DNA of 64,000 nucleotides, from the NCBI RefSeq assembly GCF_030408595.1, contig NZ_CP047080.1:869501-933500 (forward strand). Reading direction: 5' to 3'. The stretch's first letter is position 1. Every line of letters starts with the position of its first letter. Of this stretch, positions 1 through 64,000 are shown piece by piece. The notes below the pieces were generated by a model, which saw only the letters and a program-made list of their open reading frames with translations, had not been told where the DNA came from and did no database searches. The DNA comes from Corynebacterium canis (lineage in GTDB: Bacteria; Actinomycetota; Actinomycetes; Mycobacteriales; Mycobacteriaceae). Both the position numbers and the translations under genes were made by a program.

Positions 1-449
1 AATTCTAGCATGTGTGTTTTATCGAACGGCATGTGTAGCACTCGAAATGTGGCACTGTGGGAACCCGTGAATTGATACTTCCAGAACTGTCAAAATATGT
101 AGTTATGAAGCGCGTAAACAAATTGCGAACGCCCGAATATCCTTATTTGGCGCGGTTGTTCTATTTAATCCCGCGAGAACTCGGAAAGATATATGCCATG
201 CTATTGAATTGGGCCATGGGAAAGTCGCGAGTTGGCCGCGTGCAGCCCCCGAGATTTGCGCAGTACAGCCAAACGCAGGCCACTAACGAATGTATGGTCG
301 AAACTACACCGAAAATGGGGGTACGTCGGCGGCTGCTCTATCACTGCCCGCTCCCGTGGCCCACACCCGCACCCAGCCCAACGTCCTCACCAAAAACTCC
401 CCGCCGCATCCGCAACGGGGAGTCCTCTTAGCGGCCGAAACCGCGTTCG
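1..449. other. Intergenic region, no gene recognised
   Basis: This stretch lies downstream of pgi, which is on the minus strand. Open frames here show no recognisable domain and no convincing ribosome binding site. Its left half is AT-richer than most of the window. The only clear element is the pgi terminator hairpin listed separately. Confidence 0.5.
389..423 (-). terminator. Rho-independent terminator of pgi
   Basis: A perfect 8-bp inverted repeat, ACTCCCCG (396-403) and CGGGGAGT (416-423), is followed on the minus strand by TTTTTGG. It lies 27 bases past the pgi stop codon, in the right orientation for pgi. Confidence 0.85.
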
Positions 450-2090
450 TTATTTCTTGGAGCGGTACCACAAGATCAGGCCGTCGGAGGAGCTATCGCC
501 AGAATCCGGCTGCTCCTCGCCCGTGACGGCTGGCAGCAGATCGCCGGCTTGCTTCTTGCCCAGCTCAACGCCCCATTGATCGAAGGAATTGATGTCCCAT
601 ACGACACCTTGTACGAACGTAATGTGCTCGTACAGCGCGATAAGCGCGCCCAATACGGCGGGCGTTAATTCTTCCGCCAAGATGGTGGTGGAGGGCCGGT
701 TCCCCGGCATCATCTTGTGGGTCACCAGTTCGACGGGGACGCCTTCGTCGGAGATTTCCGCGGCGGTCTTGCCAAACGCCAAGACTTTCGTTTGTGCGAA
801 GAAGTTGCTCATGAGCAGGTCATGCATGCTGCCCGTGCCGTCCGCGGTGGGCAAATCTTGCTTCGGCCGCGCGAATCCGATGAAGTCGGCGGGGACCATT
901 CGAGTGCCTTGGTGCATGAGTTGGAAGAACGCGTGCTGGCCGTTCGTGCCGGGCTCGCCCCAGTACACTTCGCCGGTATCGCAATTCACCGACGTGCCAT
1001 CGTGTCGAACAGACTTTCCGTTGGACTCCATGGTGAGCTGCTGCAGGTAGGCGGGGAAGCGCGCCAGATCCTGCGCATATGGCAGCACGGCGTGGGTGGC
1101 GGCACCGTAAAAATCGCCGTACCAGACGCCCAGCAGACCCATCAGTGCGGGAACGTTTTCGGCCAGCGGAGCGGTGCGGAAGTGCTCATCCATGGCGTGG
1201 AAGCCGGCGAGGAATCGCATGAAGTCCATGGGACCGATCACCGCCATCAGCGACAGCCCGATCGCGGAATCCACGGAGTAGCGGCCGCCGACCCAGTCCC
1301 AGAATCCGAACATATTATTGGTGTCGATGCCAAACTCAGCGACCTTTTCCGCGTTCGTGGACACCGCAACGAAGTGCTTTGCGACGGCCGCTTCATCGCC
1401 GTCGAAGGCATCCAACAGCCAGCGCTTCGCGGCGTGGGCATTGGCGAGAGTTTCTTGCGTGGTAAAGGTCTTGGAGGCAACAACAAAGAGCGTGGAGGCG
1501 GGATCCAGGTCTTCGAGCGTGGCTACCAGGTCGGCGGGGTCAACATTGGACACGAAACGGGCGGAAATCCCAGCGGTGGCATAATGCCGTAGCGCGCGCG
1601 TCGCCATGGCGGGGCCCAAGTCGGAACCGCCGATCCCAATATTCACGATCGTTTTAATCGTACGACCGGTGTGGCCCAACCATTCGCCGGAGCGCAAAGC
1701 GTGTGCAAAGTCACGCATGCGGCCAAGGACCTCGTGCACATCCGCCGCAACATCTTGCCCGTCGACCTTCAAGTCGCGTTCCACCGGCAGGCGCAGCGCG
1801 GTGTGTAGGACCGCGCGATCTTCGGTGTTATTGATGTGCTCGCCATTGAACATAGCTTCGGTATGTTCCTTGAGCTTTGCCGCTTCAGCGAGGTCTAAAA
1901 GAAGCTCAACGGTTTTATCGTTGATGAGGTTCTTTGACAGGTCTACGTGCAGGCCAGCGGCGTCGAAAGTCAGTTTGCTTGCGCGCTCGGGGTCCGCAGC
2001 GAAAAGGTTCCGCAACGTGGTCTCGCTGAGCTCGTTGTGGTGGGCTGCCAACGCCTTCCATTGTGCGGTGGCTGTGATGTCTGCTGCCAT
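450..2090 (-). CDS. pgi: Glucose-6-phosphate isomerase
   Basis: Cytosolic isomerase that interconverts glucose-6-phosphate and fructose-6-phosphate in glycolysis and gluconeogenesis. The 546-residue length is normal for the bacterial long form. Family signatures are visible: [10 protein letters not shown] in the N-terminal sugar-isomerase domain, the SKTFTTQET phosphate-binding loop, and [13 protein letters not shown]. The frame is open 24 bases further upstream, but the start at 2090 is preferred because AGGAG lies seven bases before it and the protein then begins [11 protein letters not shown]. The gene is monocistronic with its own terminator. The neighbourhood pgi - chorismate mutase - pcrA is conserved in Actinomycetota, although here an aldehyde dehydrogenase and a hypothetical gene lie between pgi and the mutase. 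Confidence 0.97.
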
Positions 2091-2167
2091 GTTGTCTCCT
2101 CGTGTGGGTTTCATTACAAGTGTTATCTCTTACCCACAGTAGTCCGAGAGCATCTAGTGTGGGGGTC

Positions 2168-3646
2168 ATGGTAAAGCCATCCCAAATCCACTCATTGATT
2201 GCGTCCACGCCCAAAGATTTGTTCCTCGCGGGGCGTTGGGCGGCCGCCTCAGACGGCGGAGTGCTGGAGGTACAAAACCCAGCGACAGGGCAAACCCTCG
2301 CGCACGTTGCCTCCGCGACTACGGAGGATGCGCACACCGCCTTACGCGCCGCGCTTGACGTCCAGAAAACCTGGGCGAATACTCCGGCGCGACGGCGTTC
2401 GGAAATTCTCTATCGTACGTTCGAATTAATACATGCGCATGCCGAGGAATTGGCGCTTTTGCAAACCCTCGAGTTGGGCCGTGCGCTGCCGGATTCGCGG
2501 GCCGAAGTGGCGTACGGTGCCGAGTTTTTCCGGTGGTTCGCCGAGGAAGCCGTGCGCATTCGTGGCGACTACCGCGTGAACCCCGCAGGAACAGCTCGAA
2601 TCCTTGTGCGGCAAGAACCGGTGGGTCCGGTTTTAGCCGTTACGCCCTGGAATTTCCCGCTTGCTATGGGTACGCGCAAACTAGGCCCGGCGTTGGCCGC
2701 AGGGTGCACCGTGATTGTGAAACCAGCTTCAAAAACACCGTTAACCATGCTGTTTTTAGCAAGGCTCTTAAAGGAAGCTGGGCTGCCAGATGGCGTTGTC
2801 AGCGTGTTACCCTCGGCCCGCGCCGCCCGAATCTCCTCGCTTTTAGACCAGCCCGGGTTGCGTAAACTCACCTTCACCGGTTCTTCGATTGTGGGGCAAA
2901 AACTTGCGATTAAAGCGGCGAAGCATTCGCTGCGGGTAAGCCTCGAGCTCGGCGGCAACGCCCCCTATATCGTCTTGCCCGACGCGGATATCGACCTAGC
3001 CGCTAAAGAGGTGGCGATCGCGAAGATGCGCGGCGCCGGCCAGGTTTGCATTGCCGCCAATCGATTCCTTGTTCACTCTTCCCTTGCCGACGAGTTCGTA
3101 CAAAAGGTCGCCGCAGAAATGGCCACGTTTACCCTCGGCCCCGGCTGGGAAGAAGACGTCAATTTCGGCCCACTTTCCGGCGCCGACCAGGTGGAAACCG
3201 TGCGCACGCTTGTCGACGACGCGGTGGCCCGTGGCGGGCGGTTAGTGTGGGCCGGGCGCACCCCGGCGTTCGGTCCTGAATTCGAAGGCGGTGCATGGTA
3301 CCCGGGGGCCGTGTTGATTAATGCCCCCGAATCGTCGCCGATCCACCACGATGAGATTTTCGGCCCGGTGATTAGCGTCACTACCTTTGAGACGGAAGAG
3401 GAGGTGATCGCCAAGGCCAATAACACCCCCTATGGGCTCGCCGCATACGTGTTCGGTTCGCCGAATGCTGCGCTGCGAGTCGCCGAATCCCTTGAGGCGG
3501 GCATGGTGGCGATCAACCGCGGTGCGCTTTCCGACCCAGCAGCTCCCTTTGGTGGCGTGAAAGAATCCGGCATCGGCCGCGAAGGTGGATTCGAAGGCAT
3601 TCACGAATTTCTCGAAACGAAATACATCGCCCTGCCCTTGGACTAA
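2168..3646 (+). CDS. NAD(P)-dependent aldehyde dehydrogenase, succinate-semialdehyde dehydrogenase-like
   Basis: A 492-residue aldehyde dehydrogenase that oxidises an aldehyde to the acid with NAD(P). Visible family features are the cofactor-site sequence VTPWNFPLAMGTRK, the FTGSS loop, the catalytic glutamate in LELGGN (about E260), the nucleophilic cysteine in GAGQVCIAANR (about C294), and EIFGPV. The overall pattern resembles GabD-type succinate-semialdehyde dehydrogenases, but substrate cannot be read from sequence. The start at 2168 sits close behind the divergent pgi promoter; the frame is open upstream to 2102, which would overlap the pgi start. No partner gene lies downstream, so a role in GABA use is unproven. 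Confidence 0.85.
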   Translation: MVKPSQIHSLIASTPKDLFLAGRWAAASDGGVLEVQNPATGQTLAHVASATTEDAHTALRAALDVQKTWANTPARRRSEILYRTFELIHAHAEELALLQTLELGRALPDSRAEVAYGAEFFRWFAEEAVRIRGDYRVNPAGTARILVRQEPVGPVLAVTPWNFPLAMGTRKLGPALAAGCTVIVKPASKTPLTMLFLARLLKEAGLPDGVVSVLPSARAARISSLLDQPGLRKLTFTGSSIVGQKLAIKAAKHSLRVSLELGGNAPYIVLPDADIDLAAKEVAIAKMRGAGQVCIAANRFLVHSSLADEFVQKVAAEMATFTLGPGWEEDVNFGPLSGADQVETVRTLVDDAVARGGRLVWAGRTPAFGPEFEGGAWYPGAVLINAPESSPIHHDEIFGPVISVTTFETEEEVIAKANNTPYGLAAYVFGSPNAALRVAESLEAGMVAINRGALSDPAAPFGGVKESGIGREGGFEGIHEFLETKYIALPLD

Positions 3647-3791
3647 CCCCATCGCTTTTGCGCGCTCACTGCATTACCCACTGAATCGCTACCTGCACCA
3701 CCCGCCGAATTTGCCTCGCCTGCTAGGTTTGAGACGCCTGCCGAATCTGCCTCGGGCTACCTGCATTCAGTGGGCCCTTCAGCCAAACCGA

Positions 3792-4246
3792 TAGGTTGTG
3801 CACCGTACATGAAGTTTTTTACACACGAAACGCCGATTTTGTGTAATTTTCATCATCTGGGGCCGCCCAGTGCCGCCAGCGCGATATTTTTTACACAGAT
3901 TTCGGGATTTTGATGTAAAAAATATCGGTAGACACCGTTCAACTCTGGCCGCGCTAATAAGTTGTGTACGCCCTACCATATCAAAATGCCGCGTTTTTCG
4001 AAACTTGGCCATAGTCTACCAAGGGTAGCGGACTTCGGGTCCTTAGAGGGGCTGCTACTGCGTTTGTTTCAATTGGTCAAAATATATGGCTTCATATCTG
4101 TCACTGGGCCGGAAACGATGCGCCCAGAATTGGGGTTGGTGGGCGCCGGGCTGACGGCGATTTTGTGGAGTTTCTAGTCTCGCCAAACTTCCGAACCCAG
4201 CCTTGGCGCGAACCGCCGCCACACAAATAATCTGCTATGAATTCAT
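3792..4246 (+). repeat. Dispersed double-hairpin repeat, copy 1 (long form)
   Basis: The core, about 184 bases (3792-3975), starts TAGGTTGTGCAC and ends GTGTACGCCCTA, giving imperfect terminal inverted repeats. It contains a perfect 14-bp stem (3882-3895 with 3914-3927; arm CGATATTTTTTACA) and a second stem TTACACA / TGTGTAA near 3819-3846. Homology with the copy at 48114-48586 continues rightward through ACCAAGGGTAGCG to TATGAATTCAT at 4236-4246. No open frame with RBS support is seen inside. Confidence 0.85.
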
Positions 4247-4392
4247 CTCTTTCACTGAAACCCTTCCCGGATTGTGGCGCAGGCTAGGCAGAAGTGCGGG
4301 TTGGATCGAGTCGGGTTTGGCGCGCGGCGGCGGACCATCGGTGATGACGACACAATCTGGCCCGTCGTCGGGCTATTGGCCGGCGGTGGGGG

Positions 4393-4640
4393 TAGGTCGC
4401 GTACTTCACATGAAGTTTTTTACACACGAAACGCCGATTTTGTGTAATTTTCATCATCCGGGGCCGCCCAGGGCCGCCAGCGCGATATTTTTTACACAGA
4501 TTTCGGGATTTTGATGTAAAAAATATCGGTAGACATCGTTCAACTCCAGACATGCCAATAAGTTGTGTACACCCTACCATATCAAAATGGCGCGATTAAC
4601 GGAACTTGGCCATAGTCGACCAAGGGTAGCGGGTTTCAAG
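4393..4640 (+). repeat. Dispersed double-hairpin repeat, copy 2
   Basis: The core at 4393-4576 is 184 bases, the same length as copy 1, with the same two hairpins and very few substitutions. It is followed by the shared flank CCATATCAAAATGG ... ACCAAGGGTAGCGG and then diverges. Same orientation as copy 1, about 600 bases away. Confidence 0.85.
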
Positions 4641-4712
4641 GCCTCAGCTGGGCTGCTATGGCGATTCGGGATTTGGGGTATTTATCGCGTGTGATCAGTT
4701 CCAACCGCCAAG

Positions 4713-5357
4713 CTACGGAGTTTGGGCGCCGTCGGGCTTGTCGGTTTGGGCGTCCTCGGGGTTTTTGAATTGGAAGAAGAGAACATCGCTCCACGTGCCG
4801 AACCCAAGGGAGTAGAAAAGATCTTGGGCGGACCGGTAAGGTTCGAATTCGCCGGACTCCCACGTTTTAATAACGCGTTCGATGTCCCCGTCGACGGTGT
4901 TTACTGAATTGAAGAGATTGTCCGCCTCCCGCTCGAAGTCGGCGAGGCCGTCGCAGACCAGCTCAAATACTTCGCCGGGCTCCATCCGGAAATGCGTGCA
5001 CCCTGAGAAACGCTCGTCAAACAATTCCTTGCGGGTTCCAGCAAATTCTTCCGCTACGAAGTCTTCGGGCAAGTGCAGGTTTTTGCTGTTTACCTCGGCG
5101 AAGCGCTCCATAAACCGAAGGAGTGCTTCGCGGCCTTCCGTAAAGGAGGCGCGAATGGCAATCGGGCCGACGAATTCGCCGGTGTCCTCGTCTTTTTGGT
5201 TGTCGCCGTGAATGGCCGAAGAAACGCGCTCCGCGCGCACGCTGCAGAGCAATTGGTAGGCTAGCGGAATGCCGCTGCTGAATTCGCCGACGGAAATGAT
5301 TGCTGTGGTGCCATTTTCGCGGGGACGTTCGGCATAAAGGTACGTGCGGTTCGCCAT
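4713..5357 (-). CDS. Conserved hypothetical protein (MANRTYLY type)
   Basis: A soluble 214-residue acidic protein of unknown function with no signal peptide or membrane segment. It begins MANRTYLYAE, an opening I associate with an uncharacterised bacterial family. The middle holds GFVAEEFAG-like acidic helices and the tail is low complexity (PEDAQTDKPDGAQTP). The start is supported by AGGAAGG eight bases upstream. It stands alone between a repeat block and the chorismate mutase gene, so context gives no function. Confidence 0.75.
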   Translation of the reverse strand: MANRTYLYAERPRENGTTAIISVGEFSSGIPLAYQLLCSVRAERVSSAIHGDNQKDEDTGEFVGPIAIRASFTEGREALLRFMERFAEVNSKNLHLPEDFVAEEFAGTRKELFDERFSGCTHFRMEPGEVFELVCDGLADFEREADNLFNSVNTVDGDIERVIKTWESGEFEPYRSAQDLFYSLGFGTWSDVLFFQFKNPEDAQTDKPDGAQTP

Positions 5358-5514
5358 AATTAAGGCCTTCCTGTCTTGCGAATAGGGAAGTACTTGGACA
5401 GCTTAAAAGAGGCTAAGCTCTCCGCGTACCAAGCGTAGCAATATTATTGGCCGCGCGTTTCCGCAATGCCACCAAACCGGAGTAATTTCCCATACAAATG
5501 GGCACCCGCAGCAC

Positions 5515-5841
5515 CTACCCCAAGCGACCGCGGCCTAACCGGAGGAGGGCGTTCGCTAGGGCGGGGCCTTCGGGGCCGAGCTCTTCGCGGAACTGGTTGA
5601 TAATCGCAACTTCGCGCGTGTGTACGAGCCGCGTCCCGCCGGAACCCATCCGGGTCCGCCCGATAGCCTGGGAGATTTCGGTCCTTCGCTTCACGGCATC
5701 TAGGATTACGCGGTCCAACCGGTTGATTTCCTCACGGTATTGTTGGATTTCCGCGTCGGAGAGCGGGTCGTCGGTGCCGCTCGGCATGCGGATTTCAAAG
5801 TCGCGGGCGGCCGAAGATTGCGTGTCGTTCATACCGAACAT
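5515..5841 (-). CDS. Chorismate mutase, AroQ type
   Basis: Converts chorismate to prephenate on the way to phenylalanine and tyrosine. The 108-residue all-helical protein has the AroQ pattern: IQQYREEINRLDRVILDAVKRR followed by a charged second segment ending in ISQAIGRTRMGSGG, then a C-terminal helix carrying REELGPEG. Size and position next to the divergent pcrA gene match the small chorismate mutase of mycobacteria and corynebacteria (established synteny). An alternative start three codons downstream (5832) is possible; neither start has a strong SD. Confidence 0.88.
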   Translation of the reverse strand: MFGMNDTQSSAARDFEIRMPSGTDDPLSDAEIQQYREEINRLDRVILDAVKRRTEISQAIGRTRMGSGGTRLVHTREVAIINQFREELGPEGPALANALLRLGRGRLG

Positions 5842-5876
5842 TTTGCCACGTTCGTGTGGGGTAGTTTGGAACCATT

Positions 5877-8357
5877 ATGAGCACGCATGAATCCTCACCT
5901 TTTCCCAGTACATCACCCACTTCCGCAAGCGCGCACCCAACGCACCCCACACCCCAAGCTCACCAAGCGCATCCAACGCACCCCACACCCCAAGCCCACC
6001 CCACACCCCCAACGAACCCAGCGCAAACTTTAGTGGCCGGCCTGAACCCCCAGCAGCGGGCGGCGGTGGAGCACATTGGCGCACCGTTGTTGATTGTGGC
6101 GGGCGCGGGCTCCGGCAAGACGGCGGTGTTGACGCGCCGTATAGCGTATCTGCTTGGCTGCCGCGGCGTGCACCCGGGCCAGATTTTGGCTATTACCTTT
6201 ACTAATAAGGCGGCGGCGGAGATGCGCGATCGCGTGGCGGACCTTGTGGGGCCCGTCGCGGAGCGCATGTGGGTGTCCACGTTTCATTCCACGTGTGTGC
6301 GGATTTTGCGGCAGCAGGCGAAGCTGGTCCCCGGCCTCAACACGAATTTCACTATTTATGATGCGGACGATTCGAAGCGCCTGCTTTCCGGCATCGTCAA
6401 GGACCTGGATTTGGACGCCCGGAAGTTCACGGCGCGTGGGCTCGCGGCGGCGATTTCCGCTTGCAAGAACGAGTTGATTTCGCCAGCGGATTCGATGGCG
6501 CAGGCGACGCAGACGCGGAACCCGTGGGAGTTGACCGTCGCCAAGGTATATAAGGTGTACCAGCAACGGTTGCGCGCGGCCAACGCCGTGGATTTCGACG
6601 ATTTGATCGGGGAAGTGGTCGGCGTATTCACGCGGCACCCGGACGTCGCGGAATATTATCGACGCCGCTTCCGCCACGTTCTCGTCGACGAATACCAGGA
6701 CACGAACCACGCCCAATATATGTTATTGGCGTCGCTCGTGGGCACCGCTGACCAGGGGAAACAGGTTCCGCCGAGCGAGTTGTGCGTGGTGGGTGATGCC
6801 GATCAATCTATCTATGCGTTCCGCGGCGCAACCATCCGCAATATCGAGGAATTCGAACGTGATTACCCACAGGCGCGCACCATTGTATTAGAACAGAATT
6901 ACCGTTCCACGCAGACGATTTTGTCGGCGGCGAATGCGGTGATTGCGCAAAACCAGAACCGGCGCGAGAAGAAGTTGTGGACGGCGCTGGGGGAGGGCGA
7001 ACCGGTAATTGGTTATGTTGCGGACAACGAGCACGATGAGGCGCAATTTGTCGCCTCCGAGATTGATTCGCTGGTGGACCAGGGGCGTTCCTTTAGCGAT
7101 TTCGCGGTGATGTACCGCACCAATAATTCTTCCCGCGCGCTCGAGGACGTGTTCATTCGAACGGGCATTCCCTACAAAGTGGTGGGTGGCACTCGCTTCT
7201 ATGAGCGGAAGGAGATCCGCGATATCGTCGCCTACCTGCGCGCATTAGAAAACCCGGACGATTCGGTATCGCTTCAGCGCATTATTAATACGCCCCGCCG
7301 CGGCATCGGCGATCGCGCGCTTGCCGCCGTAAACCTGCACGCGCAGCAGCAAGGCATTAGTTTTGGTCAGTCGCTTCTCGACGCCGCGGCCGGCAACGTG
7401 GAGCTCTTGGCCCCGCGCAGCAGCAAGGCAATCGCACGCTTTGTCGAGATGATGGATGGGTTGCGGGACACTATCGTCGAGCACACGGACCAAGACACGG
7501 GCCTCACCGATATCGGGGCGGTGGTCGCGGCCGTGCTGGACGTCACCGAATACCGCGCGGGCCTAGAGAATTCAAACGACCCGCAGGACGGCGCCCGCCT
7601 GGATAACCTTAACGAGTTGGTGTCCGTGGCCCGTGAGTTCTCCTCAGAGGCGACGAACCGCCTCGCCTATGAGGAAGGTAGCGAAGCTGCTCCCGCCGGG
7701 CTCCAGGCCTTTCTGGAGCGCGTTTCGCTGGTGGCTGACGCGGACCAGCTACCTGAGGAAGGGCAGGGCGTGGTCACGCTGATGACGCTGCACACCGCGA
7801 AGGGCTTGGAATTCCCCGTGGTATTCCTGACGGGCTGGGAGGACGGCCAATTCCCGCACCAGCGCGCACTGGGCGAACCGCAGGAACTCGCGGAGGAACG
7901 CCGCCTCGCGTATGTTGGCATCACGCGCGCCCGCCAACGCTTGTACCTTACGCGCGCCTTAATCCGCAGCTCCTGGGGCGATTCCACGGCCAACCCCGCA
8001 TCGCGCTTTCTCCAGGAAATCCCTGAGCACCTGGTGCAATGGCGGCGTGAGGAACCTCAATTCCCAGGCTACGACACCGGCGGCGACACCGACTGGCCGC
8101 CGCTGGAGTGGGGCGCGCCCGCGTTCCGACAGCCGAAACCGCGTGCGCAGAAATCCCGGCTGCCCAAAGCGGCGAGCCGCACCGGCGGCAGCCTCGTGCT
8201 CAACGTGGGCGACCGCGTCAACCACGAAAAATACGGGCTCGGCTCCGTGATCGAATCCCACCCGGGCAGCCCGGCGGCCACGGTGACCATCGATTTCGGC
8301 TCTGCGGGAACTGTTCGGCTGATGCTCATCGGCAATTTACCCATGGAAAAGCTCTAA
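5877..8357 (+). CDS. pcrA: ATP-dependent DNA helicase PcrA/UvrD
   Basis: Superfamily 1A 3'-5' helicase of DNA repair and replication. Walker A GAGSGKT is at about residues 79-85 and is followed by helicase motifs ITFTNKAAAEMRDR, FHSTCVRILR, VDEYQDTN, GDADQSIYAFRGA, NYRSTQ, TLHTAKGLEFP and VGITRARQRL. The C-terminal 80 residues include a basic linker and the small terminal domain typical of PcrA. Unusual is the N-terminal extension of about 45 residues made of repeats of HPTHPTPQA before NPQQRAAVEH, encoded by a degenerate direct DNA repeat. The promoter must lie in the 35 bases shared with the divergent chorismate mutase gene. Confidence 0.97.
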   Translation: MSTHESSPFPSTSPTSASAHPTHPTPQAHQAHPTHPTPQAHPTPPTNPAQTLVAGLNPQQRAAVEHIGAPLLIVAGAGSGKTAVLTRRIAYLLGCRGVHPGQILAITFTNKAAAEMRDRVADLVGPVAERMWVSTFHSTCVRILRQQAKLVPGLNTNFTIYDADDSKRLLSGIVKDLDLDARKFTARGLAAAISACKNELISPADSMAQATQTRNPWELTVAKVYKVYQQRLRAANAVDFDDLIGEVVGVFTRHPDVAEYYRRRFRHVLVDEYQDTNHAQYMLLASLVGTADQGKQVPPSELCVVGDADQSIYAFRGATIRNIEEFERDYPQARTIVLEQNYRSTQTILSAANAVIAQNQNRREKKLWTALGEGEPVIGYVADNEHDEAQFVASEIDSLVDQGRSFSDFAVMYRTNNSSRALEDVFIRTGIPYKVVGGTRFYERKEIRDIVAYLRALENPDDSVSLQRIINTPRRGIGDRALAAVNLHAQQQGISFGQSLLDAAAGNVELLAPRSSKAIARFVEMMDGLRDTIVEHTDQDTGLTDIGAVVAAVLDVTEYRAGLENSNDPQDGARLDNLNELVSVAREFSSEATNRLAYEEGSEAAPAGLQAFLERVSLVADADQLPEEGQGVVTLMTLHTAKGLEFPVVFLTGWEDGQFPHQRALGEPQELAEERRLAYVGITRARQRLYLTRALIRSSWGDSTANPASRFLQEIPEHLVQWRREEPQFPGYDTGGDTDWPPLEWGAPAFRQPKPRAQKSRLPKAASRTGGSLVLNVGDRVNHEKYGLGSVIESHPGSPAATVTIDFGSAGTVRLMLIGNLPMEKL
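5936..6014 (+). repeat. Short direct repeats inside the 5' end of pcrA
   Basis: A C/A-rich unit close to AACGCACCCCACACCCCAAG recurs about three times, separated by shorter variants. It encodes the HPTHPTPQA repeats of the PcrA N-terminus. Such a tract could vary in copy number by slippage without breaking the frame if whole codons are gained or lost. Confidence 0.7.
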
Positions 8358-8400
8358 TCCAGCCTGCGGGCACCCTCCGCCTTACCGCGGGCACGCGGAA

Positions 8401-8434
8401 GCGACCTCGGACACCTGAGGAAGGAGGAGGTCGC
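8401..8434. terminator. Hairpin between convergent pcrA and M23 peptidase genes
   Basis: Perfect 8-bp inverted repeat GCGACCTC (8401-8408) and GAGGTCGC (8427-8434) lies between the ends of two convergent genes. There is no clear T-tract, so it is a candidate bidirectional terminator only. Confidence 0.5.
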
Positions 8435-8448
8435 TACTTAGCGGAGAT

Positions 8449-9180
8449 TTAGACGTTGATGCCACGTGCCGCAAGCCACGGCACAGGGTCAACAGCGCTT
8501 TGGCCGTCCGGGTGGATCTCAAAGTGCAGGTGCGGGCCGGTGGAGAACCCACGGTTGCCCATGCCTGCGATCTTCTGGCCAGCAACCACGCGCTCGCCCA
8601 CGGAAACGTCCAATGTTTCCATGTGGCCATACACAGAAATAGCGCCGTCATCGTGGCGGATCCGGATCCACTGGCCGTACCCGGAAGCCGGGCCGGAGTC
8701 GATCACGGTGCCATCCATGACGGCGTTGATTGGGGTGCCAACAGCGTTCGCGATGTCGATCCCGTTGTGGAAACTCCCCCAACGAGGACCGAAGGGCGAG
8801 GTGAAGCTGCCAGATGCGGGAAGTGCGGTCTGGGGCGCCCGTGCTGCCTCATCAGCGGCGGCACGTTCAGCGTTGAACTGAATTGCCTTGTTTAGCTGAT
8901 CGGTGAGGTTTGCCACCGGCTTGAATTCCGCAATAGCCAGAATCTGTGGTGCTGCCTCGCTGGAGCCAAGGGCGGTATCCGAGGTGAGCTGATACTCAGG
9001 CGTTTGGGTCACCGTATCTGGTTGCGTCGCGTGCGCCGCTGCAGCGCCGCCAACACCTGCGGTGGAGACTGCGCCGGTCGCCATTGCGACCATCGCGACC
9101 CGGCTCTTTGTGCCGGTAGATACGGTCTGCTTGCGGTGCTGCCCGCCAGACCGACCCGACCGCCGATGAGTCGTGTTCAT
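8449..9180 (-). CDS. Secreted M23 family peptidoglycan endopeptidase
   Basis: A 243-residue exported zinc peptidase expected to cut peptide bonds in the cell wall. A long basic N-region and a hydrophobic AVSTAGVGGAAAAHA segment (about 28-52) form a signal peptide. The C-terminal M23 domain has H138 and D142 in FHNGIDIA and the HLH motif in GPHLHFE (about 217-219), so all metal ligands appear intact. The middle part has a short helical segment (LTDQLNKAIQFNAERAAADEAA) that may be a coiled coil. It occupies the position of the M23 gene next to uvrD in mycobacteria. It converges on pcrA and diverges from perM. Confidence 0.92.
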   Translation of the reverse strand: MNTTHRRSGRSGGQHRKQTVSTGTKSRVAMVAMATGAVSTAGVGGAAAAHATQPDTVTQTPEYQLTSDTALGSSEAAPQILAIAEFKPVANLTDQLNKAIQFNAERAAADEAARAPQTALPASGSFTSPFGPRWGSFHNGIDIANAVGTPINAVMDGTVIDSGPASGYGQWIRIRHDDGAISVYGHMETLDVSVGERVVAGQKIAGMGNRGFSTGPHLHFEIHPDGQSAVDPVPWLAARGINV

Positions 9181-9401
9181 CTAGATTTCTCCCTGTCGCA
9201 TGAGCCACAATCGCAATTTGTGACCATTCCGTTACTAACAGGTTTCGATGATAACGGTTCGATCTACTACGGGCAACCCAGTGAGTTATCAAAGTTACTG
9301 ATGTGACCAACGGCGCGTAATTTAACTGGATTTCAGGTGCCCTGGGGGTGTTGGGGGTGGGTCCCCCAGATGCGCCCTAGATAGTGGCAAAGTAAGCATC
9401 G

Positions 9402-10958
9402 ATGAATAGAAAGAATAGCCCACAGCAACGCGACCGCAGAAGCCCTAAAACACGGGGCAGTGGCCGCAATTCTAGGTTGCGGACAACCCATCGTGTGCCA
9501 CGTACCGATACCACGCAAGCGCAGCCGCCAAAACAGGCCGAACCGCAACTCAAAGATCGCCTAAAAGCGACTTTGGTCACAATTGTGGTTCCGGTAGCCA
9601 TAACGATACTGATTTTGGTCGGTGCGGCGCTCGCCGGACTGATGTTTACCGAGACTTCCTTGGTGGCATTGCCGGCCACCGTGGCGCAATCCTGGCTCGC
9701 CCTTAACCTAGTGCCGGTATCAGGCGAACGTGCGAGCGTAGGCATCCTCCCGCTTGCCCCCGCACTACTGTTCGGTTGGGTGATGGCGCGGCGGGTTTAC
9801 CGTTCCGTAAAAGACCGCGTGAGCATGTTTGAGCTGCAACTCCTTGCATTGTGCACGGTGGGAATTCCGATTTTGCTGACCCTAACCGCTGTGGCCATGC
9901 TTTACGACGCCTCCTCCGTCCTCCCCGTCAAACCCCCTTCGCTCGGAGAAGCGATTGTGCGCACCCTAGTGATGCACCTTTGCGTGTTAGGTTGCGGCAT
10001 GGGGCCCAGGTTGTGGCGCGCCCTTGCCCGCCGCATCGCCATCCCCGGCACGATTGTCGACGCCGCGCTCTTCGCCCTCAGCTACCTCAAATGGCTCGCA
10101 CTCGCCGGCGCCGCCACCGTGGTGATTTCCCTCGCCTTCCATTGGCAGACGTTGAGCGAGCTTATGCGGCACTTTTCGACGCCCGGTGCGGCGGCGGGCG
10201 TCGTCACGCTCAGCCTGCTGTACCTCCCGAACGCCGCCATGTTCGCGGCGGCCGTGCTCCTCGGCTCCGAATTCCATATCAGCGACGGCGCAGTCTCCCT
10301 GTTTAGCGCCCACCTGGTGCCGCTCCCGCCCATGCCGCTCTTTGCCGCCGTGCCCGCCAGCGTGGTGCCTTGGGCGTGGGTGCTGCTGGTGATCCCGCTG
10401 GTCATCGCCGCCGTGCTCGCGTACCGACGCATGGGCAACACCGACCAACCCATCGCCGAATTCGTCGCCGCCGGTGGCTTTATCATGCTGTTTACCGCCA
10501 TCGCCGTGTACCTGGGCAGCGGTACCCTCGGCGCTTTCGGGCACGTCGGCTCCTTGGTGTGGCTGACCTCCTGCCTGGCCGCGCTTTTCCTTACCGGCAC
10601 CTCCGTATTGGCCGTGGTGGTGCATCGCGTCCTCGGGCCGAAATTCGAGGAAGATGCCGCGGATGCTGCGGAATCGGAGGACAATATAGAGGAAAAAACC
10701 ACGCGGGAAGCCCGCCGCGCGAAGAAGGCTGCGGACGCCGAACCGGAGGCTGCGGCGGCGGGCGCGGACTCGAACGCAGGGGCGGACGTGGCAGATGCGG
10801 CAGACCCCGACACGGAACCGGATGTGGAACCGGATGCGGGCTCCGCTGAGGACACCGCTGCCGACACCGCTGCCAATTCTGCCGAAAAACCGGACGCGGA
10901 TGCCGAGGCGGGCGGAGACGAGCCGGCCGATTCCAAGGACACAACCCAAGGCGGCTAG
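9402..10958 (+). CDS. perM: PerM-like integral membrane protein (DUF6350)
   Basis: A 518-residue membrane protein. After a basic N-terminal tail of about 55 residues there are roughly ten hydrophobic segments (from LVTIVVPVAITILILVG to LTGTSVLAVVVHRVLG), then a cytoplasmic tail of about 100 residues extremely rich in A, D and E. The location immediately before purN-purH equals that of mycobacterial perM (Rv0955), which is linked to cell division and survival under ion or acid stress; function here is inferred from that synteny and the topology. The acidic tail is low complexity and probably disordered. purN starts about 10 bases after its stop. Confidence 0.8.
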   Translation: MNRKNSPQQRDRRSPKTRGSGRNSRLRTTHRVPRTDTTQAQPPKQAEPQLKDRLKATLVTIVVPVAITILILVGAALAGLMFTETSLVALPATVAQSWLALNLVPVSGERASVGILPLAPALLFGWVMARRVYRSVKDRVSMFELQLLALCTVGIPILLTLTAVAMLYDASSVLPVKPPSLGEAIVRTLVMHLCVLGCGMGPRLWRALARRIAIPGTIVDAALFALSYLKWLALAGAATVVISLAFHWQTLSELMRHFSTPGAAAGVVTLSLLYLPNAAMFAAAVLLGSEFHISDGAVSLFSAHLVPLPPMPLFAAVPASVVPWAWVLLVIPLVIAAVLAYRRMGNTDQPIAEFVAAGGFIMLFTAIAVYLGSGTLGAFGHVGSLVWLTSCLAALFLTGTSVLAVVVHRVLGPKFEEDAADAAESEDNIEEKTTREARRAKKAADAEPEAAAAGADSNAGADVADAADPDTEPDVEPDAGSAEDTAADTAANSAEKPDADAEAGGDEPADSKDTTQGG

Positions 10959-10968
10959 ACTTTCTGGG

Positions 10969-11571
10969 GTGAGCAACCAATGCGCACCAATGAATGTGGT
11001 GATCCTCGTTTCCGGTACTGGCACTTTGCTGCAATCCATAGTCGCGGCGCAGGGAGAGTCGTACCGGGTGGTCGGCACGGTTGCGGACAAGGATTGCCCG
11101 GCGGTGGAGCGGGCCCGGCAGGCGGGGATCCCCACTACGGTGGTCGCCTTCGCGGAGCAACCTGACCGCGCCGCCTGGAACCTCGAATTGGCCGCGGCCG
11201 TGGCCGGCTACAACCCAGACCTGGTGCTATCCGCCGGTTTTATGCGGATCCTCGGCCCGGGCTTCTTGGAGCGGTTTCCGAACAAAGTGATCAATACGCA
11301 CCCGGCGTTATTGCCCTCCTTCCCCGGTGCCCACGCGGTGCGCGACGCCCTGGCCTACGGGGTGAAGATCACCGGCTCGACCGTGCACCTTGTGGACGAA
11401 GGCGTGGACACCGGCCCGATCATTGCGCAGGCTGCGGTGGATGTCCTCCCGGAGGATTCGGAGGCGACCCTGCACGAGCGCATCAAAGTGGCCGAACGCC
11501 AACTCATTGTGGACGTGTTGCGCGCGCCCGGCGTGTATGGTGTCGGCGGCGTCGATAAGCGTGGTGCGTAG
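10969..11571 (+). CDS. purN: Phosphoribosylglycinamide formyltransferase
   Basis: Third step of de novo purine synthesis: transfers formyl from 10-formyl-THF to GAR. The N-terminal phosphate loop is VILVSGTGTLLQS, followed by the catalytic region FMRILGPGFLERFPNKVINTHPALLPSFPGAHAVRDAL with the conserved NTHPALLP histidine and GVDTGPII with the catalytic aspartate. A GTG start at 10969 gives 200 residues and is preceded by AAGGCGG; ATG at 10990 is an alternative. The gene follows perM almost directly and precedes purH by about 150 bases. Confidence 0.95.
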   Translation: MSNQCAPMNVVILVSGTGTLLQSIVAAQGESYRVVGTVADKDCPAVERARQAGIPTTVVAFAEQPDRAAWNLELAAAVAGYNPDLVLSAGFMRILGPGFLERFPNKVINTHPALLPSFPGAHAVRDALAYGVKITGSTVHLVDEGVDTGPIIAQAAVDVLPEDSEATLHERIKVAERQLIVDVLRAPGVYGVGGVDKRGA

Positions 11572-11723
11572 GGTGCGCGGCGCTGGAGTTTGCCCGTGTG
11601 CAGCAATATTGGTGCTTCCATAGAACGTTGGATGCATTAAAAGGGGATTGCTATGTAAGTAGTTGCAGGCATTAAGATCGTCGATGGTGAGAACTAACAA
11701 ATAATGAAAGGGTTGCACTGTTT

Positions 11724-13301
11724 ATGAGCACCGACCGCAAGGCAATTCACCGCGCCCTTATTAGCGTTTATGACAAAACGGGGCTTGCAGACCTTGCCCG
11801 CGTCTTGCACGCTGCGGGTGTGGAAATCGTCTCCACTGGGTCCACGGCCGCCACGATCGCGGAGCTCGGCATTGAAGTCACCCCGGTGGAAGAGCTCACC
11901 GGTTTCCCGGAATGCCTGGAAGGTCGCGTGAAAACGCTGCATCCGCGCGTTCATGCGGGCATCCTCGCCGACACGCGCAAGCCAGAGCACCTCGATCAGC
12001 TCGGCGAGCTTAACGTCGAACCTTTCGAACTGGTCGTGGTAAATCTTTATCCGTTTACGCAGACGGTGGCCTCGGGCGCGGACTTCGACGCGTGCGTCGA
12101 GCAGATCGATATCGGCGGGCCGTCCATGGTGCGCGCCGCCGCGAAGAACCACCCTTCCGTCGCCGTCGTCGTGGACCCAGAAAAATACGGTGATATCGAG
12201 CTCGCCCTCGAGGCCGGCGGATTCACCCGCGCAGAACGTACCGCATTGGCTGTCGACGCCTTCCGCCACACCGCTTCCTACGATGTCGCCGTGGCTACGT
12301 GGATGGGCGAAAGCCTGGAAACCGGGGATCACGCCGAATTTCCGGATTGGATCGGCGGTACGTATAGCCGCGCGAACACCCTGCGCTACGGGGAAAACCC
12401 GCACCAGCGGGCCGCGCTATACACCGAGCACGGCAAGCAGGGATTGGCGCAGGCCAAGCAGTACCACGGCAAGGAAATGAGCTACAACAATTACACGGAT
12501 TCGGACGCCGCTTGGCGGGCGGCATGGGATCACGAGCGTCCGTGCGTGGCCATTATCAAGCACGCCAACCCGTGTGGCATTGCCGTGTCCGATGATTCCA
12601 TCGCCGCCGCCCATCGAGCCGCACACGCGTGCGATCCGGTGTCTGCGTACGGGGGCGTGATCGCCGCGAACCGCGAGGTAAGCGTCGCTATGGCGGAGCA
12701 GGTCTCGGAGATCTTTACCGAGGTGATCATCGCACCTTCGTACGAAGAGGGTGCGGTGGAACTGTTGTCCCAAAAGAAGAACATCCGTGTGCTTGAGGTT
12801 GCGGCGCCGAACCGCGAGTGGGCCGAGGGGCGCGAAATCTCCGGCGGCCTGTTGTTGCAGCAACGCGACTTTATCGACGCCGAGGGTGACAACCCAGAGA
12901 ACTGGACCCTTGCCGCTGGCGAGCCCGCCTCCCCCGAAACCCTTGCCGAACTTGAGTTCGCTTGGCGAGCCGTACGTGCGGTGAAGTCCAATGCGATCGT
13001 CCTTGCGAAAGATGGCGCCATTGTGGGCGTAGGCATGGGCCAAGTCAATCGTGTCGACGCCGCGAAACTCGCCGTCACCCGCGCAAACACCCTCGCCGGC
13101 GACGAACAACGCGCCACCGGAGCGGTCGCAGCATCCGATGCTTTCTTCCCCTTCGCCGACGGCTTTGAAGTCCTCGCCGAAGCAGGGGTTCGTGCCGTGG
13201 TGCAACCCGGCGGTTCCATCCGTGACGCCGAAGTAATCGCCGCCGCGAACGCCGCCGGTGTGACCATGTATCTCACCGGCGCCCGCCACTTCGCCCACTG
13301 A
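11724..13301 (+). CDS. purH: Bifunctional AICAR transformylase / IMP cyclohydrolase
   Basis: Catalyses the last two steps of IMP synthesis. The N-terminal MGS-like cyclohydrolase domain (about 1-200) shows [17 protein letters not shown] and [15 protein letters not shown]; the C-terminal transformylase domain shows [15 protein letters not shown] and the terminal [20 protein letters not shown]. The 525-residue length is standard. The start is supported by GAAAGGG about ten bases upstream. The gap after purN suggests either a weak operon or an internal promoter. Confidence 0.97.
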
Positions 13302-14408
13302 CCTCGGCGCTAGCGCGCAGGCGGCGCGTAATCGGGGGGACCTTTAAGGGTCTATTCACGGGGCTTGTTTTGACTAAACGGGAACGCTGCCCGCACTGCC
13401 TGCCGTTGCAGATGTGCCTGAGGCAGATGTAACACGGCCGTTTTGCGTTCCTGCGGAAACACCATCGCGCGACGACCGGCGTGTCGAATCTGCCTGACCG
13501 GGAGAATCGTCGGCCCTGAGCGCGGAAAATTCCGGCCCCCAACTCGCCACATCACCTGGTGTGGTGGTGCGGATCTGCCTGCGTTTCCTGCCGTGTCAGA
13601 TCTGCTTGAGGCAGATTCGTCACGGCCGCATTTCCGCAGGAAAACTCGGCCCAAAAACCAGGCAGATCCGGCGCGGCCAGGCAGATGTGACATAGCTGGA
13701 CAGCTGTCAGGCAGATTCTGCGTGGCTGGCGAGTGCGGACTTTGGTGGTTCACAATCGATGTCGTTCCAGCGTGGGTGCAGCGGCCGTGACCAATCGCCG
13801 ACAAAAATGAGCTGCCCCCAGCGGCATGGCGGGGTGGTGGAGAATCTGCCTGCCTTTCCACCCCGCGTCAGATCTGCCTGAGGCATATTCGTCGCGGCCG
13901 CGTTTCCCCAGGAAAACTGGGCCGAAAAATCAGGCAAATCTGGCGGAGCCAGGCAGATGTGACCTGGGTGGACCGCGGCCAGGCAGATTGTACGAGGCTG
14001 TTGGGTGTGGGCTTCGGTGGTTCACAATCGATGTCGTTCCAGCGTGTTCGAGTCGTCCGTGACCTCTCGCGTGCAGCAGTGCGTTGCACCCAGCGGCCTT
14101 TTGTTGGTGTGTTGTGCAGGATCTGCCTGGTTTTCCTGCCGTGGTAGATGTGCCTGAGGCAGATGTAACGCGGCCGCATTTCCGCAGGAAAACTCGGCCC
14201 AACAATCAGGCAAATCTGGCGGAGTCAGGCAGATGTGACGGGGCCGGACCGCGGCCAGGCAGATTGTTCGTGGCTGGGGAAAGGGGGCGCTTCAACGTGG
14301 GGGTTACAGGGGTGTGGTGGGCGCGCAGCAACGAGGCGGGTCGGTAAACAAGCCGCAGTACTGGGGTGGTGCAGCGAGGATTCGGCCGTGAGAATTCGGC
14401 GTGAGGAT
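13302..14408. repeat. Non-coding block of CAGGCAGAT repeats (locus 1)
   Basis: About 1.1 kb without a credible gene. From about 13400 it is built of imperfect units of roughly 270 bases carrying CACGGCCGCATTTCCGCAGG, several CAGGCAGAT / ATCTGCCTG motifs in both orientations, and AATCGATGTCGTTCCAGCG (at about 13754 and 14028). The section 13415-13505 is an inverted relative of the tandem unit found at 29.6-30.6 kb. Short frames across it have no RBS or domain. Confidence 0.75.
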
Positions 14409-15401
14409 TCAGCCGTTCGGATTCGCGTCGGGTTTTGGCGTGTGTGTGGTGTTGGTTTCGGCGCGGTGGATGGCGCGGCGCAGGGTGGTGATCAGTTCGC
14501 GGGGTTTGTTGAGTAGTCCGTGGGTGATACGTAGTGGTTCCCAGCCGAGTTCGCGTAGCCGGATTAACACTTTGGCATCGTAGTCACGTTGGCAACGTTG
14601 GAGGTGGTGGGCACCGTCGTAGAATAAACCAACGCGGATATCGGGCCAGCCGGAATCAAGCACGGTGAGCAGGGGTGAGCCGTCGTCGACTAGCGCACCG
14701 GAATCATAGATCGGGATTTGCACCTCCAGGTGCGCGCGCAGCTGCTCGGCAATCAACCGCAACACGGTTTCCGGGGGCGACTGGGCACCCGTGCGGGACA
14801 GGTTCAACAGTTTTTTCAGCTGGCGGGCGCTGAAGATATTGCGGGCGATGTCGCGCACCAGCTGGAAGTTTAGTGTGGTGCATGCGCGCAGTGCGTCGAT
14901 GAGTTGGATGGCGCGGACTTCCCAGTTAGCAAGGTTGGGTACTTGGTAGACCCACCAGGAGTGGCGGTCGCGCTGCAGATCAATCAGGCAATCCACCAGG
15001 GCGTATTCGGGGGCGACGACCTGCATGCCGGGTAGTTCTTGATCCGGTGTCCATACCCTGGTGCCTGGCCGTAGCCTGCGGCGGGTGGCGTCGAACACGC
15101 TGTGGCTGCGTTGGAAATTACTGGCCACATGTACGGTGATGTGGGCGTCATCCACCCAGTACTTCAGCCCGGCGTAGGCTGCGGCGGCCCAGCCGCCGAT
15201 AATGACATTCGGGGTTTGGGTGAAATGCGCCCGGGCCCGCAGCATGATCGGGGCGGCAAACCCCAGACGTTGCGGGTGATACCGCGAACCCCACTCCACC
15301 TCCCGGGAAGCACGACAGTACCCACGCGGCATGGCAAGCCTGCGAGTGATGTTGATGAAAGAGGTATCAAGCAATTTGGTGCGACGCTGAAACAAACCCA
15401 T
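14409..15401 (-). CDS. DUF559-like protein with PD-(D/E)XK nuclease-type C-terminus
   Basis: A hypothetical soluble protein of about 330 residues. The first part (MGLFQRRTKLLDTS...) resembles actinobacterial proteins with an AbiEi-like winged-helix front. The last 110 residues have a pattern like the vsr/DUF559 endonuclease fold: SPPETVLRLIAEQL with a conserved glutamate, then GWPDIRVGLFYDGAHH with aspartates on successive strands, then RELGWEPLRI. The start at 15401 is chosen by protein pattern; the frame is open to 15545 and an inverted repeat with DnaA-box-like arms lies in that upstream part. No toxin-antitoxin partner is adjacent. Function unknown. Confidence 0.65.
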   Translation of the reverse strand: MGLFQRRTKLLDTSFINITRRLAMPRGYCRASREVEWGSRYHPQRLGFAAPIMLRARAHFTQTPNVIIGGWAAAAYAGLKYWVDDAHITVHVASNFQRSHSVFDATRRRLRPGTRVWTPDQELPGMQVVAPEYALVDCLIDLQRDRHSWWVYQVPNLANWEVRAIQLIDALRACTTLNFQLVRDIARNIFSARQLKKLLNLSRTGAQSPPETVLRLIAEQLRAHLEVQIPIYDSGALVDDGSPLLTVLDSGWPDIRVGLFYDGAHHLQRCQRDYDAKVLIRLRELGWEPLRITHGLLNKPRELITTLRRAIHRAETNTTHTPKPDANPNG

Positions 15402-15781
15402 AGCACCAGTGATAACCCCAAAACGGCACAAAACCCAGGGTTTTCCAGACACGCCCCGCCAACCTGTGGATAACTTGAAACTATCCACAGGTACGTAGGG
15501 TTTCAGTGGTAACAAGGTGGCACCCAGCACGGCGAACGGGTACAATGCCGTCCACCACTGCAGGGGAAATGGTACGGCGCTACTCAGTGAATGATGTCGC
15601 TTATATATAGGTGTAAATCGAGGTGGCAGTTAAGGCAGCGCGATGGGGGGAGGGATTTGTGAAATATCGCACGCTGCATATGAAGTGCTGGCTAAGATTT
15701 GGGGTGGACCAGCGCTGATGCGAACCATCCTTATTCCCCTAGCTTTTGGCTCGTGAACCGACGAGCAGGAAAGGCCCCTCG
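15402..15781. other. Divergent promoter region
   Basis: About 380 bases between the DUF559-like gene and aldA. It contains the inverted repeat at 15463-15491 and an AT-rich stretch at 15600-15612. The reading frame of the minus-strand gene stays open to 15545 but its codons there look less protein-like. No other gene is seen. Confidence 0.5.
15463..15491. promoter_or_regulatory. Perfect inverted repeat with DnaA-box-like arms
   Basis: CCTGTGGATA (15463-15472) and TATCCACAGG (15482-15491) form a perfect 10-bp inverted repeat with a 9-base spacer. The left arm plus one base reads TTATCCACA on the minus strand, identical to the DnaA box consensus; the right arm, CTATCCACA, differs at one position. 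It sits about 60 bases before the DUF559-like start. It could be a DnaA target, another operator, or a hairpin in the leader. Confidence 0.6.
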
Positions 15782-17221
15782 ATGATTACGTATGAGAACT
15801 TTATTCACGGCAAGTTTGTCGCCAGCCCGGACACCATGGAGGTGACCAACCCTTCCACCGGGGAGGTGTTGGCGCTCGTCCCGAAGTCGGATGCTGCGGT
15901 GGTGGATGCTGCGGTGGCTGCGGCTCGCAAGGCGCAACCGGCCTGGGCCGCCCTGACCAATACGGAACGCGCGGGATACCTCACCGCGTTGGCCACCAAG
16001 CTGCGTGATCATGTGGAGCGTTTCGCCACCTACCTGGTGGAAGAGCAAGGCAAGGTCCGCGCCTTGGCCGAGGTGGAAGTGCGGTTTACGGCGGACTACT
16101 TCGACTATATGGCGGGCTGGGCGCGCCGCATCGAAGGGGAAGTGATCCCTTCCGATCGTCCGGGCGAAACCATTCTGCTTACCTACCAGCCGCTCGGCGT
16201 GGTGGCGGGTATCCTGCCGTGGAACTTCCCGTTCTTCCTGATCGCCCGCAAGATGGCCCCGGCGCTGCTCACCGGCAATACCATTGTGGTTAAGCCAAGT
16301 GTGGAAACTCCCATCAATGCGTTCGAATTCTGCAAGCTCGTCGAAGAAGTTGGGCTGCCTGCGGGTGTGTTCAATATGGTCGGCGGGTCCGGAAGCGTGG
16401 TCGGTGAGGCCCTGACCACGCATCCCGATGTGGACCTCGTGTCCATGACAGGTTCCGTGGGCGTCGGCCGCCGCATCATGGAATCGGCGGGCAAGAACCT
16501 CACCCGGGTGAACCTTGAGCTCGGCGGCAAGGCTCCGGCGATCGTGCTCGCCGATGCGGACCTAGACCTCGCGGCCACCGCCATTTGGAACTCACGTGTG
16601 ATCAACACCGGCCAGGTTTGCAACTGCGCCGAGGTGGTCCTCGTCGAAGAATCCGTCCACGATGAATTGCTGGAAAAGCTGGTGGGCAAGATGGCCGGCA
16701 CCAAGTACGGCGACCCCTCCCGGGTCCTAGACCTGGACATGGGACCGCTGATCACCGCCGGTGCCCTGGATAAACTCGATGAGATGATCGAGCAAGCCGT
16801 GGCGGCCGGGTGCAAGGTGGAAACGGGCGGAAGTCGCGCCGTCGATAAGGGGGAGGGTAATTTTTATCAGCCCACCGTGCTGTCGGGCGCCACGGCGGAC
16901 ATGGAAATCGCGCGTGAGGAAATCTTCGGCCCGGTGCTGCCAGTGGTGAAGGTCGCGGACTTGGAGGAGGCGATTGCGATCGCAAATGCGTCCCAATACG
17001 GGTTGACCAGCTCCGTGTTTACCAATGATCTGAACAAGGCGCTCAAGGCGTCGCGCGAACTCCTGTACGGGGAGACCTATATTAACCGCGAGAATTTCGA
17101 GGCGATGCAGGGCTTCCACGCTGGGCGTCGTAATTCCGGCATCGGCGGCGCGGACGGCAAGCACGGCCTGATGGAGTATGTGGAGACGCACGTCACCTAT
17201 ATCCAAACCTACGATAAGTAA
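15782..17221 (+). CDS. aldA: AldA-type aldehyde dehydrogenase (lactaldehyde/glycolaldehyde)
   Basis: A 479-residue NAD-dependent aldehyde dehydrogenase. The catalytic cysteine lies in NTGQVCNCAEVV (about C280) and the general base in LELGGKAP. The tail GETYINRENFEAMQGF ... SGIGGADGKHGL is characteristic of the E. coli AldA group, which oxidises lactaldehyde and glycolaldehyde. The start at 15782 is supported by AGGAAAGG at 15767-15774; the frame is open slightly upstream. citE follows 50 bases later on the same strand, suggesting a small C2/C3-acid or fermentation-product operon, though substrates are inferred. Confidence 0.9.
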   Translation: MITYENFIHGKFVASPDTMEVTNPSTGEVLALVPKSDAAVVDAAVAAARKAQPAWAALTNTERAGYLTALATKLRDHVERFATYLVEEQGKVRALAEVEVRFTADYFDYMAGWARRIEGEVIPSDRPGETILLTYQPLGVVAGILPWNFPFFLIARKMAPALLTGNTIVVKPSVETPINAFEFCKLVEEVGLPAGVFNMVGGSGSVVGEALTTHPDVDLVSMTGSVGVGRRIMESAGKNLTRVNLELGGKAPAIVLADADLDLAATAIWNSRVINTGQVCNCAEVVLVEESVHDELLEKLVGKMAGTKYGDPSRVLDLDMGPLITAGALDKLDEMIEQAVAAGCKVETGGSRAVDKGEGNFYQPTVLSGATADMEIAREEIFGPVLPVVKVADLEEAIAIANASQYGLTSSVFTNDLNKALKASRELLYGETYINRENFEAMQGFHAGRRNSGIGGADGKHGLMEYVETHVTYIQTYDK

Positions 17222-17271
17222 GGGCGCGAAAAGCGCATGATGAGGGGTGCGTCCTAGGCATAATCGGAACT

Positions 17272-18144
17272 ATGAATCAGACGCACCACCTTATCGTTGG
17301 ACCCGCAATTTTGTTCGCACCCGCGAATCGCCCGGAGCTGTTTGCAAAGGCCGCCGCGAAGGCGGACATGGTGATCCTAGACCTTGAAGACGGCGCTGGG
17401 AATTGTTCGCGGGAGCAGGCGCGGGCGAATATCCGCACGTCCAACCTTGACCCGGCTCGAACGATTGTTCGCGTGTGTGGGCCGACGGATCCCGGGTTTG
17501 CGGAAGACGTGGCCATGGTCCGCGAAACCGAATACACGCTGGTCATGGTGCCAAAAGTGTATGATGAAATCCCCGCCGAGCTCGCCGGGTTCCAAGTGAT
17601 TGCCATGGTGGAAACCCCGCAAGCAGTTGTGAACCTTGCGGCGATAGCGAAGCACCCGAGCGTGGTCGGCCTGTTCTGGGGCGCGGAGGATCTCACCGTG
17701 CTGCTAGGTGGCACGCATTCCCGGCTGCAACCCGACGAGGGGGCGCCCAGCGATCGCCTGGGGCCGTACCGCGATCCCATGCGCCTCACCCGCGCACTTA
17801 TGCACATACATTCGAGCGCCGAGGGGAAGTTTTGTATCGACGCCGTGCACTCAGATTTCCGCAACCCTCAAGGTATGCTCGCCGAGGCTATCGACGCCGC
17901 GCGCTCCGGGTTTGCGGGAAGCGCCTGCATCCATCCCAACCAGGTTCCCCTTGTGCGCAAGGCGTATCAACCGGAACCTGGCCTGGTGGAATGGGCGCGC
18001 AAAGTGGTGGCGGCGGCCGCGGATTATCCCGGTGCGTTTCAGCTGGAGGGCGAAATGGTTGACGCCCCGCTGATCAGCCAGGCGCACCGGGTGCTCGCCT
18101 TGGCGGAGGTGCTTGCCGAAGGCGAGGACTCGGCGGCTCGCTAG
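17272..18144 (+). CDS. citE: CitE-like HpcH/HpaI family CoA-ester lyase
   Basis: A 290-residue TIM-barrel lyase of the citrate lyase beta / malyl-CoA lyase family. Visible features are FAPANRPELFAKAAAKADMVILDLEDG (metal and substrate region), RVCGP, MVETPQAVVNL with the conserved glutamate, and FWGAEDL. No citrate lyase alpha or gamma subunit is nearby, so it is probably a stand-alone acyl-CoA lyase rather than a citrate lyase subunit. It follows aldA and overlaps the convergent oxidoreductase gene by four bases. Confidence 0.85.
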   Translation: MNQTHHLIVGPAILFAPANRPELFAKAAAKADMVILDLEDGAGNCSREQARANIRTSNLDPARTIVRVCGPTDPGFAEDVAMVRETEYTLVMVPKVYDEIPAELAGFQVIAMVETPQAVVNLAAIAKHPSVVGLFWGAEDLTVLLGGTHSRLQPDEGAPSDRLGPYRDPMRLTRALMHIHSSAEGKFCIDAVHSDFRNPQGMLAEAIDAARSGFAGSACIHPNQVPLVRKAYQPEPGLVEWARKVVAAAADYPGAFQLEGEMVDAPLISQAHRVLALAEVLAEGEDSAAR

Positions 18145-19865
18145 TGCTTACCGGCGCGCTTGGTGGGATTGGCCATATAGTCGAGCGCTAGTCGGCCATC
18201 CGCCCAGGTGAGGTAGCCGCCATCGAGGTTTGCGGCGGTGATCCCGTGGCTGCGCAGCAGGCGGGCGGCGACATGGCCGCGTTGCCCGACGCGGCAGGTC
18301 ACAATGACCTTTCCGTCCTTGGCTAGGTTGCGGATTTCGTCGATGTTTTCGCGCATCTCGTCGAGGGAGTAATTGACGGCGCCGGGCATCGGGTCCGTCT
18401 TTGTTTCGCCCGGGGTGCGCACATCGATAAGGGGGACGCCATCAGCCATGAGTTGTTGCAGCTCGTGCCATTGGACGGCTTCGTCGCCGGTGGCGCGGTT
18501 TTCATTGATCATGCCGAGCAGGGCGACGGGATCCTTGGCGGCACCGAATTGTGGCGCGTACGCCAGTTCGAGGTCGGCGAGGGCGCTGGCGGTGATCCCG
18601 CCGGTAATGGCGGTGGCGATGACATCGATGCGCTTATCCACGCCTTGGCCGCCCACGCCCTGCGCGCCGAGAATCGCATCTGTGTTCGGATCGACGAGGA
18701 GTTTGAGGGTCATGCCTTCGGCGCCTGGGTAGTACCCGGCGTGGTTGATCGGGTGCGAGTGGATCGCCCGGTACGGCCGGCCCTTGGAACGCAGCCGCGT
18801 TTCGGTCCAGCCGGTCGTCGCCGCGACGGTATCGAAAATGCCTATAATGGCGGTGCCCAGCACCGGCTGGGTGGTTACCTCGCGGCCGGCCAAGACATCG
18901 GCGACGATGCGGCCGTGGCGGTTGGCGTTCTGGGCCAGCGGCAAGGGGACGGGGGCGTCGGTGATAAAGTCCCGCTTGGTCACTGCGTCGCCAAGCGCAT
19001 AGATGTGCGGATCGCTGGTGCGGCAATATTCGTCGATGACGATAAAGCCGCGGGCGTCATGCTTGAGGCCAGCGTCGATGGCGAGGTGGGAATCCGGGGT
19101 CACGCCGATCGCCGTAATCACGATATCTGCGTGGATCGTATGTTCGGTCTCCGGGCGGCCTTCCGCGGCCGCGGTGCGGGCGGTGACGGAATCCTCGCCG
19201 ATCTCGGTGACCAGCGTATCAGTAAGCACGTGAATGCCATGCTCCTCCATGGTGCGGCGCACCCGGGCGGCCATCTCTGGGTCAAGCTGCGTCATGATCT
19301 GCGGCGCGGCCTCCACCAGCGTGATATCGAGGCCTCGGCGGGCGAGGTTTTCGGCCACCTCCACGCCGATAAAACCGCCGCCGATCACCACGGCCGCATC
19401 GTTGTCGGGGTGGTGTTCGCCAGCCAGGGCATCGACGCGCTCCTTGATGCGGTCTAGGTCCTCCACCGTGCGCAATGCAAACCCGCGTTCGATCCCGGGG
19501 ATCGGCGGTGTGTTCGGGCGGGCACCGGGGGCCAGCACGAGGTCATCGTAGGTCCAAACCTTGTCCTCGCCGGACTCCAGATCGCGCACCACAACGCTGC
19601 GCGCTGCCGGGTCGATGCTTAAGACCTCGTGGCGGACGTGCACGTCGATATTGAAGCGGGCGCGCAGGGATTCCGGGGTTTGCAGCAGCAGCGAGGAGCG
19701 CTCGGGAATCACCTCGCCGATATGGTACGGCAGCCCGCAATTGGCAAAGCTGACATAGCCGGAACGTTCGAAGATTACGATCTCGCGGGATTCGTCATTG
19801 CGGCGTAGGCGGGTGGCGGTAGACATGCCGCCGGCGACCCCGCCGACGATGATGGTGCGTGTCAT
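18141..19865 (-). CDS. CoA-disulfide-reductase-like flavoprotein fused to a rhodanese domain
   Basis: A 574-residue fusion. The N-terminal two-thirds is a pyridine-nucleotide-disulfide oxidoreductase of the CoA-disulfide reductase type: FAD motif VGGVAGGMSTATRLRR, active cysteine in SFANCGLPYHIG (about C43), NAD motif VIGGGFIGVEVAENL, and the dimerisation region with QGVGGQGVDKRID. Residues of about 480-560 form a rhodanese domain with the active loop CRVGQRG (about C524). The family reduces CoA or bacillithiol/mycothiol-type disulfides, persulfides or polysulfides; which one applies here is unknown. It follows the Cys-rich small gene by three bases, so the two are one operon. Confidence 0.88.
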   Translation of the reverse strand: MTRTIIVGGVAGGMSTATRLRRNDESREIVIFERSGYVSFANCGLPYHIGEVIPERSSLLLQTPESLRARFNIDVHVRHEVLSIDPAARSVVVRDLESGEDKVWTYDDLVLAPGARPNTPPIPGIERGFALRTVEDLDRIKERVDALAGEHHPDNDAAVVIGGGFIGVEVAENLARRGLDITLVEAAPQIMTQLDPEMAARVRRTMEEHGIHVLTDTLVTEIGEDSVTARTAAAEGRPETEHTIHADIVITAIGVTPDSHLAIDAGLKHDARGFIVIDEYCRTSDPHIYALGDAVTKRDFITDAPVPLPLAQNANRHGRIVADVLAGREVTTQPVLGTAIIGIFDTVAATTGWTETRLRSKGRPYRAIHSHPINHAGYYPGAEGMTLKLLVDPNTDAILGAQGVGGQGVDKRIDVIATAITGGITASALADLELAYAPQFGAAKDPVALLGMINENRATGDEAVQWHELQQLMADGVPLIDVRTPGETKTDPMPGAVNYSLDEMRENIDEIRNLAKDGKVIVTCRVGQRGHVAARLLRSHGITAANLDGGYLTWADGRLALDYMANPTKRAGKH

Positions 19866-19868
19866 GGA

Positions 19869-20066
19869 TTATCGTCCTCCAAAAAGCGCGCCCAAGAAGC
19901 CACCACTCCGGCGTGCGGGTTGCGCGGCCGCGGCTTCTGCAGAGCTAGTGGGTTTGTGGTGGCAGCGTTGGGATTCCGGAACCGACGCCATCACTTGGTC
20001 AATGTGACGGCCGCAGCCGGTCCACGTCGTCTTTTTACAATCCGGGCAAGTGGTTGCACGACACAT
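19869..20066 (-). CDS. Small Cys-rich conserved hypothetical protein
   Basis: A 65-residue protein starting MCRATTCPDCKKTTWTGCG, with cysteines at 2, 7, 10, 18 and 35 and histidines at 21, 36 and 37 that could form a zinc or metal site. The C-terminus is Ala-rich and ends in GGFLGALFGGR. AGGAGG upstream of the start is one of the best RBS in the window. I recall similar short proteins in other Actinomycetota, but no function. Coupling to the disulfide-reductase/rhodanese gene suggests a thiol or metal-related role (inference). Confidence 0.8.
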   Translation of the reverse strand: MCRATTCPDCKKTTWTGCGRHIDQVMASVPESQRCHHKPTSSAEAAAAQPARRSGGFLGALFGGR

Positions 20067-20168
20067 TACAGGAACCTCCTGGTAGGTTTTCAGTACTGTA
20101 GCTAATCAGTGCACTTCAGCCGGGTTATATTCCCACAGCCCCGAAAACTACCTCACATTGGGGGTTAT

Positions 20169-20831
20169 TTATACCGTGCCAATGAGTTCGAGGCAACGCT
20201 CCACGCGCTGCTCGGGGAGGGGGGCGCCGAGCACGGCCAGCGCGGCGTCGGCAAGCATTATCGACGTCTCCGGTAGCACACCTGTTTGCAGGGGTACGGG
20301 CACGGTGCCATCGTTGGGGCGCATCTCCACAACACTTTGCGCGATAAGGAAGGGCAGGTCAAGGCGGGGATCATCGGCATCGGTCAGCGCGGCGGCGAGC
20401 CTACGATAGGTGTCCTTCAGCTCGCGACGCTGCCGGTGAAACTCTGCGAAATCGTCAGAATTTGCTATTGGCAATTGGTAGAGGCGGCCGACGTTCCACC
20501 GCGTGGAAAGCAGCAGGCGGGACTCGGCCGCCACGAGCGCCCACAGCTGGAGCGGGGCATCCGCATCGGAGGACATGAGGCGTTCGGCAAGCTCGGTGGA
20601 CGGTGCCACTGTGGAATTCAGCAGCGTGAGAAAGATCTCCGTCTTCGACGGGAAATGGTAGTACAGCGAGGCTTGCCTAATGCCCACGGCTTCGGCGATT
20701 TGATGGGTGGATGTGGTTGCGAAACCGCGCGTGGTGAACAGCTCCGCGGAGGCATCGAGTATTTCGTCGCGGGCGGTATCCCCACGACGTCGCGGGCTCT
20801 GCTTCCGCGGACGACCAACTGCTCCAGCCAT
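20169..20831 (-). CDS. amtR: AmtR, TetR-family nitrogen regulator
   Basis: A 220-residue TetR repressor. The start at 20831 gives MAGAVGRPRK, which agrees with the known C. glutamicum AmtR N-terminus, and AGGAAGGAAG lies upstream; the open frame extends much further but is not protein-like. The helix-turn-helix segment is TSTHQIAEAVGIRQASLYYHF and the ligand domain (LLLSTRWNVGRLYQLPIA, ETSIMLADAALAVLGAPLP) is highly AmtR-like. In C. glutamicum AmtR represses ammonium uptake and assimilation genes and is released by adenylylated GlnK. Its targets are not in this window. It is probably co-transcribed with the DUF294 gene upstream. Confidence 0.93.
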   Translation of the reverse strand: MAGAVGRPRKQSPRRRGDTARDEILDASAELFTTRGFATTSTHQIAEAVGIRQASLYYHFPSKTEIFLTLLNSTVAPSTELAERLMSSDADAPLQLWALVAAESRLLLSTRWNVGRLYQLPIANSDDFAEFHRQRRELKDTYRRLAAALTDADDPRLDLPFLIAQSVVEMRPNDGTVPVPLQTGVLPETSIMLADAALAVLGAPLPEQRVERCLELIGTV

Positions 20832-20884
20832 AGAGGCGGCACGCTTCCTTCCTGCACCTGCCGTCAGGCGCTTGACGAACGATC

Positions 20885-21808
20885 TTACGCTGCAATGTTG
20901 TGCCGGGCTGCCACGGCCCGTGTCACGTCGGCAACCGCGCGGCACGAGGCGCCGAACGTGGAGCGCTGCAACGGGGGCATGTCCTCCAGGTGGGTAACGC
21001 GCCCGCCGAGCCCGGACATCCAGCGTTGCAGCCGCAGCGCATGCCCGGCGTGCCAGGCCTCCGCCAGCGTGGTCGCCTCCTCCCACGAAAGTACGTTCGC
21101 TCGCCGAGCATGTTCGAGGCGTTCGAATGTTTGTGCGCCGGGGTAGCCGGCCGCCAGCCCCGCCCAGCGGGTGAGGCGCGTGAGCGGGTAGAGTAGGTCG
21201 CGCGGGACGTCGATTTCCACCTTGCGATCGGGCAGCCCGCCGTTGACACGCAGTGCCGGGGGCTTATGTAGCACTACTTGCTTGAGTAAACACGCCGCAG
21301 TATTGCTTGTCGACGTCGCGTCCACCACCGCTTCCGCGAACTCACCGCCCGCATCGTAGAGCCAGCCAAGCGCCTGGCTATCTTCATGGATACAGGCCTC
21401 ATGGATGCGATCCCGCCATTGGGCGCGGGTAAAGGCCGGATATGGGGAGGGGAGAACCACACAACCCACCCCGCGCATCAGTTCGATTATCGGGCGGGTG
21501 TCCGGCACATTGTCGTCCCGCTCGAGCACGGTGAGCCACGTGAGTGGTGAGGGAGGCAGGGCGTCGTCACGCGCGGCGGCACCGGTAAGCGTGAGTGTGC
21601 CGCCGGGGGCGAGGGCGTGGGCGGCCGGGGACTGCAAAGCGGCGCGCAACAAAGCCGAATACCAGCCCGCAATCGCAGTGGCATCCGTGGCATGATCGGC
21701 GGCGTTACGCGCCAAATCAGCGGCTTCCGCCAGCACACCGCGCAAGGTGGGCGCGTCCTGGCACAGAGGCGCCTGTTCGGCGAGGTCGATCAAAGAAGAA
21801 TGCAACAC
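20885..21808 (-). CDS. DUF294/GlnD-like protein with degenerate nucleotidyltransferase core
   Basis: A soluble protein of about 307 residues. The C-terminal third (LYPLTRLTRWAGLAAG ... LEDMPPLQRSTFGASCRAVADV) matches the substrate-binding helical domain of DUF294 nucleotidyltransferases. In the preceding segment, where active members have a GS...DxD motif, this protein has LTGAAARDDALPPSP with no DxD, so catalysis is doubtful. The GTG start at 21808 avoids the rpmF terminator; ATG at 21874 is open but lies in that hairpin. It lies 53 bases upstream of amtR in the same direction, which suggests a link with nitrogen signalling. Confidence 0.6.
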   Translation of the reverse strand: MLHSSLIDLAEQAPLCQDAPTLRGVLAEAADLARNAADHATDATAIAGWYSALLRAALQSPAAHALAPGGTLTLTGAAARDDALPPSPLTWLTVLERDDNVPDTRPIIELMRGVGCVVLPSPYPAFTRAQWRDRIHEACIHEDSQALGWLYDAGGEFAEAVVDATSTSNTAACLLKQVVLHKPPALRVNGGLPDRKVEIDVPRDLLYPLTRLTRWAGLAAGYPGAQTFERLEHARRANVLSWEEATTLAEAWHAGHALRLQRWMSGLGGRVTHLEDMPPLQRSTFGASCRAVADVTRAVAARHNIAA

Positions 21809-21872
21809 GTGGTTAAACTTATCGCACGATCCGCGGCAGCTGAAAACTCGCCCGGAAGGGACGGGCACAAGC

Positions 21873-21911
21873 AAAACAGCGCGACGCTAGCTAAACGCTA
21901 GTATCGCGCTG
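21873..21911 (-). terminator. Terminator of the rpmE2-rpmF operon
   Basis: CAGCGCGA (21877-21884) and TCGCGCTG (21904-21911) form a perfect 8-bp stem with an inner GCTAGC/GCTAG pairing. On the minus strand it is followed by TTTTGC, and it lies about 20 bases past the rpmF stop. Confidence 0.85.
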
Positions 21912-21932
21912 CGAAACGACGAGAGCGAGAAC

Positions 21933-22106
21933 TTAGAACTGCTCGACCTCAACCAGACCCAGCTGCGCGGCCTTAACAAGGCGACGCGGGATCAGGTGGG
22001 TGCGGCCGTCGATCTTCACTTCCTGGAGGGCGACATTGCGGGCCTTCCACTGGGAACGACGGTGATGGGTGTTAGCCCGGGACATGCGGCGCTTTGGAAC
22101 TGCCAT
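21933..22106 (-). CDS. rpmF: 50S ribosomal protein L32
   Basis: A 57-residue protein starting [20 protein letters not shown], the L32 signature, and ending LGLVEVEQF. It carries no cysteines in the usual CxxC zinc positions, so it is the zinc-independent form. The start has AGGAGGGA upstream and lies 15 bases after the rpmE2 stop, so the two are an operon. Confidence 0.96.
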
Positions 22107-22121
22107 GTCTTATTCCCTCCT

Positions 22122-22388
22122 TTAAGCTTTCTTGGTGCGGCGTGCGCGGTTGCCGTAGCGGCGCTGGAACTTCTCAACACGGCCAGCGGTGTCCATAACA
22201 CGCTGAGCGCCGGTCCAGAAGGGATGCGACTCGCTGGTGACATCAACGACGATCAGTGGGTACTCGTTGCCGTCCTCCCACTGCACGGTGCGATTGCTCT
22301 TCGCGGTGGAACGGGTTAGGAACTTGTGACCCGTGCCCGCATCCTGAAAGACCACCGGGTGGTAGTCGGGGTGGATATCCTTCTTCAT
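22122..22388 (-). CDS. rpmE2: 50S ribosomal protein L31 type B
   Basis: An 88-residue L31 of the type B, cysteine-free class ([16 protein letters not shown] ... ESHPFWTG). The start at 22388 is chosen over 22394 because of AGGGATGA eight bases upstream and the family's usual MKKDIHP opening. It heads the rpmE2-rpmF operon, divergent from rpmB-rpmG-rpsN-rpsR. In mycobacteria the equivalent proteins are made under zinc limitation; I see no Zur-box-like palindrome here. Confidence 0.95.
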
Positions 22389-23034
22389 TCTCATCCCTAA
22401 AGATCAAGTACTAGTGCTTCTCGGCGTGCTGGGCGCTGTCGGTCGGGAAACCCCTCCTGGAAACCGAAGGTGCCCGCAAGCCACGAAGCCGCTAAAACGA
22501 GGCAACGAGGACCAATCAAGACACGCCACCGACCGCACGCCGTTACCACTATTCGTGGTGGGGGCGCGCAGTCACGTACGCATCGCAGAATCCTACAACG
22601 TAGACCGCCGAAACTCGAAATCCCGCAGCCACAGCCTAGCTCGCCAGTGCGAATAGGTGGCGCTGGCGAGTAAGGAACAGCCGGAATAAGTTCGACCGTT
22701 CAAGCGTAGTGGCTAGCCCCATGCGAACGCAAAAGCCGTGCACTATGTACGCCGCCCGCGCACTATATTGAGGTATCAAGCGCGGGCCGTATGCCGCGCG
22801 GCTGCGTTAGGGCCGGGAGGCGGGTTGCGCGCGGTGAGTTCGCGGTGAGTTCTTGAGCGGGCGATTAGGTAAATCGCAGGAAACCAGGTAGGGTGTTCCC
22901 TTGCTGTTGTCGAAGTATTCGTTTTCGCCCCGTCAGCTGGCATGGCCGCGCCCCGAACACATACTTGTGTGGTTTTGTTTGGTGCGGCTGCGGCCATTGC
23001 GATGATGTGGGCGGCTAGGAGAAAGTTAAAGTCC
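22389..23034. other. Divergent ribosomal-gene control region
   Basis: About 650 bases without a gene between rpmE2 and rpmB. It contains a stem of CTCGCCAG (22640-22647) and CTGGCGAG (22663-22670), extendable by three more pairs with one wobble, which could be an RNA hairpin or protein site. A frame open from 22942 into rpmB has no RBS and is not taken as an N-terminal extension. Confidence 0.5.
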
Positions 23035-23271
23035 ATGTCGGCTATTTGCCAGGTCACGGGACGCAAGCCGGGTTTCGGCAAGTCCGTCTCGCACTCGCAC
23101 CGACGCACGAACCGCCGTTGGAATGTCAACGTGCAGCGTCGTAAATTCTATCTGCCCTCCGAGGGCCGTACCATCACCCTGACCGTGTCCACCAAGGGCC
23201 TGAAGGTGATCGACCGCGACGGTATCGAGTCCGTCGTTGCCAAGATCCGCGCACGTGGGGAGAAGGTCTAA
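23035..23271 (+). CDS. rpmB: 50S ribosomal protein L28
   Basis: A 78-residue L28 ([20 protein letters not shown] ... [12 protein letters not shown]). Only one cysteine remains, so it is a zinc-independent form. AGGAG lies 13 bases before the ATG. It is first in the rpmB-rpmG-rpsN-rpsR run and is followed by rpmG after three bases. Confidence 0.97.
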
Positions 23272-23274
23272 CAG

Positions 23275-23439
23275 ATGGCACGTAACGATATCCGCCCGAT
23301 TATCAAGCTGAAGTCTACGGCTGGCACCGGTTACACCTATGTCACCCGCAAGAACAAGCGAAACAACCCTGACCGTATGACCCTGCGGAAGTACGATCCG
23401 ATCGCCCGTAAGCACGTCGAATTCCGCGAGGAGCGATAA
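23275..23439 (+). CDS. rpmG: 50S ribosomal protein L33, cysteine-free
   Basis: A 54-residue protein, [20 protein letters not shown] ... [15 protein letters not shown], clearly L33. It lacks the CxxC pairs of the zinc form. It is packed between rpmB and rpsN with 3-base gaps, and the end of rpmB supplies its RBS (GGGGAGAAGG). Confidence 0.96.
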
Positions 23440-23442
23440 TCC

Positions 23443-23748
23443 ATGGCTAAAAAGTCTAAGATCGCCAAGAACGAAAAGCGCAAGGAAATCGTCGCCCGCT
23501 ATGCGGCGCGCCGCAACGAGCTCAAGGCAATCATCAAGAACCCGAACACCTCGGACGAGGATCGCCTCGACGCTCAGTTCGAGCTGAACCGTCAGCCCCG
23601 CGACGCCTCCCCGTCCCGCGTGCGCAACCGCGACGCCGCCGACGGCCGTCCCCGCGGCTACCTCCGCAAGTTCGGTTTGTCTCGTGTTCGCGTCCGCGAA
23701 ATGGCTCACCGCGGTGAGCTGCCGGGCGTTCGTAAGTCCAGCTGGTAA
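23443..23748 (+). CDS. rpsN: 30S ribosomal protein S14, long cysteine-free form
   Basis: A 101-residue S14 ([20 protein letters not shown] ... [20 protein letters not shown]), the long form without zinc-binding cysteines. It starts three bases after rpmG, with GAGGAGCG upstream. Confidence 0.97.
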
Positions 23749-23760
23749 AAGGGAGTTGTA

Positions 23761-24009
23761 ATGAAGCGCACCAATTTGAAGAAGGCGCGGATGGAGCAGT
23801 CCCGCCGCCCCAAGAAGAACCCGCTCAAGGCTGAAGGCATTGAGAAGGTGGACTACAAGGACGTCAAGACCCTTCGTCTGTTCATCTCCGATCGCGGTAA
23901 GATCCGTTCCCGTCGCGTCACCGGCTTGACCCCGCAGCAGCAGCGCCAGGTTGCCGCCGCCGTCAAGAATGCCCGCGAAATGGCACTCCTGCCGTTCACC
24001 AGCCGTTAA
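23761..24009 (+). CDS. rpsR: 30S ribosomal protein S18
   Basis: An 82-residue S18 paralogue ([20 protein letters not shown] ... [20 protein letters not shown]). No cysteines are present. It starts 12 bases after rpsN, with AAAGGGAG upstream, and is last in the operon before the terminator at 24114-24153. Confidence 0.96.
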
Positions 24010-24113
24010 GCACAGCTGGATTTGGGACGAACACCACGCTAACAGCGCAGCCGCCGTGCTGGGTGCCCAGACACTTTCCGGGTGTAGGGTATTCGGTACG
24101 CCGTGGCAGTACT

Positions 24114-24153
24114 AGCCCCGCCTTTGCATCACAATGCAAGGCGCGGGCTTTTG
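24114..24153 (+). terminator. Terminator after rpsR
   Basis: A long stem, AGCCCCGCCTTTGCAT (24114-24129) with ATGCAAGGCGCGGGCT (24134-24149), with a four-base loop and two offset pairs, is followed by TTTTGC. It lies about 100 bases downstream of rpsR. Confidence 0.85.
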
Positions 24154-24201
24154 CTATTTGTGTTCCCGTATTGCCTTGCAATTTGAAACCTGAGAATGAT
24201 G

Positions 24202-24243
24202 TGGTGATTCATCACCAACTAAGAATAATGTGTTTTATACACA
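24202..24243. promoter_or_regulatory. Two inverted repeats upstream of mprA
   Basis: TGGTGAT-TC-ATCACCA (24202-24217) is a perfect 7-bp inverted repeat, and TGTGT-TTTAT-ACACA (24229-24243) a perfect 5-bp one directly beside it. Both lie 145-185 bases upstream of mprA in an AT-rich promoter-like stretch. The protein that would bind them is not known. Confidence 0.45.
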
Positions 24244-24387
24244 ATAATGGGGGAGTCTGAGAAAGAACATTTCGCGGCCTGACATTAGCTTTGGGCTGGG
24301 CCTACATGTTCCTAAGGGGGTGTTTTCTTATCGTTTCTTCGGGTATACATCAGCACTTTGTGGGGGAACATGTGCAAAATAGTGGGT

Positions 24388-25080
24388 ATGAAGATTCTTG
24401 TTGTAGATGACGAGCAAGCTGTTCGCGAATCGCTGCGGCGTTCGCTGAGCTTCAATGGATATGATGTCACCCTTGCGGATGACGGCGCGGCGGCATTGGA
24501 AGCAATTGAACGTGATCAACCTGATTTGGTCATTCTGGATGTCATGATGCCGCGCATGGATGGGCTCGAGGTGTGCCGCAGCCTCCGCTCCACCGGCGAC
24601 GATCGCCCGATTTTGGTGCTCACCGCTCGGGATGGTGTGTCCGACCGCGTCGCAGGCCTGGACGCCGGCGCTGATGACTATCTGCCTAAGCCCTTCGCCC
24701 TTGAGGAGCTGCTGGCGCGTGTCCGCTCCTTGCTCCGCCGGGCCGCCGCCGAGGGTATCGGCACCAACACCAACACCGAGCTGGCTTTTGAGGATCTTCG
24801 CCTGAACCCGGATACGCGTGACGTGACCCGTGGGTCCCGTCCGATCAGCCTGACGCGCACGGAGTTTGCGCTGTTGGAGCTGCTTATGGCCAATCCGCGC
24901 CGCGTGCTCAGCCGCTCGCACATTCTGGAGGAAGTGTGGGGCTATGATTTCCCCACCTCCGGCAATGCGCTTGAGGTGTATATCGGTTACCTGCGGCGGA
25001 AGACGGAGGCGGAAGGTGAGCCGCGTCTGATTCACACCGTTCGTGGCGTTGGCTACGTGCTGCGGGAGACCGCACCGTGA
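24388..25080 (+). CDS. mprA: MprA-type two-component response regulator
   Basis: A 230-residue OmpR/PhoB-type regulator. The receiver domain (about 1-120) has [20 protein letters not shown], the phosphate-accepting aspartate in VILDVMMPR (about D51), LTARD and the K of YLPKPF; the C-terminal winged helix has [19 protein letters not shown] and [11 protein letters not shown]. Sequence and context match mycobacterial MprA, which responds to envelope stress. The start at 24388 gives [12 protein letters not shown] at 24370, six codons upstream, has the better purine tract (GTGGGGGA). mprB overlaps its stop by four bases. Confidence 0.93.
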
Positions 25081-26651
25081 TTCTCCGTACGCCGCCTTCC
25101 GGTGAGTTCACCAATCCGGAAGGCGGCTCGCAGACGCCCGCTCATTTGGGCGGGTTGTCGTCACCAACGAGCCTTTCGCTGCGTTTTAGGCTGGCGCTGG
25201 TCACAGCCTTGATGGTTGCGATTGCCGTGATTTTGGTGACGATTGTCGCCTTTTTCTCAGTGAGCTCTTCATTGAGCAGATCTGTGGATCGAGGATTAGA
25301 GGAGAAGGCCAATTCGCTGCTGTATAACAGCTTCGACCCTAACTTTGTGATTAGCCCTGGCCCGGAACTGGCTTCGTTTAAGTCTTATAATCCCGAGATT
25401 CGGGTGGCGTATTTTGCGCCCGGCTCACCGACCGGCGTTGGTGATCCGATTCAGGTCGTCGACGAGGTGGACGTGCTTACCGGCGCCAAGGAGATGACCG
25501 TACGCACCAATGGTTCCGAACGCATTTTGGCTAAGAACAACGAGGCTGGCGCGACGGTGATTTTGGCCCAAGACCTGCAGAGCATGCACGATCTCACCCG
25601 TTCGCTTGGCGTGATGCTGACCCTCGTCGGTGCCGTCGGCGTGCTGGCCGCGCTGGGAACAGGTATTGGCGCGGCGTCGGCAGGCTTGCGGCCGGTAAAC
25701 CGCTTGCAGGACGCCGTGAATTACGTGGCGCGTACCGACGACCTGCGCCCCATACCCGTGCAGGGCAACGACGAGCTCGCGCGTCTTACCAGAGGTTTTA
25801 ACGATATGCTTGCCGCGTTGCAGGCCTCGCGAACCCGGCAAACGGAGCTGGTCGCGGACGCCGGGCACGAATTGAAAACGCCGCTGACAAGCCTGCGCAC
25901 CAATGTGGAGCTGTTGATGATGGTGAACTCATCAAACGGGGCGTGCATTTCCGAATCGGACCGGCGCGACCTAGAGCGAGACGTAATCGCGCAGATCGAC
26001 GAGATGTCAACGCTTATCGGCGACCTGGTGGACCTCGCCCGCGAGGACGGGCCGCAGCAGGTGGTGGAGCCGCTGGATCTTGGCGAATGCATGGAAACCT
26101 CGCTGGAGCGCGTGAAGCGCCGCCGCCCGGATGTGAGCTTTGAGGTGAAGACCATTCCGTGGACCATGTACGGTGACCCGTTTGCCCTTGGACGGGCGAC
26201 GCTGAACCTGATGGATAACGCGGCGAAGTGGTCGCCGCCCAATGGTGTGGTGCGCATTGCTATGCGCCAGCTTTCGGATAATTCGGTGGAATTGACCTTT
26301 GCGGACTCCGGCCCGGGCATCCCGGTGGAGGACCGTGAGAAAGTGTTTGAGCGTTTCTATCGGTCTATCCAGGCGCGCTCCATGCCGGGCTCCGGCCTCG
26401 GTCTAGCAATTGTGAAGCAAGTGATCGTGCGGCATGCGGGTACCATCGTGGCGGAGGAATCCGATGACGGTGGCGCTTTGATGCGGGTCACGTTGCCGGG
26501 CGCCCGCGCAGACGGCGCAACCGATGTGGAAGACGATGACGCGGGCGAAAAAGCAGCAGCGGAAGAACCGTCGAGTTCCCCTCGCGGACACGGGAGCCGA
26601 AAAGACTTTTTCGCACAGTTGTGGGAGAAACGCTCGCAGCTGAAACATTAA
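25077..26651 (+). CDS. mprB: MprB-type sensor histidine kinase
   Basis: A 524-residue membrane kinase that starts with GTG overlapping the mprA stop (GTGA). A first membrane segment lies at about 36-57 ([22 protein letters not shown]), an extracytoplasmic sensor domain to about 165, a second segment near 170-195 ([19 protein letters not shown]), then a HAMP linker. The phosphorylated histidine is in [15 protein letters not shown] (about H264); ATP-binding boxes are [17 protein letters not shown] and [11 protein letters not shown]. The last 50 residues are acidic and low complexity. Partner of MprA. Confidence 0.94.
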
Positions 26652-26733
26652 GGGGGTCTTTCCGTACCCCCGTTGGTGTTGGTAGCGTTGTCGTAGGCTT
26701 TGTCGCAGCGCAGCCCCAGTTGAAAGGTTCATA

Positions 26734-28593
26734 ATGACTGACGCGAACGAATCTCAATCCCAAAACAAGGACGCTCAGGAGCAGGTTTCTCCGAGCGAAT
26801 CCGATACAGCACAGGGGAGCGAATCCTCCGTTGCTGATGCGGCGCAACCCGCCCCGAGCGAACCGGCCGCACCGGCCGCGGCCGCGGAGGAAGAGGAACC
26901 GGCGCTGGAAGACGTTGGGACCGAGGAAACCGTTTCCCTTGAGCGGCCGCAACCAGGTCAAGAGCCTTCTCAGCCAGCAGCTGAGCCACAAAGCCCCGAG
27001 TATGTGCCCGTCGCCGATTGGACGGCCGCACCTACCTGGGGCACACCGGATTCCGGCACAGCAGATTCCGGCACGCCAGATACAGGTGAATCGAACCCTG
27101 ACGCGGACGGGGAGCCACCACAATCCGTACCGCCGATCGCGCCTGGAATCCCGCCGAGCCCCTCGGTGCCGCCGCAGCCTCCCGTCGGGTCGCACCTGCC
27201 GCCGAGCGCAGCCCCAACCAGCGCGTTTGCGCAGCAGGTAGCCCCCGGCATGATGGGTATCCAGGCCGCCGCGCCGCAGGCAAGCATCCCGGAGAATCCG
27301 TACTTGCGTAACCGCCACGGGCAGCAAGGGCAGCCTGGGGGTGGGCAGGGTGCGGCGTCGAAAAGCACGGATGACGCGCCGGCATACAACTCTCCGCTGA
27401 GCGGAAACCAACAACCGGCAGGAAACGTACCACCGCAAATCTCGGGAGCGACACCGCCCCCCGTACCACCTGTTGCGCCACCGCCCGCCGTCGCCGACAA
27501 TGGCGCGCAACCCGCGCCTGCGGAGCCGCCGAAGAAGCAAAAACGGACCGTGGGCATTGGAACGCTTGCCGCATTGATGCTGGTAGCCGCCATTGGTGCC
27601 GGTGCAACCACCGGTGTTGTGCTGGCATCGCGTCAAGGCTCCGTAAGCGATACTATCAGCGCGCTCAACGAAGCGCCCGCGCAACGCAGCGGCCTGTCGG
27701 AACCCGGCAATGTTTCCGAGGTAGCCAAAAACGTGCTGCCCACCGTGGTGTCCATTTATGTGGCGAACAACACTGAAGGCGGCACCGGGTCGGGTTCGAT
27801 CATTTCTTCGGACGGCCATGTGCTGACCAATAACCACGTGGTGCAGCTGGCCAAAGACGGCGGCAAAATCGAAGTGCTGCTCAACGACGGCTCTATCTAC
27901 GAAGCCGACGTGGTGGCCGGGGACGTGGAGACGGACGTTGCCGTGATTAAAATCCGCGACGTGAGCGACCTGCCGGTGATTACTTTTGGTAACTCCGACG
28001 AAGTAGTGGTGGGTGATTCCGTGCTCGCCGTGGGCGCCCCGCACGGGTTGACCGCCACCGTGACCTCCGGAATTGTTTCCGCGCTCAACCGCCCAGTGCG
28101 CATCGGCGATGAAAGCGGCGAAGTGTTTATCGACGCCATTCAAACCGACGCCTCCATTAACCCCGGCAACTCCGGTGGGCCACTGGTGAACATGCAGGGT
28201 CAGCTCATTGGCGTGAACTCGATCATCTACAGCGAGACGCAGGGGTCCGTGGGGCTTGGGTTCGCTATTCCGGCGAATCAGGCGCGGCGATACGCCGATC
28301 AGCTCATTAAAGACGGCAGCATTAGCCATCCGAAGATTGGTGTGCGGCTGGACCAGCGCTACCCAGGGCCGGGCGCGCTTATTGCCCGCGTGGAGCCGAA
28401 TTCCCCGGCGGAAAAGGCTGGAATCAGTGCTGGTGATTTGATCGTGCAGGTTGGTGACCGGCGGATCGGCGAAACAGATGCTGTGATTGCTGCGATTCGC
28501 GCCCTAGATTTCGGAGAAACTGTCACACTGAAAGTAATGAATCCGGATTCAAAGGAAACACGGGACGTTCAAGTCACGCTTCCTCAACAGTAG
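26734..28593 (+). CDS. pepD: HtrA/DegP-like membrane-anchored serine protease
   Basis: A 619-residue protease. The first 270 residues are a Pro/Ala/Glu-rich cytoplasmic region, followed by one membrane segment (GTLAALMLVAAIGAGATTG) and an extracytoplasmic trypsin-like domain with an intact triad: H368 in TNNHVV, D401 in ETDVAVIKI and S480 in PGNSGGPLV. A PDZ domain follows (about 530-610: VEPNSPAEKAGISAGDLIVQ). The order mprA-mprB-pepD equals the mycobacterial one, where MprAB controls pepD. GAAAGG lies upstream of the start. It presumably handles misfolded envelope proteins. Confidence 0.93.
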   Translation: MTDANESQSQNKDAQEQVSPSESDTAQGSESSVADAAQPAPSEPAAPAAAAEEEEPALEDVGTEETVSLERPQPGQEPSQPAAEPQSPEYVPVADWTAAPTWGTPDSGTADSGTPDTGESNPDADGEPPQSVPPIAPGIPPSPSVPPQPPVGSHLPPSAAPTSAFAQQVAPGMMGIQAAAPQASIPENPYLRNRHGQQGQPGGGQGAASKSTDDAPAYNSPLSGNQQPAGNVPPQISGATPPPVPPVAPPPAVADNGAQPAPAEPPKKQKRTVGIGTLAALMLVAAIGAGATTGVVLASRQGSVSDTISALNEAPAQRSGLSEPGNVSEVAKNVLPTVVSIYVANNTEGGTGSGSIISSDGHVLTNNHVVQLAKDGGKIEVLLNDGSIYEADVVAGDVETDVAVIKIRDVSDLPVITFGNSDEVVVGDSVLAVGAPHGLTATVTSGIVSALNRPVRIGDESGEVFIDAIQTDASINPGNSGGPLVNMQGQLIGVNSIIYSETQGSVGLGFAIPANQARRYADQLIKDGSISHPKIGVRLDQRYPGPGALIARVEPNSPAEKAGISAGDLIVQVGDRRIGETDAVIAAIRALDFGETVTLKVMNPDSKETRDVQVTLPQQ

Positions 28594-28623
28594 TATCCCG
28601 AGTTACGGAAAGGGCACCACACC

Positions 28624-29178
28624 ATGGACCACGTGATTTCTTCCTTATCCGACCTCAACGATCCCGACCCAGAGGTGCTGCGGGCGGAGGAAAACGCCCA
28701 GGCGTCGCACTCGCTGCGCCGCGCCCTTGTGGTGCTCGTTGCCGACGATCTGTATACCAGCGGCGAGGACACCGACCGGTTGGTTACCGAACTCCTGCAC
28801 GAAGACGGCTTTACCGTCGACGCCGTGGTTAATGTCGAATCCACGCGGATTGATATCCGCCAGGCCATCGAAACCGCCGTGGTAGGCGGGGCCGACCTGG
28901 TGATCACCGTCGGCGGCGTCGGCGTAGGCCCCCGCGACAAAGCCCCAGATGCGACGAGGTCCGTGCTGGACATGATCCTTCCCGGCATCGCCCAAGCGCT
29001 GCGCTCCTCCGGATTGGCGTGCGGCGCGGTAGATGCCTGCACCTCGCGCGGCATCGCCGGGGTCTCCGGTTCGACCGTGATTGTGAACCTAGCGCCCTCG
29101 CGCGCGGCGATCAGGGACGGCATGGCCACCCTCGGTCCATTGGTGCACCACGTGATCGACCAGCTTCGGCGCGGCTAA
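28624..29178 (+). CDS. moaB: MoaB/Mog-like molybdopterin adenylyltransferase family protein
   Basis: A 184-residue protein of the MogA/MoaB fold. The active-site loop reads TVGGVGVGPRDKAPDAT, where most members have GGTG, so the first threonine is replaced by valine. SRGIAGVSGSTVIVNLAPS matches the SxAG...GxxNLP region. It follows pepD by 30 bases and occupies the position of moaB2 in mycobacteria. No other cofactor genes are adjacent apart from the MoeA-like glp 5 kb away, and neither needs to be an active cofactor enzyme. Confidence 0.85.
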   Translation: MDHVISSLSDLNDPDPEVLRAEENAQASHSLRRALVVLVADDLYTSGEDTDRLVTELLHEDGFTVDAVVNVESTRIDIRQAIETAVVGGADLVITVGGVGVGPRDKAPDATRSVLDMILPGIAQALRSSGLACGAVDACTSRGIAGVSGSTVIVNLAPSRAAIRDGMATLGPLVHHVIDQLRRG

Positions 29179-29501
29179 TGGTTGCGAGCACCGGCGGGTC
29201 TGGGGCGTCGTCGGGTGAGGCCGCTGGGCGTGGGGAAGGGGCGTCGGACCGGCCGGATCGGTGTGATCGGCGCCAGCACCGGCGCCGGCGGGCCGTCCGC
29301 GAATGCCAGACCCCGGGTGTGGACAAAAGCCCCGATCTGCCAAGCAAAGCTTCGCGGATCGGCGCTCCGCGAGCTGCGTCGGAAGGATACGAGCAGCGCG
29401 GATACGAGCGCGGCGGATCGGCCGCCGACCTAGAAACTCACGGCGGCTTCAGCGAGGACTTTTGGCGCTCCGAAATGCCGCCGCACTGGGGGAAGAGTTA
29501 A
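29178..29501 (+). CDS. Small hypothetical protein coupled to moaB
   Basis: A 107-residue frame whose ATG overlaps the moaB stop (TAATG), consistent with translational coupling. The first 85 residues are Gly/Arg/Ala-rich and probably disordered; the C-terminus GGFSEDFWRSEMPPHWG looks conserved in style (aromatic, PPH). No domain is recognised. It may be a real short protein or only an open frame in GC-rich DNA; the coupled start and terminal motif favour the former. Confidence 0.45.
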   Translation: MVASTGGSGASSGEAAGRGEGASDRPDRCDRRQHRRRRAVRECQTPGVDKSPDLPSKASRIGAPRAASEGYEQRGYERGGSAADLETHGGFSEDFWRSEMPPHWGKS

Positions 29502-30757
29502 AAGCACTGCAAGGGATGTGAAAGCCCTGCACACCGCGGGGAGGGGATGTGCGGGGCGGCAGTAAGGCGCCTGGATTGCACAGGTTAAATACGACAGCAC
29601 GCTGGGGATGTGCTGGGCCTCGTTCTTTTGGGGTGAATTTGCTGCGCACACGGGCTTGCGAAACCCCGGTCAGGCAGATTCGACACGCCGACCGCCGCGC
29701 GGTGATGTTTCCGCAGGAACGCGAAACCGCCGTGTCAGATCTGCCTGAGGCAAATCCGCCAGGGCCGATGGCTCGGGCAGATTCGCACTGTGCGCGGGTG
29801 GTTCGGATTGTGGACGTCTAGGTGTTACGCACGCTGCGCGCCCAGACTCTGGCGGTTGGGCTTCGTCGTTGGGGTGGTTTTGCTGTGCACGCCGGTCCGC
29901 GAAACCCCCGGTCAGGCAGATTCGACACGCCGACTGCCGCGCGGTGATGTTTCCGCAGGAACGCGAAACCGCCGTGTTAGATCTGCCTGAGGCAGATCCG
30001 CACAGGCCGATGGCTCGGGCAGATTCGCACTGTGCGCGGGTGGTTCGGGTTGCGGACGTCTAGGTTTTATGCACGCTGCGCGCCCAGACTCTGGCGGTTG
30101 GGCTTCGTCGTTGGGGTGGTTTTGCTGTGCACGCCGGTCCGCGAAACCCCCGGTCAGGCAGATTCGACACGCCGACTGCCGCGCGGTGGCGTTTCCGCAG
30201 GAACGCGAAACCGCCGTGTTAGATCTGCCTGAGGCAGATCCGCACAGGCCGATGGCTCGGGCAGATTCGCACTGTGCGCGGGTGGTTCGGGTTGCGGACG
30301 TCTAGGTTTTATGCACGCTGCGCGCCCAGACTCTGGCGGTTGGGCTTCGTCGTTGGGGTGGTTTTGCTGTGCACGCCGGTCCGCGGAACCCCCGGTCAGG
30401 CAGATTCGACACGCCGACTGCCGCGCGGTGGCGTTTCCGCAGGAACGCGAAACGGCCGTGTTAGATCTGCCTGAGGCAGATCCGCACAGGCCGATGGCTC
30501 GGGCAGATTCGCACTGTGCGCGGGTGGTTCGGGTTGCGGACGTCTAGGTTTTACGCATGCCGCGCGCCCAGGCTTCGGCGGTTGAGCTTCGTCGTCGGGG
30601 TGGTTTTGCTGCGAACGCCGGTCCGCGAAAACCCCACGCCGAGACGCGAAAACCCCACGCCGGACGCGAAAACCCGCACACCGAGAGACGCGAAAGCCCC
30701 GCACGCCGGGGAGGGGTGCGGGGCGGAGGTTAAGGCGCTTGGTGGCCTAGGCGCGGG
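29502..30757. repeat. Non-coding region with a 242-bp tandem repeat array (locus 2)
   Basis: From about 29639 to 30606 four units of 242 bases follow one another, starting near 29639, 29881, 30123 and 30365; a fifth degenerate start at 30607 breaks down into GCGAAAACCCCACGCCG repeats. Units 2-4 are almost identical and unit 1 is more diverged. Each holds GGTCAGGCAGATTCGACACG, TTTCCGCAGGAACGCGAAAC and the palindrome GATCTGCCT-G-AGGCAGATC (29980-29998 in unit 2). Frames of 60-78 codons recur with the repeat and lack any RBS; they are not taken as genes. Confidence 0.85.
30696..30724 (-). terminator. Terminator of mscL
   Basis: Perfect 9-bp stem GCCCCGCAC (30696-30704) and GTGCGGGGC (30716-30724), 34 bases past the mscL stop on the minus strand. 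The T-run is short (CTTTCG), so strength is moderate. Confidence 0.7.
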
Positions 30758-31186
30758 TCAGAATGGATTCTTGGTTGCGCCTGCGCTGGGGTTGCCTTCC
30801 TTGAGCAGATCGCGGATTTCGGAAAGGAGTTCCACCTCGATCGGGACTGGGACGTCTTCTTCCGTCTCCACCTTCTTGCGGGCGTCTTGCAGCTCCTTCA
30901 GCTTGTTCATGGGCAGCACCAGCACGAAGTAGACAACCGCTGCGATAATGAGGAAGTTCAAGGCGGCGGTGATTACCTTGCCAAAGTCCATAAACGTTGC
31001 CGGGTTTGATGTGATCTGGAAACCAAGGCCGGAAACATCGGCGGATCCGAGGGCGGCAATCGCGGGATTAATCAGGTTATCGGTAAAGGCCGTGACGATT
31101 GCGGTAAATGCACCGCCGATAACCACGGCGACAGCCAGGTCGATGACGTTGCCGCGCATGATAAAGTCTTTAAAGCCCTGAAGCAT
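30758..31186 (-). CDS. mscL: Large-conductance mechanosensitive channel MscL
   Basis: A 142-residue inner-membrane channel that opens under membrane tension and releases osmolytes. TM1 includes GNVIDLAVAVVIGGAFTAIV and TM2 VITAALNFLIIAAVVYFVLV, with the cytoplasmic helix ELLSEIRDLL near the end. AGGAG precedes the ATG. It lies downstream of the SAF gene with a 112-base gap and has its own terminator. Confidence 0.97.
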   Translation of the reverse strand: MLQGFKDFIMRGNVIDLAVAVVIGGAFTAIVTAFTDNLINPAIAALGSADVSGLGFQITSNPATFMDFGKVITAALNFLIIAAVVYFVLVLPMNKLKELQDARKKVETEEDVPVPIEVELLSEIRDLLKEGNPSAGATKNPF

Positions 31187-31298
31187 AACAGTCTCCTCAA
31201 GAATTTGGTGGCAAAAATATACGAGATGCTTAGGTGAGTCTCAGAGAAAGCGTTATTTGAGAAACGTGCCCGAAGGACATGGATAACCTTAGCGGATG

Positions 31299-31988
31299 TT
31301 ATGGTTCTGGGTCCATTCTTATTTGAGATTTGTTCGCGCGAGGCCCAGTAATTACCACCGTGAGAGGAGTATTTAGGGAGGCGCCGGCAACGCTATGCGC
31401 GGCGGATTGTGGCAAGGCAACGAGTATTGTGGAGTTGTTTCTTTGAGTTTCGCTTTCCATTGAAATGCCATCCGAAACTACCCTCCCACCTGCGGCAATA
31501 ACGCGCGGAGAATGCTCGTCCTGGCCCTGGGAGACGATATTCACGGTATCTCCGTGGTGTAACAGCGGAATGATTGTGGGATCCGCAACTACAACCGGAA
31601 CCATCGTCGGCGGGTCATCCTCGCGGGCGATTGTGTTACTGCTCACTAATTCGGTTGTGAGGGCGTTACCCAGGATCCGCGACGGGGTAATTACCTCCTT
31701 TTTTCGAATCGTAGTGGCCGCAATGCTTCCCACGATTTCCTCGGCAGATTGAAACGTTCCTTCGGGCCGCAGAATATCCGGAACGGATTCCAGCGAAATC
31801 GCCTCCGCCGTTATTTCGGAACCCGCCGAAATATCTTGAGCTGCGATTAATACCCGCGAATTCGGATCCGCCAGACTGTGAAACGTTAAGGCAATTGCCA
31901 TGGTTAGCAGGATAAATGCAGCGATCCGCCGGAGGTCCCGCGACCGCCGCCAACCCGGTGTGCTCAGTTGTGGCAGCGCAAATTTCAT
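31299..31988 (-). CDS. SAF-domain (CpaB/RcpC-like) membrane-anchored protein
   Basis: A 229-residue protein with one N-terminal membrane segment (IAAFILLTMAIALTFHSLA, about 22-40) and an extracytoplasmic SAF domain (VLIAAQDISAGSEITAEAIS, then GSIAATTIRKKEVITPSRI). SAF domains occur in Flp-pilus protein CpaB and related envelope proteins; no pilus genes are nearby, so function is open. It starts six bases after the 5-FTHF cyclo-ligase stop, so the two are co-transcribed. Confidence 0.82.
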   Translation of the reverse strand: MKFALPQLSTPGWRRSRDLRRIAAFILLTMAIALTFHSLADPNSRVLIAAQDISAGSEITAEAISLESVPDILRPEGTFQSAEEIVGSIAATTIRKKEVITPSRILGNALTTELVSSNTIAREDDPPTMVPVVVADPTIIPLLHHGDTVNIVSQGQDEHSPRVIAAGGRVVSDGISMESETQRNNSTILVALPQSAAHSVAGASLNTPLTVVITGPRANKSQIRMDPEP

Positions 31989-31994
31989 ACCCTC

Positions 31995-32561
31995 TTAGAC
32001 GTCACGCGAGCATCGCACGGTTCCCTCAGCGGTAAATATTCGGTCCATCAAGACATCGTGCGGTTCGAACTCGATATCGTCCAGCACTTCCCATGGGTGC
32101 AGCACTACCGCCAGCTCGCAAACGCTTCGGTCCAGCCCCGCCAATGCGCGATCATAAAACCCGCCGCCGCGCCCCAAACGCACCCCGCCCGGCGTGCAGG
32201 CCAACCCCGGCACGAGCACCAATTCGCAGCTTGCGAGCACATTATTGCCCCAGGGGGCTTCTCGCGGCTCGGGGATATTAAAGCGTCCGCGTCGCAAATC
32301 CGAGGGCGCCGTGTAGGTTCCCCACGTTAGTTGGCGTTGTGCGGCAATGGCGGGGAGGTACAGGGTTTGGGTTGCGGAAGTCAGGGCGTCGATAAGCGCG
32401 AGTCCGCCTCCAGGTTCGGTTGCGGTGGGCACGTAGGCGGCGGCGGTGGCAATACCGTGCGCGGCGATATAATTGCAGATGTGCGCAATGAGTGGCTGGG
32501 GGTCCGCAGTTATTGCCGCGCGCCGCGAAAGTAGGTTGTGCCGTAACAATGCCTTAGACAT
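31995..32561 (-). CDS. 5-formyltetrahydrofolate cyclo-ligase
   Basis: A 188-residue ATP-dependent enzyme that converts 5-formyl-THF to 5,10-methenyl-THF. The C-terminal signature GVRLGRGGGFYDRALAG and the LVLVPGLACTPGG segment are clear. The start at 32561 gives MSKALLRHN; ATG at 32573 is equally possible and neither has a strong RBS. It diverges from galU with a short shared promoter region and precedes the SAF gene. Confidence 0.9.
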   Translation of the reverse strand: MSKALLRHNLLSRRAAITADPQPLIAHICNYIAAHGIATAAAYVPTATEPGGGLALIDALTSATQTLYLPAIAAQRQLTWGTYTAPSDLRRGRFNIPEPREAPWGNNVLASCELVLVPGLACTPGGVRLGRGGGFYDRALAGLDRSVCELAVVLHPWEVLDDIEFEPHDVLMDRIFTAEGTVRCSRDV

Positions 32562-32643
32562 GGGTTTGACCATAATGAAAACACACCCAGAATTGTTGCA
32601 ATTGTACGCGGTGTTGCTATTGGGGTCGGTAGGCTTAAGTTTT

Positions 32644-33561
32644 ATGACCCTCTCCATTAGCGATCATAAACATGCAGTAAAGACGGTCGTGGTCCCCGCT
32701 GCAGGCCTGGGTACGCGATTCTTGCCGGCGACAAAGACGGTGCCGAAGGAATTGCTGCCCGTGGTGGACACGCCCGGCATCGAAGTCATTGCCGAGGAGG
32801 CGGCAAGCTTGGGCGCCACGCGGTTCGCCGTGATCACCGCCCCCCGGAAGCAGGGGGTGCTGGCGCATTTCGAGCGCAACATTGAGCTGGAGGAAACGCT
32901 CGCCGCGCGGGGGAAGGACGAGCAGCTGGCCAAGGTAAAACGAGCTTCGGAATTGATTCACGCCATCCCCGTGGAGCAGCCGCGTCCGCTGGGCCTGGGG
33001 CACGCGGTGGGGCTCGCCGAAAGCGTGCTCGACGATGATGAGGACGTGTTTGCGGTGATGCTGCCCGACGACCTGGTGCTGCCCATGGGCGTCATGGAAA
33101 CGATGGCGGATGTGCGCCAGGAATACGGCGGCTCCGTGTTGTGCGCGTTCGATGTTCCGCTCGACGAGGTGAGCAACTATGGCGTGTTCGATATCGAGGA
33201 AAGCGAGCACGAGGATGTGAAACGCGTCACCGGTATGGTGGAGAAGCCGGAGCCGGAGGAGGCGCCGTCGACGTACGTTGCCACCGGGCGCTACCTGCTG
33301 GACCGCGCGATTTTCGACGCCCTGCGCCGCATCACCCCAGGTAAGGGCGGAGAATTGCAGCTCACCGACGCCATCGAGTTGCTGATCAAAGAGGGCCACC
33401 CGGTGCATATCGTGGTGCACCGCGGGAAGCGCCATGACCTGGGCAATCCCGGTGGCTATATTCGCGCGTGCGTGGACTTCGGTTTGGATCACCCCACGTA
33501 TGGGCCTGGGTTGCAGCGTGCCATTGCCCGGATGCTGCGCGAACGCGGTATAACGTTGTAA
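32644..33561 (+). CDS. galU: UTP-glucose-1-phosphate uridylyltransferase
   Basis: A 305-residue nucleotidyltransferase making UDP-glucose for arabinogalactan, trehalose and glycolipid precursors. The N-terminal signature VVVPAAGLGTRFLPATKTVPKE (trimmed here), VMLPDDLVLP and the lysine in MVEKPEPEEAPS are present, as is TPGKGGELQLTDAI. The start at 32644 fits corynebacterial GalU; the frame is open upstream into the divergent gene. glp follows after 41 bases. Confidence 0.95.
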   Translation: MTLSISDHKHAVKTVVVPAAGLGTRFLPATKTVPKELLPVVDTPGIEVIAEEAASLGATRFAVITAPRKQGVLAHFERNIELEETLAARGKDEQLAKVKRASELIHAIPVEQPRPLGLGHAVGLAESVLDDDEDVFAVMLPDDLVLPMGVMETMADVRQEYGGSVLCAFDVPLDEVSNYGVFDIEESEHEDVKRVTGMVEKPEPEEAPSTYVATGRYLLDRAIFDALRRITPGKGGELQLTDAIELLIKEGHPVHIVVHRGKRHDLGNPGGYIRACVDFGLDHPTYGPGLQRAIARMLRERGITL

Positions 33562-33602
33562 TTCGAACACTGCACACTAGTTCGCCTTACAAGGAGGGGC
33601 AC

Positions 33603-34880
33603 ATGCGTTCTGTCGAGGAGCAATTGGTGCTGGTGACCCGCGCCGCTGTCACCCCCGAACCGGTGCGCATCGCCATCTCCGAGGCCCTCGGCTTGATGTG
33701 TGCGGAGGAAGTCCAGGCGACGCGCCCGCTGCCCGGGTTCGCCCAGGCCGCCATTGATGGTTACGCCGTGCGCGCCGTCGACGTGGGAGGGGAACGCCCG
33801 TTGGCCCCTCGCGCGTCCGAGGAATCCGAGGAGCGGCCGAAGCTGCGCGATGTATCCTTGCCCGTGGTGGGCGAGGTGGCGGCGGGTTCCCAGCAGCCAT
33901 TGCGTTTGCAACCGAAACAGGCCGTGCGTGTGCATACCGGCGCTCCCTTGCCCGCGCTTGCCGACGCCGTGCTCCCCCTCGAATGGTCCGATCGCGGCTC
34001 CCGGCGGGTGGTGGCTCAGCGCCCCGTGCGTTCGGGCGAATTCGTGCGCCGGGTCGGCGACGATATCCAACCTGGCGACGTAGCGGTCACCCCCGGGGCG
34101 TTGCTGGGGCCGGCGCACATCGGCTTGTTGGCGGCGGTGGGGAGGTCCAAGGTGTTGGTGTATCCCCGGCCGCGCGTGTCTATCTTGTCGGTGGGGCATG
34201 AGCTGGTGGATATCGAACGCGAACCGGGATTAGGCCAGGTATTCGATGTGAATTCCTATGCATTGGCCGCGGCGGGGCGGGAGGCCGGCGCGGATGTGCA
34301 CCGCGTGGGCATCGCGGCGGGCGAGCCGCGGCGCTTGCGGGAAATCGTGGAAGGCCAATTGCTGCGCAGCGAGGTCATTGTGATCGCCGGCGCGGTGGGT
34401 GGTTCGAGCAGCGAGCCGATCCGCAAGGTCTTGGCCGAGATGGGCGATATCGATATCACCCGCGTGGCCATGCACCCCGGCTCGGTGCAGGGCTTTGGCT
34501 TGCTTGGCGAGGAAGGCATACCGGTATTCCTGCTGCCCAGCAACCCGGTGTCCGCCTTGGTGATCTTTGAAACCTTTGTGCGCCCGCTGATCCGAATGTC
34601 CTTGGGCAAGCGCAACGCCACGCGGCGGATCGTGCGCGCCCGCGCCTTGAACCGCGTGGAGTCCCGGAAGGGGCGGCGCGGTTTGATCCGTGCGCGCCTA
34701 ATGCGGGACGCCGAAACCCACGATTACCTGGTGGAAGGCTTTGGCGGCGCCACGGGCGCGCCCGCGCACCTATTAGCGGGTATGAGCGAGGCGAACGCCA
34801 TGTTGCGGATTCCCGAAGACGTGGTGGAGATTCGCCCCGGTGATGAGGTGGATGTGATCTTCTTGTCCCAGAGCCGATGA
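33603..34880 (+). CDS. glp: MoeA-like protein, probable gephyrin-like divisome factor Glp
   Basis: A 425-residue MoeA-fold protein. The start is fixed by AAGGAGG. N-terminal RPLPGFAQAAIDGYAVRA and VPxVGEVAAGS-type segments are MoeA-like, as are VRVHTGAPLPALADAVLPLE and VFDVNSYALAAA. Two catalytic-site motifs deviate: IAGAVGGSSSEPI lacks the usual GGxSxGxxD aspartate, and LPSNPVSA has Ser where MoeA has Gly. In C. glutamicum the MoeA paralogue encoded beside glpR binds FtsZ and the receptor GlpR and coordinates septation with polar growth (established). The same order galU-glp-rimJ-glpR here supports that role. Confidence 0.85.
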   Translation: MRSVEEQLVLVTRAAVTPEPVRIAISEALGLMCAEEVQATRPLPGFAQAAIDGYAVRAVDVGGERPLAPRASEESEERPKLRDVSLPVVGEVAAGSQQPLRLQPKQAVRVHTGAPLPALADAVLPLEWSDRGSRRVVAQRPVRSGEFVRRVGDDIQPGDVAVTPGALLGPAHIGLLAAVGRSKVLVYPRPRVSILSVGHELVDIEREPGLGQVFDVNSYALAAAGREAGADVHRVGIAAGEPRRLREIVEGQLLRSEVIVIAGAVGGSSSEPIRKVLAEMGDIDITRVAMHPGSVQGFGLLGEEGIPVFLLPSNPVSALVIFETFVRPLIRMSLGKRNATRRIVRARALNRVESRKGRRGLIRARLMRDAETHDYLVEGFGGATGAPAHLLAGMSEANAMLRIPEDVVEIRPGDEVDVIFLSQSR

Positions 34881-35560
34881 TGGTGCGAGCCTTTCGGCGC
34901 GGCCAGACTCGCGCACCCAAGACCCGGCATCCGCGGCACCCCGGCTGGCCGGAGGCAACGCCCGAGGTGCGCTTGCCCGACTATGCAATTGTTCGATTGC
35001 GGCCCTTGGCGCTGCGCGATGGTTCCGCGTGGCGGGCGCAGCGCATCAGCGACCGTCAATTCTTGGAGCCGGTGGAGCCGACCGTGCCCGGCGGTTGGAA
35101 GAGCGCACATTCGAAAGCCGCGTGGGTGGGCACGTTGCTTTCCCTGCGCTCCTCGGCGGACGCCGGCGTGGCGCTTCCGCTGGCGATCGAACTGGATGGC
35201 CGCTTCGTTGGCCAGGTGACCATGGGCAATATCCAACACGGCGTGGTGAGCGATTGCTGGGTGGGCTATTGGGTGCATTCCTCGGTGACCGGCCGCGGCG
35301 TGGCTACGGCCGCGCTGGCGCTCGCCCTGGACCACGCGTTCCTGCGGGTGGGTGTGCACCGCGTGACCGCCACGTACCTTCCGGAGAACCTTGCCTCCGG
35401 GAAAGTCCTGGAGCGGTGCGGCTTCCGTACGGAAGGTTTTTTGAGACGCAATATTCACATAAATGGCGAATGGAGGGATCATCACTTAGTGGCCATCACT
35501 GACGATGATTTCACACAAAGTGCCGTAAAACGCGTGCGTGAATCCGGCCGAATCCTGTGA
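34877..35560 (+). CDS. rimJ: GNAT acetyltransferase, RimJ-like
   Basis: A 227-residue protein whose ATG overlaps the glp stop. After a basic leader of about 30 residues the GNAT domain follows: VRLPDYAIVRLRPLALRDG, then VGYWVHSSVTGRGVATAALALAL (trimmed; acetyl-CoA loop RGVATA) and ENLASGKVLERCGFRTEGFLRRN. This pattern fits the RimJ/RimL N-terminal acetyltransferase group; the substrate here is not known. Confidence 0.88.
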   Translation: MMVRAFRRGQTRAPKTRHPRHPGWPEATPEVRLPDYAIVRLRPLALRDGSAWRAQRISDRQFLEPVEPTVPGGWKSAHSKAAWVGTLLSLRSSADAGVALPLAIELDGRFVGQVTMGNIQHGVVSDCWVGYWVHSSVTGRGVATAALALALDHAFLRVGVHRVTATYLPENLASGKVLERCGFRTEGFLRRNIHINGEWRDHHLVAITDDDFTQSAVKRVRESGRIL

Positions 35561-35759
35561 TTGAAAACTGCTGCTGAGCTGGAAAGATAAGTACTTTTCA
35601 GGCTTTGCAAAGGTGGTTTCTTATTCGATCAAAGGTGTCAAACTTGCCAAGTATTGTGTGCTAAAAAACCGGCGTGGCATCGCAGCACCATTCGACTAGA
35701 CCGCTAGTGTTAACGGGTAACTGAAGTGACTGATGTGAAAAGACGGAAGGGGTACCCGA

Positions 35760-36812
35760 GTGTCCGGAGGATTGGTGATCGGACTCATCGTGGCAGTCTG
35801 GCTGTTTGTGCTTGCGCCTCTAGTGTTGCGCGGCCAGAAGCCGATCAGCCGCGCTGGCGACGCATTCGACGACACCCGTGTCGTCTACGAGGGTGGCAGC
35901 GGAGACATAGAGCAGCCGCGCCGCCGGCCCCGCCTGGCGCGCCGCGCAGAGGCCGAAGCAGAAGACCTAGAAGAGCTAGAAGAGACTTTCGAAGAGCCCG
36001 AGGTGATTATCGAGGGCGAGCCGACCCATAGCGTGCGCGCCCGCCGACTCCTCGCCGCAGTCACCGGCAAGCGCGACCGCGAGCAGCCGGAGGAAATCGA
36101 AGAGGAATTCCAAGCGGAGCTCGCGGAAGAGGTGGCCGCCCAGGACGCCGCCGAAGGCGTCACCGAGCGCGTGGAGCTCGCCGACGAGTGGGAGGATGGC
36201 GACGAGCCCTATGGCTACGACGATGCCTACACCTCGCCCGCCGATTACCTGCACCCCGCCGCAGACGAAGACGAGCCGGTGGACTACTTCGACGAGTCCG
36301 AAGCCTACGCCGACGACGAACAAGAGCTCGAACTCACCGAGGAGGACCGGGCGTTTGCCGAACGTCGCCGTGGCCGCGGGGGCTACGACCCAGTTGCCGA
36401 CGCCGCGAACCGCACCAGCCGCTACCAACGCCGCCAGCGCACCTTTATGATCCTGATCGCCGGATTGGTGATTACCACGATCATCGGTGCCATCGTCGGC
36501 GGCATGGCATGGATCGCCCCGAGCATCGCCGCGAGCTTAATCGTGATCTACCTGTTCGTTTTGCGCCAGCAGGTGCGCGCCGAAAACCAGCTCCGCGAAC
36601 GGCGAATCCGCCAACTCCGCCGCGCCCGCCTCGGCGTCCGCAACGCCCACGACGAGGAACTAGGCATCCCCGCGCGGCTCCGCCGCCCCGGTGCCGTGGT
36701 GCTGGAAGCAGACGATGAAAGCCCCGACTTCGAATACCTGGAATACACAAGGTCCTCCGATTACTACACCGACGATGACTATGACTACCGCACCCCGCGC
36801 CGTGTTAGTTAG
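35760..36812 (+). CDS. glpR: GlpR/SepX-type divisome membrane protein
   Basis: A 350-residue membrane protein that starts with GTG behind GGAAGGGG. The N-terminus GGLVIGLIVAVWLFVLAPLV is one membrane segment. Residues of about 40-215 are a highly acidic, probably disordered region rich in E, D, Y and A, followed by two more membrane segments (about 225-268: MILIAGLVITTIIGAIVGG and IAPSIAASLIVIYLFV) and an Arg-rich tail. The architecture fits GlpR, the membrane receptor of Glp in corynebacterial cell division (SepX in Streptomyces). It ends the galU-glp-rimJ region; a 200-base gap before it suggests its own promoter. Confidence 0.85.
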   Translation: MSGGLVIGLIVAVWLFVLAPLVLRGQKPISRAGDAFDDTRVVYEGGSGDIEQPRRRPRLARRAEAEAEDLEELEETFEEPEVIIEGEPTHSVRARRLLAAVTGKRDREQPEEIEEEFQAELAEEVAAQDAAEGVTERVELADEWEDGDEPYGYDDAYTSPADYLHPAADEDEPVDYFDESEAYADDEQELELTEEDRAFAERRRGRGGYDPVADAANRTSRYQRRQRTFMILIAGLVITTIIGAIVGGMAWIAPSIAASLIVIYLFVLRQQVRAENQLRERRIRQLRRARLGVRNAHDEELGIPARLRRPGAVVLEADDESPDFEYLEYTRSSDYYTDDDYDYRTPRRVS

Positions 36813-36898
36813 CGTTCGCGTCTTGTGGGTTAGTGCCCGCGCGATTGTGAGCTAACGCCCGCGCCGTCGTGGTCTAACGCCCGCGCGGTGCCCGAAAA

Positions 36899-36940
36899 CG
36901 CCTGCTAGGCTGCAGATTTTTATCCGGCAGCCAGCAGGCG
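36899..36940. terminator. Strong hairpin between glpR and tRNA-Ala
   Basis: CGCCTGCT (36899-36906) with AGCAGGCG (36933-36940) plus inner GGCTGC / GCAGCC makes a nearly continuous 14-bp stem. It sits about 90 bases after glpR and just before the tRNA gene. A clear T-tract is missing on the plus strand, so it may be a terminator or a structure near the tRNA promoter. Confidence 0.6.
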
Positions 36941-36957
36941 TAAACTTTACAACCACT

Positions 36958-37030
36958 GGGGCTATGGCGCAGTTGGTAGCGCGTCTCGTTCGCATCGAGA
37001 AGGTCAGGGGTTCGATTCCCCTTAGCTCCA
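36958..37030 (+). tRNA. tRNA-Ala (anticodon CGC)
   Basis: A 73-base cloverleaf. Acceptor GGGGCTA pairs with TAGCTCC (37023-37029), discriminator A at 37030. The anticodon stem TCTCG/CGAGA encloses loop TTCGCAT with anticodon CGC, reading GCG alanine codons. The T arm AGGGG TTCGATT CCCCT is perfect. CCA is not encoded. Confidence 0.95.
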
Positions 37031-37040
37031 CTCCTTAGAT

Positions 37041-37090
37041 AAGGCCCGTACTTTTGCCATCTTTGATGGCTTCGGTGCGGGCCTTGTTGT
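37041..37090 (+). terminator. Terminator after tRNA-Ala
   Basis: AAGGCCCGTAC (37041-37051) pairs with GTGCGGGCCTT (37075-37085) with one G-T wobble, and an inner GCCATC/GATGGC helix is present. It is followed by GTTGTTTG and starts 10 bases after the tRNA. Confidence 0.85.
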
Positions 37091-37759
37091 TTGTTATGGA
37101 CTTGTTTGGGTGAATACGGCCCGCGTTGTGGTGCGACACCACATATAACGAAGCGTTTGGCACCGGATTACATAGTCGCCGCCTACGGTGGCCTCCGCTT
37201 CGCCATCAAAGTCGAGCACGTCGGGTACGATTCGAAACAGCTCCGCGTGAAACGCTGCTTCATATCTGCTATTCATCGTGTGCAAATGTGCCTGAGGCAG
37301 ATCCTTCACGGCCGCATTTTCCCAGGTAAATCCGATTCGAAAAGCAAGGCAGATCCTACGGAGGCAGGCAGATCGTACATGGCTGTTTCCTGCGGGCTTT
37401 GGTGGCGCACAATCGATGTCGTTTTCACGGTTTCGGCACGCGGTCGTCACCTATCGCGGCAGCAACAACGAGTTGATCCTGGCGGTATTTTTTAGGCGTT
37501 CATGCTTCACTCAAACGAGCACCGTGAATGGGGGACTCCGAGATCATCGACACTGAGCACCCGAATCTGGGCCCACTGACTAGCGCACCAAAAAGTCAGG
37601 GCGCAGTGGGTGAGGCATTGGACTTCGAGCTAGTTGTGCTGGACCTAGTGGAGGAGTTCGGCTGCCCGACCGGATTCAGGGCTGCAGGCCGGGCCAGGTT
37701 CTACCGATTGCCGGGTACCGGAGCCTTCGGGGTCGGCTGAAGGCCGTGTTGCTACTTCA
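37091..37759. other. Intergenic region with one CAGGCAGAT-family copy (locus 3)
   Basis: No credible gene. Bases of about 37275-37430 match the locus 1 unit: TGTGCCTGAGGCAGATCC, CACGGCCGCATTTTCCCAGG, two further GGCAGATC motifs and CACAATCGATGTCGTTTTCA. Bases 37530-37740 hold an open frame without RBS or domain. The end of the glycerate kinase gene follows at 37760. Confidence 0.65.
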
Positions 37760-38917
37760 TTATGCGGGGCACGAATTGCCCCATGTCGCGCCCGCTGCAA
37801 GAAGGCGCATGCAGGTTGCGACGGAGCGTTCGAGGTTTTCGGGGGCTTCGGTGAGAGCTGTGTTGAGATCACTCACTGCTTGGAGGATGGGGACGATGGC
37901 GATGAAGCCGTGTTCGAGTAGTGCGTCTGCCGATGGGTCGACACGGCCGGCGAAGGCGATCACTGGGATGTTTGCGGCGCGGGCGAGGCGGGCCACGCCT
38001 GCGGGAGTTTTGCCGGAGAGGGTCTGGGCATCTATGGCGCCCTCTCCTGTGAGAACGAGGTCGGCACCCTCGAGCTGCTTACTCAGACCCACGGCTTCGG
38101 CGACGAGCCCGACCCCCTCACGTTGATGAGCGCCCAGCGCGAGCAGTGCGAAGCCGATCCCGCCAGCTGCACCCGCACCCTTGTGGTCGCGTACCCGGTG
38201 CCCGACGGCTCTCTCGAGCGCCGTGGCGTACACCTCGAGGGCGTGATCTAGACGAGGGATCTGTTCCGGGGAGGCACCTTTCTGCGGCCCGAAGACGGCA
38301 CTTGCTCCCTCTGGGCCGAGCAGCGGGTTCGTGACATCGCAAGCGAGATCGATCCGGACTCGGGATAGGCGCGGATCAAGCTCGCTGAGGTCGATCTGGT
38401 CGACATGCTTGAGGGCGCGCGGCTGCGGAGGGAGCTCGTTGCCGTCGGCGTCTAGGAGTCTCGCGCCGAGCCCGGTGAGCATCCCGGCGCCGCCATCATT
38501 GGTGACGGAGCCACCAAGACCGACGATTAGGCGCTTCGCACCAGTCTCAAGAGTGGCGGTGATTAGGTCGGCGACACCGCGCGACGTCGCAAACTCTACG
38601 TCACGTTCTTTTGGAGCGATGAGATCGATGCCCGCGGCCGAGGCGATCTCGAGAACGACGGTCGACTCCGCCTCGATCAGACCGATGGTGCCGAGGATAG
38701 GACGTCCTAAAGCGTCCACGGTGGGGATGTCAAGCAGCTGGCCCCCCAGGGCGTCGACAATTGCGCCCGTGGTGCCCTCGCCGCCGTCAGCCATCGGCAC
38801 CAGAGTGCATGCGGCGTCTGGGTGCACCCGCTGTACTCCCCGCTGCATGGCTTGGGCAGCCTGAAGCGCCGTCATCGACTCCTTGAAGGAGTCCGGCGCG
38901 AGCACGATCTTCCTCAT
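37760..38917 (-). CDS. glxK: Glycerate kinase (GarK/GlxK family)
   Basis: A 385-residue enzyme that phosphorylates D-glycerate to 2- or 3-phosphoglycerate. The N-terminus VLAPDSFKESMTALQAAQAM, MADGGEGT, GLGGSVTNDGGAGM and LTGEGAIDAQTLSGK are all type II glycerate kinase signatures. GAGGAA precedes the start. It stands alone and marks the left part of an accessory-looking stretch; no glyoxylate or glucarate pathway genes are next to it. Confidence 0.94.
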   Translation of the reverse strand: MRKIVLAPDSFKESMTALQAAQAMQRGVQRVHPDAACTLVPMADGGEGTTGAIVDALGGQLLDIPTVDALGRPILGTIGLIEAESTVVLEIASAAGIDLIAPKERDVEFATSRGVADLITATLETGAKRLIVGLGGSVTNDGGAGMLTGLGARLLDADGNELPPQPRALKHVDQIDLSELDPRLSRVRIDLACDVTNPLLGPEGASAVFGPQKGASPEQIPRLDHALEVYATALERAVGHRVRDHKGAGAAGGIGFALLALGAHQREGVGLVAEAVGLSKQLEGADLVLTGEGAIDAQTLSGKTPAGVARLARAANIPVIAFAGRVDPSADALLEHGFIAIVPILQAVSDLNTALTEAPENLERSVATCMRLLAAGATWGNSCPA

Positions 38918-39101
38918 CGGGGTTCCTCACTCTCCGTTACCTCTAATGTACTGTGCTGCGGCCCAGCTCGGTTGGACGTGAATTCGACGCTCATGCGCTC
39001 GTATTCGGTCACGTCGTGGTTTCCGCGGCGTCGAGAGTGGGGCGGGTCATAGCATGTCTTGACGGATGCACCTAGCTTTTAAGGCTGCTTGTAAGCATTG
39101 C

Positions 39102-39446
39102 CTATTCAGGCTTCTGGTTACTTGACTCCGCAAGCCAGGCGGTGACTCTGCGGGCGGATTCATCGTCGCTGAGATCTTCGACGCGAGTTATGACCGACCA
39201 TCGGATACCGAAGGGATCGCGAATCGAGCCGAACCGATCACCTGATACAAAATTCGCAATCGGCTCACGCAGGAACGCACCGCGGGCGATAGCAGCCTCG
39301 ACGACACGATCGACATCCGGTACGTAAATGCCCAGAGAAAACTGGGTGGTTTCCTCATTAGGGTCGGACGGGATGAGGTTGTATTCCTCGAGCCCCTCGC
39401 CCAGCGGTCCGAAGTCTGCGGCAAGTTTTTCGATCAACGCTGCCAT
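39102..39446 (-). CDS. VOC (glyoxalase-fold) protein, short
   Basis: A 114-residue protein. The second half (LGIYVPDVDRVVEAAIARGAFL ... FGSIRDPFGIRWSVITRVE, trimmed) is the C-terminal module of a PhnB-like VOC domain. Full proteins of this kind are about 140-160 residues, so the N-terminal module is shortened or lost, although GAGAAGG gives a plausible start. Last gene of the ArsR-led run after a 119-base gap. Substrate unknown. Confidence 0.65.
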   Translation of the reverse strand: MAALIEKLAADFGPLGEGLEEYNLIPSDPNEETTQFSLGIYVPDVDRVVEAAIARGAFLREPIANFVSGDRFGSIRDPFGIRWSVITRVEDLSDDESARRVTAWLAESSNQKPE

Positions 39447-39565
39447 GGGTGCCTTCTCGTCTTGCTGCCATCTATCCCGGTTGGCTTTCTAAAAGCTTTT
39501 CGAGTTGTCGCGGCTGAGGTCGGTGAAGGACTCAAATGGGCCCGTTTGGAAGCCACTGAAGTCGT

Positions 39566-39922
39566 TTATGACTGGGCACCTGTGTTGGTGCGGTTGTAGA
39601 TTAAGGCGGTGCTAAGCCAGGAGGCGAGGTGGTGGTCGTCTTCGAGCGCTTCGGGGTAGACGGAGATCCAGCCACGGCCCATGGTTCTCCCCGCACCCAT
39701 CTCGGCTTGAGCGGCACCTGGCTGGTTCAGCAATGACTCGTGGTTGGTGGGGTCGACGCGGACTAGGAGGTTGCCGTCCTTGCCGACGCTGACGATTATT
39801 TTGTTGTTGACCATGATCGCGCGACCGCCGAACATCGACACTTCACGCACGTCGGGCTCGGCGACAATCAGGTCATGTACCCGCTGCAGGAGAGCGTGTT
39901 GCGGCGGGGTTGGAGCAGCCAT
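39566..39922 (-). CDS. TfoX/Sxy N-terminal-domain protein
   Basis: A 118-residue protein with the TfoX N-domain pattern: VREVSMFGGRAIMVNNKIIVSVGKDG followed by LLVRVDP and a helical end (trimmed). Stand-alone TfoX N-domains are common in actinobacterial accessory operons and have no established job. ATG at 39922 has AAGG nine bases upstream. It follows the SnoaL-like gene with a five-base gap. Confidence 0.8.
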   Translation of the reverse strand: MAAPTPPQHALLQRVHDLIVAEPDVREVSMFGGRAIMVNNKIIVSVGKDGNLLVRVDPTNHESLLNQPGAAQAEMGAGRTMGRGWISVYPEALEDDHHLASWLSTALIYNRTNTGAQS

Positions 39923-39927
39923 CAGTA

Positions 39928-40287
39928 TCAACCTTGGGCGGGTGGGCGGTAGGAGAGCGGGTCGAAGATCAGCACGCTGTCGACGATTTTGCCGTCATGG
40001 ACCGTGAAGCACTCAGCGGCTGGTGTCGTGTCGGTGGTCGCGGTCTGTGGGTAGTAGAACAACGCCACACGATCACCGTCTGCGAACTCGGCAATGTCGC
40101 TGATCCCGGTCAGGTTGGGCGCGAAGGCAGCAATATAGTCTTGGTAGGCCTGCTTGCCGTTCAGATCGACGCCGGGGGCTCGGCAGGTAATATCGTCGGC
40201 AACATAGGACATGGCGGTCTCGATGTCGCATGTGGTCCAGGCCCGGTGGTAGCTCGTGACGATGTCATAGGGAGTCGGTGATGTCAT
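39928..40287 (-). CDS. SnoaL-like (NTF2-fold) protein
   Basis: A 119-residue protein with the NTF2/SnoaL pattern: DIVTSYHRAWTTCDIETAMS, YVADDITCRAPG, and the end CFTVHDGKIVDSVLIFDPL. Members are small-molecule-binding or isomerase-like. It is encoded between the SRPBCC and TfoX-domain genes in one operon. Confidence 0.8.
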   Translation of the reverse strand: MTSPTPYDIVTSYHRAWTTCDIETAMSYVADDITCRAPGVDLNGKQAYQDYIAAFAPNLTGISDIAEFADGDRVALFYYPQTATTDTTPAAECFTVHDGKIVDSVLIFDPLSYRPPAQG

Positions 40288-40313
40288 GCGTGGGGTTCCT
40301 TTCGTGATCCGTG

Positions 40314-40748
40314 TCAGTTAGTGAGAGGACGCCAGTGGTCGGGGCCCGCGTCGAGGCCTGCACCAGCCAAGCGCAGGCGTGGTAGGAAGTTAGCCCAACC
40401 ATCAGTGTGGCCACGAACGGCAACCTCCGGCAGGTTGAAGTGCCGTAGATCGACACGGGTTCCCGTCGCGGTCGGGGTCAGCTCGAACTCGACTATGGAG
40501 GCCCCGGCCGGAAGTTCATCGTTGCCGGGGAAGCCCCACGAAACCACTACGCGTCGGTGCGGTTCGAGCGCTAGATACTCACCGCGGACGGGGTAGCCGG
40601 CAATGTCGACGGCGAACTGGCCGCCGGGAGTGGGGTCAAGATCGGCATACTGACCCATCCATGCCGTCATGCCCTCGTTTGTCGTGAGGTACGCGAACAC
40701 AGTCTCAGGCGATGCCGCGATCTCGATCCAGTCTCGAAACTCAGCCAT
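40314..40748 (-). CDS. SRPBCC (AHSA1/START-like) protein
   Basis: A 144-residue hydrophobic-ligand-binding fold protein: IEIAASPETVFAYLTTNEGM, then PGGQFAVDIAG and VVVSWGFPGNDELPAG, and a terminal helix around GWANFLPRLRLA. Often encoded next to ArsR regulators, as here, where it overlaps the arsR-type gene by eight bases. Ligand unknown. Confidence 0.85.
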   Translation of the reverse strand: MAEFRDWIEIAASPETVFAYLTTNEGMTAWMGQYADLDPTPGGQFAVDIAGYPVRGEYLALEPHRRVVVSWGFPGNDELPAGASIVEFELTPTATGTRVDLRHFNLPEVAVRGHTDGWANFLPRLRLAGAGLDAGPDHWRPLTN

Positions 40749-41076
40749 GTTGGTCTGCTTCTCGCTGTTCGATGACGGACTTCAATGCAGCCAGCTTCCC
40801 AGGCCAGAAGCCATTCAAATACGACTGCACAGCCGCTAGGCCGTCCGTGTTCAGCGCGTACAGGTGACGAGTACGATCAGCCGTGATCGTGGCCAGACCC
40901 GCACGTTCTAACGTTCGCAGGTGGTGGGAGGTCGTCTGCTGCGACAAGCCCACCACCTGGGCCACCTTGCCCACTGGCTGGGGGTCTGAACGGATGACCT
41001 TCATGATCGCGCGACGGTTGGCGTCGGCCAGCGCGCGCAACGCTAAGTCAACATCGATTGCCTTTGCCGTGCCCAC
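40741..41076 (-). CDS. ArsR-family transcriptional regulator
   Basis: A 111-residue winged-helix regulator: ALADANRRAIMKVIR, then the recognition helix in VGKVAQVVGLSQQTTSHHLR and the wing AGLATITADRTRHLYAL. There is no CxC metal site, so it is of the metal-independent type usually paired with an SRPBCC protein. It heads the operon and probably autoregulates at the palindrome at 41110-41125. Confidence 0.9.
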   Translation of the reverse strand: MGTAKAIDVDLALRALADANRRAIMKVIRSDPQPVGKVAQVVGLSQQTTSHHLRTLERAGLATITADRTRHLYALNTDGLAAVQSYLNGFWPGKLAALKSVIEQREADQHG

Positions 41077-41109
41077 TTGTCACCTCCAAATTTCGTGAAC
41101 CACGATAAC

Positions 41110-41125
41110 ACAAATGAATATTTGT
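41110..41125. promoter_or_regulatory. Candidate ArsR-type operator
   Basis: ACAAAT-GAAT-ATTTGT is a perfect 6-bp inverted repeat with a four-base spacer, 34 bases upstream of the regulator start, in an AT-rich promoter stretch. The regulator next to it is the obvious binder (inference). Confidence 0.55.
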
Positions 41126-41167
41126 ACTCAAGTACATGTGAATACCGACGCTAGAGGTGCTCTATAT

Positions 41168-41332
41168 TCAGGCGAACCCAGTGGCGTTGGTGTTGCAGAC
41201 GCGGAGGCGGTCTCCGTCGGGGTTGGTGGCGACGAACGAGTAGCCAAACGCGAAGGTGGTGGTTTCCAGCGTGATGGGGAAGCCGAGCGCTGTCCAGTTG
41301 TTGTGGACCTAGTCGACGTTGTCGTGGGTGGA
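41168..41332 (-). pseudogene. C-terminal remnant of a VOC/glyoxalase gene
   Basis: On the minus strand the frame reads HDNVD, a stop (41309-41311), then VHNNWTALGFPITLETT and FGYSFVATNPDGDRLRV before its own stop at 41168. This is the tail of a VOC protein; everything before HDNVD is missing at the point where IS-related sequence begins. It is a decayed, truncated gene. Confidence 0.7.
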
Positions 41333-42770
41333 ATTGGCAGGTATTGGTTGAGGTCCGGGTGGAGGAACCAGCTTTTTGGTAAGGGGTTTGGACGTAGCTG
41401 GTAAGGCGATTATTCGTTGTTGGTAACCCTGTTTTTCGGGATTCTTGACAGTGGCGGCGGCTAGATTCGATGTCGCCGTGACTGGCTCCTTGATTGTGGG
41501 GAGAGTTCATTGTCCGAGAAATTCGGGAAGATCATTGGTTTGATCTTGGACGGGTTTACGGTCGCGGATATTACGTCGTTGGTGTCGTGTTCGAACCGGG
41601 ACGTTTCTGCTGCTCGTAAGATCATTGCTGCTGAGGGGATTACTAGGGAATCGTTTCGGTCGTTGTCGCAGGATGATATCGATGCGTTACGGCCTGATGG
41701 ACGTAAGGTTGTTTCGCAGAAGTATGACCAGCCGGATTTTGCTGCGGTTGTGCAGGCTTTGCGGAAGTATCCGCACCATACGGTGGGTCTTGCGTGGGAG
41801 AATTATTGTGCTGCACCGCCTGCCCGGGAGGGTTTGGCGAAGTATTCGTACTCGGCGTTTTGCTCGCAGTTTTCCCGTTTTGCTGGGAAATCGTCGTTAG
41901 CGGCCGTGTTGTCGCATAAGCCGGGTTATGCGGTTTTTGTCGATTGGGCAGGTGATTATGCGTATCTTGTTGATGCTGTGACCGGGGCAAAGTCCCCGGT
42001 TCATTTGTTCGTAGCAACGTTGCCGCATTCCGGGTTGATCCATATTTCGGCGTGGCTGAATGAGAAAATGGATGCGTGGGTCGGCGGGCATATTGCCGCC
42101 TTTGAGTATTTCGGGGCGACTCCAAAGTTGTTGATTTCCGATAACGCCCGCACCGCCACCGTGCCACGTCGCGATGGGAACCAGACCATCAGGGCTGTGA
42201 CCGATAGGTACGCGCGAGTGTGTAAGCATTACGGTTTGGCGGTCTTTCCCACCGATGTGTGGTCACCGACGCAAAAAGGGGCTGTCGAAAATTCCGTGGG
42301 GATCTCCTACCGGCGGGTTCTGGGATATCTAGAGCAGGAAATCTTTCATACCCTCGCCGAACTGCGCGAGGCACTTGCTGAGCGTGTCGAGGCGCTGAAC
42401 AAGGATTTCACCCATGCCGATGGCACTACCCGGTATGAGATCTTCGTTGAAGATGAGTTGCCGGTTATGACCGCCTTGCCCAAGGAGCCGTATTCCGACG
42501 TGGAGTACCTCGAGCGCACCGTCCAACGCAATATCTGCGTTCAAGTCGACAAGCACTTCTATTCTGTGCCGTACAAGCTGGTCGGCAGGAAGGTCATGGT
42601 CAAGCTCACCAGGGGCTCGGTCATGGTCATCGACAACAATAACGTCGTAGCAACGCATACGCGTGTCTACTCCCGCCGTCGACGTCACATCATCGATGAT
42701 GCCCATCGTCCGCCAGCGCATGCCCATGTCAAGAACCTGTGGACAGCCTCATCCGCACTTCCTTTGGTCG
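41333..42770 (+). mobile_element. Truncated IS21-family element
   Basis: The element consists of a left flank with GGTAAGG-type short repeats and an istA gene; istB and the right end are absent. The left boundary lies where the VOC remnant stops (about 41332). The right boundary is between the last IstA-like residues (KNLWT, about 42746) and the ABC permease stop at 42775. No matching inverted end or target duplication could be found by eye. Confidence 0.7.
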
Positions 42771-42859
42771 CAGGTTATCGGTCGAGTTGGAGGCGTGACC
42801 AAGCGACGCAGGTGAGCGTCACAAACACAAGAGGAACGGCTAAAGTCAGCCCGAGCTGA
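41510..42859 (+). pseudogene. istA: istA transposase of IS21 type, 3'-truncated
   Basis: The frame starts with TTG behind GGGGAG. It has an N-terminal helix-turn-helix region and an integrase core with the catalytic residues in VFVDWAGDYA, LLISDNART and WSPTQKGAVENSV. Up to KNLWT (about residue 412) it is IstA-like; the last 35 codons are the antisense of the neighbouring ABC permease gene and are not transposase. IstA proteins are usually near 500 residues and need IstB, which is missing, so this copy should be unable to move on its own. Confidence 0.85.
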
Positions 42860-43527
42860 GTCGCGGTGACTACGCTACCGTTGGACATAGCCCAGAGCGC
42901 GGGAGCGGCGAACGGCATCCAGCCGCCTGCTCCGGCAAGGGCGCCAACTTGGGCGATGACGACGAGTGCGATCGTGCAGCCGACCGCCGCGGGCAGCGAA
43001 CGAGTGAGCGTAGCAACCCAGGCAACCGGTACAGCAAGGCCCGTGGAGAGCACCCCCAGGATGAGTAGTCTCCCAAGCGCCGCCCAGACCTCGGCACTCG
43101 GCGGGCCGTAGGAGAAGGCGAGCCCGAGAATTAATACCCCGAGCGTGAGCGCAACGCTGACGGAGATGGCCCACAGCGCGTACACTGTCAGCTTCGCCAA
43201 TGCGATCTTGGCACGACGCACGGGTAAGGCGAATAGGCCAGTGATGGTGCCATCCGCAAACTCGCGGCCGAAGATCCAGGCGAGCACGATCCCGAAGCCG
43301 AGGATGCTGACAACAGCGATGATCTGCGCAGCCCCAGCAAGGAGGCCGTTCCAATCTAAAGTGGCCGCAGGACCAGCCTTTGCGATCAACTCCGGGTTCC
43401 CACCCGCAACGCCAGCGGTGATGCCACCGAGCAGGGCGAAGACACCGAGCACAATGGCCAGGGCGGCAATCACCCCGATTGGTGAGCGCATCAGTTTTAG
43501 GGCTTCGATCTCGATGGCAACTTTCAT
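42775..43527 (-). CDS. ABC-2-type membrane permease
   Basis: A 250-residue permease with six hydrophobic segments (VIAALAIVLGVFALLGGITA, IIAVVSILGFGIVLAWIFG, ALWAISVSVALTLGVLILGL and others) and the typical REFADGTITGLFALP loop after TM2. It forms an exporter with the adjacent ATPase gene, which it overlaps by four bases. The cargo is unknown; the family includes drug and bacitracin-type exporters. The gene is intact although the IS fragment ends directly next to its stop. Confidence 0.88.
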   Translation of the reverse strand: MKVAIEIEALKLMRSPIGVIAALAIVLGVFALLGGITAGVAGGNPELIAKAGPAATLDWNGLLAGAAQIIAVVSILGFGIVLAWIFGREFADGTITGLFALPVRRAKIALAKLTVYALWAISVSVALTLGVLILGLAFSYGPPSAEVWAALGRLLILGVLSTGLAVPVAWVATLTRSLPAAVGCTIALVVIAQVGALAGAGGWMPFAAPALWAMSNGSVVTATQLGLTLAVPLVFVTLTCVAWSRLQLDR

Positions 43528-44243
43528 CGCACGGCCTCCACGCTCAGTCGTCGTTCGTCGTCCTGGCGGATGCGCTTGAAAAACGCGCGTTCCAGGTCAT
43601 TCCCGGTGGTGTCGAGTTCTCCGATGAGTCGCCCCGCGTTCATCAGCAACACGCGATTGGCGATGCGGGCAACCTCGTCGAGGTGGTGGCTGCTAACAAG
43701 GATCGCTGCACTATGCTGAGCGCGATGGATCAGTTGTTCGCGCAACAGAATCACAGAGGCGGGGTCGAGTGCGTTGCTCGGCTCGTCCAGTACGATTAGC
43801 CGGGGATCGTGCTGCATAGCGGCTACCAGGCCGACTCGTTGCCGGTTTCCCAGAGAGAGGTGGCGGAACCTGCGATCGGCGACTGGATCGAGTCCCCACG
43901 CGGCGAGAGATTTCTGCACGCGGCTGGGGTCTGCCTCGCGCAGGAGGCAGGCGATGCGGAGGTTCTGCCGTACGGTCAGTTCGGGATAGGCTAGCGGCAC
44001 CTCCATGAGTGCACCTACCTGCGCCCAGGCCCTAGCAGGCACTGTGTCTAGAGGGTGCCCGAGAACGCTTGCTGAACCTCGTTGCGGGCGAAGCATCCCC
44101 AGCGACAGTCGCATCAGCGTCGTTTTCCCTGCACCGTTCAGTCCAACTAGGGCGACAATCTCTCCCGGCTCGATGGTGAACGTCAAATCACTCACACCCA
44201 CGCCGCCAGGGAATACGCGGCTGACGTTCTTAAACGTGATCAT
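43524..44243 (-). CDS. ABC transporter ATP-binding protein
   Basis: A 239-residue ATPase: Walker A GLNGAGKTT, Q-loop near ALMEVPLAYPELT, signature LSLGNRQRVG (a slightly altered LSGGQ), Walker B LIVLDEPSNALD and switch histidine SSHHLDE. The start at 44243 lies two bases after the tetR stop; the frame is open upstream. Partner of the permease at 42775-43527. Confidence 0.92.
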   Translation of the reverse strand: MITFKNVSRVFPGGVGVSDLTFTIEPGEIVALVGLNGAGKTTLMRLSLGMLRPQRGSASVLGHPLDTVPARAWAQVGALMEVPLAYPELTVRQNLRIACLLREADPSRVQKSLAAWGLDPVADRRFRHLSLGNRQRVGLVAAMQHDPRLIVLDEPSNALDPASVILLREQLIHRAQHSAAILVSSHHLDEVARIANRVLLMNAGRLIGELDTTGNDLERAFFKRIRQDDERRLSVEAVR

Positions 44244-44244
44244 G

Positions 44245-44790
44245 TCAGGCACCCCCCAGCAGATCGAGAGCCTGAGTGAGTGTGGCATCCAATGAGGACT
44301 GCTCTGATTGCGCCCACTCCAGCAGCGCCGCACTCAATCCAGCGATGACCGCCGATACAGCAACATGCGCCTGCATCTCGCTCACTCCGCGATCAACCAA
44401 CGCGCCCCTCAGTGCCTCCGCAGTCTCGCCACTGTTGCGCTCGATCGCCCCTCGTAGGTTAGGTGTGCAAGCAACAATCCGCAAGAGATCGCGAAGCGCC
44501 CGCGCATCTTCAACATCAACTTGCTTCCACGCCTCACGGACGCCCTCGGCCAACGCCCGCATTGCAGGCTCATGCTCGGGCCGTGCTCGTACTGCCTCCG
44601 CCATGAGCGGGTCGAACGGGTCCGCCAGTAACAGCATCTCCTTGGTTGGGAAGTGCCGGAATAGAGTCATCTCGCTCACGCCCGCACGTTCGGCTACTTG
44701 AGCCGTAGCGGTTGCCTCGTAGCCTTGCTCGGCGAACAATTCTAGGGCAGCCTTTCGCAGCGACTTATGCGTCTGCTCCCATCGTCCCAT
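44245..44790 (-). CDS. TetR-family regulator of the adjacent ABC exporter
   Basis: A 181-residue regulator. The DNA-binding domain has the TetR helix-turn-helix ATATAQVAERAGVSEMTLFR with HFPTKEMLL after it. The C-terminal domain is divergent. It is first in a tetR-ATPase-permease operon and a perfect palindrome lies 10 bases upstream of its start, consistent with autorepression. Confidence 0.9.
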   Translation of the reverse strand: MGRWEQTHKSLRKAALELFAEQGYEATATAQVAERAGVSEMTLFRHFPTKEMLLLADPFDPLMAEAVRARPEHEPAMRALAEGVREAWKQVDVEDARALRDLLRIVACTPNLRGAIERNSGETAEALRGALVDRGVSEMQAHVAVSAVIAGLSAALLEWAQSEQSSLDATLTQALDLLGGA

Positions 44791-44799
44791 AGCTCAAAA

Positions 44800-44814
44800 T
44801 GTTAGTCACTAACA
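44800..44814. promoter_or_regulatory. TetR operator candidate
   Basis: TGTTAGT-C-ACTAACA is a perfect 15-bp palindrome between positions 44800 and 44814, immediately upstream of the tetR start. Both the form (7-bp arms, 1-bp centre) and position are typical of TetR autoregulation. Confidence 0.8.
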
Positions 44815-45075
44815 ATACGTATGTCAATCCGCTCACGAATCAGTGGTTCACATATCTGTTCCCATAAATGGACGCTTTCTACCGCTGATAGATGATTTCC
44901 GTCCGGTAAAACCCAGCTGAGCGGGCATGCGGGCCTTAAGCGTTGGCCTCAGCGTGTTGCACCAGGGCTGATACCCGACGCGATGTAGCATGTGAGACGC
45001 ATGTGGGAAGCACATGTGAGACATAGTGCAGAGATGCCGTTCGTCCCCCCGGCCCCGAGCGGCAATGAGGAGTCT

Positions 45076-46095
45076 ATGACCATGCGTCGTTTGAAAACCC
45101 GAATCGTCGTTCCGCTCTTGTCCGCAGCCCTCTGTTTCGGCATCGCAGGCTATAGTCCGGCCGTCTCGGAGACGATATCTCCCGAAATGGTTGCTACGGG
45201 CCTGAGCCAATCCGGCGGCCTTGGCAAACAGGTTTCCAGCCGGAATAATCCCGGCAAGCAGCAATCCCCGAAGAGCCCGAATAATCAGGCGGTCCCGTCG
45301 GTCGCCGCCGACGAGGGCTTTCGGCGATTGGCGTTGGATGATAGCTTCGATTCCACCAAGACCATCGACACCGAACTCACCGGTGATTCGGGATTCCTGT
45401 GGTACCCGGCGGGGATCGATGCGTGGTCGAAAAAGGATACGACTAAGGACGAGTATTCGGTAAGCAATTCCGTGTTGCGCATCGACCCCAAGCACCGCAC
45501 CTTTAACTACAATTTTGCCACCCGGGACCCCAATACAGGCGAGGGGCAGTCCTTCGGGCAGGGGTACTTCGAGGCGCGCATGCGGTGGGAAGCGCGTACA
45601 GACGTGCCTAAGGTCACGGAAGGCACCGATGATAACGGGTATAGCTGGCCGGCGTTTTGGAGTTTTTCGCACAAGAGGATCTCTGAAAACAAAATCCCTT
45701 ATTGCGAATTGGATTTCGCGGAGTCGCAACGCCCGAATGAAGTATTGTCCACTATTTGGGCCTGGCACGGGAAAGAAAACCCGGACAAAATACGCAATAG
45801 GAAAAACACCCACACTGCGGAAGGCCTAGACCTTTCTGAATGGCACACCTACGGCACGCTGTGGGCACCCGGGAAAGTCCAATGGTATCTTGACGGCGAA
45901 TTGATCGCCGAACAGCATTGGACCGGCGAAAAGGCAAAGGAAAACATGCAGCAGCCCATCGACGCCGATGGCAACGACACCTCGCGGGGCAACCCCTTCT
46001 CAATGTTTGATCAGGAAAACGAGATGAACGTCATCCTCGGCACCGGCACGGGCCGCCCCTTTGAGGTCGACTGGGTACGCGTCTGGCAGCGATAG
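45076..46095 (+). CDS. Secreted glycoside hydrolase family 16 protein
   Basis: A 339-residue exported protein. Residues 1-30 form a signal peptide (RRLKTRIVVPLLSAALCFGI), followed by a Ser/Pro-rich linker to about 85. The catalytic domain has the GH16 motif ELDFAE (E211, D213, E216), the flanking GYSWPAFWSFSH and, on the far side, DLSEWHTYGTLWAPGKVQWYLDGELI (trimmed). GH16 enzymes cut beta-1,3/1,4-glucans, agars or carrageenans; the exact substrate cannot be told. GAGGAG precedes the start at 45076. It stands alone between the TetR operon and a convergent SDR gene. Confidence 0.88.
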   Translation: MTMRRLKTRIVVPLLSAALCFGIAGYSPAVSETISPEMVATGLSQSGGLGKQVSSRNNPGKQQSPKSPNNQAVPSVAADEGFRRLALDDSFDSTKTIDTELTGDSGFLWYPAGIDAWSKKDTTKDEYSVSNSVLRIDPKHRTFNYNFATRDPNTGEGQSFGQGYFEARMRWEARTDVPKVTEGTDDNGYSWPAFWSFSHKRISENKIPYCELDFAESQRPNEVLSTIWAWHGKENPDKIRNRKNTHTAEGLDLSEWHTYGTLWAPGKVQWYLDGELIAEQHWTGEKAKENMQQPIDADGNDTSRGNPFSMFDQENEMNVILGTGTGRPFEVDWVRVWQR

Positions 46096-46118
46096 CCGCT
46101 CGTTCGGATACCGAAAAC

Positions 46119-46943
46119 TTATTCGGTGCCGCGGGGCCGCCACCTAGCGAATCCGCCTTCCGTATTGATGATTTGCCCAGTGATCCACGAGGCTTCTTCG
46201 GTAACCAGCCAAGCGATCAAACGGGCGGGGTCGTCGGGCTCGCCAAAGCGGCCGAACGGAAACATCGGCCGCACATAATTGAACATGTCTTCGGTGAGGT
46301 ATTCGGTATCCACCGGGCCTGGGTTGACGGTGTTCACTCGGATCCCGCGGTCCGCGAGCTCATCCGCAATGGTCACCGTTACGCCAGCTAGAGCAGCTTT
46401 CGCGGCGGCGCATGCTACCTCGCCTGGCAGCGGTCCAAGGCCCTGGCCGGAGGTGAGGAACACAATGGAAGCGGGACGGCCTTGGGCGTGCCGAGCGGCG
46501 AACGCTTGAGCTAACAGGAGGGAGGCGCGGGCGTCGATACGCCAATGAAGGTCAAGCTCCGCTGCGCTCACTTTTTCGAGAGTCCCGTCCGCGCCCGACA
46601 ACGCCTGATTGCAAACGAGCGCGTCAAGCTGGCCGAACTCCGCGACGGCGGCTTCGATAACACGTTCGGGAGCTTCGGGGGCGGCGAGGTCAGCGTGCAT
46701 ATCGACGCCACGCGCACCAGGCGTCAAGTGCGCCCGAACTCCGCGCATCACGGCGTCAATGCTGTCGGCGCCCCACGGTTGCTCGGCATCATGCGGGGAA
46801 AAATGATGGCAAAACACATTCGCGCCAAAAGCGGCAAGCCTACAAGCGGTGGCAAATCCAATACCCGCGCGACGGCTCACCCCCGTAATTACAACGTTCT
46901 TACCGCGCAATGGAAACGGATCTCGGGCGAGGTTGGACGACAT
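46119..46943 (-). CDS. SDR-family oxidoreductase lacking the catalytic tyrosine
   Basis: A 274-residue Rossmann protein. The nucleotide motif is VVITGVSRRAGIGFA and the NxG-type strand is DALVCNQALSG; RIRVNTVNPGPVDTEYL-type sequence (here DRGIRVNTVNPGPVDT) is conserved. At the YxxxK active site it reads GEVACAAAKAAL, so the tyrosine is replaced by cysteine while the lysine stays. The start at 46943 is preceded by CTGGAG; the open frame reaches 47054. It may be catalytically altered or non-enzymatic. Confidence 0.85.
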   Translation of the reverse strand: MSSNLARDPFPLRGKNVVITGVSRRAGIGFATACRLAAFGANVFCHHFSPHDAEQPWGADSIDAVMRGVRAHLTPGARGVDMHADLAAPEAPERVIEAAVAEFGQLDALVCNQALSGADGTLEKVSAAELDLHWRIDARASLLLAQAFAARHAQGRPASIVFLTSGQGLGPLPGEVACAAAKAALAGVTVTIADELADRGIRVNTVNPGPVDTEYLTEDMFNYVRPMFPFGRFGEPDDPARLIAWLVTEEASWITGQIINTEGGFARWRPRGTE

Positions 46944-47036
46944 AACTCCAGTAAAGCAAAACCGTTTGGGGTGCGCGAGGAGATTGGGGAAGGCAGTGGA
47001 GCATTTTGCGTGGGTGGCTGGCGGGGTAGGTTTATG

Positions 47037-47056
47037 ACGTGTCAAATTTGGCACGT
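47037..47056. promoter_or_regulatory. 20-bp palindrome overlapping a promoter
   Basis: ACGTG-T-CAAA (47037-47046) and TTTG-G-CACGT (47047-47056) form an inverted repeat with a single mismatched pair. TTGGCA (47048-47053) followed 17 bases later by TTATTA gives a reasonable -35/-10 pair for the small gene at 47117. The site also lies about 95 bases upstream of the divergent SDR gene. Confidence 0.6.
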
Positions 47057-47116
47057 ATTATCGACGAGGATTATTATTAAGATCGTCCTAATTCAAAATT
47101 TGATCTGGAGGATCAT

Positions 47117-47221
47117 ATGTCCTGGTTGCTTAATTTCTATTTCGGTAGCTTTGATTGGGAGCTCATTTGGGATCTGGATGAACTGCTGGACCTGATCGCG
47201 CCCCCGATGGCTGCTAAGTAA
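47117..47221 (+). CDS. 34-residue acidic amphipathic peptide
   Basis: A short frame starting MSWLLNFYFGSFDWELIWDL and ending APPMAAK, with alternating hydrophobic and acidic residues and no signal peptide. GGAGG lies seven bases before the ATG, and a textbook terminator begins nine bases after the stop, so the transcription unit is complete. Its size, acidity and amphipathic pattern recall the tiny PorA/PorH channel proteins of Corynebacteriales, but I cannot align it to one. It could equally be a regulatory or toxic peptide. Confidence 0.75.
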   Translation: MSWLLNFYFGSFDWELIWDLDELLDLIAPPMAAK

Positions 47222-47230
47222 CTAAAACTC

Positions 47231-47271
47231 ACCCCTCCAGCATGTTTTTGCAGGTTGGAGGGGTATTTTTT
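47231..47271 (+). terminator. Terminator of the 34-residue peptide gene
   Basis: ACCCCTCCA (47231-47239) pairs perfectly with TGGAGGGGT (47256-47264), followed by ATTTTTTG. This is a strong intrinsic terminator. Confidence 0.92.
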
Positions 47272-47826
47272 GTCTATTGGGGGTGGGTTTGTTCGCTGGG
47301 TGCGGGTTGTCTGTTCGGGTGGATTGTCAGTTGGGGTGGATTGTCCGTTGGGGGAGTTCTTTGTCCGCCGCGCTGGCCAGTGGAATCCGAAGCTTGTGTT
47401 TCAAGAATTCCATGCGGGGCGTGCGCGGCCTTTAGTTAGAACTCGATTACTCGTCTATGTTGTCGGTGTCTATGTTGCGGTGAGTTCCGTGGCGTAGACC
47501 TGTTCCGCTGGGGGAGTGTCTATGGAGGGGGTATTTGCCGAGGTAGTGTTTGCAGAAGGGTGTGGCTTTTGCGGTTCCGGCAATTGGTAGGTGGGCAACC
47601 GGCCATAATCAATATGGATACATAATTTAATCTGTAGGATGTGTGGTGGGTGAGTTGGTGCCGGACGGCGTCTTTAGAAATAAAGCTCGTTACTATTTTG
47701 TGCTCAGTTTAAATAAGCCCGCTGTGGCCTTCAGTTTGCCCGCCGGATATTAAAGTATGGCCGAATTACGTCACAGTGACGAAAAGAAGCGCGCATTCGT
47801 TGTGGGCAATCCATTCCCATGGCCGG

Positions 47827-47979
47827 AGTTGAACGTTGTCTACCGATATTTTTTACATCAAAATCCCGAAATCTGTGTAAAAAATATCGCGCCGGCGGCC
47901 CTGGGCGGCTTCAGATGATGAAAATTACACAGAATCCGGGATTCGTGTGTAAAAAACTTCATGTGAAGTGCGCGACCTA
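47827..47979 (-). repeat. Dispersed double-hairpin repeat, copy 3 (core only)
   Basis: Inverted relative to copies 1 and 2. It carries both hairpins and the GACCTA end (47974-47979) but stops at GAGTTGAAC; the flank shared by the other three copies is absent, so it is a shorter form. Confidence 0.8.
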
Positions 47980-48113
47980 TTGCTTCCATCCGTCGACGGG
48001 TGGATTCGCGTCGCTCCTGTTGATGGTCCGCCGGTCAACTCGCCGAGGTGGCAGGATATGTTCCTCATTTTGTGTTGTCGATGCCATAAGAGGCCGCAGG
48101 TTTCGATAAAGGC

Positions 48114-48586
48114 TATGAATTCATAGCATGTGGCGCTAGGGTTGGCGTTGTGAGATTGGCGGCGCTAGAAACCCGACAAAATCCGACAGGCCGAGTCCCA
48201 CCGGACGTCAGTCCCGCCGGACGTCCGCCGAACGCCCGCCAAACCTAATTCTGGTCGCGTCGTTTCCGGCCTAGCATCACATGTAAAGCTATATATTTTG
48301 ACCAACTGAAATGTTCGCTGTAGCAGCCTCTCTGGGGTCTCGAAACTCGCTACCCTTGGTCAACTATGGGCGACTTCCGTTAATCGCGCCATTTTGATAT
48401 GGTATGCTGCACGCAACTAATCGGCATGCTCGGAGTTGAACGGTGTCTACCGATATTTTTTACATCAAAATCCCGAAATCTGTGTAAAAAATATCGCGCC
48501 GGCGGCCTCGGGCTGCCCTCAACGATGAAAATTACACAGAATCCGGGATTCGTGTGTAAAAAACTTCATGCGCAGCACACAATCTA
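48114..48586 (-). repeat. Dispersed double-hairpin repeat, copy 4 (long form)
   Basis: Inverted relative to copies 1 and 2. The core is at 48433-48586. Homology to copy 1 continues leftward through CCATTTTGATATGG, CGCTACCCTTGGTCAACTA and ATATATTTTGACCAA to the palindrome TATGAATTCATA (48114-48125). This gives a full unit of about 470 bases with the hairpins at one end. Confidence 0.8.
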
Positions 48587-48760
48587 TTCCCTAGCCTGCC
48601 GACCTGCTGTCATTACGTCCCTCGCAGCATCCTAGCCCTGTGTTTCGCGTCCCGCGCCGATATCGCCGCACGTGGTTTATAGGGATCCCTGTCGAAATTG
48701 GCACCTCAAGAAACTCGGACAACCCAATAGCCCCAACGACCTCACGAAACCCAATAGCCC

Positions 48761-48858
48761 CAACCGGCCACAACCCCAACCGGCCACGCACCAACCGGCC
48801 ACGCACCCCAGCCCCAACCGGCCACAGCTTCAACCGGCCACAACCCCAACCGGCCCCA
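48761..48858. repeat. Short tandem repeat CAACCGGCC(AC)
   Basis: Six copies of CAACCGGCC occur at 14-24-base spacing between 48761 and 48858, separated by variants of ACAACCC or ACGCACC. No gene covers it. Confidence 0.7.
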
Positions 48859-49048
48859 ACCCCACCCCGCCTTCGCCCAAGCGTTCATCCTTCCCCGGCC
48901 AAACCCGCCCAATACTTTTACGCAGGCCTATTCGAACAGCTCGATACTATGCTGACCCATCTTCTACCCATCGAAAGTTTTAGAACGTAGTTGGCTGAAA
49001 GTTTGCGGAAGTGTAATTCGCAATGAAGTGCTCATTTATCATGAGGCC

Positions 49049-50695
49049 ATGAAAGTTAGGCAAGCCAAAGGCGCTCATCAACCGCCGCCTTATCGCCTGA
49101 GTAAGCAGGCGCTTTGCACAATTTCGATCAGTGTTGTGTTAACTTGGCTGTCCGTTTTTGGTATGTGCCTGACTTTGGTCGGGGCGGGCAGTATTATTGA
49201 CGCCTACCCAGCGCGCCCGTCGTTACTCCCCATCATTTTCGGCCTTGTTTTAATTTTTGTCGCCGTCCTGGCTCGTAACGTTTTCGTCGCACGCGGCCAG
49301 ATTTTGGAGGAGAGCCGCATTCGGCACCGAATTATTGATGCCGTGTTTGCCGCCGGCCCTGCCAAGTCTGCCTCGACTAGCACCGGTTCGACGGTGGCGT
49401 TGGCCACGGAGCTCGCCGAGAAGATGATGTTGATGCGGGTGGGTTTTGTGGGGCAGGTGATTGCCTCGTTTTCCGCTCCGTTGCTGGTCATCGCGGTGAT
49501 CGCAGCATATGTCGGCTCGTATCCGGCGCTGGTGCTCTTGGTCATGCTGTTGATCGTTCCAGTGCTGGTGGCGGGGTTCCGGAAGTTGGCTTCTCGGGTG
49601 TCTTCGGGTTCGCAGGATGCTCGTAAGGCGCTGGCTGCGGCGTATATGGATGCGTTGAAGTCGTTGAGCACGTTGCAGCTTTTGGGCGCTGCGGGCCGGG
49701 TGTCTGAGCAGTTGGCGCAAACCGGCGAGCGCAACCGTGTGGCTATCATGCAGTTGCTTAAGGGCAATCAGCTGATTTTGTTGGTTATCGACGCCGCGTG
49801 CAGCCTAGCGTTGGTCACTACCGCGGCCGCCCTGGCGATGTCTGGGGATTATTCGACAGGGCAAGCGATTTGCCTTATTGCCCTTAGCATTCTGCTTCTC
49901 GAACCTATGGATCAAATCGGGGCGTTTTTCTATGTTGGTATGAGCGGGCTTGGCGCCCAGCGCGGGATCTTTGCATTCCTGCGGGCGCGCCCCGGCACCG
50001 TCGAGTCGACCGCATCGAAAGACCCAAGACCCACTGCGGACCAAGCGCCCGCAGAGCCCGCTGTTATGGTATCGGATCTGCACTTTGGTTATGGGCAACC
50101 CTTGTTCGCAGGCGTGAGTTTCGCCATTAATCAGGGCGAGCGGGTGGCCATCGTGGGGCCTTCCGGCCAGGGCAAGTCGACGTTATTGTCGCTGCTTAAA
50201 GGGGATCTGCGTCCACAGGCGGGAGGTGTTGTGGTGGCGGGTGAGACGGGGGATGGGTTGCGCGCGGCGTCGGCAAGCGTGGCGCAGACGACGTGGCTGT
50301 TTAGCGGAACCATTGCCGATAACTTGCGTATTGCGCGTGCGGATGCCACCGAGGAGCAGATGTGGGAGGCGCTGGAACGCGCGCACGTGGCGGATGAGAT
50401 TCGGCGGTTTCCGCTTGGGCTGGATACGGAGCTGGGCGAGCAGGGGCTCGGTATTTCCGGCGGGCAAGCGCAACGCATTTCGCTCGCACGTGCGATTGTC
50501 TCGGGGCGTCGCGTGGTGCTGCTCGACGAGCCGACTTCGCACGTAGATTTGGCCTCGGAGCGGGAAATCCTGGCGGCGATCACTGGCCTCGGACGGGAGT
50601 ACACGCTGGTCATGGTCACGCATCGCACCAGTTCGTTGCGCCATATGGATCGTGTGCTGCGCGTGGAACATGGGGAAATCGAGGAAGCGTCATGA
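49049..50695 (+). CDS. ABC exporter half-transporter (CydD-like architecture)
   Basis: A 548-residue protein with an N-terminal membrane domain (six segments, about 28-310) and an ATPase domain (about 340-548): Walker A GPSGQGKSTL, signature ISGGQAQRISLARA, Walker B VVLLDEPTSHVDLA and H-loop TH. GAGG lies five bases before the ATG at 49049. It overlaps the next gene by four bases (ATGA), so the two surely form a heterodimer. The pair has the layout of CydDC, but no cytochrome bd genes are near, so the cargo is unknown. Confidence 0.88.
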   Translation: MKVRQAKGAHQPPPYRLSKQALCTISISVVLTWLSVFGMCLTLVGAGSIIDAYPARPSLLPIIFGLVLIFVAVLARNVFVARGQILEESRIRHRIIDAVFAAGPAKSASTSTGSTVALATELAEKMMLMRVGFVGQVIASFSAPLLVIAVIAAYVGSYPALVLLVMLLIVPVLVAGFRKLASRVSSGSQDARKALAAAYMDALKSLSTLQLLGAAGRVSEQLAQTGERNRVAIMQLLKGNQLILLVIDAACSLALVTTAAALAMSGDYSTGQAICLIALSILLLEPMDQIGAFFYVGMSGLGAQRGIFAFLRARPGTVESTASKDPRPTADQAPAEPAVMVSDLHFGYGQPLFAGVSFAINQGERVAIVGPSGQGKSTLLSLLKGDLRPQAGGVVVAGETGDGLRAASASVAQTTWLFSGTIADNLRIARADATEEQMWEALERAHVADEIRRFPLGLDTELGEQGLGISGGQAQRISLARAIVSGRRVVLLDEPTSHVDLASEREILAAITGLGREYTLVMVTHRTSSLRHMDRVLRVEHGEIEEAS

Positions 50696-52395
50696 ATACT
50701 ACCAACCCGACCGTGCGGCAACTTGTGCTGTGGTTAATCGGTATCACGCGACCGGTGCTGGCGCCGCTGGGCGTGTCCACGTTGTGCCGGATTGCTAATC
50801 AGGTGCTGGGGATCGCATTGTTTGTGGTGCCGGTGTATGCGCTGATCGCGCGGAACCTGAGCCTACGCGCAGTGGTGATTACCATGGTTGTACTGGCGCT
50901 GGCTAAGGCATTCCTCCGGTACCTCGAACATTATTTCGGGCACTTGGTGGCGTTTAAAGCGCTCGAACTGATACGCATTCGTGTGTTCCGCGATATTTAT
51001 CCGCAAGCGCCCGCGATCATGGCACGTACGGGCGATAAGGCGGTGGGTAGCGGGGATATGCTTACTCGGCTCACTCGCGATATCTCGCAGATCGAGGTGT
51101 TTTTCGCCCATACGACGGCGCCGGTGATTTCCGCTTTGGTGGTGCCTATCGCGGTGGTGATCGGGGTGGCCGTGGTGCAGCCATGGCAGGGGCTCGTCGC
51201 CGCGGCGATTCTGCTGTTGGCGGCGGCGATTAGCGTGGATACCAGCGCATATAGGTATGCCGTTGGTGTTACCGGGGCGCGCGGCGTGATCGCCCAGCAC
51301 GTGACGGATTCCATTGGCGGCGTGGCCGAAGTCACGGGCTATGGGGCGGCGGAACGTCGGCACCGCGAGCTGGCCGAATTGGAGAACCCGCTGGTAGCAA
51401 GCATTGTTCGCCGCAGCGGCATCGTGGGCGCGCGGGGTGGGCTGATCGCGGCCGCTCGGATGTCCGTGGTGCTGATGCTGTTGCCGCCCACCGATAACTT
51501 GGCATTAAGCGTTTCGTCCATGTTTGCGGTATTGCGTTGCTGGGACATGATCAATGAAGTTACCGATTTAGGTAACCATCTTTCGCAATCACTTGCGGCC
51601 GCGCGCCGAGTGTGGGGCCTTTCGCACGCAGGTTTGAATTTGCCGGATGGGGGTGAGCTTATCGAAGCCCACGGGCCCGGCGTTGGCGTGCAATGGCGCG
51701 ACGTCAGCTTCACGTACGATGGCGCACTTAAACCCGTGGTGCGCAATATTGATTTAACGGTCGCGCCGGGTTCTTGGACCACGGTGGTTGGTTCCACGGG
51801 TTCCGGCAAATCCACCATCGCCAAATTGCTGTTGCGCTATTGGGATGTGGATTCCGGCGCGGTGCTGCTGGATGGCAGAGATATTCGCGATTACAACGTT
51901 GATGCCCTGCGGGCGGTGGTAGCGGTGGTCACCCAGGACATTCGCCCAATCAATGCGACGGTGGCGGAAAACCTAAGGTTAGCCGCGCCGGATGCCAGCG
52001 ATGCGGAATTGACCGATGCCTTGTATGTAGCCTGCCTCGATGGGGAAGTTGAGCTTTCCGATCCCGTAGGCGAGGGCGGAGCCGCGCTTTCCGGCGGGCA
52101 ACGGCAACGCCTCTCCCTGGCCCAGGCGTTGCTGCGCGGCGGCCGCGTTTTGGTGCTGGATGAATTCACGGCCCACCTGAATCCGACGCTGGTCGGGCGG
52201 GTGCGATCCCGCCTACAAGCGGCGTTCCCCGAGGTCACGGTGATTGAAATTGCCCACGACCTGGACAATATCGGCGCCGCGAGCTGGGTCGCCGTGATGG
52301 ATCAGGGCGTGATCGTGGAGCAGGGCAAACCCCAAGAATTGCAGGCCCGGCGGGGCGTATTGCACCATTTGCTGCACCGCGATTGGCCGGAATAA
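50692..52395 (+). CDS. ABC exporter half-transporter (CydC-like partner)
   Basis: A 567-residue partner. Membrane segments span about 20-300; ATPase motifs are Walker A GSTGSGKSTI, signature LSGGQRQRLSLAQ and Walker B VLVLDEFTAHLNPT, where the usual DEPT/DEAT is DEFT. The switch histidine is in IEIAHDLDN. The TVTQDIRPINATVAENLRLA-type Q-loop region (VVTQDIRPINATVAENL) is normal. Coupled to the preceding gene; about 400 bases of gene remnant follow. Confidence 0.88.
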   Translation: MNTTNPTVRQLVLWLIGITRPVLAPLGVSTLCRIANQVLGIALFVVPVYALIARNLSLRAVVITMVVLALAKAFLRYLEHYFGHLVAFKALELIRIRVFRDIYPQAPAIMARTGDKAVGSGDMLTRLTRDISQIEVFFAHTTAPVISALVVPIAVVIGVAVVQPWQGLVAAAILLLAAAISVDTSAYRYAVGVTGARGVIAQHVTDSIGGVAEVTGYGAAERRHRELAELENPLVASIVRRSGIVGARGGLIAAARMSVVLMLLPPTDNLALSVSSMFAVLRCWDMINEVTDLGNHLSQSLAAARRVWGLSHAGLNLPDGGELIEAHGPGVGVQWRDVSFTYDGALKPVVRNIDLTVAPGSWTTVVGSTGSGKSTIAKLLLRYWDVDSGAVLLDGRDIRDYNVDALRAVVAVVTQDIRPINATVAENLRLAAPDASDAELTDALYVACLDGEVELSDPVGEGGAALSGGQRQRLSLAQALLRGGRVLVLDEFTAHLNPTLVGRVRSRLQAAFPEVTVIEIAHDLDNIGAASWVAVMDQGVIVEQGKPQELQARRGVLHHLLHRDWPE

Positions 52396-52408
52396 TACGC
52401 CGCCGCAA

Positions 52409-52753
52409 ATGCTGCAAGCAGCTTACGGGTCACTCACTATGGGTATGGATATTCAGCCTAGAGATCGAATCCTGATTCGGGGCGGGACCTCGCCTGTAGG
52501 CATGGCGGCTGCCGTTCTAGCGAAGCAAATTTCGAATGTTGTTGTGCTTTCCACAACGCGTAACCCAGACAAAAGCTACCTCGCTAATTTGCCCGCTGTG
52601 GTGCGCCTTACTGTGTACGCGGGGGAAGCCTGCGGAAAGCTTGTTGTAGAAACGATGTGCGGTGGGGCGGCACGAAGCCCCTTGATTGTTGAAGAACTTC
52701 TAGGGTGGAGGCTGCAGGCATTTGGGTGGCGGCGCGTGAAAAGACTGCGGTAA
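52409..52753 (+). pseudogene. Fragment of a zinc-free quinone oxidoreductase/alcohol dehydrogenase gene
   Basis: The first 60 codons (AAYGSLTMGMDIQPRDRILI, then RGGTSPVGMAAAVLAKQ and VVVLSTTRNPDKSYLANL) match the Rossmann part of a medium-chain quinone oxidoreductase. There is no N-terminal catalytic domain, and the following codons (VVRLTVYAGEACG...) leave the family pattern. It is a decayed internal fragment of a gene of about 330 codons. Confidence 0.75.
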
Positions 52754-52794
52754 CACCGAAAACAAAATTGCACACGAATACCACGGAGGCATAG

Positions 52795-53784
<990 letters not shown>

Positions 53785-53866
53785 GCCCGCATTTTGGTCA
53801 GCTGTGGGAGCGCTATGACATCGATCAATGCCGGCACGGGCGGCGGCCTCCATGGGCAGGTCGCCG

Positions 53867-54610
53867 TTAGACGCAGCGTCGATTCAGCGCTTCCGTTACC
53901 TGGGAAACGCGTATCGACGCCGCGTCCGCATCGTAGCGGCCAAGGTCGAGGTCCTCGACAATTCGGCCGTCCACGAGGAGCAGGACCCGATCCGCGCGTG
54001 CCGCGACCTGGGTGTCGTGGGTGACCACGATCAAGGTGGTCCCGGCGGCGTGGATTTCTCCGAGCAGGTCGAGGATCTGGGCGGCGGTCGCGGAGTTCAG
54101 TGCGCCGGTTGGTTCGTCGGCGAAGATAATCGCGGGATTGTTGATCAGGGCTCGGCAAATGCCGGCGCGTTGCAGCTGCCCGCCGGACACCTCGGTCACG
54201 TCGCTTCCGGCAAGGTGTTCGATGCCCATGCGGCGCATGAGTTCCGTGCCGTGGGCGGTGATTTCGGGGCGGGGCCGCAGCCCGGCCAGGAATCCCGGCA
54301 GCACGATATTGTCCAGCAGGTTCAGCGTTGTCATAAGGTGCGCCTGTTGGAACACAAAGCCTAATTTGGCGAGGCGTAGCGCCGCCAATTGGCGTTCGTC
54401 GAGGGCGGTGATTTCGGTGTCCGCGAGGACTACTGTTCCGGATGTGGGGCGGTCCATGCCGCTGATGCAATGCAGCAGCGTGGATTTGCCGGAGCCGGAA
54501 GGTCCCATGATGGCCACGAACTGGCCTTCGAACACATCGAGGTCCACGTGATCCAGCACGGTGATGTCGTAGGTTTTGGTGAGGTCGCGAGTGCGAATTG
54601 CTGTGTTCAT
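53867..54610 (-). CDS. MacB-type ABC transporter ATP-binding protein
   Basis: A 247-residue ATPase of the LolD/MacB/SalX group: Walker A GPSGSGKST, Q-loop VFQQAHLM, signature VSGGQLQRAGICRAL and Walker B AIIFADEPTGALNS, with H-loop VTHD. ATG at 54610 is used because the codon at 54616 lies almost on the end of the preceding permease gene. It follows the FtsX-type permease by ten bases and shares its job. Confidence 0.93.
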   Translation of the reverse strand: MNTAIRTRDLTKTYDITVLDHVDLDVFEGQFVAIMGPSGSGKSTLLHCISGMDRPTSGTVVLADTEITALDERQLAALRLAKLGFVFQQAHLMTTLNLLDNIVLPGFLAGLRPRPEITAHGTELMRRMGIEHLAGSDVTEVSGGQLQRAGICRALINNPAIIFADEPTGALNSATAAQILDLLGEIHAAGTTLIVVTHDTQVAARADRVLLLVDGRIVEDLDLGRYDADAASIRVSQVTEALNRRCV

Positions 54611-54620
54611 GGTCATCTTT

Positions 54621-56936
54621 CTAGGCAAGGGTGATGCTGCGGACGCGTCGGACGGCCAATGCGACCGCCCCCGCGATGGTGGCCAATAGCGCACCAGGGA
54701 TTACGACGCCCACCAGCGCAAAGTTCGCAAGCAGCTCCACGTTCGGCGCGCCCCGCGATCCGAGGATCACGCCAATGGCACCTTCGCCCACGGTGGTGGC
54801 GAGCAGCAACCCAAAGGCAAGCCCTAGCAGGGTAAGGATCCCGAACCGGGTGAAATACTGGCCCGCGACGGAACGGTCCGAGCTGCCGAGGGCTTTAAGG
54901 ATGCCGATCTGTTGCCGTTCCCGCGAGAGCACGAGGACGGTAAAGAGCATCGTGATCAGGAAGGCAAGACTTAATGCGATGCCGCAGGCTAGGAGCGCAA
55001 TGATACGGATTTGCGAACTCGTCGCCCCAAAGAATTGGGAGGCATACTCGCTAGCTCCGGTGACCTGCACGCCTGGCAATTGTGCGCGCAGATCCTCGGA
55101 GACCGCGGCCTCCAGGTCCTTGTTTTGCACATCGGCGTAGATGATCTGCCACAGTGCGGGCGCGCCGTCGTCAAACGTTGCCTTCGCCGTCAGCCCGTTG
55201 TTGGTGATGTCTTGGTACACGCCGGTGACCTGGAATGGGGTATCGCCGTCCTTGGTCCTTACCTTGACGGTCGAACCAACGTTCGCTCCAGTGGCTGCCG
55301 ACTGGCTGTAGGAGAGTGCGATTTCGTCCTCGGCGAGGGGGGCGCTGCCCGTGAGGTATTGCATGGGAAACGCTTGGTGGTCGCCGATATCGATAAGCAC
55401 GGACTCCCATTCGCCGCTCGTTGTTTCCATCTTGTAATCGCGACGCAATACCGTGGCGTGCTTTGAAATGCGCTGGTCAGCGTCGATTACTTCGGCGACG
55501 GAGGCTAAGTCTTGCACGCCCGCGCGGACGTCGATACGTAAATCCGCCTGGCCGGAGCCGAGGTAGGTGCCGATGCGCGGATCGTCCAACGTGGTAGCAA
55601 CGTTTGTGGGCAGGACCATCGTAAACGTGCACAACGCCAACACCCCAAGCAATAATGCGTTCGATGGGCGCAATGCCTCGCGAATGCCCATCCACTGCGG
55701 CACCGGCAGGCGTCGAACAGATGTAAGATGCCAACGGTTGCGGCGCTTGCGGAAGGAGCCGCTGGTGCCGGTGCGCAATGCCTCGATCGCGGAGATGCGG
55801 CCCACCCGGCCAAGCGCCACCCAGGTAAATCCGATAATCGCGGCGGCCAATGCCAGCACGGCGAGGATCGGTGCCAAAATGCCGAGCGTGGTGGTCGGCG
55901 GCGTGCCAAGATAGAGCAACGTCGGGGCCCCCAAGGCCGCGGACAATGGGTAGCCTGCGAGGTAACCGATGATGCAGCCGAAGGCCGCCAGCACTAGGTA
56001 TTTCACCAGGTAGAGGCCTCGAATTTGGCGTTGCGGGGCGCCGATGGCCTTGAGCACGGCGATGCGCGCTAGGTCTACCTCGATGGCGGCCAGCACGGTG
56101 TATCGCAGGGCGAGCATGGCTACGATCATGAGCACGAACGCCACGAGGAGCGCGACGGCGGCGATCAGCATGGTGCTTATGGAGTTCATAAGGCGGAGCA
56201 TGGAGGAATCGATACTCACGCCGGTAGCGGGCAGGCCTGCGGCCTTATACGCATTGAGCACGGTGCCCGGGCGGGTCGACTCCGCGAGCGCGAATTCGAT
56301 CAAGTATTCGCGATCCTCGATATGGTCGGCGAAGTCCGCGAAATCTTGCGGGTGAACAACCAAACGCTTCGAGGGAACCATGGCGGCGTTCATTTGAGCG
56401 TCGCGAATAAAGCCGGTGACCTTTAGTTCCTTTTTCCATGTGCCGGTGTCGAAGGTGATGGTATCGCCAACCTTGGCCGCGCCCACCGCGGAGTAGTGGA
56501 TCGGCAGCGCAACCTCGCCCGGGTTGGGGTGCGCCGGATCGCCGTGATCGTCGAGGAGGAGGTCGATATGCTCCGGGGAGGTGACGAACGCAGGTTCGTG
56601 GTAGGAATCCGCTTGGTTGACGCCCGCGATCGTGAGCCCTTGGCGCGGAATGGGCAGGGTTTCGATGATTTCGTGGTCGGTGATGTCATCGCGGCCAGCG
56701 ATCCACCCTTCGATGGCGGACACGTCAGCGGTGCCCGAATGCATTTGGATCAGGTCCGGGATCTTTGCGCGTTCCGAAAGCCTGTTTGTTGCGGTGGTGG
56801 TGTCTACGATCAGGGAGGTGCTGGCGGACATTAGTGTGGCCGCCAACGCTATCAGCGCTGCGAGCGTGGCCGCCACCGCGAAGCCGCGCGCGAGATCGGA
56901 TTTGAGTAGCCGTGCCAGTAACCCGAAGTTATTCAT
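54621..56936 (-). CDS. FtsX/MacB-type ABC permease
   Basis: A 771-residue permease with the usual duplicated layout: a first membrane helix (VAATLAALIALAATLMSAST), a large extracytoplasmic domain to about 245, three helices around 255-390, a fourth at about 425-445 (LLLGVLALCTFTMVL), a second large outside domain, and three final helices (IIALLACGIALSLAFLITML to the end). FtsX-like ISAIEALR follows the third helix. With the ATPase it probably exports a peptide or lipid-like substrate. It overlaps the tetR gene by four bases. Confidence 0.9.
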   Translation of the reverse strand: MNNFGLLARLLKSDLARGFAVAATLAALIALAATLMSASTSLIVDTTTATNRLSERAKIPDLIQMHSGTADVSAIEGWIAGRDDITDHEIIETLPIPRQGLTIAGVNQADSYHEPAFVTSPEHIDLLLDDHGDPAHPNPGEVALPIHYSAVGAAKVGDTITFDTGTWKKELKVTGFIRDAQMNAAMVPSKRLVVHPQDFADFADHIEDREYLIEFALAESTRPGTVLNAYKAAGLPATGVSIDSSMLRLMNSISTMLIAAVALLVAFVLMIVAMLALRYTVLAAIEVDLARIAVLKAIGAPQRQIRGLYLVKYLVLAAFGCIIGYLAGYPLSAALGAPTLLYLGTPPTTTLGILAPILAVLALAAAIIGFTWVALGRVGRISAIEALRTGTSGSFRKRRNRWHLTSVRRLPVPQWMGIREALRPSNALLLGVLALCTFTMVLPTNVATTLDDPRIGTYLGSGQADLRIDVRAGVQDLASVAEVIDADQRISKHATVLRRDYKMETTSGEWESVLIDIGDHQAFPMQYLTGSAPLAEDEIALSYSQSAATGANVGSTVKVRTKDGDTPFQVTGVYQDITNNGLTAKATFDDGAPALWQIIYADVQNKDLEAAVSEDLRAQLPGVQVTGASEYASQFFGATSSQIRIIALLACGIALSLAFLITMLFTVLVLSRERQQIGILKALGSSDRSVAGQYFTRFGILTLLGLAFGLLLATTVGEGAIGVILGSRGAPNVELLANFALVGVVIPGALLATIAGAVALAVRRVRSITLA

Positions 56937-57562
56937 GAGTTCGCCTCTATGATCGGGGCGAACGAGCCCGGCTCGCAGCCCAGGAGGATTTCCGCGGCGT
57001 GGACGAGGCCGGCGGTGCGGCGGGGGAGTTCCGCGTCTTGGCCAATAAAAATGCCGCCATCAAGAAGCATGCCGGCGGCGGTCAGGAGAATCTCGACCGC
57101 TTCGCGCGGGTGTTCGGTGTGGAAGGTGCCTTCCGCGATGCCCTGCTCCACGATCTCGGTGAGCATTGGGGTGAACTTTGTGACCGCTTCCACGATGGAC
57201 AGCACATGAAATTCGGCGTTGCCGTTGGTGTGCAGCCGTTCTGCCAGTTCGAGTTCCTGCTCGTTTGCCCGCGCGGCGCTCATGACGGCTAAGAACTTTT
57301 GCGGGGCGGGTGCCGGTTGCTGGGCGATGGCTTCCGCGCGGCTAATCATCCGATTTGTGGTGCGTGTTACCAGGGCGCGCAGGATATCGTGTTTCGATTT
57401 GAAGTGGTAGTACAACGTGCCCCTGGCGATGCCCACTTCATTGAGTATGTGTTCTATTGAGGTCGCTTCGACGCCTTGGGTTGTGAAGAGTTTTTCGGCG
57501 GCATCGAGGATTTCCGTGCGACGCTCCGGCGCGGTCTTTGCTATGCGTGGCGTGGTTGTCAT
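56933..57562 (-). CDS. TetR-family regulator of the MacB-type system
   Basis: A 209-residue regulator. The helix-turn-helix is TSIEHILNEVGIARGTLYYHF and the C-terminal domain is long and helical (VEILLTAAGMLLDGGIFIG). First gene of the tetR-permease-ATPase operon. An inverted repeat TCGAC-CGACT-GTCGA lies 38 bases upstream of its start. Confidence 0.9.
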   Translation of the reverse strand: MTTTPRIAKTAPERRTEILDAAEKLFTTQGVEATSIEHILNEVGIARGTLYYHFKSKHDILRALVTRTTNRMISRAEAIAQQPAPAPQKFLAVMSAARANEQELELAERLHTNGNAEFHVLSIVEAVTKFTPMLTEIVEQGIAEGTFHTEHPREAVEILLTAAGMLLDGGIFIGQDAELPRRTAGLVHAAEILLGCEPGSFAPIIEANS

Positions 57563-57912
57563 TTGGTATCCCGTGGTTGTTGGGTTGACGGTGCGAGTCT
57601 CGACCGACTGTCGATACGACTAGCGTAACCAAATGACTTATAGGTGGTCAAGAGTTTGCTAATGTATGTTCCGCGAGCCTGGGACATGCACGAGGTTCTA
57701 GGGAGGCCGGGGCTGCGGGAGCGGAAGTGCTTGGTTGGGGGTGGGGCGTGGAAAATTGGGTTTCCATGTCGGCGCGCTCGTGTTAAGGTCGGTTCACTAA
57801 ACCTTGGTCAGGGTTACCTAAGTTGCGATGTGCTGGGTTGTTGTCGCCATGCGCGTGAATCTTGTGGCTGAGGTGTCCCAGGTTTGCTGATATGAAGGGT
57901 GTGTGCACTGGT
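57563..57912. promoter_or_regulatory. Divergent control region with TetR and DtxR site candidates
   Basis: About 350 bases between the minus-strand tetR and irtA. It holds TCGAC-CGACT-GTCGA (57600-57614), a candidate TetR operator, and the DtxR-box-like sequence at 57803-57821. No gene is seen. Confidence 0.5.
57803..57821 (+). promoter_or_regulatory. DtxR-box-like iron operator upstream of irtA
   Basis: CTTGGTCAGGGTTACCTAA. Its reverse complement agrees with the DtxR/IdeR consensus TTAGGTTAGCCTAACCTAA at 14 of 19 positions, including the whole TTAGGT half. It lies about 90 bases upstream of irtA. Iron repression of irtAB by DtxR is the expected consequence (inference). Confidence 0.65.
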
Positions 57913-60429
57913 ATGGGCAAAGGCGTTGAAGGGGCCGTGCTAAAAACACTTGGCGCGAAAGAGCACTTGCTCACGGTGATCGGGCGGGAGTATCGGGCGG
58001 AGCATTTTGTTCGAGTGCGTATGCGATCGGATACCTTGCTGCATCGCGAGGGGGAGGCGCCTGGAAACTGGGTTCGGGCATGGTTTCCGGATCCGGACGG
58101 GGGTTCGAAACAATACCAACGCGGGTACACGCTGGCGGATGTGGATCCGCAGCAGGGAACCTTTGCTATCGACTTTGTGGTGCATCACCCGATGGGGCCT
58201 GCCTCGTATTGGGCCACCACATGTGAGGTGGGGGATCAGATCACGGCGATGCGCTACGGCGAAGAACCGTTCAAACTTTTGGAGCCTGCGCCGACCGGCT
58301 ACCTCTTTCTTGGGGACCTTGCGTCCTATCCGGCCATCTATGCGCTAGCTTGTTCGATTCCGGCGGAGTCACAGGTAGTGGTGTATCTCGAACAGCATGA
58401 CGAACGGGATGCGGAACTGCCGCTGCCGCGCGGATCGAATATCGTGGCGCGGTGGGTGCCGGAATTGCCCGATGGGCAGGCGTTGGTGCAGGCGATCGCG
58501 GGGCAAGATTGGACCGGATGGTATGCTTGGGTCACCGCCGAATCCTTGGCAACTCGGCACGCGAAAACGGTATTGCAGCGGGAATTCGGGCTTAACCGTT
58601 CGACATTGCATTCGCATGCGTATTGGACGCGGGGGCGAGCCATGGGGAAGTCCCGAGTGCTGCAGGAAGCCGATCAGGCAGCGGCCGCAGATAGGGCGAG
58701 CGCGGAACCCGAGACGACCGTCTCCGTTGAGGGAACGGACGTATTAAAACCTGCGAAATTGGCGATGATCTGTGGTGGTATCGCGCAAGCCTTGGTATCC
58801 GTGCTGCAGGTCATACCCTTTATACTTTTCGCCGAAATCGCGCGGCTATTTATCAGCGGGGCGGAGCGGCAGGCGTTTATTGATATAGGCCTGTTGGCGT
58901 TGGTTATTTTGGGATTGAGCACCTTCGGTTCGGCCGTACTGCTCTTTGTGATGCATCTCTATGACAGCCGATTTGGCGCTGCCTTGCGCCGACGGATCAT
59001 GGCTAAGCTCGGCACATTGCCGCTCGGATGGTTTGGTCAACGTCGCGCCGGGGACGTGAAAAAGCTGGTCAGCGACGATGTGAACGCCCTGCATTATCTG
59101 ATCACACATGCGGTGCTGGATCTTGTAGGTGCCATTGTGACGCCCCTAGTTGCGTTGGTGTACCTGTTTTATGTTGAGTGGCGGTTGGGCTTGGTGCTGC
59201 TCGTGCCGATCTTGGTGTTTGTGGTGGTTATGGGCGGGATTTCCATACGGGACAAGGAAAAGATAGTGGTGTCACAGCGCTATGTGGCACTTGCGTCGGG
59301 GCAGGCGCAAACGTTTATTGATACCCGCGAGCAGGCACAAGTATTCGGCCCTTCGGCGGTGGTCGGGCTCTCGGATACGCTGCGCATGATCGGCGACTAT
59401 GTGGAGAACTGGCAACGCGCAACCGCGCTTGCGAAAATCCAAGCGGTGATGATCAACCGGCCGATGACCGTGCTGGGGATCCTTGTCGTGGCAGGTTGGC
59501 TGTTCCTTTCCGCTGGCTGGATTAGCGTCGCGGAGCTGATTCCCTTCCTGATCCTAGGCACTTCCTTTGGTGGGCAGTTGGTGGGGATCTCCACGAGTGT
59601 TGGATCCTTGATGGCGGGCTTGGAAAGCCGTGACGGCACGGCCTTGCTATTGGGAACGCCCGGGCTGGTTGGGCCCGCTGATAGGAAGGTACCCGCAGGC
59701 CACGTGCGTTTTTCCGATGTTTCGTTTGGCTACAATGCGGGGGAGCGGGTGCTGGAGAATCTGAATTTGACGCTGGAACGCGGCACCGTGACCGCGTTGG
59801 TCGGCCCCTCCGGTGCCGGGAAATCCACGGTGGCGGCGCTGCTCGCCAGGCTGTGGGATCCGGTGCAAGGTTCGGTCAGTATCGACGGCAAAGACCTGCG
59901 TGATCTAAGCCAAGACGAGCTTTATAGCAAGGTGACTATCCTGCTGCAAGACGTTCAACTTATTCGCGCCAGCGTGCGCGAAAATATCGCCTTGACCAGG
60001 AAAGACGCCTCTGAGGAGGAGATTATTGCGGCGGCAACGGCGGCGCACATTGATCACGTGATTCGCCAACTCCCTGATGGCTACGACACCATCGTGGATA
60101 CCTCAAGGCTTTCCGGTGGGGAGCGGCAGCGGATTGGCATTGCGCGGGCGCTGTTGGCGGATACGCCGATAGTGATCCTCGATGAAGCCACCGCCGCGGC
60201 CGACCCTGATTCCGAATGGGCGATTCGACAGGGGCTCGACCGGCTCTTGTGCGGGCGAACCGTGCTGATGATCGCACATAGATTGCACACCGTAACAGGG
60301 GCCGATCGCATCGTTGTGCTCGCCGAGGGCAAGGTCGCAGAGGCCGGTAGGCACCAAGAATTACTGGCGGCGGACGGGCTGTATGCACGGCTCTGGAACA
60401 CTGCGACACAATTTTCGAAGGAGGCATAG
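57913..60429 (+). CDS. irtA: IrtA-like siderophore-interacting domain / ABC exporter fusion
   Basis: An 838-residue fusion. The N-terminal 250 residues form a siderophore-interacting flavin-reductase domain (VRAWFPDPDGG, FAD-binding QRGYTLADVDP, FVVHHPMGPAS, YLEQHDERD, and WTGWYAWVTAE). A membrane domain (about 280-560) and an ATPase (about 610-838) follow, with Walker A GPSGAGKST, signature LSGGERQRIGIARA and Walker B VILDEATAAADPDSE. This equals mycobacterial IrtA, which imports and reduces ferric mycobactin/carboxymycobactin together with IrtB. The start at 57913 (MGKGVEGAVLKTLGAKEH) aligns with IrtA's; the frame is open further up. Confidence 0.92.
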   Translation: MGKGVEGAVLKTLGAKEHLLTVIGREYRAEHFVRVRMRSDTLLHREGEAPGNWVRAWFPDPDGGSKQYQRGYTLADVDPQQGTFAIDFVVHHPMGPASYWATTCEVGDQITAMRYGEEPFKLLEPAPTGYLFLGDLASYPAIYALACSIPAESQVVVYLEQHDERDAELPLPRGSNIVARWVPELPDGQALVQAIAGQDWTGWYAWVTAESLATRHAKTVLQREFGLNRSTLHSHAYWTRGRAMGKSRVLQEADQAAAADRASAEPETTVSVEGTDVLKPAKLAMICGGIAQALVSVLQVIPFILFAEIARLFISGAERQAFIDIGLLALVILGLSTFGSAVLLFVMHLYDSRFGAALRRRIMAKLGTLPLGWFGQRRAGDVKKLVSDDVNALHYLITHAVLDLVGAIVTPLVALVYLFYVEWRLGLVLLVPILVFVVVMGGISIRDKEKIVVSQRYVALASGQAQTFIDTREQAQVFGPSAVVGLSDTLRMIGDYVENWQRATALAKIQAVMINRPMTVLGILVVAGWLFLSAGWISVAELIPFLILGTSFGGQLVGISTSVGSLMAGLESRDGTALLLGTPGLVGPADRKVPAGHVRFSDVSFGYNAGERVLENLNLTLERGTVTALVGPSGAGKSTVAALLARLWDPVQGSVSIDGKDLRDLSQDELYSKVTILLQDVQLIRASVRENIALTRKDASEEEIIAAATAAHIDHVIRQLPDGYDTIVDTSRLSGGERQRIGIARALLADTPIVILDEATAAADPDSEWAIRQGLDRLLCGRTVLMIAHRLHTVTGADRIVVLAEGKVAEAGRHQELLAADGLYARLWNTATQFSKEA

Positions 60430-60434
60430 GTTCG

Positions 60435-62147
60435 ATGCTTGCCAATATTCACGCGGTGACCGGTGGTAATCGCACGTTTTGGGCGTACCTAACCCTCACG
60501 GTCGTTTCCGCGATCCTACAAGCGGCGGCGGTGCTGACGCTCTTCCCGCTCTTTGAAGAATTGTTCGCGGGCGCGCCGAGCGGGGCTGGGTTCTGGGTAT
60601 TTGTTTTCCTAGCCGTGATCGTGGCGGCCTGGGGTGTCGATGTGTGGAGCGCGCGATATGGTTTGCGATTGGGCCTTAACGTGATGCGGACGATCCATGA
60701 CCGCACGCCAGAGGCGATTCTTGCGTGGCCGAACGCGCGGCTGACGGCGGAGAAGGCGGCGTCGTTACGCACGCTCATGTCGAATGGCGCGACGGAGGCA
60801 ACATCGAGCGTTATTCTCATGGTCACGCCGGTGATAACCGCAATTGTGTTCACCTTTGCATTGGGGCTGGGGTTGCTCGCCGTTTCGTTTCCAGTTTCGA
60901 TGGTCACGATGGCTGGCGGGGTGCTGATGTTGCTCGCGTTGTGGGCGAGTGCGCGGATCCAAGAGCGAGCCGAACGCCAGTTCGCACGCGCGAATGAGGA
61001 GCTGGATAGCCGACTCTTCGAATTCGCGTGGGCGCAACCCTCGCTACGCACTGCGCGCAGCGTCTCCATCGGGCAACAATACGTTGACCAGGCTACTGTG
61101 ACTGCCCGCGGGCGGGTGCTGCGGCTGCTGTTGTGGCAAATCCCGGGGCAATTCCTGTTTAGCCTCGTGCTGCAGATTGTGCTGATCGGGTACGGCGTGT
61201 CCGCGTGGCTGGTGTATCAGGACGGCGTAGTCGGCGGCGTCGCGGCGGCCACATTGGTGATTGTGCTCCTCCGCGTTATCGAACAAGTGACCAGTGTTTC
61301 TGGCTCCATCGACGGTTTGTTGGGGATCAACCGCACGCTCGCCGAGGTGCGGGAAGTTTCGAACACGCAGCCGATCGTTGTGGCGCGGTCGAGCGGGCAC
61401 GCGCCGCTGGTCATCGCCAGCGATTTAAGCGTTAGGTATGTTGACGGCACGATCGGCCTGCAAGATGTAACCCTGACGCTGAAACCTGGGACGGTCACGG
61501 TGGTGGTTGGGCGCTCCGGTTCCGGCAAAACCACGCTGATCAGGGCGCTTGCGGGGCTGATTCCGCTTCGTGGCGGCGCGGTGACATTCGATGGTATTTC
61601 CGAACCCGCGAGCGCCGGGGAATTGCGTGGAAACGCTACCGTGGTGTTCCAGCAAACCGTGCTCGGCGAGGGCAGTATTAAGGAAAACTTGCGCGCCATC
61701 GACCCTAGCTTGAGCGACGATGACCTTCGGCGCATCGCGGACATTTCCCAGCTCACGCCCATGATTGAGCGGAGCCGTAATGGCTGGGACACCGCCGTTG
61801 GCGAGTTTGGTGGCAAGCTTTCCGGCGGGGAGCGGCAGCGCGTAGGCATCGCCCGCGCATTGGCGAAACCCGCCCGTTTCCTCCTTGTCGATGAAGCCAC
61901 CTCTGCCATGGACTCCCAGAACGAGCGTTCGATTATTGAGTCGATTGGCAAGATCCGGACGGATTACACAACCGTCGTGGTCACGCACCGCCCCGCCACG
62001 CTCGAGATTGCCGACGCCGTGGTGGTCATGGACGGCGGCCGCGTCATTGAATACGGCACCCCGGCCGAACTCGCCGCGGCGGATGGCGCATTCGCTCAAT
62101 TGCTCGAAGAATGGCGGGCCTCGGCGGAATGGCACGTTACAAGATAG
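60435..62147 (+). CDS. irtB: IrtB-like ABC half-transporter
   Basis: A 570-residue partner of IrtA with six membrane segments in the first 290 residues and an ATPase domain: Walker A GRSGSGKTTL, signature LSGGERQRVGIARA, Walker B RFLLVDEATSAMD and H-loop VTHRPAT. AAGGAGG at the end of irtA is its RBS; the gap is five bases. Together they should form a heterodimeric exporter-fold importer for a ferric siderophore; no siderophore synthesis genes are in the window, so the ligand may be a xenosiderophore. Confidence 0.92.
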   Translation: MLANIHAVTGGNRTFWAYLTLTVVSAILQAAAVLTLFPLFEELFAGAPSGAGFWVFVFLAVIVAAWGVDVWSARYGLRLGLNVMRTIHDRTPEAILAWPNARLTAEKAASLRTLMSNGATEATSSVILMVTPVITAIVFTFALGLGLLAVSFPVSMVTMAGGVLMLLALWASARIQERAERQFARANEELDSRLFEFAWAQPSLRTARSVSIGQQYVDQATVTARGRVLRLLLWQIPGQFLFSLVLQIVLIGYGVSAWLVYQDGVVGGVAAATLVIVLLRVIEQVTSVSGSIDGLLGINRTLAEVREVSNTQPIVVARSSGHAPLVIASDLSVRYVDGTIGLQDVTLTLKPGTVTVVVGRSGSGKTTLIRALAGLIPLRGGAVTFDGISEPASAGELRGNATVVFQQTVLGEGSIKENLRAIDPSLSDDDLRRIADISQLTPMIERSRNGWDTAVGEFGGKLSGGERQRVGIARALAKPARFLLVDEATSAMDSQNERSIIESIGKIRTDYTTVVVTHRPATLEIADAVVVMDGGRVIEYGTPAELAAADGAFAQLLEEWRASAEWHVTR

Positions 62148-62197
62148 TTTGGCTCACCTATCGATATTGGCAAGTGTGCTGTGTTAGCATCGGCCAG

Positions 62198-62455
62198 ATG
62201 AGTGTAGTTGCGTGGATAGTCCTCGGGTTCGTCGCAGGTTCGATCGCTAAAGCCCTGATGCCCGGCCGCCAAAGCGGCGGCTGCATCGCTACCATCGTGC
62301 TGGGCATTATCGGCTCCGTCGTGGGCGGCGCGCTCGGGTCATATTTCCTAAATGTAGACCTTAACCAGGGGCTTTATGAATTCAGCACGTGGGCCAGCGC
62401 CATCGGTGGTGCCCTTGTGATCCTGGCTGTGTGGGGCATTATCCGCCCCAAGTGA
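62198..62455 (+). CDS. GlsB/YeaQ/YmgE-family small membrane protein
   Basis: An 85-residue protein with three hydrophobic segments: VAWIVLGFVAGSIAKALMPG, ATIVLGIIGSVVGGALGSYF and AIGGALVILAVWGII. The pattern is that of transglycosylase-associated (YeaQ/YmgE) proteins, often stress induced and of unknown function. It starts 50 bases after irtB and may be in the same transcript. Confidence 0.9.
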   Translation: MSVVAWIVLGFVAGSIAKALMPGRQSGGCIATIVLGIIGSVVGGALGSYFLNVDLNQGLYEFSTWASAIGGALVILAVWGIIRPK

Positions 62456-62510
62456 CGCGGCGCACCGCGGTTCTCACGGTCCGAGCCGCAGCTTTGTTAA
62501 CGTCGGTGCT

Positions 62511-63368
62511 ATGCACCAAGAATTGCCTGAAGAATTGATCGCGGGGCTGCGAATCTCGGATGTGATGCCGGTGCGTGGTGGCGATATCGCCAAAGCGTTC
62601 CGGCTGGACGGCCCCGATGGAACGTATTTTCTGAAGACGCACCCGCGGCCGAGCAGGCAGATGTTCGAGCGTGAGGCGCGTGGCTTGGGGGCATTACGTG
62701 CGACGGCGCCGTCGGATTTGGGGGTTCCGGAAGTACTTGCGGCCTCGGAACGGGGATTGGTGTTGGAGTGGGTTGCGGAGGGGCATCGCACCGTGGATTC
62801 CGAAGTTATGTTTGGGACGGGCTTGGCGCGATTGCATCAGGTATCGCAGCCGTTTTTCGGCGGTTTAGCGGGCGACGATTCAGGGTACATAGGTTCTGTT
62901 GAGGTGGATCTGACCCCGGCGGATTCCTGGCCCGAGTTCTATGTGGAGCGGCGCCTGCGGCCATTGTTACGGCGGGCGATCGACCAGCGGGTGATTTCTA
63001 TCGACGCCGCGACTTTGTTCGAGGCGGTCAGCTGCCGGGCCGAGGAATTATGTGGTCCGGTCGAACCCCCAGCGCTGGTGCACGGCGACCTGTGGGGAGG
63101 GAACCGATTGGTTGATCAATCGGGAAAGAACTGGTTGATCGACCCGGCGGCGCATTACGCGCATCGGGAGGTGGACATAGCGATGATGCTTTTGTTCGGT
63201 GGATTCGGGGATGAAGTGTTTGTCGGATACAACCAGGTATATCCGCTGGCTGCGGGCTGGCGTGAGCGGGTGCCGTGGTACCAATTGCCGCCCCTGCTGG
63301 TGCACGCAATTCTGTTCGGTGGCGGATACGGCGCCTCGGCATTGGGGGTGCTCAAGCGGCTGGCCTAG
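62511..63368 (+). CDS. Fructosamine-kinase-family protein
   Basis: A 285-residue protein-kinase-like fold enzyme. The catalytic loop is LVHGDLWGGNRLVD and the metal aspartate is in WLIDPAAHYAHREVDIAMM (IDPA, as in fructosamine-3-kinases). The N-lobe has the ATP lysine in YFLKTHP. Family members phosphorylate ketosamines on glycated proteins or free sugars for deglycation; the exact substrate is unknown. 55 bases after the YeaQ-type gene. Confidence 0.9.
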   Translation: MHQELPEELIAGLRISDVMPVRGGDIAKAFRLDGPDGTYFLKTHPRPSRQMFEREARGLGALRATAPSDLGVPEVLAASERGLVLEWVAEGHRTVDSEVMFGTGLARLHQVSQPFFGGLAGDDSGYIGSVEVDLTPADSWPEFYVERRLRPLLRRAIDQRVISIDAATLFEAVSCRAEELCGPVEPPALVHGDLWGGNRLVDQSGKNWLIDPAAHYAHREVDIAMMLLFGGFGDEVFVGYNQVYPLAAGWRERVPWYQLPPLLVHAILFGGGYGASALGVLKRLA

Positions 63369-63777
63369 GCGCTAAGGCGCGGATCGTCCAGGTGGCGACC
63401 CTCGCCGGGGGCGCACAGACCGCCAACTACCCTCATATTGGTGTGACGTGATCGGGTGCACGTAACGCACAACGTCGGGGCCTTGTGCGAGGGGTGTGGG
63501 GAGCGGCGTCGATAAGCAACGGCGGGGTGGGCTGGCTGCAAAAATAAATAAATATCAGGGAGCCAAGGGGCGCTTTGTGGCCATCGGTTAAGCGTCGCAA
63601 AGGTTGACGGCGGGCGAGATTTTCGCGGCGCGGAGGGGTTACGCACAGTTGGCACTTCTGATACGGTCTGGGGCGAGTCCGAAAGCAACCTTCGGCCTCA
63701 ACTGGGGATAAGGCTCCGATGAGCCATGTGAAACACATTTGAATTTTGCTGGAAACCTATTTTAAGGAACGCGAACT
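63369..63777. other. Intergenic region, no gene recognised
   Basis: About 400 bases between the kinase and the last, partial gene. It has an AT-rich island (AAAAATAAATAAATATC, about 63540-63557) that could be a promoter element. Minus-strand frames here lack RBS and domains. Confidence 0.5.
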
Positions 63778-64000
63778 GTGAAGATTTTCTCTCCTGTCGT
63801 TGGCCTATATACAGCTTTTCTTTTGACAGCTTCCGTCGTGGCGGGAGCACCGGTCGCCGCCGCGTCCGACCCCTTGGAGGAAGTGACCAAGGAGGAAACA
63901 ACCGTCGTTGAAACCACCACTGAAGACGGCGGCGGTGCTGGTGCTGGTGGTGCCACCGGGGCTGGTGGAGGCGCCGCGACGGCCGACGTCGGCGGTGTGA
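63778..64000 (+). CDS. Start of a secreted protein (partial at window end)
   Basis: A GTG start with AAGGA upstream gives a signal peptide (MKIFSPVVGLYTAFLLTASV, cut near AGAPVAAAS) followed by a Thr/Glu-rich and then Gly/Ala-rich low-complexity stretch (EETTVVETTTEDGGGAGAGG). The reading frame is still open at base 64000. The mature part is not visible, so function is unknown; an exported or surface-anchored protein is likely. Confidence 0.75.
   Translation, partial: MKIFSPVVGLYTAFLLTASVVAGAPVAAASDPLEEVTKEETTVVETTTEDGGGAGAGGATGAGGGAATADVGGV

Follow-up and report, generated by a model that had tools for sequence, protein, structure and literature searches.

A paired double-hairpin repeat of Corynebacterium canis that probably forms a species-restricted, REP/REPIN-like family

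The genome of Corynebacterium canis contains at least 95 copies of a double-hairpin repeat at 57 loci, arranged as 38 same-orientation pairs and 19 singles. These copies probably represent a species-restricted family of REP/REPIN-like interspersed palindromic repeats, for which a mobilising enzyme was not found. Four copies lie in the window, the whole 64,000-nucleotide stretch analysed here, where a sequence-only reading had claimed them, and reading the sequence confirmed each in its place. Copy 1 is a full unit of core and type-1 tail on the plus strand at 3792..4099 (iterated profile match 1-308, 287.3 bits). Its core occupies 3792-3939 (R1 model match, 178.9 bits), with hairpin 1 (ATGAA..TTACACA / TGTGTAA..TTCAT) at 3809..3853, placed by sequence and alignment pair counts, and hairpin 2, a perfect 14-bp stem read from the sequence, at 3882..3927 (arms 3882-3895/3914-3927). 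A plus-strand spacer at 4100..4392 leads to copy 2 and resembles those of several other pairs, with partners about 570–610 bp apart (831.4k, 2498.4k, 917.7k and 2708.8k). Copy 2, also a plus-strand core with a type-1 tail, lies at 4393..4678 (profile match 1-286, 289.7 bits; R1 182.1 bits), with hairpin 1 at 4410..4454 (sequence and alignment pair counts) and hairpin 2 at 4483..4528 (arms 4483-4496/4515-4528, from sequence). The two copies form a direct repeat of 88% identity with a perfect 14-bp stem in each. The earlier description of their cores as 184-base segments from TAGG to CCTA (3792-3975 and 4393-4576) holds, as does the retention in both of the stem CGATATTTTTTACA/TGTAAAAAATATCG.

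Copies 3 and 4 are inverted relative to copies 1 and 2. Copy 3 lies on the minus strand at 47715..47979 (genome 917215-917479; profile), with hairpin 2 at 47844..47889 and hairpin 1 at 47918..47962, both read from the minus-strand sequence. It had been described as core only, which is wrong: it carries a tail of a second subtype (type 2) with a CGTCACTGTGACG palindrome. Copy 4, a minus-strand core with a type-1 tail, occupies 48279..48586 (profile match 1-308, 292.2 bits), and its sequence places hairpin 2 at 48451..48496 and hairpin 1 at 48525..48569 on the same strand. Imperfect short tandem repeats (such as CAACCGGCCACAACC) occur at window positions 48730-48800 and in the flanks of some other copies.

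The genome contains 57 occurrences of the stem pattern TTTTTTACA-N10-30-TGTAAAAAA and none of its reversed control pattern; this repetition is far beyond chance. In a DNA search of the genome, the best 40 of 109 candidates all matched. A covariance model built from 42 copies, with the best 150 of 1707 candidates scored, gave at least 82 matches of 144 bits or more, plus weaker ones, many of which are known copies on the opposite strand. An iterated profile applied to the 445,550 bases around these places returned 100 non-overlapping records of at least 55 bits. Records of 30–55 bits (fragments beside IS insertions) were excluded, and joining the halves of five IS-split copies, for the count only, gives 95. 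The search for further copies suggested in the sequence-only reading thus ends at no fewer than 95 copies and 57 loci, and 95 is a lower bound because degenerate copies elsewhere in the genome may be missed.

The unit is about 300 bp long and combines a core of about 150 bp, with two inverted hairpins, and a fast-evolving tail of similar length (about 150 bp). Within the core, a GC-rich linker separates hairpin 1 from hairpin 2, after which comes a conserved GTAGACACCGTTCAAC. Read in reverse, the second half of the core is similar to the first, and the profile matches its own reverse complement over approximately model positions 20-135. By eye, GTAG follows hairpin 2 only (CGGTAGACA) and none is present at hairpin 1. 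In the copy at 950.2k, the stretch between two TTTTTTACACA motifs is missing, which leaves a single hairpin. Two copies, at genome 461312-461590 and 1429765, are rearranged, with hairpin order or sequence seemingly inverted inside the core. Tails fall into a common type, the CGTCACTGTGACG type and a few others, while in a few cores no tail can be recognised. TAGG marks a left edge that is mostly sharp, with 0 of 1326 matches among the 52 left flanks compared, and in a few loci (7 rows of that comparison) the left flank matches pair-spacer sequence. Examples are a match of 64 bp (98% identity) within the 2434k locus and one of 56 bp (96%) at 1578k; such spacer-like flanks suggest remnants of longer tandem arrays. 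A second repeat (194–330 bp, 87–90% identity, with a 48-bp piece at one locus) lies between or beside some copies at genome 796.3k, 2520k, 1856.9k and 1368.9k.

Paired copies lie 327–896 bp apart and share orientation in 38/38 pairs; in the copy list, no opposite-orientation copy occurs within 5 kb of another. For the 28 of 38 pairs with both cores in the analysed set, core identity is 0.917 within pairs vs 0.866 between loci. In 12 of these 28 pairs the closest core is that of the partner, and in 18 the partner ranks among the five closest. Partner tails are often unrelated, with core and tail identities of 0.98 and 0.47 at 109k and of 0.987 and 0.387 at 1578k. Alike cores with unlike tails suggest that the core was duplicated or converted locally; in each pair, one copy may have arisen from the other by local duplication, with core conversion afterwards.

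Tail comparisons bear on the age of the family. The nearest tail at another locus has a median identity of 73% and a maximum of 83%, compared with a median of 51% for shuffled tails, and 0/77 exceed 90%. As tails at other loci are all at most 83% identical, the copies are not recent; with no closer tail at another locus, present mobility is not evident. The stems have changed little. Across 59 stem columns in 77 copies there are 54 differences, or 0.70 per copy, and 34 copies have none. These conservation figures refer to 77 of 95 copies, with IS-split, truncated, rearranged and unanchored ones excluded. The per-site frequency of differences is 0.014, 0.004, 0.028 and 0.001 across the four stem arms, 0.044 at the hairpin-2 apex and 0.019 at the 3' end of the core. 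It is higher elsewhere: the hairpin-1 apex and linker reach 0.18, the first 17 bases 0.21 and tail columns 0.29. Private changes, taken to reflect decay after insertion, affect 14 of 4543 stem cells vs 80 of 7777 tail cells (p 3e-6). Since divergence is so much greater in tails than in stems, the stems are apparently maintained, and selection or another maintaining process may keep them at each copy. Stem changes are not clearly more numerous in singles than in paired copies (0.92, n=13, vs 0.66, n=64; P 0.09).

Detection could possibly be biased toward copies with good stems. Decay with loss of the core is argued against because searches with tails met no tails whose cores were lost: all 30 type-1 tail or spacer matches among the best 40 of 49 candidates in the genome lie at known loci, and within the fetched 445 kb, profiles of two tail types gave 0/75 and 0/65 matches that lack a neighbouring core. 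The contrast between stems and tails could also come from numerous source copies that are long-lived and have constrained stems, or from tails that are hypermutable.

The relative used for comparison, G215, has the best pcrA match (79%), so that its closeness is judged from one gene. Twelve loci were examined. The repeat is absent from G215 at all seven with both flanks alignable, which bears out the proposal of a dispersed element with empty sites in relatives; at the remaining five, including the second window pair, one or both flanks were not found in the fetched G215 sequence. The interval in C. canis vs G215 measures 1077 vs 19 bp at 831k, 2172 vs 122 at 852k, 994 vs 0 at 940k, 1090 vs 84 at 949k, 2131 (including an IS) vs 49 at 962k and 365 vs 45 at 1630k. 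At 873k, the first window pair (3643..4766), it is 1124 bp vs 29, and the convergent genes that flank 3643..4766 stand one base apart in G215. No target-site duplication is recognisable at the loci read, where unaligned flanks remain on both sides of the repeats.

Among other genomes of the genus (241 of 242), none matches model R1 at E 0.001 among the best candidates (at most 12 per genome, strict filters). A DNA search with at most three best candidates per genome gave only 22 bp in one (G151) and 28 bp in another (G241). The proposed search of other Corynebacterium genomes therefore returned nothing beyond these 22–28-bp matches among the best candidates of 241 genomes. They were taken as chance, as was a 29-bp match in G027, from another family of the same order. 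The exact 24-base stem pattern occurs in other genera at five places, in Bacteroidia, Cytophagales, Lachnospiraceae and Clostridia bins, which were taken as chance AT-rich palindromes. A plasmid or phage origin was set aside: the 849-bp pair has no match in plasmids or phages (distant mode), and two stem patterns occur at 0 places in viral contigs. Among the papers listed for Corynebacterium repeats, none has a title that describes this repeat, and the available part of PMC12306157 contains neither Corynebacter nor RAYT as words. The family would have been gained in C. canis rather than lost in all relatives.

The sequence-only reading had also suggested that the two pairs face each other and could support recombination or inversion of the 44 kb between them. 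This is not borne out: 14 of 14 alignment blocks of at least 250 bases between the window and the fetched G215 sequence have the same orientation, and the 38 pairs are direct, not facing. Inversion is unsupported because the window is collinear with G215. The second pair lies within a stretch of about 22 kb (window 39400-62100) in which no block of at least 250 bases aligns to the fetched G215 stretch and which holds ABC-transporter-like genes and a glycosyl-hydrolase-like gene (named by eye).

The closest known parallels are REP and REPIN sequences. The part of PMC3116915 drawn on here describes REPINs as inverted doublets of conserved palindromes, separated by a variable spacer and able to fold into one long hairpin, and REP/REPIN sequences as intergenic and present in many copies per genome, with doublets more conserved than singlets (Bertels and Rainey 2011, PMC3116915). 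The repeat shares with them its many closely similar intergenic palindromes (95 copies, 57 loci), a variable spacer and an inverted doublet foldable as one long hairpin. It differs in that no cognate RAYT (Y1 tyrosine transposase) was found in the C. canis genome: PF01797 has no match there, whereas 6 of 14 control genomes match. This search rules out a strict RAYT-driven REP hypothesis for this genome. RAYTs sustain REPIN populations. Further differences are that, by eye, no symmetric GTAG/CGTC tag stands at the foot of each palindrome, and that the unit is larger than a REPIN, with its tail of about 150 bp, and usually grouped as two direct units 327–896 bp apart. The repeat works like a REP/REPIN family but is not classed as a member, as two defining features, the RAYT and (by eye) the symmetric GTAG tag, were not found. 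It would have multiplied as a non-autonomous element via its hairpins, by an enzyme other than any found. BOX elements of Streptococcus pneumoniae are modular intergenic repeats with stem-loops; their module order, sequence and host differ. The bcr1 repeat of the Bacillus cereus group is a stem-loop repeat of 147–167 bp in the excerpted description, and a title cited there calls it group-specific with mobile-element character (PMC2267715). It is likened here by description, and its host is unrelated. The portion of PMC8049555 consulted describes REPIN populations as lasting millions of years.

The repeat serves as an insertion target for an IS3-like element. This element is 1.7 kb long with two ORFs (197 and 363 aa; for example, genome 2784282-2785997). 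Its transposase has its best NCBIfam match to IS3 (NF033516) at 139.8 bits, below the cut-off of 160, while its proteins match rve PF00665 and HTH_Tnp_1 PF01527 above the Pfam cut-offs. A 39% relative of the transposase bears the name IS3 family transposase, and named relatives include Corynebacterium proteins. Among the best 40 of 112 candidates, at least 11 are near-full copies, of which seven, not all, lie inside the repeat. Four of these insertions are at the hairpin-2 apex, two at the hairpin-1 apex and one in the hairpin-1 3' arm. Three-base repeats border the seven in-repeat copies (ATT in six, ATC in one) and the other four (GAG, GCA, AAC and AAA), with the GCA copy adjoining a rearranged repeat copy. 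For this placement, the binomial p is 3e-17 if the target is counted as hairpins (95 x 60 bp of the genome) and 2e-12 if counted as whole units (95 x 300 bp). A truncated remnant of the element (genome 2488742-2489623) lies beside TTTTCCCCGCTCACGCGGGGATG-like repeats that resemble a CRISPR array.

Insertion sequences that target REPs, which include IS3 family members, are known. In the sections of PMC1525189 used here, IS1397, ISKpn1 and ISPsy8 enter the palindrome, ISPsy8 with a 3-base direct repeat, and REPs often lie between convergent genes (Tobes and Pareja 2006, PMC1525189). The C. canis element resembles those three and, like ISPsy8, is inserted inside the palindrome with a 3-base repeat; unlike reported cases, 7 of 11 copies are in the repeat, the IS3 match is below its cut-off and the host is Corynebacterium-like. 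With gene calls from a home-made hexamer gene caller, 35 of 57 repeat loci lie at convergent junctions, as against 24 convergent ones among 266 control junctions drawn from the same regions (Fisher p 1e-16). The others comprise 19 loci between co-directional genes (8 same, 11 opposite) and 3 between divergent genes. Any overlap with a predicted gene stays within 60 bases at all 57 loci, and two loci overlap one by 3 bases. Locus strands are balanced (27 plus, 30 minus), and a replication-strand bias is absent (25/57). Near dnaA, 0 loci occur within 100 kb vs 3.7 expected (P 0.02) and 5 within 300 kb vs 11.2 expected, and the whole-arm KS test gives P 0.12, so that depletion is mild, cut-off dependent and weakly indicated.

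A rather unlikely alternative is that the cores act as maintained sites for protein binding or DNA structure (nucleoid, replication-initiator or insulator sites located where genes converge) that happen to be repeated and are selected locus by locus. Near-invariance of stems while tails decay (private changes, p 3e-6) would fit such sites, as would convergent placement. In hairpin 2, ACAC is followed by A in 57 of 58 parsed copies, even though this position (column 117) lies opposite G and does not pair in 76 of 82 copies. Exactly two matches to TTWTNCACA, which we take to be the DnaA box consensus, occur in 61 of 77 cores, with one in 13, three in 2 and none in 1. Eight of the 13 matches in the window lie inside the four repeat copies, and the neighbourhood of dnaA (near base 1,400 of its stretch) has similar 9-mers. 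However, the hairpin-1 9-mer is lost in some copies that keep pairing, and conservation is higher in the 3' arms, which lack the 9-mer, than in the 5' arms. Orientation is unbiased with respect to replication, the depletion near dnaA is weak, and no detection in the other genus genomes searched means that the repeat is not essential in the genus.

The repeat is very unlikely to be a family of structured non-coding RNAs with one member at each locus. The sequence-only reading had offered a conserved structured RNA or a nucleoid site; the strong conservation of the stems stood, but covariation is weak. Single-stranded DNA is predicted to fold stably (z -2.0 to -4.8 for the strands folded), with one long hairpin best in 4 of 7 distinct copies and two hairpins in 3. 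Folded as RNA, the 288-nt unit barely outdoes shuffled sequences on either strand (z -0.8 and -1.4). The compensatory-change test that had been proposed alongside a covariance model, run on an alignment of 82 of 95 copies (A2), gave a divided result. For the two-hairpin structure, the covariation score (0.030 vs 0.024) beats 498 of 500 shuffles, with 2 reaching it, although related rows can beat this control without structure; pairs with two-sided changes number 4 vs a shuffle mean of 4.1, and two-sided cells 18 vs 13.2, with 18 reached by 25 of 500 shuffles. The long-hairpin structure has 4 two-sided pairs vs 2.2 (40 of 500 shuffles), with its score reached by 55 of 500. One hairpin-1 pair stays paired through changes on both sides in 8 copies, but a hairpin-2 mismatch is uncompensated in 22 of 82. 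These tests are low-powered because the stems hardly vary. At the Rfam gathering threshold, tRNA alone is found in the window, with no family for the repeat, and neither sigma-70-type promoters nor intrinsic terminators are enriched around the first pair; the convergent setting also counts against an RNA. Structure formed as DNA is plausible from these predictions and as RNA is not shown.

The other earlier suggestion was a MITE-like element with imperfect terminal inverted repeats; a classical MITE derived from a DDE transposon, with TAGGTTG/CAACCTA as those repeats, now appears very doubtful. The TAGG...CCTA ends of the 184-bp segment, the mostly sharp left edge and the sites empty in G215 would agree with it, but these ends lie inside the longer unit of about 300 bp, which continues into the tail beyond CCTA. 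No target duplication is readable at the best-resolved single copy, and the resident IS3-like element has different ends and targets the repeat. A small protein-coding gene on the reverse strand of the core can be dismissed almost entirely: 58 of 77 copies have a reverse frame without stops across the core, but third codon positions vary least in that frame (204 vs 290 and 245 differences in the 59 cores that are 152 bases long) and 16 of 77 core lengths are off frame (153, 151 or 150 bases).

A REP/REPIN-like family restricted to C. canis is thus the preferred reading. A further and quite improbable proposal is that the host has adopted the roughly 95 cores, most with two DnaA-box-like 9-mers (TTTTACACA) in their hairpin arms, as a dispersed, selected array of putative protein-binding sites. 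If so, the core array would titrate the replication initiator or mark convergent gene ends, and it would have evolved within one species, perhaps thinned near the origin. In this Corynebacterium-like host, old copies keep their stems without a detectable RAYT and with an IS3-like element settled on them. This makes testable the questions of what keeps REP-like stems without a RAYT and whether they have a host role at convergent gene ends.
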